Source: Thalassovita litoralis (GTDB taxonomy: Bacteria; Pseudomonadota; Alphaproteobacteria; Rhodobacterales; Rhodobacteraceae). From it: a DNA stretch of 64,000 nt. Where the stretch lies: assembly GCF_900182725.1 (NCBI RefSeq), contig NZ_FXTO01000013.1:1-64000 (forward strand), read 5' to 3'. Under the pieces are notes generated by a model. That model was not told where the DNA came from. It saw nothing but the letters and a program-made list of their open reading frames with translations, and ran no database searches. Numbering within the stretch: the stretch's first letter is position 1; each line of letters opens with the position of its first letter. A program made the position numbers and the translations under genes. Below are positions 1 to 64,000 of this stretch, one piece after another.

Positions 1-60
1 AACCCTGCAGATCGACTCGACGCCGTAAACAATGCGCTGATCTTCAATAAAAGCGATCAT
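1..60 (-). CDS. IS3-family transposase OrfB, N-terminal fragment cut by window edge
   Basis: Minus-strand reading from 60 gives MIAFIEDQRIVYGVESIC, the usual start of the DDE (rve) integrase subunit of IS3 elements. The ATG overlaps the TGA that would end the canonical OrfA tail, the standard IS3 arrangement. Only 20 codons are visible. Confidence 0.7.
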   Translation of the reverse strand, partial: MIAFIEDQRIVYGVESICRV

Positions 61-105
61 CGCTTCAGTGGGCGGTCGAGTTCCGCCTGCGCAAAGTTGA
101 ACCCG

Positions 106-435
106 TCACGCCACTGGTTCGAGTGGCGGGTGAAACGCCGACGCTTTGCGGAGAATTTCATTCGCCTGCCGAAGCTCCCGGACCTCACGTTCCAGGGCCT
201 TGATCCGGTCCCGTTCCTCAGTGGTCACGCCATCGCGCATGCCGCTGTCCTTCTCAGCCTGCTTGACCCATTCGCGCAGGGTCTGGGGATTACAGCCAAT
301 CTTGGGTGCAATGGCCGCGATCGCGCCCGCCTGCGTTTCGTATGAGCCTTGATGCTCGAACAGCATCCGCACCGCACGCGCGCGGACCTTGGGCGAATAG
401 CGATTTGCCATTTTGCTTTTTGTCATAACCATCAT
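106..435 (-). CDS. IS3-family transposase OrfA (altered C-terminus)
   Basis: 109 residues. It has the typical OrfA layout: an N-terminal helix-turn-helix ([14 protein letters not shown], then a [13 protein letters not shown] recognition helix region) followed by a leucine-zipper-like stretch ([19 protein letters not shown]). OrfA binds the IS ends and normally makes OrfAB by a -1 frameshift into OrfB. Here the expected tail (FAQAELDRPLKR) is present downstream at about 62-97 but in another frame. The reading frame instead enters a hairpin-forming stretch and stops at TGA. OrfB (starting at 60) ends up in the same frame as OrfA but behind that stop, so normal OrfAB production looks compromised. 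Family assignment is firm; activity is doubtful. Confidence 0.85.
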
Positions 436-483
436 CCTTACTTAGGTTGATGGTCTCCGACAAACTCGGGGCGATTCAAAGTT

Positions 484-909
484 CTACGGATGCATCCCGT
501 TAAAAATGGGGAGATTACCCCTCCGCTTCTTGTTTTCGAGCGCATCAGGCTTATTTTCGATCCGCGTCAGCGGGGAAGAGGAAATCGAGCCTTCCCAAAT
601 ATCTTCGAGCCGCGATGAAGACCGTTCGGAGCGCTGGCGCCCTCTTTCAAAGGCAGTCAGTAGCCCAACAGCCTCGCTCACCTTGTCAGTGTTCTTGCGC
701 GAGAAGACAAATCCGCCTGCTTTGGCATCCCATTTCAGGGATACGCCTTTGACAGAATGGGGGCGATCTTGCGGAACACCGCGCAGCACCGCCGCTCGTT
801 CACGGATAGGCTCGATGGTGATCGCTTCGCTTTCCGTATTGGGGGCAGGGCTGCTGAACATGTCCTGCTGGGCACTTGCACCTTCATTGAACAACCCACC
901 TTCTGACAA
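484..909 (-). CDS. Unrecognised protein, probably a gene remnant
   Basis: 141 residues if the TTG at 909 is used. No ATG lies in the right place, and the same frame runs upstream through KRGGKAPLSEGGLF-like sequence to a stop about 15 codons earlier, so the true start is uncertain. No domain is recognised. The only notable segments are a GGLFNEG / DMFSSPAP linker-like N-terminus and a basic KGVSLKWDAKAGGFVFSR stretch. The stop codon lies only 5 bp outside the terminal repeat of the IS3 element, so the gene may have lost its 3' end to that insertion. It may be a truncated piece of a larger plasmid- or island-type protein. Confidence 0.4.
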   Translation of the reverse strand: MSEGGLFNEGASAQQDMFSSPAPNTESEAITIEPIRERAAVLRGVPQDRPHSVKGVSLKWDAKAGGFVFSRKNTDKVSEAVGLLTAFERGRQRSERSSSRLEDIWEGSISSSPLTRIENKPDALENKKRRGNLPIFNGMHP

Positions 910-1040
910 CGGGGCTTTGCCGCCGCGCTTAGGCGCGGGCCTTATCAGTCACCCTAAGTCGGCTTTCAGACTTTTGATGTCGATGTGACACGCAAGGTCG
1001 TTCGACTTCCTTTCCGGCCTTATCGCGGTCGAAATCTGAT

Positions 1041-1059
1041 TGATAATCGACAATTATCA
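1041..1059. promoter_or_regulatory. Candidate operator: 7-bp perfect inverted repeat
   Basis: TGATAAT-CGACA-ATTATCA, a perfect inverted repeat in an AT-rich patch, lies 30 bp upstream of the GTG start of the HigA-like regulator. Its position fits autoregulation by that helix-turn-helix protein. This is inference; no binding data are implied. Confidence 0.5.
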
Positions 1060-1089
1060 CCATACGCTCGTCGAAACTGAGGAGCAGAC

Positions 1090-1368
1090 GTGACCCATCC
1101 CGGAATCCTTGTTCGACGCGAATGCCTTGATCCCAACGGCCTGTCCGTCACCGACGCCGCACAGGTGCTTGGGTGCAACCGTCAGACCCTCAGCAACCTC
1201 CTGAACGGGCGATCCGGCATTTCTCCGGAGATGGCGCTGCGCCTTGAGAAGGCGTTCGGCACCTCCGCCCGCTCTTGGATGGAGCGACAAATGAACCACG
1301 AGTTGGAGACGGTCATGGCGCGTGCCCATGAGATCGAAGTCCAGCCATTTACGAGGCAGACCCCATGA
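1090..1368 (+). CDS. HigA/VapI-family XRE antitoxin-like regulator, no toxin partner
   Basis: 92 residues, GTG start with GAGGAG five bases upstream. Residues about 8-60 form an XRE helix-turn-helix of the HigA type: NGLSVTDAAQVLGCNRQTLS then NLLNGRSGISPEMALRLEKAFG, with the typical SARSWMERQ tail. HigA antitoxins normally follow a HigB RNase gene, but the bases upstream encode no HigB. Its stop overlaps the start of the methyltransferase by ATGA, so the two are translationally coupled. This suggests the protein serves as a controller of the downstream modification operon rather than as a classical antitoxin. Family is confident; role is inferred. Confidence 0.85.
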   Translation: MTHPGILVRRECLDPNGLSVTDAAQVLGCNRQTLSNLLNGRSGISPEMALRLEKAFGTSARSWMERQMNHELETVMARAHEIEVQPFTRQTP

Positions 1369-4112
1369 ACCCCGTTGAAATCGAGCAGGCCATTTCCGAC
1401 CTCGCCGAGGCTCCCTTTGATGCGGCGGAATTTCCCTATGCCTTCCTTGAGGCCTTTGGGCGCAAGGCGACCGAGATCAAGAAGCTGCGCAAGGGCGACA
1501 CCAACAAGTCGGACCTGGGCGGGGTGCTGCAACGCAACAACATCCACATGGCAACCTGCGCGCCGGGCGAAGTCTCCCAGACCCTCGCCGCGCTCAAGGG
1601 CAGCCCCGCCACGGCCAAACACAAGGCCAAGTTCATCCTCGCCACGGACGGCCAGACCTTCGAGGCCGAGGATCTGATCGGCGGCGACACTGTGGCCTGC
1701 GCCTACAAGGACTTCCCCGACAGCTTTGGCGTCTTCCTTCCCCTCGCGGGCATCTCGACCGTCAAGCAGATCAAGGAAAGCGCCTTTGACATCAAGGCGA
1801 CGGGCCGCCTGAACCGCCTCTATGTCGAGCTGCTGAAGGACAACCCCGATTGGGGCAAGGCCGAGCGTCGGCACGACATGAACCACTTCATGGCGCGGCT
1901 GATCTTCTGCTTCTTTGCGGAAGATACCGACATCTTCACCACCGCCGATCTGTTCACCGGCACGATCGACCGCATGTCGAACCGCGACGGCACCAACACG
2001 CATGAGGTCATCAGCGAAATTTTCCGCGCGATGAACGTAGCCACAAAGGACCGTGCCAGCGCCAATCTGCCCCGCTGGGCCGATGCCTTCCCCTATGTGA
2101 ATGGTGGCCTGTTCTCCGGCTCGACCGAGGTGCCGCGCTTCTCCAAGATCGCGCAGCGTTATCTCAGCCATATCGGCGGGCTGGACTGGACCAAGATCAA
2201 TCCCGACATTTTCGGCTCGATGATCCAGGCGGTCGCGGATGAGGGCGAACGCTCTGTCTTGGGTATGCACTACACCTCCGTGCCGAACATCCTGAAGGTG
2301 CTGAACCCGCTCTTCCTTGATGACCTGAACGCGGCGCTGGAGGAGGCGGGCGACAATGCCCGCAAGCTGCTGAACCTGCGAAACCGCATCGCCAAAATCC
2401 GGGTGTTCGACCCCGCCTGCGGGTCGGGCAACTTCCTTGTCATCGCATACAAGCAGCTCCGCGCGATCGAGGCCGAGATCAACCGCCGTCGAGGCGAGGC
2501 TGATCGCAAGACGGACATTCCCCTGACCAATTTCCGCGGTATCGAGATCCGGGATTTCTCGGCCGAGATCGCCCGGCTGGCGCTGATCATCGCGGAATAC
2601 CAGTGCGACGTGACCTATCGCGGCCAGAAGGAAGCCCTAGCCGAGTTCCTGCCGCTGGACAGTCAGAACTGGATCACCTGTGGCAACGCTCTGCGGCTCG
2701 ACTGGCTGTCGATTTGTCCGCCCACGGGGACGGGTGTGAAGGTGAAGGCGGACGATCTGTTTCAGACACCGCTGGATCAGGCGCAGATCGATTTCGAGAA
2801 TGAGGGGGGTGAGACATATATCTGCGGAAACCCACCCTATCTTGGCTCAACTTGGCAAAGCAAAGAGCAAAAAGCCGATTTGCAGCGCATTTTTGATGGG
2901 CGCACAAAAAGCTGGAAGTCCCTCGACTATGTTGCTGGCTGGTTCATGAAGGCGGCTGACTATGGACTCCATACACCCACAGTGTCTGCTTTCGTTACCA
3001 CAAATTCGATCTGCCAAGGTCAACAAGTGCCCATCCTGTGGCCACTGGTTCTTGAAACAGGCCATGAGATTGCCTTTGCTCATACCTCGTTCAAGTGGGC
3101 AAACCTTGCCAGCCATAACGCTGGCGTAACAGTCGCAATTGTGGCGATCTCTAAGCATGCGAGCGCGGTTAAGAAACTTTACGCCTTGGATGCTGCTGGC
3201 GAAACAGTGCTTAAGGAAGGCCATAACATCAATGCTTATTTGGTTGCTGCGCCCAATGTCATGGTAGTCAAGTCCTCGTGCCCCATCGGTGGGGCTACGG
3301 AAATGCTTCGAGGAAACATGCCATACGATGGCGGCAACCTACTTATGAGTTCCGACGAGGTTGCAGCCCTCGGTCTTAACCCAAATCAACACAAGCGCTT
3401 CATTCGGCGCATTTATGGCTCGGCTGAGTTCATTCGCGGGCAGGAGCGGTATTGCCTCTGGGTTGAAGATCAGCACCTTGCCGAAGCCATGCAAATCGCA
3501 CCAATCAAAGCTCGCATTGAAGGCGTGCGGACCATGCGCCTTGCCAGCCGTGACAAAGGCGCCAATGAGATGGGTAAGCGGGCTCATCAAATGCGTGAAA
3601 TGAACATCGGCACCAAGCAAACGATCGCCATGCCCTGTGTGTCATCCGAAAATCGCGGATACCTTCCGGCTGGCTTGATCGACAATCGGTCAACTGTCAC
3701 TAACCTGTGTTTCGCCCTCTACGATGCACCTATTTGGAACCTGTCTCTGCTTCTTTCCAAACTACACCTGATCTGGATCGCAACGGTTTGCGGCAAAATG
3801 AAAACGGACTTCCGCTACTCAAACACAATGGGCTGGAACACCTTCCCGGTCCCCAAGCTGACCGATAAAAACCGCGAAGACCTGACCCGCTGCGCCGAAG
3901 ACATCCTTCTGGCACGCGAGGCGCATTTCCCGGCCACCATCGCAGACCTCTACGACCCCGAAAAAATGCCCGCCAACCTCCGCGCGGCCCATGACCGCAA
4001 CGACGAGACCCTGGAACGCATCTACATCGGTCGCCGCTTCAAGAACGACACCGAACGCCTCGAAAAGCTCTTCGACATGTACACCAAGATGACGACGAAG
4101 GTTCCGGCCTGA
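1365..4112 (+). CDS. MmeI-family class I SAM-dependent DNA methyltransferase, nuclease motif absent
   Basis: 915 residues, close to the 919 of MmeI, with matching order: N-terminal domain, helical spacer (FMARLIFCFFAEDTDIF), gamma-type adenine methyltransferase core, target recognition domain and C-terminal helices. SAM motif I DPACGSGNF is at 349-357 and catalytic motif IV NPPY at 489-492, with GMHYTSVPNILK just before the core. MmeI itself is a single-chain type IIL restriction-modification enzyme whose N-terminus carries D-X9-EXK. The corresponding N-terminal region here has no EXK and reads instead as LQRNNIHMATC and EVSQTLAALKG, so it probably only methylates. It is coupled to the regulator upstream (ATGA), and one base separates it from the next gene. 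Modification activity is likely; target sequence unknown. Confidence 0.9.
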   Translation: MNPVEIEQAISDLAEAPFDAAEFPYAFLEAFGRKATEIKKLRKGDTNKSDLGGVLQRNNIHMATCAPGEVSQTLAALKGSPATAKHKAKFILATDGQTFEAEDLIGGDTVACAYKDFPDSFGVFLPLAGISTVKQIKESAFDIKATGRLNRLYVELLKDNPDWGKAERRHDMNHFMARLIFCFFAEDTDIFTTADLFTGTIDRMSNRDGTNTHEVISEIFRAMNVATKDRASANLPRWADAFPYVNGGLFSGSTEVPRFSKIAQRYLSHIGGLDWTKINPDIFGSMIQAVADEGERSVLGMHYTSVPNILKVLNPLFLDDLNAALEEAGDNARKLLNLRNRIAKIRVFDPACGSGNFLVIAYKQLRAIEAEINRRRGEADRKTDIPLTNFRGIEIRDFSAEIARLALIIAEYQCDVTYRGQKEALAEFLPLDSQNWITCGNALRLDWLSICPPTGTGVKVKADDLFQTPLDQAQIDFENEGGETYICGNPPYLGSTWQSKEQKADLQRIFDGRTKSWKSLDYVAGWFMKAADYGLHTPTVSAFVTTNSICQGQQVPILWPLVLETGHEIAFAHTSFKWANLASHNAGVTVAIVAISKHASAVKKLYALDAAGETVLKEGHNINAYLVAAPNVMVVKSSCPIGGATEMLRGNMPYDGGNLLMSSDEVAALGLNPNQHKRFIRRIYGSAEFIRGQERYCLWVEDQHLAEAMQIAPIKARIEGVRTMRLASRDKGANEMGKRAHQMREMNIGTKQTIAMPCVSSENRGYLPAGLIDNRSTVTNLCFALYDAPIWNLSLLLSKLHLIWIATVCGKMKTDFRYSNTMGWNTFPVPKLTDKNREDLTRCAEDILLAREAHFPATIADLYDPEKMPANLRAAHDRNDETLERIYIGRRFKNDTERLEKLFDMYTKMTTKVPA

Positions 4113-4113
4113 G

Positions 4114-4527
4114 ATGTTCGCCCGTGTCCCCTATGCCGACCTCAACTCCCGACAGCGGGAAAACTACAATTTTCATAAGATCGCGGCCCGCATGGCGGAC
4201 TACGGCTTCAACTGCATTCGCCTGACGGATGATTGGCAGGGGGCAGATTTCATCGCGGTTCACGTTGATGGTGAAACCTTCCTCAAGGTGCAGCTGAAGG
4301 GGCGGCTGGTCATCGACAGGAAGTACCTCGGCAAACAGATCTACGTCGCCTTTCTGCATGGCGATGAAGCCTATCTCTATGACCATGATGCCTTTGTTCG
4401 GCACTTGGAGACAAATGGTCTGATCGGCGATGCCAGCATAACCTGGCATGAGAAAGGTTTCCGCAGTTGGCCCAGCCCGCCTGCATGGGCCATCACCTAT
4501 TTGCAAGACTACAGGATTTCCGCATGA
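4114..4527 (+). CDS. Small PD-(D/E)XK-like nuclease-fold protein
   Basis: 137 residues between methyltransferase and helicase genes. Visible pattern: E16 in an N-terminal helix (QRENYNFHKIAARMADYGF), then D45 in GADFIAV, then Q60-L61-K62 in FLKVQLKGR. This spacing and the surrounding beta-hairpin resemble Holliday-junction-resolvase-like PD-(D/E)XK folds in which Q replaces the acidic residue of EXK. The family was not recognised by name. It starts one base after the methyltransferase stop and its own stop overlaps the helicase start (ATGA), so it belongs to the operon. It could be the cleavage subunit missing from the methyltransferase, or only a DNA-binding relic of that fold. Confidence 0.55.
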   Translation: MFARVPYADLNSRQRENYNFHKIAARMADYGFNCIRLTDDWQGADFIAVHVDGETFLKVQLKGRLVIDRKYLGKQIYVAFLHGDEAYLYDHDAFVRHLETNGLIGDASITWHEKGFRSWPSPPAWAITYLQDYRISA

Positions 4528-6566
4528 CCAAGTCTGTTCCCTCTGTTTCCGTTTCCTATCCGGCCAATGGCAGTTCCACCAAGTCCAACGAGCTTGGGAT
4601 GCGCACCATGCAGGAGCGCGCCTATGAAAAGCGGGGCGAGCAATACCTGTTGATCAAGTCGCCGCCCGCCTCGGGGAAAAGCCGGGCGCTGATGTTCATC
4701 GCGCTCGACAAGCTGCACAATCAGGGTCTGAAGCAGGCCATCATCGTGGTGCCGGAGAAGTCGATCGGATCGAGCTTTGCCGATGAGCCGCTGTCGAAGT
4801 TCGGATTTTGGGCCGACTGGACCGTCGCGCCGCGCTGGAACCTCTGCAACGCGCCCGGTGGTGACAGCGGCAAGGTAGGGGCGGTCGGCAAGTTCCTGGA
4901 AGGCGACGACCAGATCCTCGTTTGCACCCACGCCACTTTCCGCTTTGCCGTCGACAAGTTCGGGATCGAGGCCTTCGATGACCGGCTGATCGCGGTGGAC
5001 GAGTTCCACCATGTCTCGGCCAACCCCGACAATAAGCTGGGCGCGCATCTCGGCACCCTGATCGCCCGTGACAAGGCGCATGTGGTCGCCATGACCGGAT
5101 CGTATTTCCGCGGCGACACCGAGGCCGTCCTGTCGCCCGAGGATGAGGCGCGGTTCGAGACCGTGACCTACACCTATTACGAACAGCTCAGCGGCTATAC
5201 CTACCTGAAGACGCTCGACATCGGGTATTTCTTCTACAGCGGTTCCTATGCTGACGAGCTGCTGAAGGTGCTGGACCCGACCGAGAAGACCATCCTGCAC
5301 ATCCCGAACGTCAATTCTCGCGAAAGCACGAAGGACAAGCATCGGGAGGTCGAGCACATTATCGACGCCTTAGGCGATTGGCAGGGCACCGACCCGGCCA
5401 CGGGCTTTCAGCTTGTGAAGCGCCCCGATGGCAAGGTGCTGCGGATTGCCGACCTGGTGGACGATGATCCGGCCAAGAGGGACAAGGTTTCCGCCTCTCT
5501 CAAAGACCCGAGCCAGAAGAAAAACCGCGATCATGTGGACATCATCATCGCGCTTGGGATGGCGAAGGAAGGCTTCGATTGGATCTGGTGTGAGCACGCC
5601 CTGACCGTGGGCTATCGGTCGAGCCTGACGGAGATCGTGCAGATCATCGGACGGGCCACGCGGGATGCGAAGGGCAAGACCCACGCGCGTTTCACCAACC
5701 TGATCGCTGAACCGGATGCTTCAGAAGAAGCGGTGCGCGAAGCCGTCAACGATACCCTGAAGGCCATCGCGGCGAGCTTGCTGATGGAGCAGGTGCTGAC
5801 GCCCAAGTTCGAGTTCAAACCCAAGACGCCCGCCAGCCAACCGCAGGACGGCTTCGATTATGGTGAGGGCGGTTATGACGACAGCAAGTGCAACGTGGGC
5901 TTCAATGAGCAGAAGGGCACGTTCCAGATCGAGATTAAGGGCCTGACCCAGCCCAAGAGCGCGGAAGCGAACCGCATCTGTGAGAACGACCTGAACGAGG
6001 TCATCACGGCCTTCGTGCAGGACAAGACCACGATTGAACGTGGGCTGTTCGATGAGGAAATGGTTCCGGAAGAGCTGACCCAGGTGAAGATGGGCAAGAT
6101 CGTTCGCGACAAGTACCCCGAGCTGGACGAGGCCGATCAGGAGGCCGTGCGTCAACACGCCATTGCCGCGATGAATTTTACGCAGCAGGCCAAGAAGACG
6201 CTGTTGGGGGATGGCACCGAGGCGCCGTCCAACACCGCCTTTGTCGATGGCGTTCGCCAGTTCGCCATGAGCGTCAAGGAGCTGGACATCGACCTGATCG
6301 ACCGGATCAATCCGTTCAGCGAGGCCTATGCGATCCTTGCCAAGACCATGAGCGAGGAAAGCCTGAAAGAGGTGGCCGCGGTGATCGAGGCCAAGAAGAT
6401 CAAACTGTCCCCGGAGGAAGCCCGAGACCTCGCCAAGCGTGCTGTGAAGTTCAAACAGGAGCGCGGGCGGCTGCCGTCATTGACCTCCACAGATGCCTGG
6501 GAGAAACGCATGGCTGAAGGCGTGGCCTTCCTCACGCGCATGAAGCAGGAGGCGATGAATGGCTAA
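4524..6566 (+). CDS. SF2 DEAD/DEAH-like helicase with C-terminal GRLP module
   Basis: 680 residues from the ATG at 4524, chosen because it overlaps the preceding stop (ATGA); an upstream in-frame ATG at 4467 lies inside the previous gene. Motif I is PPASGKS (47-53), motif II DEFH (159-162), motif III-like MTGSY (190-194) and motif VI QIIGRATR (373-380), so a complete two-lobe translocase is present. The second half is alpha-helical and ends with a FKQERGRLP...WEKRM module that recurs in the next gene. In restriction systems such motors translocate DNA or remodel it for a nuclease. Eight bases overlap the GIY-YIG gene. Helicase assignment firm; biological role inferred from operon context. Confidence 0.85.
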   Translation: MTKSVPSVSVSYPANGSSTKSNELGMRTMQERAYEKRGEQYLLIKSPPASGKSRALMFIALDKLHNQGLKQAIIVVPEKSIGSSFADEPLSKFGFWADWTVAPRWNLCNAPGGDSGKVGAVGKFLEGDDQILVCTHATFRFAVDKFGIEAFDDRLIAVDEFHHVSANPDNKLGAHLGTLIARDKAHVVAMTGSYFRGDTEAVLSPEDEARFETVTYTYYEQLSGYTYLKTLDIGYFFYSGSYADELLKVLDPTEKTILHIPNVNSRESTKDKHREVEHIIDALGDWQGTDPATGFQLVKRPDGKVLRIADLVDDDPAKRDKVSASLKDPSQKKNRDHVDIIIALGMAKEGFDWIWCEHALTVGYRSSLTEIVQIIGRATRDAKGKTHARFTNLIAEPDASEEAVREAVNDTLKAIAASLLMEQVLTPKFEFKPKTPASQPQDGFDYGEGGYDDSKCNVGFNEQKGTFQIEIKGLTQPKSAEANRICENDLNEVITAFVQDKTTIERGLFDEEMVPEELTQVKMGKIVRDKYPELDEADQEAVRQHAIAAMNFTQQAKKTLLGDGTEAPSNTAFVDGVRQFAMSVKELDIDLIDRINPFSEAYAILAKTMSEESLKEVAAVIEAKKIKLSPEEARDLAKRAVKFKQERGRLPSLTSTDAWEKRMAEGVAFLTRMKQEAMNG

Positions 6567-7740
6567 CATGTTCACCGATGATGACGATGCCCTGCTGTCC
6601 GAGCTGGGTATCGAGGTCGAAAAGAAAAAACAGGTCACGCGGACGCCCCGCGAGGAACGGATCATCGCTGGCTTCGAGGACATCCAGAAATTCGTCGCCG
6701 AGCATGGACGCCTGCCTCAGCATTCCGAGGACGGCGATATTTTCGAACGGCTTTATGCCGTGCGCCTTCAACGGCTGCGGGAGTTGCCGGAAGCCGCTGA
6801 CCTTCTTGCCGACCTCGATGATGAGGGCTTGCTTGCCGGAGCCGAGGTGACGCCTGTTGCCGATGATCTGGATGACGATGCGTTGCTTGCCGCGCTTGGC
6901 GTCGAGGTCGAAGCCTCCCCTATCACCGAGTTGAAGCATGTCCGTTCGAACGCCGAACGCAAGGAGGCGGAGGACATTGCAAACCGTCAGCGTTGTGAGG
7001 ATTTCGAGACGTTCCAACCGCTGTTCGAGAAGGTTCAGCGTGAACTGGATGCCGGGCAGCGTGAAACCCGTCCCTTCGAGTTGAAGGCTGAGATCCAGAA
7101 GGGCCGTTTCTTCATCGTTGCGGGGCAAAAGGCCTATGTCGCGGAGATGGGCGAGGAGACCCTTACCGATCAAGGTCGGACGGATGCCCGTCTGCGCGTG
7201 ATTTTCGACAATGGCATGGAAAGCAGAATGCTGATGCGTTCGCTCCAACGAGCTTTGAACAAGGATGAATCCGGTCGGAGGATTACCGAGTCAGTTGCAG
7301 GGCCGTTGTTCGCGGACGCCCCCGAAGAAGGCGATAGCACCACCGGCACGATCTATGTCCTGCGCAGCAAGTCCGATCATCCGATGGTGTCCGAGAACCG
7401 GGACTTGGTGCACAAGATTGGCGTGACCACATTGGGTGTCGAGAAGAGGATTGCCGGTGCGCATCTTCAACCGACCTTCCTCATGGCGCCGGTCGAGGTT
7501 GTGGCGACCTATGAGCTCTACAACATCAACCAGACCCGGCTTGAAAACCTGATCCACCGGATTTTCGGTACAGCACAGCTCGACATCGAAATTCCGGATC
7601 GGTTCGGCCGTCCCGTGATGCCCCGTGAGTGGTTCCTGGTGCCGCTGTTCGTCATCGACGAGGCGGTCCAGAAGATCCGGGATGGTTCCATCACAAACTT
7701 TCGCTATGATCCAGATAGTGCAAGTCTGGTTCCCAGATAA
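6559..7740 (+). CDS. GIY-YIG (T5orf172-like) nuclease-domain protein
   Basis: 393 residues; start chosen at the ATG overlapping the helicase stop by 8 bases. The C-terminal domain (about 262-365) has GIY-YIG features: TIYVL (264-268), HKIGVT (285-290), R297 in VEKR and E329 in RLEN, as in T5orf172/MUG113 proteins. The N-terminus carries a DDDALLSELGIEVE motif (8-21) that is repeated nearly exactly as DDDALLAALGVEVE (105-118). Between them is a GRLP-type module (about 38-75) like the one at the helicase C-terminus. This suggests the two proteins share a docking or DNA-contact module. Likely the cleavage component of the operon, though this is not shown. A spacer without genes follows. Confidence 0.8.
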   Translation: MANMFTDDDDALLSELGIEVEKKKQVTRTPREERIIAGFEDIQKFVAEHGRLPQHSEDGDIFERLYAVRLQRLRELPEAADLLADLDDEGLLAGAEVTPVADDLDDDALLAALGVEVEASPITELKHVRSNAERKEAEDIANRQRCEDFETFQPLFEKVQRELDAGQRETRPFELKAEIQKGRFFIVAGQKAYVAEMGEETLTDQGRTDARLRVIFDNGMESRMLMRSLQRALNKDESGRRITESVAGPLFADAPEEGDSTTGTIYVLRSKSDHPMVSENRDLVHKIGVTTLGVEKRIAGAHLQPTFLMAPVEVVATYELYNINQTRLENLIHRIFGTAQLDIEIPDRFGRPVMPREWFLVPLFVIDEAVQKIRDGSITNFRYDPDSASLVPR

Positions 7741-7929
7741 AGTAGCTAACTGGATATACATCAGCAATCGCGACCTTCGATCCAGAGCCAAACAGACCGG
7801 CAAGATATCTGAGCGTAAATTCTACGGCCACGCCCCTGAGGAAATAAGCAATTCTTTAGTTTTTCCGCAACTCGTGCGACATAGGGTATAAAATAAAGAA
7901 GTCTTGAGTTATTATGGTTAATGCTATAC

Positions 7930-7939
7930 AGGTCGACCT
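7930..7939. promoter_or_regulatory. Candidate hipBA operator palindrome
   Basis: AGGTCGACCT, a perfect 10-bp palindrome, sits 27 bp upstream of hipB and is flanked by two copies of TCTTGAGTT (7903-7911 and 7952-7960). HipB proteins bind palindromes upstream of their own operon, so this is a reasonable but untested operator. The rest of the 225-bp spacer after 7740 shows nothing recognisable. Confidence 0.3.
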
Positions 7940-7965
7940 AAACTAAAGCTTTCTTGAGTTTATCT

Positions 7966-8187
7966 ATGATGTCCAAACAGGAAACGATCCGCTCGGCTAA
8001 GGAAATCGGCGCTGTAATCCGCAAACGGCGAAAAGCATTGGGCATCACGCAGAAAATGCTTGCCTTGCAAACAGGTATTTCGGTCCCCACGATTATCGCG
8101 GTAGAGCGCGGAAATGAAAAAAGCGGGATCGGCGTGGCGCTTGCTCTTTGCGAAGGTCTGGGCATTGAACTGACGGCCGGGTTCTGA
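7966..8187 (+). CDS. hipB: HipB-type XRE antitoxin
   Basis: 73 residues from the ATG at 7966 (ATG-ATG in tandem; a TTG at 7954 is also in frame). XRE helix-turn-helix: IRKRRKALGITQKMLALQTG, then SVPTIIAVERGNEKSGIGVA, a form typical of HipB antitoxins. It ends two bases before the kinase gene, the standard hipBA layout. HipB represses its own operon and neutralises HipA. Called from the domain plus the neighbour, with good confidence. Confidence 0.85.
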   Translation: MMSKQETIRSAKEIGAVIRKRRKALGITQKMLALQTGISVPTIIAVERGNEKSGIGVALALCEGLGIELTAGF

Positions 8188-8189
8188 TC

Positions 8190-9497
8190 ATGTTGCGACT
8201 TGATGTATATCTTGAAGGCATACCCGATCCTGTCGGCGCACTGACCCGTGCCGATGATGGGGGAATTTCTTATGCATATCATAACCTTGATCTGCCATAT
8301 CCCATTTCGCAATCGCTACCGCTGACCAAAAAGGTTTTCGGCGATGTCGTGACGAGGGGGTTCTTTGACAATCTGCTGTTTGAAAACGCCCTGCGCGATC
8401 AGGTCATGCAAAAGTATGGGATTGATCAGACAGATATCGTTGGCCTGCTGTATCATCTGGGTAAGGATTGCCCCGGCGCAATTTCCGTGGTGCCGGAAGG
8501 CGCCGCCCCGGCCAAACAGCCGGGGGATTTGGTGGCGGACTATGATCCGATCAGCGCGGATCAGTTAACAGCGATTATGCGATCCTTGCGCGACAAGCGC
8601 AGGATGCCAGAAAACACGAACGATCCCTCGCCGCTGGCTGGGGTGCAGGGCAAGGTTGCGCTCACGCGTTTGCCGGATGGCCGTTTTGCCCTGCCGCGTG
8701 CGGGTAGCGGGGCACCGACCACCCATATTCTGAAGGTGCCACGCCCCAATGACATACGGTTGGTCGATCACGAACATATCCTGATGCAGATCGCAGGCGC
8801 TCTGATGAACCACCCGGTTGCGCAAACTGAACCGATGGGTGGTGAGGATTTGCGCGGGCTTTTGATCACTCGCTTTGATCGAGAGATAAAAGACGGCAAG
8901 GTTCACCGCATCCATCAAGAGGACTTCTGTCAGGCACTGGGGCTTGGCCCGCTTTTGAAATATCAACGCAACGGAGCTGGGGATCGGGTGTTTTCGGCCC
9001 GCAGCGTCAGCAAGGTTCTGGCCGCATGTGATGCTCCGGCGCAGGCCCGGCTGGCGTTTCTGGAGGGAACGATTGTTAACCTTCTGCTTGGCAATACCGA
9101 CAATCACGCCAAGAACCACAGCTTGCTTTACACGGGCGCGCGCCCGGATCGGCCTCAGTTGGCGCCTTTCTATGACATCGTGCCGACGCTGATTGACGAT
9201 GGCGTGACGCATCAACTTTCGTTCGATATTGGCCACGCACAAATGACCGATGACCTGACTTTGGAAGACCTGAGGCTTTTTGTAACGGATCTGGGGTTTC
9301 GCAGTTTCACCGCCCCCATGCAGACGCGAATGCAAGAGCTGATCGAAAACGTTGTGGCGTATATCCCCGCAATGTCTGGCCCAGCCCGCAAAAGACTGGG
9401 CGATGCAATGGCCGAACAAGCGAAATGGATCGCGAAAGCCCTTGATCTGGACATTTCGATACCTGAACGCGACCTGATTATTATCAATCGCCCATAG
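8190..9497 (+). CDS. hipA: HipA-family serine/threonine kinase toxin
   Basis: 435 residues, near the 440 of E. coli HipA. The N-terminal HipA_N-type domain covers about 1-100 (LDVYLEGIPDPVGAL), followed by a kinase domain with catalytic loop GNTDNHAKN (301-309, D304) and metal-binding FYDIVPT (D329). HipA toxins phosphorylate a translation factor (glutamyl-tRNA synthetase in E. coli) and induce dormancy; the target here is not known. Translationally linked to hipB. Its stop converges on the DUF6880-like gene, leaving 15 bp between them. Catalytic residues look intact, so it is probably active. Confidence 0.9.
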   Translation: MLRLDVYLEGIPDPVGALTRADDGGISYAYHNLDLPYPISQSLPLTKKVFGDVVTRGFFDNLLFENALRDQVMQKYGIDQTDIVGLLYHLGKDCPGAISVVPEGAAPAKQPGDLVADYDPISADQLTAIMRSLRDKRRMPENTNDPSPLAGVQGKVALTRLPDGRFALPRAGSGAPTTHILKVPRPNDIRLVDHEHILMQIAGALMNHPVAQTEPMGGEDLRGLLITRFDREIKDGKVHRIHQEDFCQALGLGPLLKYQRNGAGDRVFSARSVSKVLAACDAPAQARLAFLEGTIVNLLLGNTDNHAKNHSLLYTGARPDRPQLAPFYDIVPTLIDDGVTHQLSFDIGHAQMTDDLTLEDLRLFVTDLGFRSFTAPMQTRMQELIENVVAYIPAMSGPARKRLGDAMAEQAKWIAKALDLDISIPERDLIIINRP

Positions 9498-9512
9498 AGA
9501 CGGCAGCTATCG

Positions 9513-10931
9513 TCACCCTGCACCGACACGGGCCCAGAACCCGGACTTGCGGGAATGCGTTTGTTGAAGGTTGGCAAGATAGGCTGCATGACTGACTATT
9601 TCGCCTAAACCAGCAACCTCAATTTCTTTGGCCAACAGGGTCAGCTTTCCAAGGTAAGTTGCGCCATGCCCATATGCCTTGGAGCGCGCGTGTTTCAGAA
9701 TGTCGTCCAGTAGCGCACGGTAGAGTATGGTCGCGGCCAACGGAAAGTCGTGCTCCAGCAGGAGCGCGATTTTCGGCAGGGTGTGCCAATGGCCACCGTT
9801 CCAATGCTGGGGGTGCGTCATGATCAGCTTTGCCGCCAGATCCAGACGCGGCCAATCCAGGAAAAATTGCAGTGCCTGTTCAGGTTTATCCGCAGATAAT
9901 GCCAACGCATGTGCACGATCTTCGGCCTCAATATCCTCAAAATCAGGCAGATGGTGCAGGTATTCCCGCAATATATCGGCGGATAACGAGACCTCAAAGC
10001 ATTGCCAACGCAGAGCTTGCGCGGCGGGTTTATCGCCTGTGGCCTCCAGAATGCTGGCTTCCAGACTAACCCGCTTCGCAGACAGATCGTTATTGGCCTC
10101 GCCTAACGTGTGCCGCCCCGGTTTACGCACCCACGCCAACGCCTCGGCATTGCGCCCGGCCTCCATAAGCTGAGCCGCAATGCCCAGCGTATCCTGCATC
10201 TGCGTTTTTTTCTTCTCCTCCAGCGCAATCAGGAGATCGATATCCCCGCGTGCCAAAGCAATCGTCTGACGCATTGAAGCCCATTGTGAGGTCATCGAAT
10301 AGAACCAGCCATCCGAGGGTCGACCCGCTTCCTCGGCCTGTCGCTGGATGATCGCGTGTTTCAGGGTGCCATCCCAACGGATAAGACTTTCTGGCGGCAA
10401 ATGTGGCACCGCGACACTGGTGACATCATCCAGATATCCATGCGTGGTTTCTCCTAATGTGGCCATGATTTTCTCGGGCAACTGATCCGCATCCGGTGCG
10501 CTCAGGTTCGGCGCCAGTTCCCCTATTGCGGCAATCGCCTGATAGTAAACGTCCTGAACCCGCCCCGATGAATCGTCGACGCGCTCAAACACCTGCTCGT
10601 GGGTCGCAATGAAACGCAGTAGCCGATCGATGGCCAGTGCTGGGGCAGCGGGCCCAAGTTCGGAGGTAAGTGTATCCACCAGACTGCCCAGATCGTCGGC
10701 AAAGGCGCGGGCCTTGTCCCAGTCGACAAAACTCTTGGCCCGCGTCAACCCGGACAACCGCCGATCAATCAGTTTAACAATCGCTTCGGGACCAGCTTTT
10801 CCGACCACCGCCGCCTTGACCTGCCGTCTAAAACCAGCGTTTCGCTCGGCCTCGTCCAGTACCAGCTGCGCCAGTTTATCGACCCCAAGGTCTTTCAGCT
10901 TATCAACGGACAGGGCGGGAGCGCGGGCCAT
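9513..10931 (-). CDS. DUF6880-like protein of unknown function
   Basis: 472 residues from the ATG at 10931 (MARAPALSVDKLKDLG), preferred over an upstream in-frame ATG at 11006 that would overlap dnaE2. The protein is almost wholly alpha-helical, rich in Ala and Leu, with TPR-like helical pairs in the C-terminal half (AQLMEAGRNAEALAWV, LALSADKPEQALQFFLDWP). It resembles the DUF6880 family, recognised from its start (LSVDKLKDLGVDKLAQLVLDEA) and overall layout. No catalytic motif is seen. It lies 71 bp downstream of dnaE2 on the same strand, so it may be read from the SOS operon, but its link to mutagenesis is not established. Confidence 0.7.
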   Translation of the reverse strand: MARAPALSVDKLKDLGVDKLAQLVLDEAERNAGFRRQVKAAVVGKAGPEAIVKLIDRRLSGLTRAKSFVDWDKARAFADDLGSLVDTLTSELGPAAPALAIDRLLRFIATHEQVFERVDDSSGRVQDVYYQAIAAIGELAPNLSAPDADQLPEKIMATLGETTHGYLDDVTSVAVPHLPPESLIRWDGTLKHAIIQRQAEEAGRPSDGWFYSMTSQWASMRQTIALARGDIDLLIALEEKKKTQMQDTLGIAAQLMEAGRNAEALAWVRKPGRHTLGEANNDLSAKRVSLEASILEATGDKPAAQALRWQCFEVSLSADILREYLHHLPDFEDIEAEDRAHALALSADKPEQALQFFLDWPRLDLAAKLIMTHPQHWNGGHWHTLPKIALLLEHDFPLAATILYRALLDDILKHARSKAYGHGATYLGKLTLLAKEIEVAGLGEIVSHAAYLANLQQTHSRKSGFWARVGAG

Positions 10932-11002
10932 AGGCAGATCTCTGATTTGAAGGGCTGCCGTAATACATGCCCCGGCCTGATCATGGGTGCAAGTCTTCCG
11001 GA

Positions 11003-14000
11003 TCAATGGAAATCCCGGCTTGGAAACAGCTTTTTGGCTTGCTCGCGCGGGTGCCGGGCGGTGGGGCCAGTGTGTGTTTCAGCCGGGTGCGCCACTGCAT
11101 CCTTTGCCGGTCGCCCCAAGCTGGCAAGCATGGATGAGAGGTCCTCGATCCTCTCGGCAATAAGGTGTATCACCTGCCCCTCGCGTTCAATCCGGCCCGT
11201 GACACGCAGCAACCGCCCCGCGATCACCGCCTTGCGAAACGCCTCGTAGACTTTGGTCCAGACCACCACGTTGGACACGCCTGTTTCATCCTCCAGCGTC
11301 AGGAAAATCACGCCCGAGGCCGTGCCGGGGCGTTGGCGTGTGATGACAAGGCCTGCCACAGTGACGCGTCCGTTGGCCCGGACCAGCCGCTCATGCGGCA
11401 GGCTTTCTGGCAGGTGGGCACGCAAAATCTCCATCGGATGAGCGCGGAGCGATAAGCGCAGGGCAAGGTAATCCTCGACCACCTCCTGACCCAGCGTCAT
11501 TGCCGGCAGGGTGACCTGAGGCTCAACCCCGCCTTCGCCATCGGCACCGAACAGCGGCAGGGGTTTAGGCCCCCGCAGCGCACGGGCCGCCCAAAGCGCA
11601 TCGCGACGATTCAGACCGAGCGGGGCAAATGCATCCCCCTCAGCCAATCGCTCCAGCGCATCGGGGCGAAGTCCGGCTCGGCGCCACAGGCTTTCGACAT
11701 CCGCATACCCATTGCCACGGGCGGCTTCGATCCATACCGCATCTTCTTCGCGCAGACCCTTGATCTGGCGAAACCCAAGGCGCAGAGCCAGTGCCCCGTC
11801 GCTGCGTGGCTCTAACGTGCAATCCCAAGCGGAATGGTTAACGGATACGGTACGGATTTCGACACCGTGCTCGCGTGCATCCCGCACAAGCTGCGCCGGG
11901 GCATAAAACCCCATTGGCTGGCTGTTGAGCAGCGCACAGGTAAACACCGCCGGATGATGTCGTTTCAGCCACCCGGAAATATAGACCAGCCGGGCAAAGC
12001 TTGCGGCATGACTTTCAGGGAAACCATAGCTGCCGAAACCCTCGATCTGGGCGAAACAGCGTTCCGCAAAATCCGCCTCGTATCCGCGCGCCAGCATCCC
12101 GGAGACGAACCGCTCCCGAAACGCGCCAATGGTCCCCATTCGCTTGAACGTTGCCAGTGAGCGGCGCAATCGGTCCGCTTCGGCTGCCGAAAACCCCGCC
12201 GCGACCACGGCAATCTGCATGGCCTGTTCCTGAAACAACGGCACGCCATAGGTGCGCCCCAGAACCTCCATCATGGCGGGGCCAAAATCCTCGACCTGCT
12301 CCTTGCCCTGACGCCGATTGATGAAGGGATGCACCATACCGCCCTGAATCGGACCAGGCCGGATGATGGCAACTTCGCACACCAGATCGTAGAACGTGCG
12401 CGGTTGCATACGCGGCAGGAAATTAAGCTGCGCTCGGCTTTCTACCTGAAACACCCCGATCGCGTCAGCCCGGCACAGCATATCATAAACTGCCGGATCT
12501 TCGGGCGGGACAGTGGCAAGGCTCAGCGGCAGGTGGCGGTGATCTTTCAACAGCGCAAACGCCTTGCGGATACAGGTTAACATACCAAGCGCCAGAACAT
12601 CGACCTTCAACAAGCCAAGAGCGTCAATATCGTCCTTGTCCCATTCGATGATGGTGCGATCCTCCATCGCCGCATTCTCGATGGGACACAGTTCGTCCAG
12701 CCGCCCGTGGGTGATAACAAAACCGCCGACATGCTGGCTCAGGTGCCTTGGGAATCCGATGATTTCGCCAATCAGCCGGGCCGCAAGCGCCACGCGCCCG
12801 TCCGTTGGGTCGATCCCGGCATCGCGCATCCGATCCGCACCCGGCGCGCTGGAGGACCATCCCCAGATCTGCCCCGCAAGTCGGGCAATCACGTCCTGAC
12901 TCAGCCCCATCACCTTGCCAACCTCGCGGATCGCGGCGCGTGACCGGAAATGGATCACAGTCGCAGTCAGCCCCGCCCGGTGGCGGCCATAGCGTTCGTA
13001 AATCCATTGGATGACCTCTTCGCGGCGTTCATGTTCAAAATCCACGTCGATATCTGGCGGCTCACCGCGCTCCTTTGAAATGAACCGCTCAAAAATCAAG
13101 GTGATGCTTTCTGGGGGCACTTCTGTCACGCCCAGCAGGTAGCAGACCACCGAATTTGCCGCCGAGCCGCGCCCCTGACACAGGATGCCTTTGGAGCGTG
13201 CAAAGGCTACGATGTCATGAACCGTCAGGAAATACGGGGCATAGCCCATTTCCTCTATCAGCTTCAGTTCCTTGTCGACCCGTGTGACGATTTTGGCGGG
13301 CGGCCCCTCGGGATAACGCCAATACAGCCCTTTGCGCGACAGCCTCTCCAGTCGCATCTGCGCGGGTTCGCCGCCCTGTGCCTCATCAGGGTATTGATAG
13401 CGCAGATCATCCAGCCGAAACGCGCAACGGTCGGCAATTTCCAACGTGCGCCGTATCGCCGCCGGGTAGCGGTGAAACATCCGCGCCATGTCTTCGGGGG
13501 CTTTAAGGCGACGTTCGCCATTGGTCAGCCGCCGTTCGCCAATCGTGTCGATGGTACATCCCGTCCGCAGGCAGGTCAGAACATCCGCCAGCGGACGCCG
13601 GGCCGCGCGATGCATGATAACATCGCCCACGGCCACAAGCGGCAAGCCGGTGTCATGAGCCAGCCGCGCCAGCCGCTCAAGCCGCGATGGATCGCGCCCG
13701 TCATAGCGCGGGGCTGCGCCAAGGAAACACTGACCGGGAAAGGCCCGCAGCATGTGCCGGATGTCACTGGCAAGGTTTGGATCTGAAGGCTCCATTGGGT
13801 CGGGTGGCAACGCGATCAGCACCATGCCCTGCCCCCAGTCAGACAGATCTTTGCGCGTCAGGTGGCAATCGCCCTTTTCTGCGCGCCGTTTGCCCAGTGA
13901 TAAAAGCCGGGTCAGCCGAGACCAGGCCGCGACATCCGTGGGCAAAGCCAGCCAGTCCACCGCACTATCGGTCAACACGATCCGGGCGCCGGGGATCAGC

Positions 14001-14332
14001 TTGGGCAGGGGCAGGTCTGGTGAAACGTAAGGGATATCGTTGTAATCCCCCTGTTGCCTTATCTGACGGCTGGAATGATCTGTCACCTGTCGAGATCGGA
14101 TTGCGGGGCCGGACTCGGACCCATCGCGAACCGCGCGGACCTCATCCTTCAGCCGGATCAGTTCCTTCAGCGCCGAGAACGCCCGCACCACCCCCGCAAC
14201 CGAATTGCGGTCGGTGATGGCAATGGCCGCCAGACCCAATTCGGCTGCGCGGGTGATTAGCTCTTCGGGGTGCGAGGCTCCAGTCAGGAAGGTAAAATTG
14301 CTGGTCACGCACAGCTCAGCATAGCCCGTCAT
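11003..14332 (-). CDS. dnaE2: Error-prone DNA polymerase III alpha subunit DnaE2 (ImuC)
   Basis: 1109 residues from the ATG at 14332 (MTGYAELCVTSNFTFL), the usual DnaE2 start, which overlaps the imuB stop by ATGA. N-terminal PHP domain (about 1-260), polymerase palm with catalytic PDIDVDFEHERR, HhH and OB-fold C-terminus (GLVITRQRPGTASGVIFLTLEDE). In alphaproteobacteria and mycobacteria DnaE2 performs damage-induced translesion synthesis together with ImuB and ImuA'. It is the third polymerase-related gene of an SOS operon with a LexA box at its head. Shorter than the replicative DnaE, which fits DnaE2. Confidence 0.95.
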   Translation of the reverse strand: MTGYAELCVTSNFTFLTGASHPEELITRAAELGLAAIAITDRNSVAGVVRAFSALKELIRLKDEVRAVRDGSESGPAIRSRQVTDHSSRQIRQQGDYNDIPYVSPDLPLPKLIPGARIVLTDSAVDWLALPTDVAAWSRLTRLLSLGKRRAEKGDCHLTRKDLSDWGQGMVLIALPPDPMEPSDPNLASDIRHMLRAFPGQCFLGAAPRYDGRDPSRLERLARLAHDTGLPLVAVGDVIMHRAARRPLADVLTCLRTGCTIDTIGERRLTNGERRLKAPEDMARMFHRYPAAIRRTLEIADRCAFRLDDLRYQYPDEAQGGEPAQMRLERLSRKGLYWRYPEGPPAKIVTRVDKELKLIEEMGYAPYFLTVHDIVAFARSKGILCQGRGSAANSVVCYLLGVTEVPPESITLIFERFISKERGEPPDIDVDFEHERREEVIQWIYERYGRHRAGLTATVIHFRSRAAIREVGKVMGLSQDVIARLAGQIWGWSSSAPGADRMRDAGIDPTDGRVALAARLIGEIIGFPRHLSQHVGGFVITHGRLDELCPIENAAMEDRTIIEWDKDDIDALGLLKVDVLALGMLTCIRKAFALLKDHRHLPLSLATVPPEDPAVYDMLCRADAIGVFQVESRAQLNFLPRMQPRTFYDLVCEVAIIRPGPIQGGMVHPFINRRQGKEQVEDFGPAMMEVLGRTYGVPLFQEQAMQIAVVAAGFSAAEADRLRRSLATFKRMGTIGAFRERFVSGMLARGYEADFAERCFAQIEGFGSYGFPESHAASFARLVYISGWLKRHHPAVFTCALLNSQPMGFYAPAQLVRDAREHGVEIRTVSVNHSAWDCTLEPRSDGALALRLGFRQIKGLREEDAVWIEAARGNGYADVESLWRRAGLRPDALERLAEGDAFAPLGLNRRDALWAARALRGPKPLPLFGADGEGGVEPQVTLPAMTLGQEVVEDYLALRLSLRAHPMEILRAHLPESLPHERLVRANGRVTVAGLVITRQRPGTASGVIFLTLEDETGVSNVVVWTKVYEAFRKAVIAGRLLRVTGRIEREGQVIHLIAERIEDLSSMLASLGRPAKDAVAHPAETHTGPTARHPREQAKKLFPSRDFH

Positions 14333-15828
14333 GCGAACTCTCCTTGTGCGAACCAGTTTTGCGTGGATCCTGCCGGGGCCTGTGGCGTGTGAAACAGCCA
14401 TAACCGTGCGCCTTCGCGGGTTTCCACACGCCAGTAATCCCGCAATCCTGAACGCCAGGCGGGATCATCAAACCACCATTCCGGGGTGATCCGTTCCGGC
14501 CCATCCGCGCGCAGCGTGTTGAAGGACATGCGCCGCCATGTGAACTGGGCGGGGGGATGGCCGGGCTGTCCCAGTCCTTTTGTCGTGACCAATTCGGGTG
14601 GGAAGATGATGATCGGGCGATCCGGGCCGCGATGCGGAGGTGGGGATTCTGCTTCGCTATAAGCGGCGGGGGCTATCAGGAAACTGCGTTCCGGGATTAA
14701 ACTGGCTGCCGGTAAAAGCCGCAGCACCCGGTCAAATCCCAGCCGGTTGCCCAGCCGGGAGAACAGATCAGCCAGCGCGTCATCTTCGTGGATGATTCTG
14801 GGGCCACCGATCTGCTCAGGCGGCTGGTCTTCGGTCACATGGGCGACCAAGCGCATGGCTTCGATCCCGAACCCGGCGTCCACCTCCGCCACACCCTTGG
14901 CGAAAAGCGCCGCAATGCGCTCTGGATCGCGCATCGGGCGGGCCAGCCCGATTTCCACCCGTGCGATTTCGCGATCAACCCGGTGGAGTTCCAGATGCAG
15001 ACGTCGCGCCCCACGATGATGCCCAGCCAGAGTGGCACACAACCGATCCAGCAGACGCCTAAGGCCCGCCATCACATCGGCTTGTACCCCGATCGGTTCC
15101 GGCAGGGTCATCCGCACCCCGAAATACGGTGCCTCCGCCTCGGGCGAGATCGGCTCGGGCTGAAGGCCCAGGGCCTGATCAAGCCGCAGTACAAGACCAG
15201 TGCCAAAGCGTCGTGCCAGAGGGGCGCGGGGCAAGCTTGCCAGATCCCCGATCCGGTTCAATCCCATGCGGGACAGCCCTTCGGCCACGTCGCTGCCGAT
15301 CCTCAACGCCGAAACCGGCAGGCGGGCAAGACCGTCCTGCACCGTGCCTTCGGGCAGGATGCCGCCGCCATGACAGGCCAGCGCATAGGCTGCGCCGCGG
15401 GTTTCGGCGATGGCACTGGATAAGGTCAGGCCAACCCGTTCCAGCCGCGCATGTAAATCGGCCCTCAATTCCGGCTCTCCACCAAAAAGATGCGGCACGC
15501 CGGAAATATCGGCAATCAGTCCACCCGGCCCGTCTCGCGCCACCATTGGCGAATAACGTCCAGCCCACCGTCTAAGCCCGGCCAATGCTGCGGCTTCGCG
15601 TATCAAATCTGCGGGCCGGGTAATCAGATCAGGACAGATGGCACGGGCATCAGTGGCTGCCATGCCGCAATGTACCCCACGCGCCTCGGCCTCCGGGTTC
15701 AGGCAGTGCACATGATCGGTGTTCCCTGATCGATGGATCAGGGCGAACGGTCCCTCAAGGGGACGTTTCCGCAGCGCACTGTCGCTCGCCAGTCGCGGAA
15801 ACCGAATGGACAGAAGCCGTTTTGCCAT
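14329..15828 (-). CDS. imuB: ImuB, Y-family-like polymerase adaptor (catalytically degenerate)
   Basis: 499 residues from the ATG at 15828 (MAKRLLSIRFPRL). The fold follows the DinB/UmuC polymerases (LIADISGVPHLFGGE in the palm, then little-finger region), but the acidic residues of the active site seen in true Y-family enzymes are replaced at the N-terminus (SIRFPRLASD). ImuB is known to bridge DnaE2 to the beta clamp and ImuA rather than to polymerise. The start lies within the 3' end of imuA' (74-bp overlap), and the stop overlaps dnaE2. The C-terminal EWWFDDPAW and RDYWRVET segments are typical of the family. Confidence 0.92.
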   Translation of the reverse strand: MAKRLLSIRFPRLASDSALRKRPLEGPFALIHRSGNTDHVHCLNPEAEARGVHCGMAATDARAICPDLITRPADLIREAAALAGLRRWAGRYSPMVARDGPGGLIADISGVPHLFGGEPELRADLHARLERVGLTLSSAIAETRGAAYALACHGGGILPEGTVQDGLARLPVSALRIGSDVAEGLSRMGLNRIGDLASLPRAPLARRFGTGLVLRLDQALGLQPEPISPEAEAPYFGVRMTLPEPIGVQADVMAGLRRLLDRLCATLAGHHRGARRLHLELHRVDREIARVEIGLARPMRDPERIAALFAKGVAEVDAGFGIEAMRLVAHVTEDQPPEQIGGPRIIHEDDALADLFSRLGNRLGFDRVLRLLPAASLIPERSFLIAPAAYSEAESPPPHRGPDRPIIIFPPELVTTKGLGQPGHPPAQFTWRRMSFNTLRADGPERITPEWWFDDPAWRSGLRDYWRVETREGARLWLFHTPQAPAGSTQNWFAQGEFA

Positions 15829-16333
15829 TCCAGTGCACGGTCCAGATTCCTGAAGTTCCCTTTTTGTTCTTCTTAAGACTCCATCGATGCAGAGTCGAGT
15901 CCCGCCGTTCAGATGCAATTGGTGTACATCGCCAGCGAGTTTCGGCCGCATGACTGCCCTGCCCCTCGCGGATCAGCATGAGACCTGTTGTTCGTCCCGC
16001 TTCGGCCGCCAGTTGCAGACGCCGACCAGCGATCAGTGACAGGGGCTTTTCCGGCTCGGCAATGATCAGCCCAACCCCTGTGGTCCTCAGTGCTTCCTCA
16101 ACGGCCCACAGAAGATCCCCCTCGTTTGTGGGTCGGACAAGGTGCAATCGTTGCCCGACACCTTCGGGCAGGCCGCGCAACATCGGCAGATGGTAGGCAT
16201 GGCCAGGCAGGACCCAGATCAGTGGCCCGGTTCGACGCGTCGCCTGAAACAAGGCAAAGCTGCGCCGCCCTTGCCCTTCGGCCTCGTGCACCCGATGCGG
16301 GACCAACGCGAACGGATCGTTCTTAACCGACAT
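15755..16333 (-). CDS. ImuA'-like SOS mutagenesis protein
   Basis: 192 residues from the ATG at 16333 (MSVKNDPFALVPHRVHEAEG). It has a RecA/SulA-like degenerate core (GPLIWVLPGHAYHLPMLRG, LLWAVEEALR) and a C-terminal RWRCTPIASERRD segment common in alphaproteobacterial ImuA proteins. It is thought to assist ImuB and DnaE2 during induced mutagenesis. It overlaps the SRAP gene by 11 bp and imuB by 74 bp. The long overlap makes the exact C-terminus less certain: the last 24 or so codons may be read in both frames. Confidence 0.8.
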   Translation of the reverse strand: MSVKNDPFALVPHRVHEAEGQGRRSFALFQATRRTGPLIWVLPGHAYHLPMLRGLPEGVGQRLHLVRPTNEGDLLWAVEEALRTTGVGLIIAEPEKPLSLIAGRRLQLAAEAGRTTGLMLIREGQGSHAAETRWRCTPIASERRDSTLHRWSLKKNKKGTSGIWTVHWNGKTASVHSVSATGERQCAAETSP

Positions 16334-17015
16334 GGTTAGCCACATCCTCGCGGACCCCTTCGGCCACAATTGTAAGCCGCCCATCCGGCAGGGGACGTTG
16401 AAGGGTCAGCGCCTTCTCGGTCGGGGCCGTTAACCAGCATCGCCAGTCTTCGGGCCGGGTCAGGATCAGGGGCATAGCTTTGGGGTGAACAGCTGCAACT
16501 TCGGCATTTGGTTCGCAGGTCAGGAAACCGAATATCTCTGCCGTTACTTCGCCTTCCTTCAGTTTGCGTACCGAAGTCCATGTGGTGCGTATCCCAGCGA
16601 AGAAACCAAGGGGGCGATCCACTCCCAAAGCGAACCAGACCGGCGAATTACGCGAGGCACCGCGACGTCCGTCAAGCTCGGAAAAGCTGGTAAAAGGTAC
16701 AAGGCAACGGTGCTCTACCCCAAGCCAGCGCCGCCAATGGGGCGAACCGACATTGCGGATGTTGGTCACGCCCTTGTCAACGCGCTTGCCCTCAAGGAAT
16801 TTGGCCGGGGTTGGCATGCCCCATCGCGCCATAGTCAATTGCCAAGCCGCCCCCGCGCCTCGCCGAATGATCGGTGCGGGATAGTCGGGCCAGATGCCGG
16901 GTATTGGTGGCAGGTTTCCGGTGCGATCCACCAGTTCTTCCCCCTCTTCCAGCATGGCATCAAAAACATGCCGCATCGCATCTTGGCTCTTCGTCTGGGA
17001 ATAGAGATTGCACAT
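16323..17015 (-). CDS. SOS response-associated peptidase (SRAP, YedK/HMCES family)
   Basis: 230 residues. Cys2 follows the initiator Met (MCNLYSQT) and is the residue SRAP proteins use to form a thiazolidine crosslink with abasic sites in single-stranded DNA. Other family marks: NIRNVGSPHWRRWL, HRCLVPFTSFSELDG and a conserved histidine in AVHPKAMPLIL. It is the first gene of the cassette, 33 bp behind the LexA box, and overlaps imuA'. Placing an abasic-site shield in the same transcript as a translesion polymerase fits joint handling of damaged templates. Family call is firm. Confidence 0.92.
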   Translation of the reverse strand: MCNLYSQTKSQDAMRHVFDAMLEEGEELVDRTGNLPPIPGIWPDYPAPIIRRGAGAAWQLTMARWGMPTPAKFLEGKRVDKGVTNIRNVGSPHWRRWLGVEHRCLVPFTSFSELDGRRGASRNSPVWFALGVDRPLGFFAGIRTTWTSVRKLKEGEVTAEIFGFLTCEPNAEVAAVHPKAMPLILTRPEDWRCWLTAPTEKALTLQRPLPDGRLTIVAEGVREDVANHVG

Positions 17016-17048
17016 GGGTCACGATTCCCTTGCTCTTGTCAGGAAGGC

Positions 17049-17063
17049 GAACAATAGCAGAAC
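17049..17063 (-). promoter_or_regulatory. LexA box (SOS operator) of the mutagenesis operon
   Basis: On the minus strand the sequence is GTTC-TGCTATT-GTTC, an exact match to the alphaproteobacterial LexA consensus GTTC-N7-GTTC. It lies 33 bp upstream of the SRAP start, where it could block the promoter of the SRAP-imuA'-imuB-dnaE2 operon. Confidence 0.85.
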
Positions 17064-17185
17064 ATATGCGGTATGGGAATTATGCGCCATCCTGCGAGGA
17101 TCGAAACCCATCACCCCCTTTTGCTCTTTGCAAAGACCATGATCAGGAAGATTGGCATAAGAGCTGCACCAAACACATATATCGT

Positions 17186-17266
17186 CCTGAACCAAGGGTC
17201 GTTATCACCGACAAACTGCGCAGCTATATCAAACCGATCAAAACAGAGGTGGCCCGACGAATCTGA
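17186..17266 (+). pseudogene. IS6-family transposase fragment
   Basis: Plus-strand codons read PEPRVVITDKLRSYIKPIK, matching the part of IS6/IS240-type DDE transposases around the second catalytic Asp (VITDKLRSY). Neither the N-terminal nor the C-terminal domain is present. The reading frame ends exactly where an IS3-type end begins (TGAACAG at 17264). Interpreted as a relic of an IS6 element interrupted by the next element. Confidence 0.65.
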
Positions 17267-17330
17267 ACAGTTGAGTTAGGTGGATTTTCTGCTCCCACTC
17301 CGGCAGCGTTGCCGAGACAAAGGAGAGAAG

Positions 17331-17705
17331 ATGACAAGACGACCGCGACGTAACCACAGCCCTGCATTCAAGGCGAAGGTCGCACTGGCGGCCTTGAAGG
17401 GCAACAAGACGATGAGCGAGTTGGCGACCCAGTTCGATCTGCATCCCAACCAAATCAAGCAGTGGAAAGACCAACTTCTGAACGGCGTTTCGGATGTCTT
17501 CGACGACAAGCCGAGGGCTTCGCCCCCCGAGATCGACGTGAAATCCCTTCATGCGAAGATCGGCCAGTTGGCACAGTCTCCATTCTTATCACCAAACGAC
17601 GACCAAAAAGGGGACTCAAAGGGGGACTGCAATAATGAACGACTTCGCAACCCACTGATTTTATTTAAAGATATTCACATAAGTGGTGCGGGTGGAGGGA
17701 CTTGA
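17331..17705 (+). pseudogene. Truncated IS3-family transposase OrfA
   Basis: ATG at 17331 behind AGGAGAG. The first 80 or so residues are a normal IS3 OrfA start: RRNHSPAFKAKVALAALKGN, then TMSELATQFDLHPNQIKQWK, then LHAKIGQLA. After about position 17575 the family sequence stops and the frame runs through unrelated DNA into the tRNA gene before ending. No OrfB is present. Probable terminal repeat from 17264 (TGAACAGTTGAGTTAGG). A dead remnant. Confidence 0.8.
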
Positions 17706-17768
17706 ACCCCCACGCCTTGCGGCGCCAGAACCTAAATCTGGTGCGTCTACCAATTTCGCCACACCCGC
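17684..17768 (-). tRNA. tRNA-Leu (anticodon UAG)
   Basis: 85-nt class II tRNA. Acceptor arms GCGGGTG (5') and CACCCGC (3') followed by A and an encoded CCA. Anticodon stem-loop CCAGA-TTTAGGT-TCTGG gives anticodon UAG. A long variable arm (CGCCGCAAGGCG) and the T-loop GTTCAAGTC are present. Transposase remnants abut its 3' side, consistent with this end being a target for mobile elements. Confidence 0.96.
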
Positions 17769-17836
17769 ACATTCATCAGCCAACGGCTGGTTCGACGCTC
17801 CTTAGCAAACCCCTTCACGGGATGCGAGAGGAAAAA

Positions 17837-19405
17837 TTACTTTCCTGATACAAGATTGGAAACGGCATTCTGCAAATCGCGGAACACGGTCGGTATCGCC
17901 TCGGGTAAATCCTCGGCAATCAGGCCCGGCCCGGCACGGCGTGCAGCGGCCGCGTGCAACCACGCGCCCGTTTGAGCGGCCTGAAACGGAAGCATCCCGC
18001 GCGCCAGAAGCCCGGTAATCAGCCCGGTCAGAACATCGCCTGATCCGGCTGTTGCCAGCCACGGGGCGGCCTGATCGTATGCCGCCGCATGAACCGCACA
18101 TCGCCCGTCCGGGGCTGCAATCACCGTATCCGCGCCTTTGTACAACACAACGCACCCGGCCCGTTTCGCGGCATCACGGGTGGCATCCACCTTGGACCGG
18201 ATCGGCCCGCGCAACGGCAATTCGGCCAAGTCAGCAGCAATATCCGGGAACAGCCGCGCAAATTCGCCGCCATGTGGGGTCAGCACACAGCCCGGATGCA
18301 ATGTCTGCCACAAATCCCGATCCCCGGCCAAAAGCGTCAGGGCGTCGGCATCCAGAACAGTCGCCCGCCCGGCCGCCAGCGTTGCCGCGATCAACCCCGC
18401 CGCGTGATCGTTCAACCCCAACGCCGGACCCAACCCCACGGCATTCAGCCGCCCGTCCTGCAACACAGCGGACAGGCCAGCGCCATCAGCCACGCGCCGC
18501 AACATGATGGCAGTCACCTGACAGGCCACCTCTTGCTGGGCCGCAGGCGGCACCCCCAGCGTCACCAGCCCGGCCCCAACCCGTAACGCCGCCCGCGCCG
18601 CCAAACGCGACGCGCCAGTGCGCCCGGCCCCACCGGACAGGATCAGTGCATGACCGTGCGAGAATTTATGCCCCGCCCCTTTGTTCAGTAACCGCCAGTC
18701 GGGGGCCATCACTTGCTGCACCACCGAAGGCGCCCCGCTTTGTGCCAGTCCGATGTCCGCGACCACCAGTTTGCCACAACGATCCGGCCCCTCGGCCAAA
18801 ACATGCCCCAGTTTTGCGGCATGAAAACTGACCGTTATATCAGCCATCGCCGCCGGTTCACCCGGCTCTGACGTAAAGACTCGCCCGCTATCGGCGCAAA
18901 GCCCGCTGGGAATATCCACCGCCACGCATACGGGTCGCGTTGCCGACCCATCGCGCAGCGCTTTCATTCGCTCAAACAACGCTGCCAGCCCTTCTGGACT
19001 GCGTGTCAACCCGGTGCCGAACAGCGCGTCAATCACCAGATCGCAGTCCCAAGCCGATCGCGCCAGAAATTCAGAAACGGGGTGAACGCCGCCGTGCCAT
19101 CTATCGTAATTCTTTCGTGCATCGGGCGGCAATTTGTCGATCTGGCCAAAGAAAAACACCTCGACCATCCAGCCCCGCGCCGCCAGCAGGCGGGCAATCA
19201 CAAACCCATCGCCGCCATTGTTCCCCGGCCCGCATAAAACAACTGCGCAGCGCGGGGTTTTCTGCATCTGCGGCCATTGCGCCAAGACAGCATCGACCAC
19301 GCCCTGACCGGCCTGTTCCATCAGGTCCAGCCCCGTAGCCTGTCCCGACTCGATAGCGGCACGTTCGATGCTGCGCATTTGTGCAGATGTCAGAATTTCA
19401 GTCAT
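17837..19405 (-). CDS. nnrD: Bifunctional NAD(P)HX epimerase / ADP-dependent dehydratase
   Basis: 522 residues. The N-terminal YjeF_N domain (about 1-215) holds GPGNNGGDGFVIARLL and epimerises R-NAD(P)HX. The C-terminal ribokinase-like domain (about 225-510) holds LTPHGGEFARL and GSGDVLTGLITGLLARG and dehydrates S-NAD(P)HX with ADP. Together they repair hydrated NADH/NADPH in the cytoplasm. Length and fusion match the common bacterial Nnr protein. It runs leftwards towards the tRNA-Leu gene and is divergent from glnB. No anomalies. Confidence 0.95.
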   Translation of the reverse strand: MTEILTSAQMRSIERAAIESGQATGLDLMEQAGQGVVDAVLAQWPQMQKTPRCAVVLCGPGNNGGDGFVIARLLAARGWMVEVFFFGQIDKLPPDARKNYDRWHGGVHPVSEFLARSAWDCDLVIDALFGTGLTRSPEGLAALFERMKALRDGSATRPVCVAVDIPSGLCADSGRVFTSEPGEPAAMADITVSFHAAKLGHVLAEGPDRCGKLVVADIGLAQSGAPSVVQQVMAPDWRLLNKGAGHKFSHGHALILSGGAGRTGASRLAARAALRVGAGLVTLGVPPAAQQEVACQVTAIMLRRVADGAGLSAVLQDGRLNAVGLGPALGLNDHAAGLIAATLAAGRATVLDADALTLLAGDRDLWQTLHPGCVLTPHGGEFARLFPDIAADLAELPLRGPIRSKVDATRDAAKRAGCVVLYKGADTVIAAPDGRCAVHAAAYDQAAPWLATAGSGDVLTGLITGLLARGMLPFQAAQTGAWLHAAAARRAGPGLIAEDLPEAIPTVFRDLQNAVSNLVSGK

Positions 19406-19442
19406 TATGCCCGCCTCAGCGATTCAATTTCGATGATTTTTC

Positions 19443-19455
19443 GTGCAAATTGCAC
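19443..19455. promoter_or_regulatory. Palindrome in the nnrD-glnB intergenic region
   Basis: GTGCAA-A-TTGCAC is a perfect inverted repeat in an AT-rich stretch between two divergent genes. The TGCA half-sites resemble those of NtrC-type operators (TGCAC...GTGCA), so nitrogen control of glnB-glnA through it is plausible. No clear -24/-12 promoter was seen. Confidence 0.35.
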
Positions 19456-19538
19456 AAAATTTAATCACTCACCCCGGTTTCAGCCATGCCTTCCCGGTGA
19501 CATAACCATAGCTAATTGTGGCTGTTCAGGGAAAGTGA

Positions 19539-19919
<381 letters not shown>

Positions 19920-19950
19920 TTACCCCCAATACAAAGAAAGGGATAAGAGA

Positions 19951-21357
19951 ATGAGCAAGGACGCAGTTCTTAACCTCATCAAGGACGAGGAAATCGAATA
20001 CGTCGATATCCGCTTCACCGATCCGCGTGGCAAACTGCAACACGTGACGGTTGTCGCCGATCTGGTTGACGAGGATTTCCTGGAAGAAGGCTTCATGTTC
20101 GACGGTTCGTCGATTGCAGGCTGGAAGTCGATCGAAGCATCGGACATGAAACTGATGCCCGACACTGACTCGGTTTATGTTGACCCGTTCTATGCGGAAA
20201 AAACCCTGTGCATCCATTGCTCGGTCGTGGAACCCGACACCGGCGAATCCTACGAACGCGATCCGCGCGGCACCGCACAAAAAGCCGAAGCCTACCTGAA
20301 ATCCTCGGGGATCGGCGATGTGGCCTATATGGGGCCTGAAGCTGAATTCTTCCTGTTCGACGACGTGCGCTATTCCGTGACCCCGTCGAAAGTTGGCTAT
20401 TCGATCGACGCCGAAGCCGCAGCATGGAACACCGATGCAGAATTCGAAAGCGGCAACCTGGCACACCGCGCGGAACACAAGGGCGGCTATTTCCCGGTGA
20501 ACCCCGTGGACGAAGCACAGGACATCCGCGCCGAAATGCTGTCGACCATGAAGCGCATGGGCATGAAAACCGACAAGCATCACCACGAAGTTGCGACCTG
20601 TCAGCACGAACTGGGCCTGATCTTCGGGACCCTGACCGAACAGGCTGACAACATCCAGAAATACAAATACGTGATCCACAACGTGGCCCATGCCTATGGC
20701 AAGACCGCGACCTTCATGCCGAAACCGATGAAGGGCGACAACGGGTCGGGGATGCACGTCAACATGTCGATCTGGAAAGACGGCAAGCCGCTGTTCGCAG
20801 GCGACAAATATGCCGATCTGTCGGCAGAAGCCCTGTATTTCATCGGCGGCATCCTGAAGCACGCGAAATCGCTGAACGCCTTCACCAACCCGTCGACCAA
20901 CAGCTACAAGCGTCTGATCCCCGGCTTTGAAGCCCCCGTTCTGCGCGCCTATTCGGCCCGTAACCGTTCGGGTTGCGTTCGTATTCCGTGGACTGAATCG
21001 CCCAAAGCCAAGCGCGTCGAGGCCCGTTTCCCCGATCCCGCGGCGAACCCCTACCTGTGCTTTGCCGCCCTGCTGATGGCTGGTCTGGACGGGATCAAGA
21101 ACAAGATTGATCCGGGCGACGCAATGGACAAAAACCTGTACGATCTGCCCGCAGAAGAGCTGGCCGGGATCCCCACCGTTTGCGGTTCGCTGCGCGAAGC
21201 TCTGGACGAGCTGCAAGCAGATATGGATTACCTGCTGGCCGGTGACGTGTTCACCAAAGACCAGATCAATGGTTACATCGCCCTGAAGATGGACGAGGTT
21301 CATGCTTACGAGCATACCCCCCACCCCATCGAATACCAGATGTACTATAGCTGTTGA
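19951..21357 (+). CDS. glnA: Type I glutamine synthetase (GSI-beta)
   Basis: 468 residues from the ATG at 19951 ([20 protein letters not shown]), preceded by AAGGGATAAGAG. Beta-grasp N-terminus with [10 protein letters not shown], catalytic domain with [13 protein letters not shown] and RSGCVRIPW, and the adenylylation tyrosine Y397 in NLYDLP, which marks the GlnE-regulated beta form. It makes glutamine from glutamate, ammonia and ATP. Co-transcribed with glnB and closed by a strong terminator at 21379. Confidence 0.98.
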
Positions 21358-21378
21358 TCAAGCAGTCACTGACTTGGG

Positions 21379-21409
21379 AAAGGGCGCCTTTGGGCGTCCT
21401 TTTTCTTTT
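21379..21409 (+). terminator. Rho-independent terminator of glnBA
   Basis: AAGGGCGCC, short TTT loop, GGGCGTCCTT, then a T-rich tail (TTTTTCTTTT), 22 bp after the glnA stop. The remaining roughly 260 bp up to the next gene at 21672 show no ORF or RNA gene that I recognise. Confidence 0.85.
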
Positions 21410-21671
21410 GCCAAGCGGCCAACGCTGCGAATCAACCCAAAGCAGAGAATTTTCACCCCCAAACCGAACCAGATAGGCGCGGTTTTGCGCCTCTCTCTGG
21501 TCAGGGATACATCCAACCCGGATTTTTCCCGCCCCACTGTTCGTTGACAGGCAACAGTGTCGCCCATGACGCGGGATTACCCCGCAGTCACCGAATTTCG
21601 GCCATAATCTTTCCCTTTTTCCCCTCCAGATTGAACAGGACGAACAGGATAAGAAGGCCGGAGCCTCAGTG

Positions 21672-22715
21672 ATGAAAACCGACGAAAACCGCTATACTTC
21701 TGGGCTGGTGTTTCTGGCCTCTCGCAATTGCGACACGCTTGAACTGAGCGTCAGCTTGCAGCGCGTTCTGGAAGCAAACGGCCACCGCATTTCCGGCGTT
21801 CAGGTGCAATCCGAAAACCATGTGCAGGTCATCTCGGACCTGCTGACGCTGGAACTGTCTGTCCCCGATCACCCCGGCCCCGCAACGCCCGAACCGTTGG
21901 ACCATGAAACGGCATCTGCACGGGCCATTTTGGACCATGCCGGGCTGATCATCGAAGTATCCCTGACGCAGCCGCTGGACAGTGAAACGACCCCCGCCAA
22001 ACGCGCGACACAGGCGACGCTGGCCAGCCTGACCTGCCAGATGGCAGTCTGGCTGGAACCCGACTATATTCAATGGCTGGACGAAGAAACCCTGCTTGAA
22101 ACGCAGGATTTTGTCAAAGCCGTGGCCCGCGTCATGCCCCGCCGCGTGAAGCGCAAAGAGCAAACCACGCAACAGCGCCCTGTCCGTGCGGTTCCCGGCC
22201 CCATTCTGGCGCAACCGCAAATGGCGATGGCAATGGCTTCTGTCTCTCCGGCTCCGTCCCCGGCGGCTGTGGTGCGCCCGAACCATCCGGCCCTTGCCCC
22301 TGATCGCCCACAAACACCCCGCGCACCGGGACGGTTCCCGGATGTGGACATCACCTCGCGGCTGTTGGAACGGGAATATGACCGCCGCAGCCAACAGGCC
22401 ATGAGCCAGACCGAAATTCACGAACTTTCCGAACTGCGCAGCAGTTTCCAAGACGTCGATGATTCAGCCTTGGAAGAAAGCGGAATCGCCGCCCCACGCA
22501 ACAGCGTGGCCCGTATGGCAACATGGTTCGTGTCCATCACTGTTGGCGTCTTTTCATTGCCGCTGGCGGCATTCCTGATGGTGTATAACCTGTTTCGTGG
22601 CGAAGATTTCCGCCTGTCAGCTCACACCCTGTCCCTGACCGGACTGTTTGCGGCGCTAAATGCCAATGGCGCAACCGCCGATGTGATCGGCATTGTAACG
22701 AAAATCGTCAGCTAA
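21672..22715 (+). CDS. Unknown protein with C-terminal membrane segment
   Basis: 347 residues from ATG 21672 (a GTG three bases earlier is also in frame). Not recognised as a named family. N-terminal 150 residues look globular and mixed alpha/beta (YTSGLVFLASRNCDTLEL, LDHAGLIIEVSL); residues about 165-235 are a proline- and alanine-rich linker; then a helix (QTEIHELSELRSSFQDVDD) and hydrophobic C-terminal segments (MATWFVSITVGVFSLPLAAF and TLSLTGLFAALNA). A single-gene unit with a terminator behind it. Likely an inner-membrane-anchored protein; function unknown. Confidence 0.7.
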   Translation: MKTDENRYTSGLVFLASRNCDTLELSVSLQRVLEANGHRISGVQVQSENHVQVISDLLTLELSVPDHPGPATPEPLDHETASARAILDHAGLIIEVSLTQPLDSETTPAKRATQATLASLTCQMAVWLEPDYIQWLDEETLLETQDFVKAVARVMPRRVKRKEQTTQQRPVRAVPGPILAQPQMAMAMASVSPAPSPAAVVRPNHPALAPDRPQTPRAPGRFPDVDITSRLLEREYDRRSQQAMSQTEIHELSELRSSFQDVDDSALEESGIAAPRNSVARMATWFVSITVGVFSLPLAAFLMVYNLFRGEDFRLSAHTLSLTGLFAALNANGATADVIGIVTKIVS

Positions 22716-22749
22716 CCCGTTTTCCCCAACCTTGCGCGGCAAGGGACCT

Positions 22750-22776
22750 GGCCGTCGCCCCGCGCGATGGCCTTTT
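22750..22776 (+). terminator. Rho-independent terminator
   Basis: GGCCGTCGC, CCCGC loop, GCGATGGCC, then TTTT, located 34 bp after the stop of the upstream membrane-anchored unknown protein. One G-T wobble in the stem. Confidence 0.75.
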
Positions 22777-22987
22777 CGTATGGTGTTTTTCTCCTTGGCA
22801 AAACACCCCTCCGATATGCCGCCTGCCTGCGATGACCGCAAAGCGGCAGCGCACGCCCTATGTGTTCTCTGTGGCTCAACTTCGCGTGACGACAGCTTAT
22901 GGCAACTGGTGCAGCCCGTCCTCACACCCTAATCTTTTGGTAAAGCGGCCCCCTGCGCCCCGAAATCCACAAATTGAAAGACCATTC

Positions 22988-24199
22988 ATGCCTTCTGAAC
23001 GCATCACTTTTGTCGGCCATGATGGCGCCCAACTGGCAGCCCGGCTGGACCTGCCTGACGGGCCGCATCAGGCCACCGCCATATTTGCGCATTGCTTTAC
23101 CTGCACCAAGGACATCGCCGCCGCCCGCCGGATCAGCCAGCGGCTAGCCGGGCTGGGTATCGGTGTGCTGCGTTTCGATTTCACCGGGTTGGGCCATTCG
23201 CAGGGGGAATTTGCCAACACCAATTTCACCTCGAACGTACAGGACATTCTGGCCGCAGCCACCTATCTGACCGGGCGGAACATGGCCCCGACCCTGCTGA
23301 TCGGGCATTCGCTGGGCGGGGCGGCTGTGTTGCGTGCTGCACCGCAGATCAATGGCATTCGCGCGGTTGCCACGCTGAACGCGCCATTCGATCCGGCCCA
23401 CATTCTGAAAGCGTTTGAAACGGATATTCACACCATCGAAACCGAAGGCTGCGCACAGGTGCAACTGGGCCACGGGGCATTTCCGATCACCGACAGCTTT
23501 CTGAAAGACGTGTCACAGGCCAATCTGATTGATGCCATCGGCCACTTGAAAGCCGCGCTTTTGGTGCTGCACGCCCCGCGGGATGAAATTGTGGGGATCG
23601 ACAATGCCACCGGCATTTTCGTGGCCGCCAAACACCCCAAAAGTTTCGTGACTCTGGATGATGCCGACCACCTGATTTCCCGCGCTGCGGATGCAGAATA
23701 CGCCGCGCAGGTCATCGCCACATGGGCCAGCCGCTATCTGGCGCTGAAACACCCCGCCCCGCCCCCCGGCGCACCCGAAGGTGTCGTGCGCGTATCCGAG
23801 GCCGACCCGGACGGTTTCCTTCAGGATATTCAATCCGGCCCCCTGCATCACAGCATTGCCGATGAACCCCTGGCCTATGGCGGCACCAATCGCGGCATGA
23901 CCCCTTATGGATTTCTGGCTGCGGGGTTGGGGGCCTGCACCTCGATGACGATCCGCATGTATGCCCGGCGCAAGGGCTGGCCGCTGAAACATGTGCGGGT
24001 GGATGTCACGCAGGGCAAAGTTCACGCGCAGGATGCCAGCAATGCCGACAAGATTGATCTGTTCACCCGCCGCATCCATCTGGACGGCGACCTGACCCCG
24101 GATCAGCGCGAAAAGCTGCGCCAGATCGCGGATAAATGCCCGGTTCACGGTACGCTGACCCGTGGCAGTCAGGTGGAAACGCTGCTGGCAGATGATTAG
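22988..24199 (+). CDS. Alpha/beta hydrolase - OsmC family fusion protein
   Basis: 403 residues from the ATG at 22988 (MPSERITFVGHDGAQLAARL). Residues about 1-250 are an alpha/beta hydrolase with nucleophile elbow GHSLGG, D near HAPRDEIVG and H in DDADHLIS. Residues about 265-400 are OsmC/Ohr-like: GGTNRGMTPYGFLAAGLGACTS supplies one redox Cys and DKCPVHGTL the second. OsmC proteins reduce organic hydroperoxides with a Cys pair. The fusion is a known architecture; its substrate is not. Single gene, 96 bp upstream of purB. Confidence 0.9.
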   Translation: MPSERITFVGHDGAQLAARLDLPDGPHQATAIFAHCFTCTKDIAAARRISQRLAGLGIGVLRFDFTGLGHSQGEFANTNFTSNVQDILAAATYLTGRNMAPTLLIGHSLGGAAVLRAAPQINGIRAVATLNAPFDPAHILKAFETDIHTIETEGCAQVQLGHGAFPITDSFLKDVSQANLIDAIGHLKAALLVLHAPRDEIVGIDNATGIFVAAKHPKSFVTLDDADHLISRAADAEYAAQVIATWASRYLALKHPAPPPGAPEGVVRVSEADPDGFLQDIQSGPLHHSIADEPLAYGGTNRGMTPYGFLAAGLGACTSMTIRMYARRKGWPLKHVRVDVTQGKVHAQDASNADKIDLFTRRIHLDGDLTPDQREKLRQIADKCPVHGTLTRGSQVETLLADD

Positions 24200-24295
24200 G
24201 GCCGTTCCCAACCGCTACATATGACCGCCCCACCCTTGCCGCGCAGGGCTACGGGGGGTAAAGAACGCGCCAACCACCATATCCAAGGAAAGCCG

Positions 24296-25603
24296 ATGAT
24301 CCCGCGTTATGCCCGCCCCGAGATGGTCTCTATCTGGTCGCCCGAGACCAAGTTCAAGATTTGGTACGAGATCGAAGCCCACGCCTGTGATGCACAGGCC
24401 GATCTGGGCGTGATCCCGCGCGAAAACGCCGAAGCCGTCTGGAAAGCGAAAGACGTGGAATTCGACGTGGCCCGCATCGACGAAATCGAAGCTGTCACCA
24501 AACATGACGTGATCGCATTCCTGACCCATCTGGCCGAACATGTCGGCAGCGAAGAAGCGCGTTTCGTGCATCAGGGCATGACCTCGTCCGACGTGCTGGA
24601 TACCTGCCTGAACGTGCAACTGGTCCGCGCCTCGGATATTCTGCTGGGTGGTCTGGACAAGGTTCTGGCCGCGCTGAAAAAACGCGCCTTTGAACACAAG
24701 GACAGCGTGCGCGTGGGCCGCAGCCACGGCATTCACGCAGAACCCACCACGATGGGCCTGACCTTTGCCCGTTTCTATGCCGAAATGGACCGCAACAAGG
24801 CCCGCCTGCAAGCCGCCCGCGAAGAAATCGCCACGGGCGCGATTTCCGGCGCGGTTGGCACCTTTGCCAATATCGACCCCGCCGTCGAAGAACATGTTTG
24901 CAAGATGATGGGCCTGAAACCCGAACCCATCAGCACGCAGGTGATCCCGCGCGACCGTCACGCGATGTTCTTTGCGACGCTGGGGGTTATTGCCTCCTCC
25001 ATCGAAAACGTCGCCATCGAAATCCGCCACATGCAGCGGACCGAGGTGCTGGAAGGCGCTGAATTCTTCTCGATGGGTCAAAAAGGCTCGTCGGCGATGC
25101 CGCACAAAAAGAACCCGGTGCTGACCGAAAACCTGACCGGGCTGGCCCGTCTGGTGCGCATGACCGTGGTGCCTGCGATGGAAAACGTGGCGCTGTGGCA
25201 CGAACGCGATATTTCACATTCGTCGGTGGAACGCGGCATTGGCCCGGACGCGACCGTGACGCTGGATTTCGCGCTGAACCGTCTGGCAGGCGTTGTTGAA
25301 AAAATGCTGGTTTTCCCGCAAAACATGCTGGACAACATGAACAAATTCCCCGGTCTGGTGATGTCGCAGCGGGTGCTTCTGGCGCTGACGCAAGCGGGCG
25401 TTTCGCGCGAAGACGCCTATGCGATGGTGCAGCGTAACGCGCTGAAAGTCTGGGAAGACCGCGTTGATTTCCGCGAAGAGCTGCTGGCGGACAAGGATGT
25501 TGTCGCGGCCTTGGGCGTGGATGGCATCAACGAAAAATTCGACATGGGCTATCACACCAAACATGTCGACACGATCTTCCGCCGGGTGTTCGGCGAGGTC
25601 TGA
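24296..25603 (+). CDS. purB: Adenylosuccinate lyase
   Basis: 435 residues from the ATG at 24296 (MIPRYARPEMVSIWSPETKF), with AAGGAA upstream; an in-frame ATG at 24221 would add a non-conserved leader. Fumarase/aspartase superfamily signature GSSAMPHKKNP and the general-acid histidine region GRSHGIHAEPTTMG are intact. It cleaves SAICAR and adenylosuccinate in purine synthesis. Followed by the hairpin of the small Cys protein gene. Confidence 0.97.
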   Translation: MIPRYARPEMVSIWSPETKFKIWYEIEAHACDAQADLGVIPRENAEAVWKAKDVEFDVARIDEIEAVTKHDVIAFLTHLAEHVGSEEARFVHQGMTSSDVLDTCLNVQLVRASDILLGGLDKVLAALKKRAFEHKDSVRVGRSHGIHAEPTTMGLTFARFYAEMDRNKARLQAAREEIATGAISGAVGTFANIDPAVEEHVCKMMGLKPEPISTQVIPRDRHAMFFATLGVIASSIENVAIEIRHMQRTEVLEGAEFFSMGQKGSSAMPHKKNPVLTENLTGLARLVRMTVVPAMENVALWHERDISHSSVERGIGPDATVTLDFALNRLAGVVEKMLVFPQNMLDNMNKFPGLVMSQRVLLALTQAGVSREDAYAMVQRNALKVWEDRVDFREELLADKDVVAALGVDGINEKFDMGYHTKHVDTIFRRVFGEV

Positions 25604-25632
25604 GTTCGTCAGAATCGCGAAACTGTGCTATG

Positions 25633-25661
25633 CTCCCTGTCATGTGACCCATGACAGGGAG
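25633..25661 (+). promoter_or_regulatory. Perfect 12-bp hairpin covering a ribosome binding site
   Basis: CTCCCTGTCATG-TGACC-CATGACAGGGAG, a perfect inverted repeat with a 5-nt loop. The right arm contains AGGGAG, which is the only good Shine-Dalgarno for the ATG at 25669. It could act as purB terminator (T-rich GTTTTCTT follows), as a translational switch for the small gene, or both. Confidence 0.6.
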
Positions 25662-25668
25662 TTTTCTT

Positions 25669-25821
25669 ATGATCCGCACCGTTCTGATTGCGCTTAGCCT
25701 GACCATCGCGCCGCTGACCGCAATGGCCGAATGCCCCTATGACCACCAACAGGCGATGTCCTGCGCCGATGGCAAGGTCTGGGATAAAGACAGCAAATCC
25801 TGCACCAGTGCCACCGGCTAA
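25669..25821 (+). CDS. Small secreted cysteine-containing protein
   Basis: 50 residues; too short for routine ORF cut-offs but well supported. It has a signal peptide (MIRTVLIALSLTIAPLTAMA, cleavage after AMA) and a mature part of about 30 residues with three cysteines (ECPYDHQQAMSC, then DKDSKSC). The pattern C...SCADGKVWDKDSKSC resembles small chitin-binding-like Cys motifs, but this is only a resemblance. SD AGGGAG lies 7 bases upstream inside a hairpin. Same strand as purB and 65 bp downstream. Periplasmic or secreted; function unknown. Confidence 0.75.
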   Translation: MIRTVLIALSLTIAPLTAMAECPYDHQQAMSCADGKVWDKDSKSCTSATG

Positions 25822-25890
25822 ACTGCTGGGCTAAAGGGTTTCTTCATTCTTCGCTGGTTATCTGCCCTAAACGCTGACGAAGAGGGATGG

Positions 25891-26979
25891 ATGACCAACT
25901 CGACCCAACTGGCCCGGATCACCCCGGCGAAAAAAGCGGTGCCTGCGTCCGGCACGGGGAAATCTGTGCGCCAATCCCCCGGCCTGACCCGCAGGCAAAA
26001 GGCCGCTATCATGGTGCGGTTTTTGTTGTCCGAAGGGGCCGATCTGGATTTTTCCGACCTGCCCGAAGAATTACAGGCTGAACTAACCCGCCAGATGGGC
26101 GACATGCGACTGGTGGACCGTCAGACATTGGCGAATGTCGTGGCCGAATTTGCCGGTCAGTTAGAAGAAATCGGCGTGACCTTTCCACATGATCTGGCCG
26201 GGGCGCTGACCATTCTGGACGGGCGCATTCATCCCCGCACCGCTGCCCGGCTACGCAAACAGGCGGGCGTGCGCCAATATGCGGACCCGTGGGATCGGAT
26301 CAGGGCGCTGGATGCCCCTGCCCTGTTGCCGATTTTTCAGGACGAATCGACCGAAATCGCCGCTGTGGTCCTGTCTAAACTGGATGTCACCCGCGCGGCC
26401 GAGGTGCTGGCCCTGCTGCCCGGCGACCACGCCCGCCGCATCACCTATGCCGTATCACTGACCGGGGCTGTCACGCCCGATGCCGTGGACCGGATCGGCC
26501 TGTCGCTGGCCGCGCAGATGGACGCCCAGCCGGAACGCGCCTTCGCAGACGGACCAGACAAACGCGTGGGCGCTATTTTGAACTTTTCCCCTTCGGCCAC
26601 GCGGGATGAATTACTGACCGCGCTCGAGGATGAAGACGCCGAATTTGCCGCCCGCGTCCGCCGCGCGATTTTCACTTTCAACGACATTCCCGCTCGGATT
26701 GCCTCGCTGGACGTGCCCAAACTGACCCGTGCCGTGGATCAGCCCGTGCTGGTGATGGCGCTGGCCCATGCCACCGCCACGGATGGCACCGCAGCGGCGG
26801 ATCACATCCTGTCCAACCTGTCAGGCCGTATGGCGGACGCCCTACGCGAAGAAATGGCCGAATCCGGCATCATCAAACCCAAATCCGGGGAAGAGGCGAT
26901 GGGCGCCGTCGTCGCCGCCATCCGCCAGTTGGAATCAGCCGGAGAGATAGAGCTGATCCCCGAAGAAGAAGACCAGTAG
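25891..26979 (+). CDS. FliG-like flagellar motor switch protein
   Basis: 362 residues, SD AGAGGG. Hydrophilic N-terminus (SPGLTRRQKAAIMVRFLLSEG is the FliG-type opening), middle and C-terminal helical armadillo-like repeats, and FliG-type ending (ADALREEMAESGIIKPKSGEEAM). FliG couples the MS ring to stator torque; its C-terminal domain interacts with MotA. It is diverged, and no other flagellar gene is in this window, so it sits away from a flagellar cluster or is a paralogue. Starts 69 bp after the small Cys protein gene. Confidence 0.75.
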   Translation: MTNSTQLARITPAKKAVPASGTGKSVRQSPGLTRRQKAAIMVRFLLSEGADLDFSDLPEELQAELTRQMGDMRLVDRQTLANVVAEFAGQLEEIGVTFPHDLAGALTILDGRIHPRTAARLRKQAGVRQYADPWDRIRALDAPALLPIFQDESTEIAAVVLSKLDVTRAAEVLALLPGDHARRITYAVSLTGAVTPDAVDRIGLSLAAQMDAQPERAFADGPDKRVGAILNFSPSATRDELLTALEDEDAEFAARVRRAIFTFNDIPARIASLDVPKLTRAVDQPVLVMALAHATATDGTAAADHILSNLSGRMADALREEMAESGIIKPKSGEEAMGAVVAAIRQLESAGEIELIPEEEDQ

Positions 26980-27046
26980 CACTGGACACTGACAATTATG
27001 CCCCATAACGTCCCGCCGTTATCCGCCACGCAGGGAAGCTGCCGTT

Positions 27047-27904
27047 ATGTCCAGACTATCGCCCAACGGGCAGGCCATCGCCCTGATGTTGGGGGCGCTG
27101 TTATTTTTTTCCATCATGGATGCCACCGCCAAGGAACTGGGTCAGCATATCGGCACGATCCCTACGGTCTGGTCCCGCTATGCCGGGCAAAGCCTGATGG
27201 TTTTGATCGTGGTATTCCCGCGACTGAAAACCGTGATGCGCACGCGCTATCCCGGCCTGCAACTGGCGCGATCCGTGTTGCTGATGATCGGCACTGTCTG
27301 TTTCTTTTCGGGATTGGCCCATATTGGTTTGGCCGAGGCCACGGCGATTATGGACATCAACCCGGTGCTGATCACGCTGGGCGCCGCGCTGTTTCTGGGG
27401 GAAAAACTGGGACCGCGTCGCATTTTTGGCATTGCCGCCGCGATGGTCGGCGCGTTGATCATAATCCGGCCCGGATCAGGCGTATTTTCCCCTTATGCCT
27501 TGTATCCGCTGGCGGGCGCGTTCGCCTATTCCGGCTATAATCTTGTCACCCGGTTCGTGGGCAGAAACGAAGATCCCTGGACATCACTTTTGTATACCGC
27601 GCTGTTCGGCGCAATCCTGCTGTCCTGCGCCGTGCCCTTCTATTGGGTCACGCCCAGCCCGTTTGCGTTGATGCTCATGGCCGTGTTGGCGATCTGCGGC
27701 ACGGCCTCGCAGTTGTTGCTGATCCGGGCGCTGTCTATTGGCGAAGCCGCGATGCTGGCCCCGTTCGCCTATGTCGGGCTGATCTTTGCCGCTTTCTGGG
27801 GAATCACCCTGTTCGGGGAATATCCTGACCTTTGGACAAGTATCGGCGCTCTTGTGATCGCGGTATCCGGCATTTATGTCTGGCACCGGGAAACAAGGGG
27901 ATAA
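27047..27904 (+). CDS. EamA/DMT-family transporter
   Basis: 285 residues with about ten hydrophobic segments arranged as two five-helix EamA repeats (IALMLGALLFFSIMDATAKE; FAYVGLIFAAFWGITLFGEY near the end, the typical family motif with a Gly-Glu helix cap). Drug/metabolite transporters of this group export small metabolites; the substrate cannot be told from sequence. The next gene starts 8 bp after its stop, so both are likely co-transcribed. Confidence 0.85.
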   Translation: MSRLSPNGQAIALMLGALLFFSIMDATAKELGQHIGTIPTVWSRYAGQSLMVLIVVFPRLKTVMRTRYPGLQLARSVLLMIGTVCFFSGLAHIGLAEATAIMDINPVLITLGAALFLGEKLGPRRIFGIAAAMVGALIIIRPGSGVFSPYALYPLAGAFAYSGYNLVTRFVGRNEDPWTSLLYTALFGAILLSCAVPFYWVTPSPFALMLMAVLAICGTASQLLLIRALSIGEAAMLAPFAYVGLIFAAFWGITLFGEYPDLWTSIGALVIAVSGIYVWHRETRG

Positions 27905-27912
27905 CCGGGCTT

Positions 27913-28797
27913 TTGGCGAAGAAACAGAAAACCCACGGCGGCTGGCAGGACTGGATCGCGGATCGTGTCCTGCGCGGGGTGATCGGCACGGCGCTGGCCC
28001 TGCCTTGGGAAACCCGTGTGCGTCTGATGGGCTGGTTCACCCGCCGCGTCCTGTCCCCCACGGTTGGCTATCGCAAACGCGCCATCGCGAACCTGAGCTA
28101 TATTTACCCGGACATGTCCGCCGCGGAAAAACGCCGCATCGCGGATGCCGTGGCCGATAATGCCGGGCGCACGATGATAGAAAACTACGACACGGCGGGC
28201 CTGCTGGAGCGCACAAAAACGCAATCCATTTCCGGCCCCGGCCTGTCAGTGATCGAACAGGCCCGCGCCAATGGTACGCCGGTCCTGATGGTCACAGCCC
28301 ATTATGCCAATTTTGAAATTCCCCGCGCCGCGCTGGTCAACCGTGGTTTTCAGATCGGCGGGCTGTATCGCCCGATGGCCAACCCCTATTTCAACGAACA
28401 TTACGCCGAAAACATGAAACGCCTGTCCGGCCCCGTGTTTGAAAAGGGTAAACGCGGTACGCTGGGGCTGATCCGCCACATTGCCAAGGGCGGGTTCGGC
28501 GTGCTTCTGTTTGACCTGCATGACAAGTCAGGCGAACCGATTGATTTCATGGGGAAACCCGCGCCTACCCTGACCTCTGCCGCTGAAATCGCGATGCGAA
28601 CCAAGGCGCTGCTGGTGCCGTTCTTCGCCACCCGTCACGCGGATGGGGTGAATTTCGATGTGGAAATCGAAGCGCCGATTCCGCACACCGACCCGCTGAC
28701 CATGACCAACGAAATGACGCGGCGACTGGAAACGCGGGTAAACGCCCATCCTGAACAATGGTTTTGGATTCACCGCCGTTGGAGCAAAACGCTCTGA
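27913..28797 (+). CDS. LpxL/HtrB-family lipid acyltransferase
   Basis: 294 residues if the TTG at 27913 is used (SD AGGGGAT in the end of the EamA gene); no ATG is available nearby, and the frame also extends back into the EamA gene. Lauroyl/myristoyl acyltransferase features: catalytic HYANFE (HX4D/E type), GGLYRPMANPYF, substrate-site arginine region RHIAKGGFGVLLFD and C-terminal WFWIHRRW. These enzymes add secondary acyl chains to lipid A precursor at the inner membrane. Start codon is the weak point. Confidence 0.85.
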   Translation: MAKKQKTHGGWQDWIADRVLRGVIGTALALPWETRVRLMGWFTRRVLSPTVGYRKRAIANLSYIYPDMSAAEKRRIADAVADNAGRTMIENYDTAGLLERTKTQSISGPGLSVIEQARANGTPVLMVTAHYANFEIPRAALVNRGFQIGGLYRPMANPYFNEHYAENMKRLSGPVFEKGKRGTLGLIRHIAKGGFGVLLFDLHDKSGEPIDFMGKPAPTLTSAAEIAMRTKALLVPFFATRHADGVNFDVEIEAPIPHTDPLTMTNEMTRRLETRVNAHPEQWFWIHRRWSKTL

Positions 28798-28800
28798 GTT

Positions 28801-29499
28801 CTACCGCAACCGTGCGGCGGCCAGCACCTCTCCGGGGCCTTTTTTCTGAACGATCACCACGACCGGCTGATCACCGGGCACCGGCCCGCCCGTATCCAAT
28901 CCTTGCCGCGTGTCCCATTCCCCCAGAATGTGCCATTCGGTCACAATGTTGGAATATTCCACGGACCGGCCAGCATTTTCACCCTTGTGGATTTCCACCC
29001 GCGCCGAAGGCCGGTAGCGCACCAGTTGAACCACAACGGGTTCGGGCAACGGCTGGCTGGCCCGTGCCGTGATATGCACCAGATCCCCCTGTCGGCGAAG
29101 CGTCAAGGTCACTGGCTGCGCCTGATCTGCGTGTTTACGGACCAAATCCATCACATCGACCGGATGATTACCCACCACATGTTCACGCCCGCCGACAATC
29201 ATCTGCGGCGTGTAAACAGACCGGCGCCCACCTGCGATGGCATAGGCTTTTTGCCGGGCGGTAAAGGCGGGATCGGCAAAAGCGTCTTTCCAGCCGATAT
29301 AGTCCCAATAATCCACATGCAGCGCCAAGGCGATGACATCCTCTCGTTCTGCCAATGTGCTTAGAAATTCATCAGCAGGCGGACAAGAGGAACACCCCTG
29401 AGAGGTAAAAAGCTCAACCAGCACTGGATGATCGTCGGCCCAAACCGGCCCCACTGCCGCCACCCAGGCAGCGGCTATCCATGTCATGACCTGACGCAT
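28801..29499 (-). CDS. DUF1223 secreted thioredoxin-like protein
   Basis: 232 residues with a signal peptide (MTWIAAAWVAAVGPVWA) and an exposed CxxC-like pair, C36 and C39 in TSQGCSSCPPADEF. DUF1223 proteins have a thioredoxin-like fold and are periplasmic; substrates are unknown. YWDYIGWKDAFADPAF and YTPQMIVGG are family signatures. Ends 3 bp from the acyltransferase stop (convergent) and is divergent from the aconitase gene. Confidence 0.85.
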   Translation of the reverse strand: MRQVMTWIAAAWVAAVGPVWADDHPVLVELFTSQGCSSCPPADEFLSTLAEREDVIALALHVDYWDYIGWKDAFADPAFTARQKAYAIAGGRRSVYTPQMIVGGREHVVGNHPVDVMDLVRKHADQAQPVTLTLRRQGDLVHITARASQPLPEPVVVQLVRYRPSARVEIHKGENAGRSVEYSNIVTEWHILGEWDTRQGLDTGGPVPGDQPVVVIVQKKGPGEVLAAARLR

Positions 29500-29728
29500 G
29501 ATCGCGTTTTTCCCCTTCTTTCCGTGCCTTCTGTCATAGGCCTTTCAGCCTGAAATAACCAATCAACGTTTTGTCAGCCAAGAGTGAGGCAATCCATCCC
29601 CTGCCGATCATCCCCGAAAATGTGTGCAATGGTATACATAATTGTCACTCCCCCCTTGATTGCCTCGGCGCATTCAGGCAGAAGCGGCACCAGCGTAACC
29701 CTTTTTGCTGACCAGAGGGAGGCCATCC

Positions 29729-32416
<2,688 letters not shown>

Positions 32417-32447
32417 GACAGCGCCAACTTTCACTAAGAAACTTGAC

Positions 32448-32470
32448 GGGCACCCTTCGGGGTGCCCTTC
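32448..32470 (+). terminator. Rho-independent terminator of acnA
   Basis: GGGCACCC-TTCG-GGGTGCCC followed by TTCTTCGTT. Perfect 8-bp stem with a stable UUCG tetraloop, 31 bp after the acnA stop and just ahead of the SDR gene. Confidence 0.9.
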
Positions 32471-32494
32471 TTCGTTGTCAGGAAGGGAAAAAAT

Positions 32495-33199
32495 ATGCGC
32501 AAAACGGCACTGATCACCGGCGGCGCGCGTGGGATTGGCCGCGCCATTGTCGAAGAATTAGCGACGGATCATAACGTGGTCTTTACCCATCACAGCAGCG
32601 ACCCCGGCCCGATACTGTCCACCTGCCCGGATTGTCTGGCGCTACAGGCGGATCTGACGGAACCGAACAGCGCGGAACAAGTGGTTGGGCAAGTGCTGGC
32701 CCGCTTTGGCAGGCTGGATGTGATCGTGAATAACGCCGGACAAATCGCCATGTCCCCGAAAACGGAATTCGATCTGGCGGCCCATCACCGCATTCTGGAC
32801 GTGAACCTGTCTGCCCCCGCCGCCCTGTTGGCGGCCTCCCTGCCCCATCTGAACTCCGGCGCGGCGATTGTCAGCATCTCGTCGATCAATGCGGTACTGC
32901 CCCCGCGTGATGCCGCGATCTACGGAGCCAGCAAGGCGGCGCTGAATCTATGGACCCGCGCGATGGCCAAGGAGCTGGGACCGCAAGGAATCCGTGTCAA
33001 CGCCGTCGCCCCCGGCGCGATCAACACCCCCGAAGCCCCGCGCGATGCCGATCTGACCCGGCTTTTCGTAGATCAAACCGCCCTTGGCCGTATCGGCACC
33101 CCGCAAGATATTGCCAAGGCCGTGCGCTTTTTGGCTTCGGACAACGCGTCATTTATCACCGGCGAAATCCTGACTGTTGCAGGGGGATACCGACTATAA
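32495..33199 (+). CDS. Short-chain dehydrogenase/reductase
   Basis: 234 residues from the ATG at 32495 with SD AGGAAGGG. Rossmann motif GGARGIGR (residues 9-16), NNAG, catalytic Ser region SISSINA and YGASK active-site Tyr-Lys. C-terminal PEDIA-like region LGRIGTPQDIAKAVRFLAS and ITGEILTVAGGYR are typical of classical SDRs. NAD(P)H-dependent oxidoreductase of unknown substrate; the overall likeness is to 3-oxoacyl-ACP reductase (FabG)-type enzymes. Confidence 0.9.
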   Translation: MRKTALITGGARGIGRAIVEELATDHNVVFTHHSSDPGPILSTCPDCLALQADLTEPNSAEQVVGQVLARFGRLDVIVNNAGQIAMSPKTEFDLAAHHRILDVNLSAPAALLAASLPHLNSGAAIVSISSINAVLPPRDAAIYGASKAALNLWTRAMAKELGPQGIRVNAVAPGAINTPEAPRDADLTRLFVDQTALGRIGTPQDIAKAVRFLASDNASFITGEILTVAGGYRL

Positions 33200-33230
33200 G
33201 CCAAATCAGACCTGACCGCGTTATCCGCCG

Positions 33231-34028
33231 TCAATCGGCCAAACGAATTGGGAATTCTTCCAACGCTGCGGCCTGTTCCGGTGTCAGCGCCGATGGCTCT
33301 ATGATCTGGGTATGGATCGAAAACACCACGGCCCGCGTTTCCGGCAGTCTGATCAGGCATTGCCGTTCCACCCGGATAAACCGTGATCCGCGCGTGCCGT
33401 GGACAAGATCGCCTTCGGATCGTGGGTCAGCCAAGGGCGCATCGGATTGCGATGCGGTGCCACGCATCAGCCCCCTGCCCACCTGCACCCCATCCAACAA
33501 CCGCTGCACCCGCATCGCCAGATCGGGGGTGTATTTTTCAATCGGCAAATGGATGCGGATCATCGGCATCATGAATTTTTGCGCCAGACGCCAGCCAGAC
33601 GGGAAACACAGCACCCCGCCCGTCAGCACGCTTTCCGTTGTCCCCCCGGTCGGGTCGGGCTGCATCAGGCACAAATCGCATTGCACCAACCGCCCCAAGG
33701 TGGCTAAGGGTTGCGCCGGTTCCAACGCAATCCACACCCCATCCGGGCGCAAAACCCTGTCAGGCTCTAGCCGGTATCCCAGCGCGGGCAATTGCGCCAA
33801 AACCGTCTGGTACAGTTCCTCGGCGGCGGGGCGGGCGCTGTCATGCAGGGCCAGCACCTCTTGCGGTTTTTCCGCGATCAACTGATCACGCAGGGCCATT
33901 TGCCCGGCAAAGGCGGTATCGACCTCTAGCCAGTTGTCCAATGTCACCGGAACCACCCCCGGCAACCGCCGGGTGCGCGGATCGGCCCAAGGGACAAAGC
34001 TGAGTTCTGTTTGCAATATCTGTGTCAT
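33231..34028 (-). CDS. DUF3445 protein, heme-dependent oxidative N-demethylase-like
   Basis: 265 residues. The layout matches DUF3445/HODM alpha subunits: PGVVPVTLDNWLEVDTAFAG near the N-terminus, ALEPAQPLATLGRLVQCDLCLM and FPSGWRLAQKFMMPMIRIHLP in the centre. Characterised members bind heme and oxidise dimethylamine together with partner subunits, which are not encoded next to it. Divergent from trkH. Substrate here is unknown. Confidence 0.8.
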   Translation of the reverse strand: MTQILQTELSFVPWADPRTRRLPGVVPVTLDNWLEVDTAFAGQMALRDQLIAEKPQEVLALHDSARPAAEELYQTVLAQLPALGYRLEPDRVLRPDGVWIALEPAQPLATLGRLVQCDLCLMQPDPTGGTTESVLTGGVLCFPSGWRLAQKFMMPMIRIHLPIEKYTPDLAMRVQRLLDGVQVGRGLMRGTASQSDAPLADPRSEGDLVHGTRGSRFIRVERQCLIRLPETRAVVFSIHTQIIEPSALTPEQAAALEEFPIRLAD

Positions 34029-34133
34029 GCCCGGATGCTGCGTCCAAAATGCTGCGGCGTCCAGCCCGTTTTCGCGCTGGACCTCTGCCCCACCTTGGCA
34101 TTAACTGCGCCCCACCGAATTCGGGACAAAACT

Positions 34134-35579
34134 ATGCAATACGCGACCGTTGCACGCATCTTGGGATTTCTGGCTATTGCAATGGGTATCGCCATGCTGC
34201 CCTGTCTGGTCATCGACGGGGTCACAGGCGATCAGCATATCGGCGTTTTCGCCCAATCTGCGGGGCTGGCCCTGCTGGTGGGCACAATCGTCGTTCTGTC
34301 CACCCAGAACCGCCGCGATCAGGGTCTTGGTATCCGCGAGGCGTTTTTGCTGACCACAGGCACATGGGTTGTCATGCCCATGATCGGTGCCTTGCCCCTG
34401 ATGCTGGGTGAAACCCAATCCGCCTTTACCGATGCCTATTTCGAGGCCGTGTCTGGCATGACCACGACGGGGTCGACGATCTACGAAAAAATCGAAACCC
34501 TGCCCGCTGGCATCCTGCTGTGGCGGGGTATTCTGCAATGGTTGGGCGGTTTGGGGATCGTCGTTGTGGCCATGATTTTCCTGCCAGTCATGCGCGTCGG
34601 CGGGATGCAGTTTTTCCGCTCCGAAGGGTTCGATACCTTGGGCAAGGTACTGCCCCGCGCCCCCGACATCGCCCGCAGCCTGCTGGATATGTATATCGGT
34701 CTGACTGTGCTATGTGCCCTGTGCTATCTGGTGTTGGGCATGAGCGTCTTCGATGCCACGATCCACGCCATGAGCACCCTGTCCACCGGCGGCTTTTCCA
34801 CCACGGACGCCAGTTTTGGGGCATTCAAAGGGCCGTTGGAATATGTTTCAGCTGTTTTCATGCTATTAGCCTCGATGCCGTTTATCCGCTTTGTGCAGCT
34901 CACACGCGGACAGGTCGCCCCGGTGCTTCGGGATGTGCAAATCCGGGCCTACCTGCGCTGGACCGCCTATGCCATCGGGGCCGTGGTGGCATGGCGCTGG
35001 ATTCATGAAACCGGGAATTTTCTGGATATCCTGCGCGAAAGCACCTTTAACGTGGTCACGCTTTTTTCCGGCACCGGCTACGCATCCGAGGACATCACCG
35101 CTTGGGGGGCTTTCCCCTTTACCATCATCTTTATCACCGGGTTGATTGGTGGCTGTACCGCCTCGACCGGGTGTTCTGTCAAAATTTTTCGCTGGCTGGT
35201 GGTTATCGAAGCCATCAAAACCCAGATCCGCCGTATCCAATGGCCGAATGCGGTCTTGCGCCCACGCTTGGGGCAGCAGGCGATTGAACCCGATGTGATG
35301 GATTCTGTCATCGCTTTTTTCGGGCTGTTCGTTCTCAGCTTCGGGCTGCTGACCGTGGCGCTGAACCTGACAGGCCTGCATCCGAAAACCGCGATCACCG
35401 CCGCATGGACCGCCATCGCCAATGTCGGCCCCGCTTTCGGCCCCGAAGTATCCTCGGCGGGGGCGCTGAACGCTTTCCCTGAAACGGCAAAATGGCTGAT
35501 GATTTTCGGGATGCTGGCCGGGCGGCTGGAAATCCTGTCGGTCTACGTTCTGTTCACCCGCAAATTCTGGATGGACTGA
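34134..35579 (+). CDS. trkH: TrkH-family potassium uptake protein
   Basis: 481 residues from the ATG at 34134 (MQYATVARILGFLAIAMG). Multi-pass membrane protein with the four pore-loop repeats visible as TTTGST, STGGFST, SGTGYASED and ANVGPAFGP, each with the selectivity-filter glycine. TrkH forms the K+ translocating subunit and is gated by the cytosolic TrkA, which is not in the window. C-terminal RLEILSVYVLFTRKFW is the family ending. Confidence 0.95.
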   Translation: MQYATVARILGFLAIAMGIAMLPCLVIDGVTGDQHIGVFAQSAGLALLVGTIVVLSTQNRRDQGLGIREAFLLTTGTWVVMPMIGALPLMLGETQSAFTDAYFEAVSGMTTTGSTIYEKIETLPAGILLWRGILQWLGGLGIVVVAMIFLPVMRVGGMQFFRSEGFDTLGKVLPRAPDIARSLLDMYIGLTVLCALCYLVLGMSVFDATIHAMSTLSTGGFSTTDASFGAFKGPLEYVSAVFMLLASMPFIRFVQLTRGQVAPVLRDVQIRAYLRWTAYAIGAVVAWRWIHETGNFLDILRESTFNVVTLFSGTGYASEDITAWGAFPFTIIFITGLIGGCTASTGCSVKIFRWLVVIEAIKTQIRRIQWPNAVLRPRLGQQAIEPDVMDSVIAFFGLFVLSFGLLTVALNLTGLHPKTAITAAWTAIANVGPAFGPEVSSAGALNAFPETAKWLMIFGMLAGRLEILSVYVLFTRKFWMD

Positions 35580-35624
35580 ACGCCCCGACCTCGCCCCTGC
35601 CCCTGCACACTGGCAAAATGGGGC

Positions 35625-36164
35625 TTACTGCCCCATCGCCTTTTTAATAGCCGGGCCAAGCGTTGTTTCGATCACGCGCTGGGTGATCGGACCGGCATGG
35701 CGTGTCACGATCCGGCCTTCGCCGTCGATCAAATAGGTTTCCGGCACGCCATAAACGCCCCAGTTCAACCCCATCCGCCCGGTATCGTCCTGCCCGATCC
35801 CGGCATAAGGATTGCCCAGTTCGGCCAGAAACTTCAGCGCCGCCTCGGGCTTGTCCTTGTAATTCACGCCGTAAATCGTGACACCTTGTTCAGCCAGCGC
35901 TTCCAGATTGGGATGCTCCACCCGGCAGGGCGCACACCATGACGCCCAGAAGTTCACCAGCTTCACCTGCCCGTCCCGCAGCGTTTCATCCGTGAAACCC
36001 GGCAAATCGGACAGCGGCACCACCTGCACCGCCGGGGCGGATTTTCCTGCCATCGTGGTTGGCAATTCATTGGGATTTTCCCGCTGCATCCCGATCAGGA
36101 ACATAGCCGCCAACCCGGCGAAAATCACCGGCGGCGCAATCATCATCGGAGAAATCTTAGCCAT
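35625..36164 (-). CDS. ccmG: Thiol:disulfide interchange protein DsbE/CcmG
   Basis: 179 residues from the ATG at 36164 (MAKISPMMIAPPVIFAGLA). N-terminal membrane anchor, then a periplasmic thioredoxin fold with redox motif WASWCAPCRVEHP and the CcmG acidic/GVYGVPETYLID segment. It keeps the apocytochrome c CXXCH cysteines reduced for heme attachment. Overlaps the end of ccmD by 8 bp; last gene of the ccm operon seen here. Confidence 0.95.
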   Translation of the reverse strand: MAKISPMMIAPPVIFAGLAAMFLIGMQRENPNELPTTMAGKSAPAVQVVPLSDLPGFTDETLRDGQVKLVNFWASWCAPCRVEHPNLEALAEQGVTIYGVNYKDKPEAALKFLAELGNPYAGIGQDDTGRMGLNWGVYGVPETYLIDGEGRIVTRHAGPITQRVIETTLGPAIKKAMGQ

Positions 36165-36315
36165 GTTTCCGGCCCCGCTTTTCCACCTCGTCCAACGCGG
36201 CCCGCGCCTTGCGCGACCGCAGAATGCTGACAACGACCAGCGCCACGATCAGCAAAATCGACACCGCATAAGAGGACAGCACCTCTACCTCGTATTTTCC
36301 CAGTTCCGGCATCAT
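36157..36315 (-). CDS. ccmD: Heme exporter protein CcmD
   Basis: 52 residues from ATG 36315, overlapping the ccmC stop (ATGA); a second ATG follows at once. Single membrane helix (VLSSYAVSILLIVALVVVSI) with a basic tail (LRSRKARAALDEVEKRGRK), the typical CcmD form. It helps release holo-CcmE from CcmABC. Too short for many annotators, but its place between ccmC and ccmG makes the call firm. Confidence 0.92.
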   Translation of the reverse strand: MMPELGKYEVEVLSSYAVSILLIVALVVVSILRSRKARAALDEVEKRGRKHG

Positions 36316-37046
36316 TGGCCCAGCCTTTCTCTTGCCAGCAAGGCCCGCGTCCGGCGGGCGCGAATTTCTGTCTGTGTGCGCAGAAACACCAACGCGACGA
36401 ACAGCAGGATAAACCCGGCGATGCACACCAGCAGCGGATAATAGAACACATCCGCCACATGTTCCTCTTTGTCCATCGACAGTGACGCGCCCTGATGCAG
36501 CCCTTGGTTCCAAAAATTCACCGCATAGCGGCTAAGCAACGCAAAGACAGACCCAACCAGACACAAGATACTGGTCAGATCGGCGGCGGTATCGTCATTT
36601 TCAATCGCAGACCACAGCGCCATATAGCCCAGATAGAACAGGAACAGGATCAGAAAGCTGGTCAGACGCGGGTCCCATTCCCACCATGTCCCCCACATCG
36701 GCTGTCCCCAGATTGCCCCGGTGATCAGTGCGATCATTGTCATCATTGCCCCGATCGGGGCCGCCGCGCGGGCCGCCAGGGCCGATACATGGTGCCGCCG
36801 CACGATCCACACCAATGACGCCACCAGCATCATCATCCACGCATTGATCGCCATCAGCGCCGCTGGAACGTGCAGATAAATGATCTTTACCGTCGATCCC
36901 TGTTTGTAATCTTCGGGGGTGAAAAAGAACCCCCAGATCAGCCCGCTTACCAGCGTGGCAACCGCCAGCGCCGAAACCCACGGCAACAGCTTGTCCGTGG
37001 TGGCGATGAATTTCTTTGGATTGGCATATTCCCAGATCGAGGCCAT
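36312..37046 (-). CDS. ccmC: Heme ABC transporter permease CcmC
   Basis: 244 residues from ATG 37046 (MASIWEYANPKKFIATT). Six membrane segments and the heme-handling WWD motif WGTWWEWDPR, with conserved periplasmic histidines in YLHVPAALM and RHHVSAL. It loads heme onto CcmE in the periplasm. Lies 60 bp after ccmB in the operon. Confidence 0.96.
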   Translation of the reverse strand: MASIWEYANPKKFIATTDKLLPWVSALAVATLVSGLIWGFFFTPEDYKQGSTVKIIYLHVPAALMAINAWMMMLVASLVWIVRRHHVSALAARAAAPIGAMMTMIALITGAIWGQPMWGTWWEWDPRLTSFLILFLFYLGYMALWSAIENDDTAADLTSILCLVGSVFALLSRYAVNFWNQGLHQGASLSMDKEEHVADVFYYPLLVCIAGFILLFVALVFLRTQTEIRARRTRALLARERLGQ

Positions 37047-37106
37047 GTCTTTTCCTATTTCTTCCTGCGTGCGGCGCAACTCACATCCCCGTGTGTCGTA
37101 CCCCCG

Positions 37107-37763
37107 TTAGCGTAGGTTCACCCTCAGTACAGCGGCCGAGGCAAAAGGCAAAAGCGCGATAGCGCCGCAGGTGATCCCCGCCAGCATCAGCAACGGCGTA
37201 TGATACGCCATTTCTTCGGCCCCGCGCCGCGCCACTTCGGCGCCAAAAATCAATGTTGGGACATAAAGCGGCAGCACCAGCAGGCTCAGCAACAGCCCGC
37301 CCCGCTTGATCCCCACCGTCAGCGCCGCGCCAAAGGTGCCGATCACACTCAGCGCCGGTGTGCCCAGCAGCAGCGACACCACCAGCGGCCCATAGCCCGG
37401 CCCCGGCAGGTTCAGCAACAGCCCGAACACCGGCGCGGCCAGCACCAGCGGCAGCCCCGTCGTCAACCAATGCGCAAATGCTTTTACCGACACGGCGGCT
37501 TCCATCGGCACCGGGGCGGTTGCCAGCAGATCCAGCGACCCGTCTTCCCAGTCCAGTGCGAAAATCCGATCCAGCGACAACAGGCAGGCCAGCAAAGCGC
37601 CCAGCCACAAAATCCCCGCCGCGATTTTGGCCAGCAGTGCCGACTGCGGCCCCACGCCAAATGGCACCAGCGCCACCACGATCAGGAAAAACGCCAGCCC
37701 CAGCCCAAAACCGCCCCCGGCCCGGACCGCCAGACGAATATCGCGGATCAATAAGGCAATCAC
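37107..37763 (-). CDS. ccmB: Heme exporter subunit CcmB
   Basis: 218 residues with a GTG start that overlaps the ccmA stop (GTGA). Six hydrophobic segments, with family motifs [15 protein letters not shown] and [13 protein letters not shown]. It forms the membrane part of the CcmAB ABC transporter needed for cytochrome c maturation. Confidence 0.95.
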
Positions 37764-38377
37764 AGGAAGGCTCCGTCAAAATCGTCGATCGAAGGGGCCT
37801 TGGCCTTGAACGGGCGCATATCCAGCACCCGCGCTTCGTCCAGCCCCAGATCAATATGTGTGGCCATCAGCGCCAGCCCGCCGCCTGCCAGATGGGTGCG
37901 CACCGCCCCGGCGAACATCGCTACCGCATCCATATCCAGCGATACGGTCGGTTCATCCAGCACCCACACAGGCCGCCCGGTGACAACCATCCGCGCCAAC
38001 CCTAGCCGCCGTTTCTGCCCCGCACTCAGCGCCCCGGCAGGCCGGTCGATCAGCCCGTGCAGATCAAATGCTGCCAGCGCCGGATCAATCGTGCCGGTGC
38101 CAAATACATCCGCCCAGAATTGCAGATTCTCGCGCACACTCAGCACCGCCTTGATGCCATCGGAATGCCCGGCATAGGCCATCGCCTCGCGCTCCAGCCC
38201 GATTACGCCGGACAGGGCGGGCTGCAATCCGGCCACGGTGCGCAACAGCGTGGTTTTACCGCAGCCATTGGGGCCACGCAGCACCAGCGCCTCGCCCGCC
38301 GATACGGAAAACGAGACCCCCTCCAGCACAGGCACGCCGCCGCGCGCTACTGCAAGTTCCGATACATTCAATTCCAT
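37760..38377 (-). CDS. ccmA: Heme exporter ATP-binding protein CcmA
   Basis: 205 residues. Walker [13 protein letters not shown] signature [14 protein letters not shown] and Walker [13 protein letters not shown]. Small ABC ATPase that drives release of heme-CcmE from CcmCD. First gene of the ccmA-B-C-D-G operon; ccmE, ccmF and ccmH are not in this window. Confidence 0.96.
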
Positions 38378-38431
38378 GCAGCCGTCCTACCCGATCGCCC
38401 CAGCGCCGCAAACCGTTTTTCATCTTGCCCG

Positions 38432-38464
38432 AAATACTCCGGGGGTGTGGGGGCTGGCCCCCAC
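38432..38464 (-). repeat. Intergenic 3' element, copy A
   Basis: Read on the minus strand, a hairpin (GTGGGGG-CCAG-CCCCCAC) is followed by the core CCCCCGGAGTATTT. It lies 51 bp downstream of the Mth938-like gene and in the same direction. Two more copies (B and C) with the same order occur between serS and the desaturase gene at 44.1-44.3 kb. Confidence 0.7.
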
Positions 38465-38514
38465 GCTGTCCCGTCAGCCCTAACCCAGCCTATCGGGTCG
38501 GGCCTTGACCCCGA

Positions 38515-38868
38515 TCAAACCGGCAGCAATGCAGCGGCAACCCGCCGCCCTTCTGATGCCAGCACGTTATAGGTCCGGCAGGCTGCGGGGGAACTCATGA
38601 CTTCGACCCCGATGCCAACCGCTTCTAGTGCCTGACGAAAGGCCGCCGGGGCATGGGCAATGTCTGCCCCCATTCCCAGAAACAGCACGTCCACCTGTCC
38701 TTCCAGCGCCAGCAGCGCGGCCAGATCATCCAACCCGCCCCAATTGCTGGCGCGGGTCAGCGTGACCAGCGCCGGGCCTTCGATCACACGGCCCGCGACC
38801 CGGAAAAACCCCGGCCCGTAGCCATCGACCGGCACCGCATCACGATAGGTAATTTCAGTCAGTTGCAT
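38515..38868 (-). CDS. Mth938-like domain protein (DUF498 family)
   Basis: 117 residues, a compact alpha/beta protein with YGPGFFRVAGRVIEGPALV and a VLFLGMGADIAHAPAAFRQAL core. Related mitochondrial NDUFAF3 is a complex I assembly factor; the bacterial role is not established. Its start follows the TauE/SafE stop by 27 bp, so it is the last gene of the yajC-secD-secF unit. Confidence 0.85.
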   Translation of the reverse strand: MQLTEITYRDAVPVDGYGPGFFRVAGRVIEGPALVTLTRASNWGGLDDLAALLALEGQVDVLFLGMGADIAHAPAAFRQALEAVGIGVEVMSSPAACRTYNVLASEGRRVAAALLPV

Positions 38869-38895
38869 CGTCCGCGCCCCTGTCCCCGTTTGTCC

Positions 38896-39648
38896 TTAGT
38901 CCCACAGCGGCAGCCCGCTTAGCGCCGAAACTGCCGTAATCGTATAACCAACCACGCGGTACAGCCGTTCCCGATCTGGCCGGAAAATCGCCGCCCCCAG
39001 CATGTTGCCCGCCAAATTCGGACCGGCCAGCACCAGCCCCAGCATCACCGCGCCCAGATCCAGCCGCCCCTGCGGCCACAATACCAACAGGGTCAGCAGC
39101 GCAAACCCAAACAGATAGGCCATGATATTGCCCCGGATAGCCGCCACCGGGCGACTGGAGGCCATGAACAACAGAATCACCGGCGGACCGGCCAACCCGG
39201 ACAGCCCGCCCAGAATACCGCTTGCCGCCCCGGCGCCAAACAGGATCGGGCGCGTCAGAGGGCGGCGCAGCCGGAACCCCACCATCAGCAGCCCCGGAAC
39301 GATCAGCGCCATGATGCTGACGATATAGCGGAACAGTTCGGGCGAGATCGCCAGCAACAGGGACAATCCGACCGGCAGCGCCAGCACCGCCCCCAGCAGC
39401 ATGACCCCCACATCTTTGGGCTGCCCATCCCGCAAGGCGCGCGGCACATTCAGCGACGCCCCGATCAGGTCCGCCACGATAATCACAACAATCGTCCAGA
39501 TAGGCGGCACATATTGCCCAAGGATCGGCAGGGCCACCAGCGCCGTACCGAACCCTGCAAAACCCCGCACCATCCCGGCCAGAAAGATCGCCAGCACCAT
39601 CCACCCCAAACCGGGGATGGACAGCGTTTGAGACAGAACCTCAGGCAT
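38896..39648 (-). CDS. TauE/SafE-family sulfite/anion exporter
   Basis: 250 residues from the ATG at 39648, which overlaps the secF stop by 8 bp. About eight hydrophobic segments with the family start MVLAIFLAGMVRGFAGFGTA and LGGLSGLAGPPVILLFM in the middle. Members export sulfite, sulfoacetate or related anions; substrate not deducible. Translational coupling to secF is unusual for its function but common in this lineage. Confidence 0.85.
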   Translation of the reverse strand: MPEVLSQTLSIPGLGWMVLAIFLAGMVRGFAGFGTALVALPILGQYVPPIWTIVVIIVADLIGASLNVPRALRDGQPKDVGVMLLGAVLALPVGLSLLLAISPELFRYIVSIMALIVPGLLMVGFRLRRPLTRPILFGAGAASGILGGLSGLAGPPVILLFMASSRPVAAIRGNIMAYLFGFALLTLLVLWPQGRLDLGAVMLGLVLAGPNLAGNMLGAAIFRPDRERLYRVVGYTITAVSALSGLPLWD

Positions 39649-40609
39649 CAATATTCGCGAATTGATTGCCTTGGTTATTGTCCGGCTTGGACCAGTCGCG
39701 TTTCACGCCCATCATCAGCACGATGTTTTTGGCCACATAGACCGATGAATAGGTGCCGACGATCACGCCCCAGGTGATCGCAAACACAAAGCCCCGGATC
39801 ACATCGCCCCCCAGCACCAGCAGCGCAATCAGCGCAATCAGCGTGGTGCCGCTGGTCATGATGGTCCGGCTTAGGGTTTCGTTGACCGTCAGGTTCATCA
39901 GATCGCGCAGCGGCGTTGTCTTGAACTTGATCAGGTTTTCCCGCAGCCGGTCAAAAATCACCACCGTATCGTTGATCGAATAGCCGATGATCGTCAGCAG
40001 CGCCGCAATCGTCGCCAGATCGAACCGGATTTGCAGGGCCGAGAAAATACCGATGGTGATGATCACGTCATGCGCCAGCGCGGCCACGGCCCCCACGGAA
40101 AACTGCCATTCAAACCGCAGCCAGATATAGACCAGAATTGCCGCCAGCGACGCCGCAACAGCCAAAACCGCGGTCTGGATCAGCTCGCCCGAAACTTTCG
40201 GTCCCACCGATTCCACGGATGGAAAGCTGATCGACGGGTCGACACCTTTCAGCGCGTCCTCGATCGTCTGGATGGTTTCAGGCGTCACCGCTTCTTGGTC
40301 GCCCTGCGCCTGAATACGGATCATCGCCACGTTCTTGTCTTCGCCAAAGGACGGATCGAACACTTCGGTGATGGACACATCGCCCAGCCCCAGCGGGGCC
40401 AGCGCCTGACGATACGCCCCGACATCCACCGCAGCGGTAGATTCGGTGCGGATGGTGGTGCCACCCTTGAAATCAATGCCGAAATTCAGGCCCAGCATCA
40501 GCCAGGATACCAACGACAGCACAACGGCCACCGCGGAAATACCCAAAGTCAGCTTTTGCAGGCGAAAGAAGTCATAGTTCGGAACTTCGCGGAAAAAACG
40601 CAAACGCAT
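39641..40609 (-). CDS. secF: Protein translocase subunit SecF
   Basis: 322 residues. Six membrane segments, periplasmic first domain (GLNFGIDFKGGTTIR), and the D4-type motifs GYSINDTVVIFDRLREN plus LNLTVNETLSRTIMTSGTT. With SecD it uses the proton gradient to pull proteins out of SecYEG. Two-base gap to secD and the same strand. Confidence 0.97.
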   Translation of the reverse strand: MRLRFFREVPNYDFFRLQKLTLGISAVAVVLSLVSWLMLGLNFGIDFKGGTTIRTESTAAVDVGAYRQALAPLGLGDVSITEVFDPSFGEDKNVAMIRIQAQGDQEAVTPETIQTIEDALKGVDPSISFPSVESVGPKVSGELIQTAVLAVAASLAAILVYIWLRFEWQFSVGAVAALAHDVIITIGIFSALQIRFDLATIAALLTIIGYSINDTVVIFDRLRENLIKFKTTPLRDLMNLTVNETLSRTIMTSGTTLIALIALLVLGGDVIRGFVFAITWGVIVGTYSSVYVAKNIVLMMGVKRDWSKPDNNQGNQFANIDA

Positions 40610-40611
40610 GG

Positions 40612-42276
40612 TCAGACCTCAATCGTTTTCGGGCGGCGACGCTCGAACCACATGACAATCAGAAGGCGGGTCACAAAGATCGCCGTGAAGACCGAGGTCA
40701 GGATACCCAGCCCCAGCGTGATAGCGAACCCGCGCACCGGGCCAGACCCCAGCATGAACAGGATCACCGAGATGATGAAGGTGGTGATATTGGCATCAAT
40801 GATCGCAGACAGCGCCCGATCATAGCCCAGTTCGATCGCCCGTGCCGGGCCGCGTGCGGTCCGCAATTCTTCGCGGATGCGTTCAAACACCAGCACGTTG
40901 GCATCCACCGCCATACCAATGGTCAGCACGATCCCGGCGATACCGGGCAGCGTCAGCGTCCCCCCAATCAGGCTCAGCGCACCAAAGATCAGCGCGACGT
41001 TCATCATCAGCGCGATATTGGCAAAGGTGCCGAACAACCCATAGCTAAGCTGCATGAAAATCAGCACGGCCAGACCAGCCACGATACAGGCGATTTTGCC
41101 CGCCTCGATGCTGTCAGCCCCCAGTTCCGGGCCGATGGTCCGTTCTTCCAGAAAATCCAGACCGGCGGGCAAAGCCCCTGCCCGCAGCAAAACCGCCAGA
41201 TGGGTCGATTCGTCCACGGTGAAATTGCCGGTGATGATCCCCGATCCGCCACCGATATGCGCCTGAATGACCGGGGCGCTGATCACCTCTCCGTCCAGAA
41301 CGATGGCAAAGGGGTTGCCGATATTTTCGGCGGTGTAATCCCCGAATTTCCGCGCCCCGGACGTATTGAACCGGAACGACACCGCAGGCCGCCCGTTCTG
41401 ATCGAAGGACGGTTGTGCATCCACCAGATCCTCGCCGGTGACAACGGGGGCCTGTTCCAGAACGTAATAAAGCCCCGCCTCGTCCACGGCGGGCAATACC
41501 TCGTTTCCGGCCCCGGCGGGCATGTCGGCGTTATTGGTGCGCGTCACAACCGGCTGGAACGTCAATTGCGCGGTGGTGCCGATGATGTCTTTCAGCTCTT
41601 TCGCGCTGCCCACACCGGGCACCTGAATCAGGATACGGTCATCGCCCTGCCGCTGGATGGTGGGTTCGCGGGTTCCGACCTCGTCAATCCGGCGGCGGAT
41701 GATTTCCAACGCCTGCTTGACGGTACGATCATCCGTGGCGACGCGCTCGGCCTCGCTCAGCATGACCACCACGTCAGCGCCGTCTACGGTTACTTCGATA
41801 TCGCTGGACCCGGCCCCCGACAGGCTGACCACCGGACGCGCCAGACCGCGCACCAGTTCAGCCGCGCGTTCCGCCATTTCCGGTTTTTGGTTCAGCCGGA
41901 CCCGCAGCTCCGCGCCCTTGGTGCGCTGCAACCGGATCGTGCCAATCGTGTCACGTTCCTCGCGCAGCAGATCGCGCACTTCGGGCCACATCGCCTGTAA
42001 GCGGCTTTCATAAACATCCTCAACCTGTACCTCGGCCAGAAGATGCGCACCGCCGCGCAAATCCAGCCCCAGATTGACCAACCCAGACGGCAGGAAAGAC
42101 GGCCACAGGCCAACCTGTTCCTCCAGCCCTTGCCCCGAGCCTCCGGCTTCGATGGCGGCGACGGCGTCGTTATGGGTTTCCACCCGCGTGTAAAACGCGT
42201 TCGGAAGCGCCAGCAACAATCCCAGGACACATAGCCCCAAGATTACCACGCGCTTCCACAGGTCAATCTGTAGCAT
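40612..42276 (-). CDS. secD: Protein translocase subunit SecD
   Basis: 554 residues. N-terminal membrane helix, P1 periplasmic domain with LGLDLRGGAHLL, and C-terminal D1/D2 motifs GMAVDANVLVFERIREEL and DANITTFI in the transmembrane half. Partner of SecF. The alphaproteobacterial secD/secF split genes are preserved here. Confidence 0.97.
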   Translation of the reverse strand: MLQIDLWKRVVILGLCVLGLLLALPNAFYTRVETHNDAVAAIEAGGSGQGLEEQVGLWPSFLPSGLVNLGLDLRGGAHLLAEVQVEDVYESRLQAMWPEVRDLLREERDTIGTIRLQRTKGAELRVRLNQKPEMAERAAELVRGLARPVVSLSGAGSSDIEVTVDGADVVVMLSEAERVATDDRTVKQALEIIRRRIDEVGTREPTIQRQGDDRILIQVPGVGSAKELKDIIGTTAQLTFQPVVTRTNNADMPAGAGNEVLPAVDEAGLYYVLEQAPVVTGEDLVDAQPSFDQNGRPAVSFRFNTSGARKFGDYTAENIGNPFAIVLDGEVISAPVIQAHIGGGSGIITGNFTVDESTHLAVLLRAGALPAGLDFLEERTIGPELGADSIEAGKIACIVAGLAVLIFMQLSYGLFGTFANIALMMNVALIFGALSLIGGTLTLPGIAGIVLTIGMAVDANVLVFERIREELRTARGPARAIELGYDRALSAIIDANITTFIISVILFMLGSGPVRGFAITLGLGILTSVFTAIFVTRLLIVMWFERRRPKTIEV

Positions 42277-42308
42277 AGGATAGGCTTTCGCTTAGAGGCA
42301 GGACAGGC

Positions 42309-42596
42309 TTACGCCTCGGCTGCGGCCGGTTCAGTTTTGCTCAGAACCTGTGCAATGGTGGCTTTGACCACGCGCACTTTGACGCCATCAGCGATTTCAA
42401 CTTCGATCTCGCCGTCATCTTTGACCTTCGACACTTTGCCGATGATACCGCCCTGCGTCACCACCTGATCGCCACGGCGCAGATTGGATACCATGTTTTG
42501 GTGATCCTTCATCTTTTTCTGCTGCGGGCGGATCAGCAGGAAATACATGATCCCGAAAATCAGGATAAGCGGGAGAAACTGGCCAATGGCGTCCAT
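42309..42596 (-). CDS. yajC: Preprotein translocase subunit YajC
   Basis: 95 residues from the ATG at 42596 (MDAIGQFLPLILIFGIMYFL); the long upstream frame is discarded because it has no YajC homology. One N-terminal membrane helix followed by RPQQKKMKDHQNMVSNLRRGD and a small beta-barrel domain. First gene of the sec block and divergent from serS. Confidence 0.96.
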   Translation of the reverse strand: MDAIGQFLPLILIFGIMYFLLIRPQQKKMKDHQNMVSNLRRGDQVVTQGGIIGKVSKVKDDGEIEVEIADGVKVRVVKATIAQVLSKTEPAAAEA

Positions 42597-42827
42597 CTTG
42601 TCTGTCCTTATAGATGCAGGCAGGGCCGAAACGGCCCCGCGAATTTGCAGGGAACCTATGTGCGGACCCCGCCATTTGCAAGGCGCGAAAGCCCCGCCTG
42701 TCTGTAACGGATTGGCGCATTCATGGCACAAATCCAATTGCGCAGACGCGCCATGCTTACATCCGGCGCAAAAATCGGCAATAAGCGGCGCGAAACACGA
42801 CTCAAACCCGCAACCCGGAGCAAACCC

Positions 42828-44120
42828 ATGCATGACATCCGTGCCATCCGCGAAAATCCCGCCGCTTTCGATGCGGCCCTTGCCCGCCGCGGGGCTGCGC
42901 CGTTGTCATCCGACATTCTGGCGCTGGACGAATCCCGCCGGGCCAAAATTCTGGCCGCCGAAACCGCGCAGGCCGATCAGAACAAGGCCGCCAAACTGGT
43001 CGGTGCCGCCAAGGCCAAGGGCGACGAGGCAGAGTTCGAACGCCTGCGCGCGCTGGTCGCCGAAAAGAAATCCGAAATCGCCGCCATGCAGACCGAGGCG
43101 AAAGAGCTGGATCAAAAGCTGAATGACCTGCTGATGACCCTGCCCAACACCCCGCTGGACGATGTCCCGCAAGGCGCAGATGAAAACGATAACGTGGAAA
43201 TCCGCCGCTGGGGCACCCCGCGCGAATTCGATTTCCAGCCGATCGAACATTTTGAACTGTCCGGCGTCAAACCCGGTATGGATTTTGAAACGGCGGCCAA
43301 ACTGTCCGGCTCGCGGTTTGTGGTGCTAAGCGGGGCAGTGTCGCGCATTCACCGGGCGCTGGCGCAGTTCATGCTGAACACCCATGTGGATGAAAACGGC
43401 CTGACCGAAGCCTGGACCCCGGTTCTGGTGCGCGAAGAAATGATGCTGGGCACCGGGCAACTGCCGAAATTCGGCGAAGACAGCTATCAAACCCGCGAAG
43501 GCTGGTGGCTGGTTCCCACCGCCGAAGTCACCCTGACCAATATCGTCAACGGTGAAACCGTCGACCACGACAGCCTGCCCCGCCGCTATGTGGCCCATAC
43601 CCAATGTTTTCGCTCGGAAGCGGGTAGCGCAGGCCGCGATACCGCCGGGATGCTGCGCCAGCACCAGTTTGAAAAGGTGGAAATGGTTTCCATCACCCAC
43701 CCCGATGCCAGCCTGGCCGAACACGACCGCATGACGAAATGCGCCGAAGGTATCCTTGAAAAACTGGGCCTGCCCTATCGCACGGTGGTGCTGTGTACCG
43801 GCGACATGGGATTTGGCGCGACGAAAACCCACGATATCGAGGTCTGGCTGCCCGGTCAGAATACCTATCGTGAAATCAGTTCTGTTTCGGTCTGCGGTGA
43901 TTTTCAAGCGCGCCGGATGAATGCCCGGTTCAAACCCGCCGATGGCGGCAAGCCGCAATTCGTTCACACGTTGAATGGCTCGGGGCTGGCAGTGGGCCGT
44001 ACGCTGATCGCGGTTCTGGAAAACGGCCAGCAGGCGGACGGGTCCGTGTCCCTGCCCGATGTCCTGCACCCCTATCTGGGCGGAAAAACCCGCCTGACCG
44101 CCGAAGGCCGGTTGGTCTGA
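42828..44120 (+). CDS. serS: Seryl-tRNA synthetase
   Basis: 430 residues from the ATG at 42828 ([18 protein letters not shown]), the canonical SerRS start. N-terminal long coiled-coil arm (about 30-105) that binds tRNA-Ser, then class II motifs: motif 2 [20 protein letters not shown] and motif 3 [17 protein letters not shown]. Charges tRNA-Ser. Ends ahead of repeat element C. Confidence 0.98.
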
Positions 44121-44138
44121 TCTGACCAGCCTAAGATT

Positions 44139-44199
44139 GGGGGCTTTGCCCCCGGTCGCCTATGGCGCCCTCCCCCAGAGTATTTGAGATCAGAAAGAA
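44139..44199 (+). repeat. Intergenic 3' element, copy C
   Basis: Hairpin GGGGGC-TTT-GCCCCC, then CCCCCAGAGTATTT and ATCAGAAAGAA, starting 18 bp after the serS stop in the same direction as serS. Together with copy B it forms an inverted pair between convergent genes, with ATCAGAAAGAA facing its own complement. Confidence 0.7.
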
Positions 44200-44209
44200 G
44201 CGCATCGGT

Positions 44210-44254
44210 TTCTTTCTGATTGGCAATACTCCGGGGTTTGGGGCAGCGCCCCAA
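44210..44254 (-). repeat. Intergenic 3' element, copy B
   Basis: Minus-strand order: hairpin TTGGGGC-GCT-GCCCCAA, then CCCCGGAGTATT and AATCAGAAAGAA. It lies downstream of the desaturase gene (stop at 44299) and points the same way. Same architecture as copies A and C. Confidence 0.7.
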
Positions 44255-44298
44255 GGCCTGAGGAAACGACCAAGGCCGATAACAGGCGCGCATCAGGC

Positions 44299-45306
44299 TC
44301 AGGCAACGGTGACTGGCTTTGGGGCTGTTCGGGATGGAAACGGCACAAGCTTTTGCGCGTCTTCGTCCCATAGTTTCAGCCGAAAGGCACGGAGTGCTTC
44401 GGGCCAGCGCACCAAAGTGGTTTGCGGTGCCAATGCTGCCGCAAGATCGCGCTGACACCGCCGCAGCCGATAGGACGGGATGCGTGGCTCAAAATGGTGG
44501 ATGTCGTGATAGGCGATATTTCCAGTCCCCAGATCCCACCACCACCCCAGATCCAACGAGGACGCACCTTTCAGCGCCGCCATCTGAGGGTTCAAATCGG
44601 GACGGCGATCCCAATATGTTTCTTCAAAATTATGTTGCAGATAGACCAGAAACACCCCGATCGCACCGGCCAACACCGCCGTGACTGCCCAGATCGCCAA
44701 CCCGGTCCAACCTGCCCAAATCCAGATCAGCCCAAGCCACAGCGCAATCCCCAAATTATGCGCCAGAACGTCCCAGACACCTGTTTTCAAAGCATTTTTA
44801 GGCCAGCGATAACGCAGGAAATATACAAAAATGCCACCGACCAGCATCAGCACCACCGGATTCCGGTATAGCCGATAATATAGCCGCGTCCCCGGTCCCG
44901 CCGCCTGCCATTCCCGCAGGGTCATGGTGTGAACTTCGCCGGTTTCGCGATGATCCAGATTGCCGATATGTTTGTGATGCAGGTTGTGATTATAGCGCAT
45001 GGCCCGAAACGGCGTCAGCGTAAACACCGACAGCCCATAGCCCGCCCAAACATTCTGCGCCGGGGTTTTGAACAGGGACGCATGGCCGCAATCATGCTGC
45101 AACACATACAGCCGCACCGCCGCAAAGGCATTCACCACCACCGCCAATGGCAAAAGCAGGCTCCATAGCCCTGCCCCCACCAATCCGACAGCCGCCCAAA
45201 GCGTCACAAAATACACGGCAAAGGTGCCAAAATAGCTTAGCGCCGCCAGCCGGTTATCCGGCTGAATATAGGCACGGGTCAGATCGCGGATCGTGCGGAT
45301 GGACAT
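44299..45306 (-). CDS. Membrane fatty acid desaturase (first of two)
   Basis: 335 residues from the ATG at 45306 (MSIRTIRDLTRAYIQPDN), SD GGAGG; the upstream in-frame region is not part of the family. Three di-iron histidine boxes: HDCGH, HNLHH and a C-terminal HDIHHFEP. Hydrophobic segments fit an integral membrane acyl-lipid or acyl-CoA desaturase. Close in type to the desaturase at 46015 but clearly diverged. Substrate and double-bond position unknown. Confidence 0.9.
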   Translation of the reverse strand: MSIRTIRDLTRAYIQPDNRLAALSYFGTFAVYFVTLWAAVGLVGAGLWSLLLPLAVVVNAFAAVRLYVLQHDCGHASLFKTPAQNVWAGYGLSVFTLTPFRAMRYNHNLHHKHIGNLDHRETGEVHTMTLREWQAAGPGTRLYYRLYRNPVVLMLVGGIFVYFLRYRWPKNALKTGVWDVLAHNLGIALWLGLIWIWAGWTGLAIWAVTAVLAGAIGVFLVYLQHNFEETYWDRRPDLNPQMAALKGASSLDLGWWWDLGTGNIAYHDIHHFEPRIPSYRLRRCQRDLAAALAPQTTLVRWPEALRAFRLKLWDEDAQKLVPFPSRTAPKPVTVA

Positions 45307-45396
45307 GCAACCTCCTGTCAATTCCGATTCACGCAAGGATAGCATAGCATGACAACGGTTTTTTGACCTGATCGACTTGTTCCCCAAAAGCACAAA

Positions 45397-45421
45397 CCCC
45401 CGGCGCAACCAGCACCGGGGG
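45397..45421 (-). terminator. Possible terminator of the EF-hand gene
   Basis: CCCCCGG (11-nt loop) CCGGGGG, followed on the minus strand by TTTGTGCTTTT. It is 46 bp downstream of the EF-hand protein stop. The T-tract is weak. Confidence 0.5.
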
Positions 45422-45466
45422 CGTCCAGACGGCCCCGAGGTCAGGCCGTTGGTCATTGGCGGATGA

Positions 45467-45703
45467 TCAGCCTTCGATCAAACCGGCCTCGACAGCGGCA
45501 GCCAGTTCTTCGGGGCTGACTTCGCCGCTGGCATCCGCGTCGATCTGTGCGAACAGCTCTTCGCTCAGGTCCGCGTAGACAGCGGCCATTTCGTCCATCG
45601 AATAGGTGCCGTTGCCATCGGTATCTTCGACGGCGGTTTCGGCCTGTGCCTGAACCGCAAAAACCGCTGCCGCAGCAGCCAGGGTCAGAACGAACTTCTT
45701 CAT
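45467..45703 (-). CDS. Small periplasmic EF-hand protein
   Basis: 78 residues from the ATG at 45703, which starts a clean signal peptide (MKKFVLTLAAAAAVFAVQAQA). The mature part holds two EF-hand-like calcium loops: DTDGNGTYSMDE and DADASGEVSPEE. A calcium-binding or buffering role in the periplasm is likely. It sits between the two desaturase genes on the minus strand, with no visible partner in calcium signalling. Confidence 0.85.
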   Translation of the reverse strand: MKKFVLTLAAAAAVFAVQAQAETAVEDTDGNGTYSMDEMAAVYADLSEELFAQIDADASGEVSPEELAAAVEAGLIEG

Positions 45704-46014
45704 GAAGCAAAACTCCAAATGCGACTCATAAGTCGCTGAAACAAAGGCGAAAGTGCCTTCGTGCGCAGAAATATCCCAACCCTGAATTTTCACAAGTGGT
45801 CCCGATTACGGCCCGCAGGCCGTAGCCCCGGCCCGTCGGCAAAACGGCGCTTATGCCAGCAAAGCAGGATAAAATCCGGGGCCGCCCCCTGCCGCGTGCG
45901 CCCGCTGGTGGCTTCCCCTTTGTGACATAGCGCCCCAGACAGTAGTTTTCACCATTCCCGCCGCGCCCCCCATCATGTAAAGGGGCAGCCGAACCAACAA
46001 AGAAAAGCAAATCA
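45704..46014. other. 311-bp divergent intergenic region
   Basis: Separates the EF-hand gene (leftward) from the second desaturase (rightward), so it must hold both promoters. The only structure seen is an inverted repeat TACGGCC-CGCA-GGCCGTA at 45807-45824, too far from either start to assign. No ORF or RNA gene was recognised. Confidence 0.5.
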
Positions 46015-47049
46015 ATGCCTGATCCATCCGGCGCCGCTGGGCAAGCTACCGAAACCCGAGCCGCAAGAGACTGGATCAAGATCCTTGCGCAATATCGACA
46101 GCCAAACACATGGCGCAGCAGCTTCGAGCTGGCCGTGACCTTGGGCGCATTTCTGGGCCTTTGGGCGCTGGCATGGTGGGCGATGTCCATCAGCTATTGG
46201 CTGACCTTGGCAATTTCCCTGTTGAATGCCGCCTTTTTGGTGCGCCTGTTCGCCATCCAGCATGATTGCGGACATGGATCTCTTTTGACCAACCGCACCG
46301 CGAGCGACTGGCTGGGCCGCGTTTTAGGCGTGATCACCCTGACACCATATGACGTGTGGCGGCGCACCCATTCGATTCACCACAGTTCCGCCGGGCATCT
46401 GGGGCGGCGTGGCATCGGGGATGTGCATACAAAGACCGTTGCGGAATATGCCAGCCTGACACGATTTGATCGGCTGATGTACCGGCTTTACCGCAACCCT
46501 GCCGTTTTATTCGGGTTCGGGCCAAGCTATTTGTTTTTCCTGCAAAACCGGGTGCCGGTGGGGTTGATGAACAGTCCCCGGTTCTGGGCCAGCGCAATGG
46601 GAACCAACGCCGCGATTGTGGCGGTTCTGGCGGTGATCTACTGGTTCGGGGGAATTATGCCGATCCTGTTGATCTTCCTGCCCTCGACCATATTGGCGGC
46701 AACAGCCGGGATGTGGCTGTTTTATGTCCAGCATCAGTTCGAGGATACCCATTGGGCTCAGGAAGAAGACTGGGACATGCACACCGCCGCATTGCAGGGC
46801 AGTTCCTATTACGTGCTGCCGCCGCTGCTGCAATGGCTTAGCGCGAATATCGGCATCCACCACGTTCATCACCTGTACAGCCGCATTCCGTTTTATCGCC
46901 TGCCCGATGTGCTGCGCGATTACCCGGAACTGGCACAAGACAATCGCATGACGATCCGCGAAAGCCTTACCAGTGCCCGCCTGCATCTGTGGGATGAGAA
47001 GTCAAAGAAACTTCTGTCCTTTGCTCAGGCCCGCACAGTGGCTCATTAA
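46015..47049 (+). CDS. Membrane fatty acid desaturase (second of two)
   Basis: 344 residues. Histidine boxes HDCGH, HSIHH and HHVHH, all three di-iron ligand clusters intact, plus hydrophobic segments around them (LAVTLGAFLGLWALAWWAM and AMGTNAAIVAVLAVIYW). DesA/delta-12-like layout similar to plant-type acyl desaturases. Converges on der and shares its terminator at 47083. Substrate unknown. Confidence 0.9.
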   Translation: MPDPSGAAGQATETRAARDWIKILAQYRQPNTWRSSFELAVTLGAFLGLWALAWWAMSISYWLTLAISLLNAAFLVRLFAIQHDCGHGSLLTNRTASDWLGRVLGVITLTPYDVWRRTHSIHHSSAGHLGRRGIGDVHTKTVAEYASLTRFDRLMYRLYRNPAVLFGFGPSYLFFLQNRVPVGLMNSPRFWASAMGTNAAIVAVLAVIYWFGGIMPILLIFLPSTILAATAGMWLFYVQHQFEDTHWAQEEDWDMHTAALQGSSYYVLPPLLQWLSANIGIHHVHHLYSRIPFYRLPDVLRDYPELAQDNRMTIRESLTSARLHLWDEKSKKLLSFAQARTVAH

Positions 47050-47082
47050 CAAAGGCCCAATAACAAACTACTACGCAAAAGA

Positions 47083-47106
47083 AAAAGGGCGCATCAGCGC
47101 CCTTTT
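47083..47106. terminator. Shared bidirectional terminator (desaturase/der)
   Basis: AAAAGGGCGC-ATCA-GCGCCCTTTT, a perfect 10-bp stem with A and T tracts on both sides. The der stop codon (TGA) lies within its loop, and its stem encodes the last KGR residues of Der. Confidence 0.85.
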
Positions 47107-48563
47107 GGTTTCTTGTTCAGGTGTTTGGTCAAGGCACCCGCATTCTTTTCGCGGCGTCCCTTATAGGGGTTCTTGTTCCCCTGCCCCCGCATATACAGCC
47201 GGATCGGCGTGCCGGGCATGTCGAAATCCTGCCGCAACCCGTTCACCAGATAGCGTGAATAGCTGTCGGGGATTTTATCGGGGTGCGAACACATCACCAC
47301 GAATCCCGGCGGGCGGGTTTTGGCCTGTGTCATATAACGCAGCTTGATCCGCTTACCCTGCGGGGCGGGCGGCGGGTGCTGTTCCAGCATCCCCACCAGC
47401 CAGCGGTTCAGTGCAGCGGTTGGGATACGGCGGTTCCATGTCTCATAGGCGCGTTCGATGGCGGCTTGCAGCCGATCCAGCCCCTTGCCGGTCTTGGCGG
47501 ATACCGTAACCAGCGGCGCACCGCGCAATTGCGGCAGCAGTCGTTCAAACGCTTCTTTCAAGGCCCGCAGTTTTTCCTGCTTTTCGTCCTCGATATCCCA
47601 TTTGTTCACCGCCACCACGACAGCCCGGCCTTCGCGTTCGGCCAGATCGGCAATACGCAAATCCTGCTGCTCAAACGGGATCGCTGCATCCAGCAGTACC
47701 ACCACAACCTCGGCGAATTTCACCGCCCGCAGGCCATCGGACACAGACAGCTTTTCCAGCTTTTCCTGTACCTTGGCGCGTTTGCGCATCCCTGCGGTGT
47801 CCCACATCCGCACCGGCAGGCCATTCCAGTCGATCGTCAGTGAAATCGCGTCACGGGTGATCCCGGCCTCGGGGCCGGTCAACAGGCGGTCTTCGCCCAG
47901 AATTTTGTTAATCAGGGTGGATTTCCCGGCATTGGGGCGGCCCACCACGGCAATTTGCATCGGTTTGTCGATGGTCGGCCAACGGATCGGCAATTCTTCT
48001 TCGCCGTCCCAATCTTCGTCCACGCTGATGTCTGTTTCAGGCTGATGCTGTTCCGCCTGATCCGCGAATTCCTCGGCCAAAGGCATCAGAACATGCAGCA
48101 GATCGCCCATGCCTTCGCCGTGTTCAGCAGACAACCGCAAGGGTTCGCCCAGACCCAGCGCATAGGCTTCCAGCGCTCCGGCCTCGCCCGCGCGGCCTTC
48201 GGCTTTGTTCGCGGCCAGAATCACATACTTGGCCCGCTTGCGCAGGATATCGGCAAACACCTCGTCTGACGGTGTCACCCCCACACGTGCATCCAGCATG
48301 AACAGGCAAATATCGGCCATATCCACGGCCCGTTCGGTCAGCCGCCGCATCCGCCCCTGAAGGCTGTCATCGGTGGCTTCTTCCAACCCGGCGGTGTCAA
48401 TCACGGTAAAGCGCAGATCGCCCAGACGCGCCTCGCCCTCGCGCAAATCGCGCGTCACACCGGGCTGGTCATCGACCAGCGCCAGCCGTTTGCCGACCAG
48501 ACGATTGAATAACGTGGACTTGCCCACATTCGGGCGGCCCACAATGGCAAGGGTGAAACTCAT
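47094..48563 (-). CDS. der: Ribosome biogenesis GTPase Der (EngA)
   Basis: 489 residues. Two tandem GTPase domains with G1 motifs GRPNVGKST and GRPNAGKST, each followed by DTAG and NKxD-type motifs (NKWD in the second), and a C-terminal KH-like domain with basic tail (KKPKGR). Essential for 50S subunit assembly. It precedes bamB-yfgM in reverse order, an arrangement widespread in bacteria. Confidence 0.97.
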
Positions 48564-48612
48564 GTCTCAGGCTCCAAAGCGGATCAAGCGGCCCTGTTAT
48601 ACCATTCCCGCG

Positions 48613-49935
48613 TCAACGGAAAGCGTACAATTGCCCCTTGGTGGACACCACATACAACGTGCGCCCCGCGACAACCGGCGCGGTCGTCGCCCCATCCGGC
48701 ACATCTACCGTCTGGGTCAGGCTGCCATCCTTGGGATCGAAAAACCGCATCTTGCCATCGTTCGACGCAACAATGATCCGCCCCCCGGCCAGTACCGGCC
48801 CCATATTGGCGTAAACCTCGGTCGCTTTTTTCTGGGTGAACTTCACGTAATTGGGCAGTTTCACCCCCCAGATGCGGCTACCATCTTTGGCATTCAGACG
48901 GACCAGTTCGTTTTGATCGGTAATCGCAAAGACCGAACCCCCAGCAGGCCACATTGGCCCCAGCGCCCCGTCCTTGGCCGTCCACAGCCGTTCACCGCTG
49001 TCCAAATCCATCGCCACCATCCGGCCCGCATAAGACCCGACATAGACAGTGCCACCATCCACCACCGGATCGCCGGTGATGTCGCTGATCTTGCCAAGCG
49101 CCCGATTGCGCCGCTGCCCTGCCAATTGCGAAGCCCAAAGCCGCATACCGCCCTTGCGGAACGCCGCCTGCACCTCGCCATCGCCATAGCCGAAGATCGC
49201 GTATTTATCGGTCAGCGCAGGGGACGGCGCCCCCAGCACGTTGCCGGTATCCGGCGCTGATGTCATCTGCCAGCGAATACGCCCACTGTCTGCCTCGATT
49301 GCCCATGCGGTATCGTCGCCGCTGGTGACATAAACCAGCCCCTTGTAGTAGGTCGGCGCACCCGATCCGCTGGCATTCAGCAATTGCTGCCATTTTACAG
49401 CGCCCGAAACCGGGTCCAGCGCGGTCAGGCTGCCAAAGCCCGAGGTCACGAACACCATTCCACCGCCATAGGCCAGCCCGCCGCCGGTCGCTTCGTCCGG
49501 GGTATCGCGCGGCGGCGTCAGATCGCGGCTCCACAGCCTTTCGCCAGTACCCGAGGTGGCGACCACCGTTGCATTGGCGTCCAGCGTGTAAATTCGTCCA
49601 TCGGCCACGATGGGATCAGCCGTGATCCGGTTGCGACGGCTGTCGCCCGCCCCAATCGGAGCAGACCAAACCAAGGTCGGCGCGGTCCCCAAAGCAGCGT
49701 TCGAGGTCCGATAGGCAGGCGTGCCAATCCGATGTGTCCATTCGCTGTTGGCGCGTTGCGCGGGCAGTCTGATTGCCACGGAACGATTCTCACTGATCGC
49801 ATCGGCGGGCGGGGTGCCGCCCTCCAGCACCGCGTAAATCTCTTCCCGCTTGCCGATCAGAACTTCCTCGCGCTCACTGCACGCGGCCAGCATTGCCAAA
49901 CCAGCCACTCCAAGGACCAAAGAACTTGCTTTCAC
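48613..49935 (-). CDS. bamB: Outer membrane assembly lipoprotein BamB-like (PQQ beta-propeller)
   Basis: 440 residues from the GTG at 49935. Signal peptide with lipobox LAMLAAC. Repeated PQQ-type blades (DLDSGERLWTAKDGAL, DPVSGAVKWQQLL, DPKDGSLTQTVDVPDGA) build an eight-bladed propeller. BamB is part of the BAM complex that inserts outer-membrane proteins. The gene lies 49 bp upstream of der and 68 bp downstream of the yfgM-like gene, the usual conserved order. Confidence 0.92.
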   Translation of the reverse strand: MKASSLVLGVAGLAMLAACSEREEVLIGKREEIYAVLEGGTPPADAISENRSVAIRLPAQRANSEWTHRIGTPAYRTSNAALGTAPTLVWSAPIGAGDSRRNRITADPIVADGRIYTLDANATVVATSGTGERLWSRDLTPPRDTPDEATGGGLAYGGGMVFVTSGFGSLTALDPVSGAVKWQQLLNASGSGAPTYYKGLVYVTSGDDTAWAIEADSGRIRWQMTSAPDTGNVLGAPSPALTDKYAIFGYGDGEVQAAFRKGGMRLWASQLAGQRRNRALGKISDITGDPVVDGGTVYVGSYAGRMVAMDLDSGERLWTAKDGALGPMWPAGGSVFAITDQNELVRLNAKDGSRIWGVKLPNYVKFTQKKATEVYANMGPVLAGGRIIVASNDGKMRFFDPKDGSLTQTVDVPDGATTAPVVAGRTLYVVSTKGQLYAFR

Positions 49936-50003
49936 GGACACTGCCCTCACTTCTTTTTGCGGCCCGCCTGTTCCACCTTTAGGAACCCCGACCGCGCGGT
50001 GGA

Positions 50004-50675
50004 TCACTCGCCCGCCTGATCGGCTGCTTTCAGCTCGCCACCCAGCGATACAATCAACTGAGACGCCCGGCGACGCAAGTCTCCTGTCACCTCGGCATCT
50101 GCCAGAATACGCTGTAACCGCTCGATTGCGTCCTGCGCTTTACCTTCGCTGACATCCAGCAACGCAAGTTGTTCCTCGGCGGGCAGACGCAGCGTTGGCG
50201 CGGTCGTTACCAGCCCCTCCAGACGCACTCGGCGTTCGGCGGCATCCAGCTTTTCGCCCTGAACCAACAGCGATTTGAACCCCGCGACCTGACGATAGAT
50301 CATCGGGATTTCCCCGTTCGAGGCCACCGAATCCAGCAGCGTCACAGCCCCGGCGGCATCGCCTGCCTCGGCCAGTTCGGCGGCGCGCATCATCGCCACA
50401 ACGGCACCGGCGACCGCAGAACCGGATTCAACCCCGGCCAGCGCCTGTTCCCGCGCGGCTGCATCGTCAGCTTTCATCGCGGTCACGATATCATCGCCCA
50501 GCTTTTCCGCCGCAGCGGTCGCTTGCGCCTTGCGCCATTCGTTATACGCCGCCGACCCAACGATGACGACCACCGCCAGAACCGCAATCCAGCCGTATTT
50601 CTTCATCAGTGCGAACAGCTTGTCGCGGCGCACTTCTTCGGTGACTTCTTCAATGAAACTGTCGGTATCGCTCAC
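50004..50675 (-). CDS. YfgM-like membrane-anchored TPR protein
   Basis: 223 residues from the GTG at 50675 (coding for SDTDSFIEEVTEEVRRDKLF). A single N-terminal membrane helix (KKYGWIAVLAVVVIVGSAAY) and TPR-like helices in the periplasmic part. In enteric bacteria YfgM is an ancillary SecYEG/chaperone factor encoded next to bamB. Co-transcription with bamB and der is likely. Confidence 0.85.
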   Translation of the reverse strand: MSDTDSFIEEVTEEVRRDKLFALMKKYGWIAVLAVVVIVGSAAYNEWRKAQATAAAEKLGDDIVTAMKADDAAAREQALAGVESGSAVAGAVVAMMRAAELAEAGDAAGAVTLLDSVASNGEIPMIYRQVAGFKSLLVQGEKLDAAERRVRLEGLVTTAPTLRLPAEEQLALLDVSEGKAQDAIERLQRILADAEVTGDLRRRASQLIVSLGGELKAADQAGE

Positions 50676-50909
50676 GCAGGCACCCTTTCTCGATTTGCAC
50701 CCTCTTAGCGCAGCGCCCCTGCGCTGCCAAGGGCTGCGGCATGATGCGCGTATAATCAACGAATGCACGCTTGCGTGACTCGGGACACACGCATAATCTG
50801 AACCGAACGGTTCACCCAACAGTGACCCATATTGAAAAGTAACGGTCCGACCCCACTTATTTGCGAACCCGGACTGCCCTTTGACGCGCGAACAAGGACT
50901 GACACAACC

Positions 50910-52160
50910 ATGCGACCCATCCCGGTGCTCACCGCCATTTTGGTGACAGCGTTTCTATATGTTCTGGTGATGGAGCGCGAAGCGCTCATGGCCTTTGCCC
51001 TGTCAGGTGATGTTGAACAGGCGATAGAGGTCGCCAACACAAACGACACCACCCCCGAAGTCACCAAACCAGACCGCCCCACCCATAAACCCGTGGGCGT
51101 GGTCGCCCTGCATTCCACGGCACAGGTGATTGACAGCGCCGTGGTTTTGCGCGGCGAGACGCAGGCCATGCGGCAGGTCGATGTCCGCGCCGAAACCACG
51201 GCACAGGTGGTTTCCGATCCGCTGCGCCGGGGGGCCTATGTGGAACGGGGCCAAACCCTGTGTGAACTGGACCCCGGCACCCGCCCCGCCAGCCTGGCCG
51301 AGGCTCAGGCCGGTCTGGCCAGCGCCCGCGCCCGTATCCCAGAAGCGCAAGCGAACCTGAAAAAGGCCGAAGCCGCCCTGCACGAAGCAACGATTAACTA
51401 TAACGTCGCCAAGAAGCTGAACACCTCGGGCTATGCCGCGGAAACCCGTCTGGCAGGCGCCGAAGCCGCCGCCAAAGCAGCCGAGGCCGGTGTGGAATCT
51501 GCCCGGTCGGGACTGGAAACCGTTCAGGCCAATATCGAATCCGCGCAGGCCGCCGTTGCAGCCCGCCAAAAGGAAATCGACCGCCTGACCATCACCGCAC
51601 CGTTTACCGGCCTGCTGGAATCCGACAGCGCCGAATTGGGTAGCCTGCTGCAATCCGGCGGGCTGTGCGCCACGGTGATACAATTGAACCCGATCAAGCT
51701 GGTGGGCTATGTGCCTGAAACCGAAATTGACCGCGTGTCGGTCGGGGCTTTGGCAGGGACGCGGCTGACCACCGGCACACAGGTGCAGGGGCGCGTGACC
51801 TTTTTGTCCCGTTCCGCCGATCCGCAAACACGCACCTTCCGCGTGGATATTGACGTTGCCAACCCCGATCTGAAAATCCGCGACGGACAGACGGCAGAAA
51901 TCCTGATCGCGTCAGACGGGGCAAAGGCCCATTTGCTGCCGCAATCGGCACTGACGTTGAATGACGATGGCAAACTTGGCGTTCGGCTGGTTGGGGCGAA
52001 TAATATCGTGGCCTTCGCCCCCATCACGCTGGTGCGCGACACCGCGCAGGGCGTGTGGATCACCGGGCTGGACGAAACCGCCGACGTGATCATCGTCGGG
52101 CAGGAATATGTCACCGCAGGCGTCACCGTTGCCCCCACCTTTCAGGAGGTCGCGCAATGA
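50910..52160 (+). CDS. RND efflux periplasmic adaptor (membrane fusion protein)
   Basis: 416 residues from the ATG at 50910 (MRPIPVLTAILVTAFLYVLV), a signal-anchor start. Lipoyl/barrel-sandwich halves (VDVRAETTAQVVSDPLRRGA and LTITAPFTGLLESD) bracket a long coiled-coil hairpin (about residues 130-245), then a beta-barrel domain. HlyD/AcrA-family adaptors bridge pump and outer membrane channel. Overlaps the pump gene by ATGA. Confidence 0.92.
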   Translation: MRPIPVLTAILVTAFLYVLVMEREALMAFALSGDVEQAIEVANTNDTTPEVTKPDRPTHKPVGVVALHSTAQVIDSAVVLRGETQAMRQVDVRAETTAQVVSDPLRRGAYVERGQTLCELDPGTRPASLAEAQAGLASARARIPEAQANLKKAEAALHEATINYNVAKKLNTSGYAAETRLAGAEAAAKAAEAGVESARSGLETVQANIESAQAAVAARQKEIDRLTITAPFTGLLESDSAELGSLLQSGGLCATVIQLNPIKLVGYVPETEIDRVSVGALAGTRLTTGTQVQGRVTFLSRSADPQTRTFRVDIDVANPDLKIRDGQTAEILIASDGAKAHLLPQSALTLNDDGKLGVRLVGANNIVAFAPITLVRDTAQGVWITGLDETADVIIVGQEYVTAGVTVAPTFQEVAQ

Positions 52161-55100
52161 CCGGAATGGTCGATTGGGCCGCCGCCCGCGCCCGCATGAT
52201 CGTGGCTTTTATCATCCTGTCGCTGGCGGCAGGCTGGACGGCCTATCGTGACCTGCCCAAAGAAGGAGAGCCGGATATCGAAATCCCGGCTCTTTTCGTA
52301 TCTGTCCCCTTTCCCGGCATTTCCGCCGAAGACAGCGAAACCCTGCTGGTCAAACCGATGGAAACGGAATTTTCCGATCTGGACGGGCTGAAAACCATGT
52401 CCTCGACCGCGGCCGAGGGATACGCGGGCGTGGCGCTGGAATTTGAATTTGGCTGGGATAAATCCAAGGTGCTGGCCGATGTGCGCGACGCCATGTCCAC
52501 CGCCGAAAGCAAATTCCCGGATGGGGCGGAAAAATATACCGTCAACGAAATCAACTTTTCCGAATTTCCCATCATCATCGTGAACCTGACCGGCGATGTC
52601 CCCGAACGCACCATGTTTCAGGTCGCCAAAGACCTGCAAGACAAGGTCGAAGGGCTGGACGCTGTGCTGGAAGCCGGGATTGCCGGATCGCGCGATGAAA
52701 TGGTCGAGGTTGTGATCGACCCGCTGCGTCTTGAATCCTACAACGTCACCGCTGCGGAACTGATCAACGTGGTGCGCAACAATAACATGCTGGTCGCCGC
52801 AGGCGAGGTAGACAGCGCCCAAGGCACGTTTTCGGTCAAGATCCCGTCGTCCTTTGATGAACCGCGCGACATTTATTCCCTGCCGGTCAAAATCAATGGT
52901 CAGCGGGTTGTGACACTGGGCGATCTGGCCGAAATCCGCCTGACATTCGAGGATCGCACCGGGATTGCCCGCTTCAACGGCGAACCCACCGTGGCGCTGC
53001 AAGTGGTCAAACGCAAGGGCTTCAACCTGCTGGACACCACCGCCGCCGTGCGGCAGGTGGTTGACCAGGCGCAAACCGAATGGCCCACTGATTTACAAGC
53101 CGCCGTCACCGTTGGCACGTCAAACGACCAAAGCCGCGTCGTTGGGTCGATGGTCAGCCAGCTTGAAGGCTCGGTGCTGACAGCTATCGCGCTGGTGATG
53201 ATCGTGGTTCTGTCCAGCCTTGGCAGCCGCGCCGCGCTACTGGTGGGCTTTGCCATTCCTACCTCGTTCCTGCTGTGTTTCCTGCTGCTGGCGGCGATGG
53301 GCGTCACCATTTCCAACATTGTCATGTTCGGCCTGATTCTGGCCGTGGGGATGCTGGTGGATGGGGCCATCGTGGTTGTGGAATATGCCGACAAACGTAT
53401 CTCCGAAGGGGTCGGCCCCATGCACGCCTATGTCGAGGCGGCAAAGCGCATGTTCTGGCCCATCGTGTCGTCCACCGCGACCACGCTTTGCGCGTTTTTG
53501 CCCATGCTGTTCTGGCCCGGCGTTCCGGGCGAATTTATGGGGATGCTGCCCGTTACGCTGATTTTCGTGTTGTCCGCCTCGTTGGTGGTGGCGCTGATCT
53601 ATCTGCCTGTGATGGGCGGGGTGTCCGGGCGGCTGAGCCGTAAATTCAACGGTGCCTCTGCCTTTTTGACCGCCCATGCCCCGTGGTGGCTGCGCGCCCT
53701 GCTGGTGCCGGTTAGCTGGATGGGTATGTTCATCGGCGCGATGCAGGTGCTGAACCCCGGCTATCTGTTCGGCGGCACCAGCCCCCTGCCCCCGGCCTTT
53801 GCTTCTTTGCCCGGCACGGTGCTGTTTTTCGGGGCGGCCTTTCTGGCCTCGATCGCGCTGGGATCGGTCAAAATCACATGGGCACGCCGCACCCGCATCA
53901 AGGCGGGCCACAAACGCACACCTTTTGGGATTTTGATCAAGTTCATCGCAGGCAATCCGATTATGCCACTGATCACGGTGGGCACTGTCATTACCTTTGT
54001 CGTGCTGACGATGATGACCTTTTCCCAAAATAGCAAAGGCGTGGAATTCTTTGTGGATTCCGAACCGGAACAGGCCATCGTCTATGTCCGCGCCCGTGGC
54101 AACCTGTCCCTGCATGAAAAGGACGCGCTGGTGGCACAGGTCGAAAAGATCGTGCTGGCCCATCCCGGTGTGCTGAACGCCTTTGCCTTCGCGGGTGAAG
54201 GCGGGTTGAAAAACAATACCGGGGGCGCGCAGCCGCCGCTGGATACGATCGGTCAGGTTCAGCTTGAAACAATTCCGTGGGAAGACCGATCCGACCGTCC
54301 TGATCTGGACGGCGACGTGATCATTGCCGAACTGACCCAACAGTTAGAACAAATCCCCGGCATCAAGATCGAGATTCTGGCACAAGCGATGGGTCCGGCC
54401 TCGGCCAAGCCGGTACATCTGCGCCTGCTGGGGAATAACTGGGCCGATCTGGTGAAAGCCACCGAACTTGCCCGCACACATTTTGAAGACACCGAAGGGC
54501 TGCAACTGGTCGAAGACACCCTGCCCCTGCCCGGTATTGACTGGCAAATCAACGTGGATGTTGAAAAAGCCGGGCTTTATGGCGCGGATGTGGCCACTGT
54601 GGGCGCAATGGTCCAACTGGTCACACGCGGCATCCTGCTGGACACGATGCGCGTGGACACCAGTGACGAAGAAATCGAAATCCGCGTCCGCTTGCCGGAA
54701 CAGAACCGCGTCCTGTCTACGCTGGACACGCTGAAGGTGCGCACCCCGGACGGGCTGGTGCCGCTGGCCAATTTCATCACCCGCGAACCCGTGCCCAAAC
54801 TGGCGCAGATCAAACGCGTGGATCAAACCCGCTACTTCGATGTCAAAGCGGGCGTGGTGGACGGGCTGACCAAAACCGCCACCAACCCCGATGGGACGAC
54901 CTATCAGGTGCCGATCAACGCCAATGAACGCATCGCAACACTGACAGAATGGCTGAATTCAAACCCATTTCCGGCGGGCATCGAATGGGAATGGACCGGC
55001 GATCAGGAAGATCAGGCCGAATCTCAGGCCTTCCTGATGCAAGCCTTTGCTGCCGCGCTGGCGCTGATGTTCATCATCCTTTTGGCGCAGTTCAACAGCT

Positions 55101-55747
55101 TTTATAATTCGTTCCTTGTGCTGCTGGCGGTGGTTTTGTCCACCACCGGCGTGTTGATCGGGATGATGGTGATGGATCAGGCGTTTTCGATCATCATGAC
55201 AGGCACCGGCATCGTGGCGCTGGCGGGGATCGTGGTGAACAACAATATCGTGCTGATCGACACCTATCAGGAATATTCCGCCTATATGCCCCGGATCGAA
55301 GCCATCGTTCGCACCGCCGAAGATCGCATTCGCCCCGTGCTGCTGACCACCATCACCACGATGGCCGGTCTGGCCCCGATGATGTTCGGCCTGTCGCTGG
55401 ATTTCATTCAGGGCGGTTATTCCATCGACAGCCCCACCGCGCTGTGGTGGAAACAACTGGCAACTGCGGTGGTGTTCGGTCTGGGTATTGCCACAGTGCT
55501 GACGCTGGTGTTCACCCCGTCATTGCTGGCAATCCGGATCTGGCTGACCACCTATTTACGCTGGATTGCCCAAGGGCTGAAGGCACTGTCCCTTGGCCGC
55601 GCCAGCCGCGCCGCACAGGATATGGCCCTGCAACGCGCCGCCCGCAAACTGAAAGCACCAGAAATCATCTGGGACGATGATACCCCTGATGTGGCCGGAT
55701 TTAATGTCGTGTCCTCGGACAGACCGAACATCAAAGCAGCAGAATGA
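52157..55747 (+). CDS. RND-family multidrug/solute efflux permease
   Basis: 1196 residues from ATG 52157. Duplicated six-helix cores with porter domains. Helix-4 motif region GMLVDGAIVVVEYADK has the charged residues of RND proton relay, and the second half has GIVVNNNIVLIDTYQE. Large loop LPGIDWQINVDVEKAGLYG fits the PN/PC porter subdomains. Slightly longer than AcrB, with a C-terminal cytosolic tail (DMALQRAARKLKAPEIIWDD). Substrate unknown; no outer membrane channel gene nearby. Confidence 0.93.
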   Translation: MTGMVDWAAARARMIVAFIILSLAAGWTAYRDLPKEGEPDIEIPALFVSVPFPGISAEDSETLLVKPMETEFSDLDGLKTMSSTAAEGYAGVALEFEFGWDKSKVLADVRDAMSTAESKFPDGAEKYTVNEINFSEFPIIIVNLTGDVPERTMFQVAKDLQDKVEGLDAVLEAGIAGSRDEMVEVVIDPLRLESYNVTAAELINVVRNNNMLVAAGEVDSAQGTFSVKIPSSFDEPRDIYSLPVKINGQRVVTLGDLAEIRLTFEDRTGIARFNGEPTVALQVVKRKGFNLLDTTAAVRQVVDQAQTEWPTDLQAAVTVGTSNDQSRVVGSMVSQLEGSVLTAIALVMIVVLSSLGSRAALLVGFAIPTSFLLCFLLLAAMGVTISNIVMFGLILAVGMLVDGAIVVVEYADKRISEGVGPMHAYVEAAKRMFWPIVSSTATTLCAFLPMLFWPGVPGEFMGMLPVTLIFVLSASLVVALIYLPVMGGVSGRLSRKFNGASAFLTAHAPWWLRALLVPVSWMGMFIGAMQVLNPGYLFGGTSPLPPAFASLPGTVLFFGAAFLASIALGSVKITWARRTRIKAGHKRTPFGILIKFIAGNPIMPLITVGTVITFVVLTMMTFSQNSKGVEFFVDSEPEQAIVYVRARGNLSLHEKDALVAQVEKIVLAHPGVLNAFAFAGEGGLKNNTGGAQPPLDTIGQVQLETIPWEDRSDRPDLDGDVIIAELTQQLEQIPGIKIEILAQAMGPASAKPVHLRLLGNNWADLVKATELARTHFEDTEGLQLVEDTLPLPGIDWQINVDVEKAGLYGADVATVGAMVQLVTRGILLDTMRVDTSDEEIEIRVRLPEQNRVLSTLDTLKVRTPDGLVPLANFITREPVPKLAQIKRVDQTRYFDVKAGVVDGLTKTATNPDGTTYQVPINANERIATLTEWLNSNPFPAGIEWEWTGDQEDQAESQAFLMQAFAAALALMFIILLAQFNSFYNSFLVLLAVVLSTTGVLIGMMVMDQAFSIIMTGTGIVALAGIVVNNNIVLIDTYQEYSAYMPRIEAIVRTAEDRIRPVLLTTITTMAGLAPMMFGLSLDFIQGGYSIDSPTALWWKQLATAVVFGLGIATVLTLVFTPSLLAIRIWLTTYLRWIAQGLKALSLGRASRAAQDMALQRAARKLKAPEIIWDDDTPDVAGFNVVSSDRPNIKAAE

Positions 55748-55751
55748 TAGG

Positions 55752-55779
55752 AAAAGGTCGGGCCAACGCCCGGCCTTTT
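55752..55779 (+). terminator. Rho-independent terminator of RND operon
   Basis: AAAAGGTCGGGC-CAAC-GCCCGGCCTTTT, a 12-bp stem with one G-T wobble, 4 bp after the pump stop. Also T-rich in the other direction. Confidence 0.9.
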
Positions 55780-55881
55780 CGCCTTATTCGCGCATCCCGA
55801 TGGAGAACCAAGCCCCAACGCGCTTAGGATATCATGGCAAAGTTTCCTAATTGACAGAGATCGCGAACCACCCTAGCGTTC

Positions 55882-56697
55882 ATGTCACTCTTGCTCAGCA
55901 AGCATTTGCCACCATTAGATAAATTTAGGATATACATTTTGTCCATTCGCGCATTTGGCTTGATCTCTGCCCTTTTATTGTCTGCTTGTGGCTCCCCTTC
56001 ATCTGGACCAGTTTCTCGCGCCTCCCTGATGGGCGAAGGTGGAGTAACCGTGGACATTAAACTAGGGGATGCAAAAAACTCGACCATCGCCAGCGGTCGT
56101 ACAGGGCTGATGAATATCACCAGCACATCGCAATTCGTGCAACAACCCATGCGCTTCACGGCCAGCCTGGGTAATTCTGCCGCTGCACAAAAAGTCCGCG
56201 CCGAAGGCAAAACGCTTTATGTCTATGCGGCAACCAAACTCCTGCTTGAGGTCACCGAGAAAGGCAGAAAGGGAATAAAAGAGGGTGGCATAAACCTAGA
56301 AGGGAGTAGTTGCGAAGGGTACAAGTTTGTTCTTTATCCCGGTAACAACTATTCTGTCAGCCTCTATGCCGAACCGAAAATCCGCATTCGTAATAAAAGC
56401 CGTGCCGACACGCCGTTTGGCAAACATACAGATGACTGGGTCGCCTCCTCTCGTGAGGCATTCAGCTCTGTCATAGCGGTCAGGTCCAAGCCATTCATGG
56501 TTGTCGGATACGGAGACAGGTATATGAACGGAGACAGGTATATGAACCCTGTGAATTATGGTCCTGCGGTCACTGTCTCCCATGAATTTGATCGCAGTTG
56601 CACGCTCTCTGCCTCGAAGGAGTTTTTCAAGAGCAAGGGGCGTGAGAAAAACAAGAGCGGCAATGTCGTGCGCCGCGCACCGAAAAAAGCCCAATGA
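55882..56697 (+). CDS. Unrecognised lipoprotein
   Basis: 271 residues from the annotated ATG; an ATG inside the leader (55939 region codes LSIRAFGLISALLLSACGSP) may be missed, so the start is uncertain. A lipobox LLSAC at about residues 32-36 marks a lipoprotein. The mature part is beta-rich with no known domain. A duplicated hexapeptide GDRYMN lies at positions 211-222 (perfect 18-bp tandem repeat in the DNA). It overlaps the next gene by ATGA. Base composition is visibly more AT-rich than the neighbouring ORFs, a sign of possible transfer. Confidence 0.65.
   Translation: MSLLLSKHLPPLDKFRIYILSIRAFGLISALLLSACGSPSSGPVSRASLMGEGGVTVDIKLGDAKNSTIASGRTGLMNITSTSQFVQQPMRFTASLGNSAAAQKVRAEGKTLYVYAATKLLLEVTEKGRKGIKEGGINLEGSSCEGYKFVLYPGNNYSVSLYAEPKIRIRNKSRADTPFGKHTDDWVASSREAFSSVIAVRSKPFMVVGYGDRYMNGDRYMNPVNYGPAVTVSHEFDRSCTLSASKEFFKSKGREKNKSGNVVRRAPKKAQ
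56512..56547 (+). repeat. 18-bp perfect tandem duplication
   Basis: GGAGACAGGTATATGAAC occurs twice without gap inside the lipoprotein gene and adds GDRYMN twice in frame. Copy number may vary between strains. Confidence 0.9.
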
Positions 56698-57224
56698 TTA
56701 ATTCAGTCCTGCCCGCCCCGCGCCCCTTCCTTGCCGTGTTGCTTTGCATCTGGCTTCCTCACGGGGCTTTCGCCTCTGACTTTGGATCTTTGATCAATCA
56801 GGGAAATAGTGCCTTCGAGAAGGCCGTGCAGCAAGACCGCAACTGGCTTAAAAAGGAAAGGGCTGCGGACGAGCGGCGGCGCAGACAGGCCGAAGAAAAT
56901 GCCCGGATACGCGCAGAGGAGGCACGCAGGCACGGGACAACATACGCCGCGCCCGATACAAACAGTTCCGATAGTGGTTCCACAGCGGGATCCAAGCCTG
57001 CGGCGTCTCAATCCGCTGGAACCTCCGGCACCACAAAAGGGGTACGTTCGATTACCTCGGGTGGGCGCGTAGCCGGCACTTCCAACACCGCCCACAGGAT
57101 CACCTGTAACAATGGACAGGAATACCGTATCTGGCGCTCTGGCGAGCAATGGTGGGATGGTCGGGGCGCACGCGGCGGCCAATACCGCGATCTTCGGGAA
57201 GAAGCGGAACGCCAGTGTCGCTGA
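56694..57224 (+). CDS. Unrecognised secreted protein with charged coiled coil
   Basis: 176 residues. Signal peptide (LAVLLCIWLPHGAFA), a highly charged helix rich in Arg/Glu (RAADERRRRQAEENARIRAE, about residues 56-80) likely coiled coil, a Ser/Thr/Gly-rich linker (about 85-130) and a C-terminal cysteine-bearing domain (RITCNNGQEYRIWRSGEQWW, C-terminal C175). Start overlaps the lipoprotein stop (ATGA), so the two are made together. Function unknown. Confidence 0.65.
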   Translation: MINSVLPAPRPFLAVLLCIWLPHGAFASDFGSLINQGNSAFEKAVQQDRNWLKKERAADERRRRQAEENARIRAEEARRHGTTYAAPDTNSSDSGSTAGSKPAASQSAGTSGTTKGVRSITSGGRVAGTSNTAHRITCNNGQEYRIWRSGEQWWDGRGARGGQYRDLREEAERQCR

Positions 57225-57389
57225 CACCGCCCAAGCCAATGGGGGTCCGGCCGCACAGCATCGGACCGCATTCAGCACTAACGATCAAGACCATGACACC
57301 GAATGATCTGTGACGCCAAAATCAAGCGCACGCGATTGGACGTCGAAGTGTGTGCCTCTGGATTGGCTATCTGATCATCACCATGACAT

Positions 57390-59210
57390 TCAGGCCGCCT
57401 CTTCCTCGGATTGTTGGCGGGTCCACAGGCTGTAATACCGGCCCCGTCCGGCCAGAAGTTCGGCATGGGTGCCTTGTTCCACCACTTCGCCCTGTTCCAG
57501 CACCACGATGTTATCCGCGTCGGCAATCGTCGACAGGCGGTGGGCGATGGTGATAACCGTCCGCCCCTGCCCGGCCCGCGCCAAGGCACCCTGAATTTCC
57601 CGTTCGGTATCGGTATCCAAGGCGCTGGTTGCTTCGTCCAACAGCAGGATCGGCGGGTTTTTCAGCAGGGTGCGTGCGATACCCACCCGCTGTTTTTCCC
57701 CACCAGACAATTTCAGCCCCCGTTCGCCCACTTGCGTATCGTAGCCTTCGGGTAAGGACAGGATGAAATCGTGAATCTGGGCGGCTTTTGCGGCTTCGAT
57801 CACGTCGGCCTCGGTCGCGTCGCCCCGGCCATAGGCGATATTGTACCGGATTGAATCGTTGAACAGGACCGTGTCCTGCGGCACCACGCCGATGACGCTG
57901 TGCAGGCTGTCCTGCGTCACGTCCCGCACGTCCTGCCCGTCAATCGTCAGCACCCCGCCCTGCACATCATAGAAGCGGAACAACAGGCGCCCAATGGTGG
58001 ATTTACCCGACCCGGACGAGCCCACGATTGCCACGGTTTGTCCCGCAGGCACGTCAATCGACACGCCTTTTAGAATGGGGCGCGCGGCGTCATAGCCAAA
58101 CTGAACATCCCGCAGGTGAACATGCCCGCCAGACACGGAAATATCCGGCGCGCCGGGTTTGTCCTTCACCTCGGCCGGTTGTTCCAGCAGGTGAAACATT
58201 TCGCTCATATCCACCAGCGATTGCCGGATTTCACGATAGACCGTTCCCAGAAAATTCAGCGGCATGGTGATCTGGATCATATAGGCGTTGACCATGACGA
58301 AATCGCCCACGGTCAGCTTGCCTTGCTCCACACCAATCGCGGCCATCACCATTACGATCACCAGCCCACCCGTGATCAGAAACGCCTGACCGAAATTCAG
58401 AAAGGACAGCGAATAGGCGGTTGAAAGCGCGGCTTTTTGATAGCCTTCCATCGCGTGATCATAGCGGGCGGCTTCGCGCGCTTCAGCGCCGAAATATTTC
58501 ACCGTTTCAAAATTCAGCAGGCTATCAATTGCCTTTTGGTTGGCGTCTGTGTCCTGTTCATTCATCTTGCGGCGCAGTTTCACCCGCCATTCGGTGACGG
58601 CAAAGGTGAACTTCACATAGGCCGCAATCGTCACGGCCACCACGACCAGATACCAGACATCGAACATCCAGAACAGGATGACCGCGATCATCAGCAGTTC
58701 CAAAATCAGCGGCCCGATGGAAAACAGCATGAAGCGCAGCAGGAATTCCACGCCCTTTACGCCGCGTTCGATGATCCGGCTTAGCCCCCCGGTTTTACGC
58801 GTGATGTGATAGCGCATGGACAGGCGGTGGATATGGGTAAAGGTTTCCAACGCCAACGTCCGCAACGCCCGCTGCCCCACCAGTGCGAAAATCGCATCGC
58901 GCAATTGCTGGAACCCGTTCGACATCAGCCGCGCCAGACCATAGGCGATGGTCAACCCCACAGCCCCCAGCATCAGGGGCGGCGCGTCCAGCGCCAGCGC
59001 GTCCACCGCATCCTTGTAAAGCATTGGGGTTACGACAGAAATCACCTTTGCCACGATCAGGGTAATCATCGCCCCGATCACCCGCCATTTGATTTCGGGA
59101 TGGCCTTCGGGCCACAGATAAGGCGCGACGCGGCGAATGGTGGCCCAGCCGTTATTCTGCGTCAGATCAGGATCAGTTTCCGAAGAGGGCTGGGCGTGGC
59201 GGTGTCGCAT
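57390..59210 (-). CDS. Atm1/HMT-type ABC exporter (permease-ATPase fusion)
   Basis: 606 residues, half-transporter. N-terminal six-helix domain (about 25-330) with a long loop carrying ETVKYFGAEAREAARYD, a mark of the Atm1/ABCB7 group, and a nucleotide-binding domain with Walker A GSSGSGKST, signature LSGGEKQRVGIART and Walker B LLLDEATSALD. Homologues export glutathione-linked sulfur species or metal conjugates. Both core domains complete. Single gene. Confidence 0.92.
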   Translation of the reverse strand: MRHRHAQPSSETDPDLTQNNGWATIRRVAPYLWPEGHPEIKWRVIGAMITLIVAKVISVVTPMLYKDAVDALALDAPPLMLGAVGLTIAYGLARLMSNGFQQLRDAIFALVGQRALRTLALETFTHIHRLSMRYHITRKTGGLSRIIERGVKGVEFLLRFMLFSIGPLILELLMIAVILFWMFDVWYLVVVAVTIAAYVKFTFAVTEWRVKLRRKMNEQDTDANQKAIDSLLNFETVKYFGAEAREAARYDHAMEGYQKAALSTAYSLSFLNFGQAFLITGGLVIVMVMAAIGVEQGKLTVGDFVMVNAYMIQITMPLNFLGTVYREIRQSLVDMSEMFHLLEQPAEVKDKPGAPDISVSGGHVHLRDVQFGYDAARPILKGVSIDVPAGQTVAIVGSSGSGKSTIGRLLFRFYDVQGGVLTIDGQDVRDVTQDSLHSVIGVVPQDTVLFNDSIRYNIAYGRGDATEADVIEAAKAAQIHDFILSLPEGYDTQVGERGLKLSGGEKQRVGIARTLLKNPPILLLDEATSALDTDTEREIQGALARAGQGRTVITIAHRLSTIADADNIVVLEQGEVVEQGTHAELLAGRGRYYSLWTRQQSEEEAA

Positions 59211-59275
59211 GGTGGTATCCTTTCAACGCCTCACAGATAGGGCGGCAGCCCCAAAATGACCAGAGACAGAAAAAC

Positions 59276-59293
59276 GGGGCGCACCCGCGCCCC
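59276..59293 (-). terminator. Rho-independent terminator of LysM gene
   Basis: Minus strand: GGGGCGC-GGGT-GCGCCCC then GTTTTTCT, 23 bp after the stop of the LysM protein gene. Confidence 0.8.
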
Positions 59294-59316
59294 GCCTGTT
59301 CGGACTGTATCAAAAA

Positions 59317-60846
59317 CTATTCAGGAACGACAAACACTTGCCCCGGATAGATCAAATCGGGGTCGCGTATGCGGTCCTTGTTTGCCTCGTACACGCGCAC
59401 ATACAGGATGCCTTCGCCATACCGATCCCGCGCAATGGCCCACAGGGTCGATCCGGGCTGAACCGTGACCACACGCACAGGCGGCTGGGCCGGGGCATCC
59501 GGGGATGCCGGTTCGGATGCCGCAACGGTTTCCGGGGCTTCACGTTTGAACGGCGTTTCGATCCGGCTGAGTACTTTGCCAGTCTCATTCACTTCGTCCA
59601 CGCGCAGGGTATAAACGCCGGGGGCGATATCGGTCAAAATCGCCGTCCATTCCCCGGCCCCGTCAATATTGCTGCGCCCGACAGCGGCGTTATTCAGATA
59701 AAGCTGCACAAACTGCCCCGGATTGCCGCGTCCGGTCACGCTGACATCGCCGCTTGCGGTATAGCTGATCGCATCAATCACAACGCTTGTCAGGGTGTCG
59801 GCTTCATCCGCAGCGGCGGCGGGTTGCACCACCTTTACGCCGTCCTTGTCCGCAAGAATGACCGCGGGGGCCTTGGCGGGTTTGGCTGGTTCCGGTTGCG
59901 GTGTTGCCGCAGGCTCCTGCGCGGGGTCTGCGGTTTTTTCAGCAACAACAGGGACTTGAGGGGTGCTCATATCCTGATTTTCAGCGGGTGCTTTGGGCTG
60001 ATCGGCCACGACAGGCGCGGGTTGTTGTTGTGCGGGTTCCGCATTTTCAGCCGGTGCTGACGCGGGGTCCGGCTTTGTATCCGGGGTCGCTTTAGCAGCA
60101 GGTTCAGGCTTTGGTTCGGGCTGTGGCTTAGGATCAGCTTTCGGTTCCGGCTGCACGGCGGCCACTGTGACTGGCGTACCGGGGTCCGAGGGCGCAGGTT
60201 GCGCAGGTTCGGCCTTGGCCGGATCGGCCTCGACCACGGTAACGGGTTGGGGTTGCGTGTCCGCACGTGGGGTTTCCTGCGCCGGGGAGTCCTTGGCAGG
60301 CTCTGTTGTCGGCTCTGCCGCTGCCACCTGTATCACAGGCGCGATAATCACGGTCTGATCCGATGCAATCTCTTGCCCATTGATCCGCATCAGCAGGCTG
60401 AGGACGCGCGGCGTTTCCGAAGGTTCGATTTGCACAAACGCTGCAAACTTCCCGTCCTGCCCCGGTTCGGAGTGCGTCAGAACCGCATTATCCAGCAGGA
60501 TATCCAACACAGCGCCCACGGCGGCACGCCCAGCGACCAAGGTCGACCCATCCGGTTCAATCCGCACCACATCAAACGCCGGGGCGTCATAGATCATCGG
60601 ATCAGGGGTCTTTGGGGTTTTTACGGGGGCAGGATCGGCCTTGGGCGCGGGGTCTGCCTTGACCTCTGGCTTTGCCTTGGGTGCGGGCGTCACAGGCTGC
60701 GCCACAGAAACCGGCGTATTGGCCGGATCGGGCATTTCGCGGTCGAACATCCCCATAAAATAGGCCCCGGCCACACCCGCAGCCACCACGACAGCCCCCG
60801 CGATGGTCAATGTCTGACCACCCAGAATTCCAGCTTCTTTGCTCAT
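59317..60846 (-). CDS. LysM-domain protein with Pro/Ala-rich linker
   Basis: 509 residues. N-terminal membrane anchor (TIAGAVVVAAGVAGAYFMGM), then a long low-complexity region of Ala, Pro, Lys, Glu (about 40-330), an Ig-like beta domain (about 350-440: YTASGDVSVTGRGNPGQFVQ) and a C-terminal LysM domain (about 460-508: VQPGSTLWAIARDRYGEGI). LysM binds peptidoglycan. Anchored across the periplasm by linker length. Enzymatic activity not seen. Confidence 0.88.
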   Translation of the reverse strand: MSKEAGILGGQTLTIAGAVVVAAGVAGAYFMGMFDREMPDPANTPVSVAQPVTPAPKAKPEVKADPAPKADPAPVKTPKTPDPMIYDAPAFDVVRIEPDGSTLVAGRAAVGAVLDILLDNAVLTHSEPGQDGKFAAFVQIEPSETPRVLSLLMRINGQEIASDQTVIIAPVIQVAAAEPTTEPAKDSPAQETPRADTQPQPVTVVEADPAKAEPAQPAPSDPGTPVTVAAVQPEPKADPKPQPEPKPEPAAKATPDTKPDPASAPAENAEPAQQQPAPVVADQPKAPAENQDMSTPQVPVVAEKTADPAQEPAATPQPEPAKPAKAPAVILADKDGVKVVQPAAAADEADTLTSVVIDAISYTASGDVSVTGRGNPGQFVQLYLNNAAVGRSNIDGAGEWTAILTDIAPGVYTLRVDEVNETGKVLSRIETPFKREAPETVAASEPASPDAPAQPPVRVVTVQPGSTLWAIARDRYGEGILYVRVYEANKDRIRDPDLIYPGQVFVVPE

Positions 60847-60949
60847 CCGTATCCTTCCAGCCCGTCCAATGCATCCCCTGACGGTTGAGCGAACATAGCA
60901 ACAAGGGTATCAGGGGTCAAAACCGTGTTTCATCCAAGGATGCTTTCTC

Positions 60950-61501
60950 ATGAAAACCGTTTCCGTCTGTGTCTATTGTGGCTCACGTCCCGGGAAACAC
61001 CCCATTTATCAGCAACATGCCGAACAGTTGGGCACTCTTTTGGCTCAGCAAAACTGGCGGTTGGTGTACGGTGCGGGGGATGTTGGGCTGATGGGGTCCG
61101 TGGCGCGTTCAGCGCAATCCGCCGGGGCGGATACATTTGGCGTAATCCCGACCCACCTGATGAAATGGGAAGTGGGCAAAACCGATCTGACCCGTTTCAT
61201 CGTGACCGAAAACATGCACGAGCGTAAAAAGGTCATGTTCATGAATTCGGACGCGATTGTGGTGCTGCCGGGCGGGGCCGGATCGCTGGATGAACTATTC
61301 GAGGTTCTGACCTGGAAGCAATTGAAACTGCACGACAAACCGATCCTTCTACTAAATTCGGACGGGTATTGGCAGCCGCTTCTGGACCTGCTGAACCATG
61401 TGGTCGATCAGGGTTTTGCCGATCCATCGCTTTTGGGGTTCTTCACCACGGTCGACACCCCCGAAGCTGCCATAGCAACCTTGCGCGAAAGCCTGTCCTG
61501 A
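60950..61501 (+). CDS. LOG-family protein (TIGR00730, nucleoside 5'-monophosphate phosphoribohydrolase type)
   Basis: 183 residues. Rossmann-like fold with VCVYCGSRPG near the N-terminus and the LOG signature PGGAGSLDELFEVLTWKQL. Family members release free base from nucleotides (cytokinin-type in plants). HERKKVMFMNSDA is also conserved. Its stop lies inside the RarD-like gene running the other way (94-bp convergent overlap). Confidence 0.9.
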   Translation: MKTVSVCVYCGSRPGKHPIYQQHAEQLGTLLAQQNWRLVYGAGDVGLMGSVARSAQSAGADTFGVIPTHLMKWEVGKTDLTRFIVTENMHERKKVMFMNSDAIVVLPGGAGSLDELFEVLTWKQLKLHDKPILLLNSDGYWQPLLDLLNHVVDQGFADPSLLGFFTTVDTPEAAIATLRESLS

Positions 61502-62358
61502 CGCAGGGTCGCCACGGAATAGATCGCCAGCGCGGTCCAGATCAGCCCAAAGGCAATAGCGTGCCATTGCCCGAACGGTTCCCCGAACACCAGAACGGCA
61601 CATAAAAACTGCAAGGTCGGGTTCAGGTATTGCACCAATCCAACCGTCCCCAACGCCACCCGCTTCGTGGCAAAGGAAAACAGGATCAGCGGTGTCGCCG
61701 TTATCGGACCGGAAATCATCAACAGCACGGTATCGCGCAGGTTCGCACCATACGCTGCCTGCCCCTGTGACCAGCTAAGATACATCACGGTCAGCGCAAT
61801 GGGGCAAAGCAGCATCACCTCGGCGGTCACAGATACGACCGGGCCAAGCGTCAGCTTTTTCTTGACCACGCCATAGATGCCAAAAGAAAGAGAAATAAGC
61901 AGCGCCACCCAAGGCGCGACCCCCAACCCAATCGTCAGAACCGATACCGCTAATGCCGCCAATCCAACGGCAAGCACCTGCATCCGGCCCAACCGTTCCC
62001 CAAAGAACAGAACACCAAACAGAACGGCCACCAGCGGGAACAGGTAATAGCCCAGCGATGCCTCCATCGCCTTGCTGATCTGGATCGACATGATGAAAAG
62101 AAACCAATTCGCCCCGATCATGAATGCCGCGAAAAAGATCACCAGCGCCGAACGCGGGGATTTTATCGCCTGAAACAGATCCCGCAGACGCCCCTGCCCG
62201 ACCAATATCAGCGCGAAAAATACGAAAGACCAAAAGGTGCGGTGGGCCAAAACCTCGATCGGGGGGATGTGGGCCAGAAGTTTATAAAACAGGCCCGACA
62301 GGCCCCAAATCGTACAGGCGCCAACCAGCGCCAAAATCCCGCTTTTACCGTGTGTCAT
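61408..62358 (-). CDS. rarD: RarD-type EamA transporter
   Basis: 316 residues from the ATG at 62358 (MTHGKSGILALVGACTIWG). Ten-helix EamA architecture with RarD-like start (GLSGLFYKLLAHIPPIEVLA, HRTFWSFVF) and the C-terminal GLVQYLNPTLQFL signature. Possible permease for a chloramphenicol-like or amino acid compound, judged only from family. The last 31 codons overlap the LOG-family gene in antiparallel direction; the protein could end earlier if that region is not conserved. Confidence 0.88.
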   Translation of the reverse strand: MTHGKSGILALVGACTIWGLSGLFYKLLAHIPPIEVLAHRTFWSFVFFALILVGQGRLRDLFQAIKSPRSALVIFFAAFMIGANWFLFIMSIQISKAMEASLGYYLFPLVAVLFGVLFFGERLGRMQVLAVGLAALAVSVLTIGLGVAPWVALLISLSFGIYGVVKKKLTLGPVVSVTAEVMLLCPIALTVMYLSWSQGQAAYGANLRDTVLLMISGPITATPLILFSFATKRVALGTVGLVQYLNPTLQFLCAVLVFGEPFGQWHAIAFGLIWTALAIYSVATLRQDRLSRKVAMAASGVSTVVKNPKSDGSAKP

Positions 62359-62426
62359 ATTCGTCCCTCGCCCATCGACAGTGGCGCGGAACCGCCCCCG
62401 CCGCAAGCGGGTTTTGATCAAAAGAA

Positions 62427-62451
62427 AACCCCGCCCATAACAGGCGGGGTT
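62427..62451 (-). terminator. Rho-independent terminator of sodB
   Basis: Minus strand: AACCCCGCC-TGTTATG-GGCGGGGTT, then TTCTTTTGATC. It lies 32 bp after the superoxide dismutase stop. Confidence 0.85.
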
Positions 62452-62482
62452 CATTATCAGATAACAGCCGATTGTGCGGAAA

Positions 62483-63082
62483 TTACAGGCGCGATGCCAC
62501 GTTTTCCCAGTTCACCAGCTTGTCCAGGAAATTGGTCAGATAAGCCGGGCGCTTGTTACGGAAGTCGATGTAGTAGGAATGTTCCCACACGTCACAGCCC
62601 AACAGCGCGGTCTGACCAAAGCACAGCGGGTTCACGCCGTTTTCGGTTTTGGTGACTTTCAGGCCGCCATCTGCGTCCTTGACCAGCCAGCACCAGCCCG
62701 AACCGAATTGACCGGCCCCTGCGGCGGCGAAGTCGTCCTTGAATTTGTCGACCGAGCCAAAGGATTCAACGATGGCTTTTTCCAGCTCGCCGGGCATGGC
62801 GTTGCCGTTCGGCCCCATCATTTCCCAGAACTGCATGTGGTTCCAGTGCTGCGAAGCGTTGTTGAAGATACCGTTTTGCGCCACTGCACCAGCGGCATAG
62901 GTGCCGGTGATGATGTCTTCCAGCGACTTGCCTTCCCATTCGGTGCCAGCAATCAGCTTGTTGCCATTGTCGACATAGGCCTTGTGGTGCAGGTCGTGGT
63001 GGTATTCCAGCGTTTCCTTCGACATGCCCAGATCGGCCAGCGCGTCATGAGCATAGGGAAGATCGGGAAGTTCAAAAGCCAT
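62483..63082 (-). CDS. sodB: Fe/Mn superoxide dismutase
   Basis: 199 residues. Metal ligands are in the Y-H-H motif EYHHDLHHKAY near residue 28, the second His in NNASQHWNHMQFW, then Asp and His in GCDVWEHSYYIDF. The GSGWCWLVKD and AGQFGSGW segments are the Fe-type-like inner shell, so iron is more likely than manganese. It dismutes superoxide in the cytoplasm. Single gene with its own terminator. Confidence 0.95.
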   Translation of the reverse strand: MAFELPDLPYAHDALADLGMSKETLEYHHDLHHKAYVDNGNKLIAGTEWEGKSLEDIITGTYAAGAVAQNGIFNNASQHWNHMQFWEMMGPNGNAMPGELEKAIVESFGSVDKFKDDFAAAGAGQFGSGWCWLVKDADGGLKVTKTENGVNPLCFGQTALLGCDVWEHSYYIDFRNKRPAYLTNFLDKLVNWENVASRL

Positions 63083-63179
63083 AATAAAACCCCTTTCCGG
63101 TTCGTGCGTTAGGTTCCTGCCGTAGATGGTAGCCTTGCGGGGGCAAGGTCAACCCCTAACCGGGATTTGGTGGAAATTC

Positions 63180-63205
63180 CTGCACCGGATTTCAACCCGG
63201 TGCAG
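63180..63205 (-). terminator. Hairpin after soxG
   Basis: CTGCACCGG, 8-nt loop, CCGGTGCAG. A perfect 9-bp inverted repeat 25 bp downstream of the soxG stop; no strong T-tract follows, so it may be a mild or Rho-assisted stop. Confidence 0.55.
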
Positions 63206-63229
63206 ATCATTCATGCGCCCCGAACACCC

Positions 63230-63802
63230 CTAGCGGAAATACCCCACCGGCCCGGCCTGCGCCGAGGTTGCCAGCACATCAAAGGCATATTGCGCAACAG
63301 ACCGGAAGCAAACCACCTGCGCCACGCCTTCTTCGGGCAGCCAGAAGGCCGCGGCCACCTGCGCCATGCGGCTACGCCGAATGTCACCCGGCGCAAAAGC
63401 ATCTGCCGACAGATCAGCGGGGGCCAGTTTGGCAATCACTTCGCGCACGGCGGCGGGTTTGCCGGTCAGGCGGAACAACGCCCGCGCATCCGACACATTC
63501 ACCGCCAGAAAATGCGATCCCGCCATTGCCGCGTTCAACACATCCAACGCCGCTGTCACATCGCCATAGGGCAACAGGATCAGCAATTCGTCCGGTGACA
63601 TCCATGCCACGGAACACGGCCCGGCATGGGTGATCTTGCGCAAGGCAGGCACATCCGCGCCCGTGGCCTGTTTCACCGCAGCCATCAGCGTTTCATCCGC
63701 CAGATTGCCGCGCAGGGTGATCATGCCTTGGGGTCCGATATCTTCGACCGTCACGGCACCCTTATGGAATGCGCCATTCAGCGCGCTGAGGGCCTCAGAC
63801 AT
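63230..63802 (-). CDS. soxG: Sarcosine oxidase subunit gamma
   Basis: 190 residues from the ATG at 63802 (MSEALSALNGAFHKGAVTVE), which overlaps the soxA end. Small alpha/beta protein with ITHAGPCSVAWMSPDELLILL and SDARALFRLTGKPA, conserved in heterotetrameric sarcosine oxidase gamma subunits. The complex oxidises sarcosine to glycine and makes methylene-THF; gamma is a structural subunit. Last gene of the soxBDAG unit. Confidence 0.92.
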   Translation of the reverse strand: MSEALSALNGAFHKGAVTVEDIGPQGMITLRGNLADETLMAAVKQATGADVPALRKITHAGPCSVAWMSPDELLILLPYGDVTAALDVLNAAMAGSHFLAVNVSDARALFRLTGKPAAVREVIAKLAPADLSADAFAPGDIRRSRMAQVAAAFWLPEEGVAQVVCFRSVAQYAFDVLATSAQAGPVGYFR

Positions 63803-64000
63803 TCTGCTTCTCCCCGTCCTTGTCATAGAAGACCGGATCGCAAATCCGCGCCTTGATGATGGTTCCGTCGGTTTTCGGGAATTCGATCACTTCGCCCATG
63901 CGGTCCGGGCCGTTCAGCACCAGCCCCATTGCGATCCCCTTGCCCAGCGTGGGCGAATAATAGGTCGAAGTAACCCGCCCCTGCATGTTGCGCTGACCGT
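63795..64000 (-). CDS. soxA: Sarcosine oxidase subunit alpha, C-terminal end (cut by window edge)
   Basis: Only the last 68 or so codons are visible: MQGRVTSTYYSPTLGKGIAM, then the ending VFYDKDGEKQNV. This is the GcvT-like C-terminal barrel of the alpha subunit, which binds tetrahydrofolate. Its stop overlaps the soxG start by 8 bp, so both are read together. Upstream soxD and soxB are beyond the window. Confidence 0.88.
   Translation of the reverse strand, partial: GQRNMQGRVTSTYYSPTLGKGIAMGLVLNGPDRMGEVIEFPKTDGTIIKARICDPVFYDKDGEKQNV

Follow-up and report, generated by a model that had tools for sequence, protein, structure and literature searches.

The closest described counterpart of the locus analysed here is the Maf system of Neisseria, which comprises a lipoprotein (MafA), a polymorphic secreted toxin (MafB) and an immunity protein (MafI). 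In Maf genomic islands, an outer-membrane lipoprotein gene often lies immediately upstream of a gene for a signal-peptide protein with a conserved N-terminus and a variable C-terminus (PMC5349182; excerpt of PMC4287609). In the test reported in the latter excerpt, MafB was still secreted after deletion of mafA, so the role of the lipoprotein is unsettled even in that system. Two-component spanins (Rz/Rz1) also combine a lipoprotein with a helical periplasmic partner, encoded by overlapping genes (excerpt of PMC6139136).

In the window (the whole 64-kb stretch of Thalassovita litoralis DNA that was analysed), a gene for a predicted outer-membrane lipoprotein (A) precedes a gene for an exported protein (B). 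The pair was found at four loci, all in Rhodobacteraceae: the window, Thalassobius vesicularis (L009; T. vesicularis below), a Loktanella MAG (L010) and genome G084 (L005). It is Maf-like in layout: a lipoprotein gene lies immediately upstream of B at all four loci, B is a signal-peptide protein with a constant N part and a variable C part, the taxonomic range is narrow and the genomic sites vary. It is not, however, a member of the Maf system: it occurs in Rhodobacteraceae and not in Neisseria, B has no DUF1020 (PF06255) match in Pfam at E<=5, no immunity gene follows right after B at three of the four loci, and B is not known to be toxic. MafB also looks much larger than B. Compared with polymorphic toxins in general, a constant N part joined to an exchanged C part was recovered (leave-one-out HMM over the four loci, the N part being weak in G084), and neither a toxin domain or family nor a cognate variable immunity protein was recognised in the proteins scanned with Pfam, NCBIfam and PADLOC.

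The gene pair and its products

The two open reading frames, at 55882-56697 and 56694-57224, overlap by ATGA, as an earlier note on this DNA had described, and both carry the export signals that it had read, i.e. a lipobox (LLSAC) in A and, in B, a Sec-type leader ending in a cleavage-like site (AFA-S), as far as can be read from the sequence. The start that the note gave for A, the ATG at 55882, is probably not the true one. Translation of A most likely begins at the TTG at 55939, since a Shine-Dalgarno-like AGGA (55927-55930) lies ahead of this codon and the proteins of the closest relatives begin at the equivalent position. The TTG leaves a 17-residue lead to the lipobox Cys, resembling that from the ATG starts of the relatives; the ATG at 55882 would add 19 residues to which nothing corresponds in T. 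vesicularis or Loktanella. Taken as a whole, the earlier observation was confirmed in part.

The lipobox Cys of A is kept at all four loci in the alignment, and a small-x-Ala cleavage-like site ends the leader of B, by eye, in each of them. Two further cysteines of A, Cys125 and Cys221, may form a disulfide. The junction between the genes reads ATGA in the window, TAATG in Loktanella and TTGA in G084, and the T. vesicularis genes do not overlap. The pair lies downstream of a terminator-like hairpin that is absent from the plus-strand list of the terminator scanner, the same stem being listed on the minus strand. Compared with the T. vesicularis copy, A shows a coding pattern under purifying selection (NG86 dN 0.31 and dS 2.17, dN/dS about 0.14, with dS near saturation). 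The features of the locus are listed in Table 1.

Table 1. Positions of the gene pair, its parts and its surroundings within the window
Feature	Position	Strand	Remarks
Variable site between convergent genes	55748..57389	.	RND gene 52157-55747 (+), ABC exporter gene 57390-59210 (-); 1642 bp
Terminator-like hairpin	55756..55783	+	GGTCGGGCCAACGCCCGGCC then TTTT; after the upstream RND gene; read from the sequence
Probable upstream leader, in frame	55882..55938	+	Earlier counted as coding; homologous proteins start close to the TTG
Gene A, predicted outer-membrane lipoprotein	55939..56697	+	252 aa; TTG start; lipobox Cys17
Exact 18-bp tandem duplication inside gene A	56510..56545	+	GDRYMN twice; not seen at the other loci found
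Gene B, exported protein	56694..57224	+	176 aa; overlaps gene A by ATGA; signal peptide ending near residue 27
Constant N part of mature B	56775..56930	+	SDFGSLINQGNSAF... charged helix; common to the four loci, weakly in G084
C-terminal tip of B	57024..57221	+	Small beta domain and helix, Cys138 and Cys175; of the loci found, T. vesicularis alone has a related tip

The earlier statement that neither protein is recognised was upheld, as no curated family matches A or B. For both proteins, Pfam gave no match at E<=5, NCBIfam none above cutoff, PADLOC none, and the PDB sequence search nothing at E<=0.1; no Rfam family matched near the pair. The best NCBIfam match of A, LptM (12.6 bits vs a cutoff of 27.7), covers residues 22-37 of the 271-aa reading, in the signal region. 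PHROGs returned only weak matches, the best of unknown function (E 0.0081 for A, 0.013 for B), and the best match of A with a function was an Rz-like spanin (E 0.13), again in the signal region (residues 4-26). The B proteins of the three relatives were blank in Pfam except for one sub-cutoff DUF3019 match. AlphaFold was run with alignments of 3 sequences for each protein. The model of A is beta-rich and poor (pLDDT 39.8), and was judged too poor for a fold search. That of B (pLDDT 65.7 overall) has a helix at residues 30-79, with 10-residue block means of 61-90, and a small beta domain with Cys138 and Cys175; Foldseek found no PDB fold match for it at E<=0.001. The segment of B that had been described as a coiled coil is thus a 50-residue charged helix in the model.

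The 18-bp tandem duplication reported in the earlier note is exact, and the window has no other exact one of 12-30 bp. A conserved motif of A, found as a single YGARYxNP in T. vesicularis and Loktanella, is thereby present twice; the A protein of G084 aligns without this stretch. AT-richness, which had been ascribed to the whole pair, holds for A (GC 0.514, GC3 0.549) but not for B, of average GC (0.599, GC3 0.610; window 0.592). With a GC of 0.541, the 1343-bp stretch of the pair falls in the lowest 3.8% of stretches of the same size, which is notable but not extreme. In Loktanella, the pair (GC 0.541 and 0.537; adjacent lepA 0.549) is not marked as foreign by composition.

Distribution, constant part and exchanged tip

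With the window genome counted each time, two carriers of A were found in each of three samples, namely 61 relatives, 9 genus genomes and 394 family genomes; the second carrier in the family sample is G084 (T. vesicularis was outside that draw). B occurs in 2 of the 61 relatives, the same two genomes as A. Broad vertical conservation with housekeeping neighbours, which the earlier note had named as the finding that would speak against its interpretation, was looked for and was not seen in these samples. In the class sample, A matched 2 of 385 genomes, one of them (G436) falsely: the alignment (profile 18-95) is confined to the N-terminal lipoprotein region of a protein of 571 aa, which we take to be a von Willebrand type A lipoprotein. 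In the phylum sample, 2 of 369 genomes were matched, the second (G804) marginally (E 1e-3), over profile positions 6-53 only, which cover mainly the signal region. A pattern search of genome contigs matched 34 stretches, among which 2 loci, those of T. vesicularis and the Loktanella MAG, are relatives. The gene order is A then B and both frames are open at all four loci; the B genes of Loktanella and G084 were located by position and not by similarity. Viral contigs, plasmids and phages yielded no homologue of A, and plasmids neither a homologue of B nor a match for the G084 proteins.

To compare the parts of the proteins, a profile was built from three loci and the left-out protein was scored against 999 shuffles, with hand-set boundaries between the N and C parts of B. 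A was recovered at all four loci (35 to 275 bits, 0/999 shuffles). The N part of B was recovered at all four as well, with 25.2 bits and 0/999 in Loktanella and, weakly, 8.0 bits and 4/999 in G084. The C part was recovered in the window (0/999) and more weakly in T. vesicularis (7/999), and was chance-like in Loktanella (119/999) and G084 (524/999). The homologous portion of B comprises the first ~50 mature residues. By these comparisons, A and the N part of B stay together while the tip of B changes, the tips of two loci appearing non-homologous. The window and T. vesicularis tips are homologous (38%), so that exchange becomes visible only between more distant loci.

The Loktanella tip consists of a Cys repeat with a CYSIxDxDxxxxCLA unit and matches a small protein of Pseudomonas plasmids (42% identity over residues 90-153, E 3e-5; 115 plasmid records matched), which has a leader by eye. 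Unlike the pair, the plasmid protein is stand-alone, with no lipoprotein partner annotated in the one record examined, and its repeat is absent from the tip of the window. The unit can be written more generally as CYxIxDxDxxxxCLA, at L010:8768-9337 in the Loktanella tip and at L094:3941-4201 in the Pseudomonas plasmid.

Weak matches to the two parts of B were also inspected, taking the match to start at base 1501 of each locus, an assumption that may be wrong for loci truncated by a contig end. At E<=0.1, the N part had matches in 44 of 394 genomes, those of the window and G084 among them; in the 10 of 18 other loci inspected, four matches lie in other proteins, presumably IstB-, TatA- or DsbA-like, and the remainder in implausible frames. 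The tip matched 27 of 295 genomes at E<=0.05, and its pattern was seen by eye in none of the 13 of 19 loci inspected (that of the window excluded).

Genomic sites and probable mobility

In the window, an AcrB-type RND gene and an ABC exporter gene converge on the pair, and B ends 165 bp from the ABC gene. These flanks lie close together in 8 of 9 genus genomes, the window counted; in G008, they are on two contigs, each near a contig end. The distance between the match ends is 1648 bp in the window and 218 bp in T. vesicularis, 462 bp in G003, 506 bp in G004, 700 bp in G005, 774 bp in G002, 1021 bp in G007 and 1295 bp in G001. Neither A nor B was found by tblastn (E<=1) in the gaps of the other genus genomes, and the gap DNA of the window has just two chance-level matches (17-18 bp) to the other gaps. 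The cargo found there is of other kinds: G002 has a GNAT acetyltransferase and G004 a shorter look-alike of it, G001 and the two contig ends of G008 carry RTX calcium-binding repeats, and G007 has a fragment of the beta-lactamase family. The RND/ABC gap is a cargo hotspot within the genus, and is about 0.2 kb long and cargo-free in T. vesicularis. In the literature searched, nothing was found on integration hotspots between convergent genes.

In T. vesicularis, the pair is placed elsewhere, between an Omp85 and TamB-like region and a tRNA-Arg gene; the Omp85-family gene and the gene that we take to be TamB-like lie just upstream of it (L058:64-4280). The TamB-like gene is present in 9/9 genus genomes and the pair in 2/9, and in the genome of the window it is on a different contig from the pair. 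The TamB-like side of the site is conserved in the four genomes compared, and neither a tRNA nor other similarity was found beside it in the stretches taken from these genomes. The window and T. vesicularis share 61% and 46% identity in the pair proteins, vs 88% in the flanking RND and ABC proteins; since the TamB-like protein is just 62% identical, fast evolution could explain part of this gap. The B frame of T. vesicularis continues into the antisense strand of the tRNA-Arg gene and gains a tail (L002:2253-2858), so the C-terminus of this copy may be altered or the gene may be in decay; a stop codon further upstream in the frame may have been lost.

On one side of the G084 pair there is a weak tyrosine-recombinase match (E 0.0019), and on the other an MbeA-like relaxase (E 8.7e-43). 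The two matches are sub-cutoff in NCBIfam (147 bits vs 500 for the relaxase), and neither candidate has a Pfam match. Downstream of the pair is what is presumably an IS-like sequence, and directly upstream of it is a gene for a large hybrid two-component regulator (propeller, kinase, receiver, AraC; L059:2826-6764). At the window site, no integrase, clear insertion boundary or target repeat was found, only short repeats. Lateral acquisition of the two-gene module, as proposed in the earlier note, is supported by its presence in 2 of 9 genus genomes, at different positions, and by the site without the pair in T. vesicularis; the interpretation given there as a whole is partly supported.

The pair might be recently captured, mostly neutral cargo that is drifting or decaying in a tolerant intergenic site. 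The convergent-gene site does hold different cargo in each species, some of it fragmentary, B reads into a tRNA in T. vesicularis, and a 6-residue duplication sits within a conserved motif of A. However, the frames are open at all four loci and A is under purifying selection, even if the dN/dS given above was obtained with dS near saturation, and we consider this explanation unlikely.

Possible functions

Our preferred reading, to which we give a probability of about 0.42, is that the pair is a horizontally mobile two-gene envelope module made of a lipoprotein dock and an exchangeable recognition tip. A would be an outer-membrane lipoprotein translationally coupled to B, and B would be exported by Sec. 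The constant N-terminal helix of B would dock on A, since a constant A with exchanged tips suggests that A contacts the N part of B. The short C-terminal tip, stabilised by disulfides and exchanged between lineages, would do the species-specific work, most likely recognition at the cell envelope (binding of a surface, a competitor or a phage receptor). Recognition or adhesion is in our view the most likely function of the tip, followed by competition. We infer a physical partnership of A and B from their co-occurrence; binding between them, the outer-membrane or surface location, the disulfides and the recognition role are putative. The proposal of a constant lipoprotein and helix with exchanged tips goes beyond the earlier observation and is drawn from four loci.

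Several points weigh against this reading: the loci are only four, the N part of G084 is weakly linked and one charged helix resembles another, no structure or family match points to a function (the A model being poor and the B tip having no fold match), and B of T. vesicularis is possibly altered or decaying. As to mobility, the G084 recombinase and relaxase lack Pfam matches and the composition of the Loktanella pair is not foreign.

It is improbable that the pair is instead a small Maf-type polymorphic toxin, in which the lipoprotein A lies upstream of a secreted B whose constant N-terminus carries a toxic variable tip directed against competitors. The layout is the same as that of mafA-mafB (PMC5349182; excerpt of PMC4287609), but no candidate for an immunity gene lies directly after B at three of the four loci, B being followed by the convergent ABC gene in the window and by the tRNA in T. 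vesicularis. In Loktanella, an ORF 132 bp downstream of B encodes a lipoprotein-like protein of 104 aa that may be an immunity candidate. In G084, B is followed by the sequence that we assume to be IS-like. Besides the lack of a recognised toxin family in the scanned proteins, the tips are small, and that of Loktanella resembles a stand-alone hypothetical protein of Pseudomonas plasmids. Were A itself the immunity protein, its constancy while the tips change would be difficult to explain.

Slightly harder to credit is a pair that assembles an extracellular fibre or adhesin by curli-type logic, A being a transport or assembly lipoprotein and B the exported subunit. A lipoprotein next to an exported substrate would suit this, the constant N-terminus that directly follows the signal peptide might serve for transport, and Omp85-family and TamB-like genes lie just upstream of the T. 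vesicularis pair; on the other hand, the window copy had no recognisable outer-membrane pore next to it in a scan that covered part of the neighbours of the copies, the Omp85-family and TamB-like neighbours do not accompany the pair in the window genome, whose TamB-like gene is on another contig, A has no Pfam family and B has no amyloid-type repeats by eye. A periplasm-bridging or stress module, either spanin-like or an envelope scaffold, in which an outer-membrane lipoprotein meets a coiled-coil periplasmic partner, is very improbable, and spanin identity unlikely: the overlapping lipoprotein and helical-protein genes and the Rz-like PHROGs match of A agree with it, but the leader of B is cleavable-looking at all four loci by eye, which speaks against a membrane anchor, the gene order is reversed relative to overlapped spanins (excerpt of PMC6139136), A is large (252 aa) and beta-rich in its poor model, and no phage genes, lysis genes included, adjoin the window copy, whose neighbours are RND and ABC transporters.

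If the module of lipoprotein dock and exchangeable tip is real, it would reduce an envelope module to a minimum, one conserved lipoprotein taking up interchangeable tips, like a Maf island stripped to two genes and without recognised toxins or immunity genes, and would give a compact means of studying the exchange of envelope-displayed domains by bacteria. We regard as doubtful the wider claim that such pairs constitute a new mini-system that passes from one of the marine Rhodobacteraceae to another by way of tolerant intergenic sites, with a constant lipoprotein dock and a helix-borne, exchangeable tip that presents varied disulfide-stabilised domains at the envelope, and having no dedicated immunity gene. 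The analysis also identified the RND/ABC intergenic site as a hotspot for cargo within the genus. The RTX-repeat proteins encoded at this hotspot in two species (L057:815-1912 and L055:449-1495) are alike, have no other Pfam domain, are ~350 residues long and carry an N-terminal hydrophobic segment.
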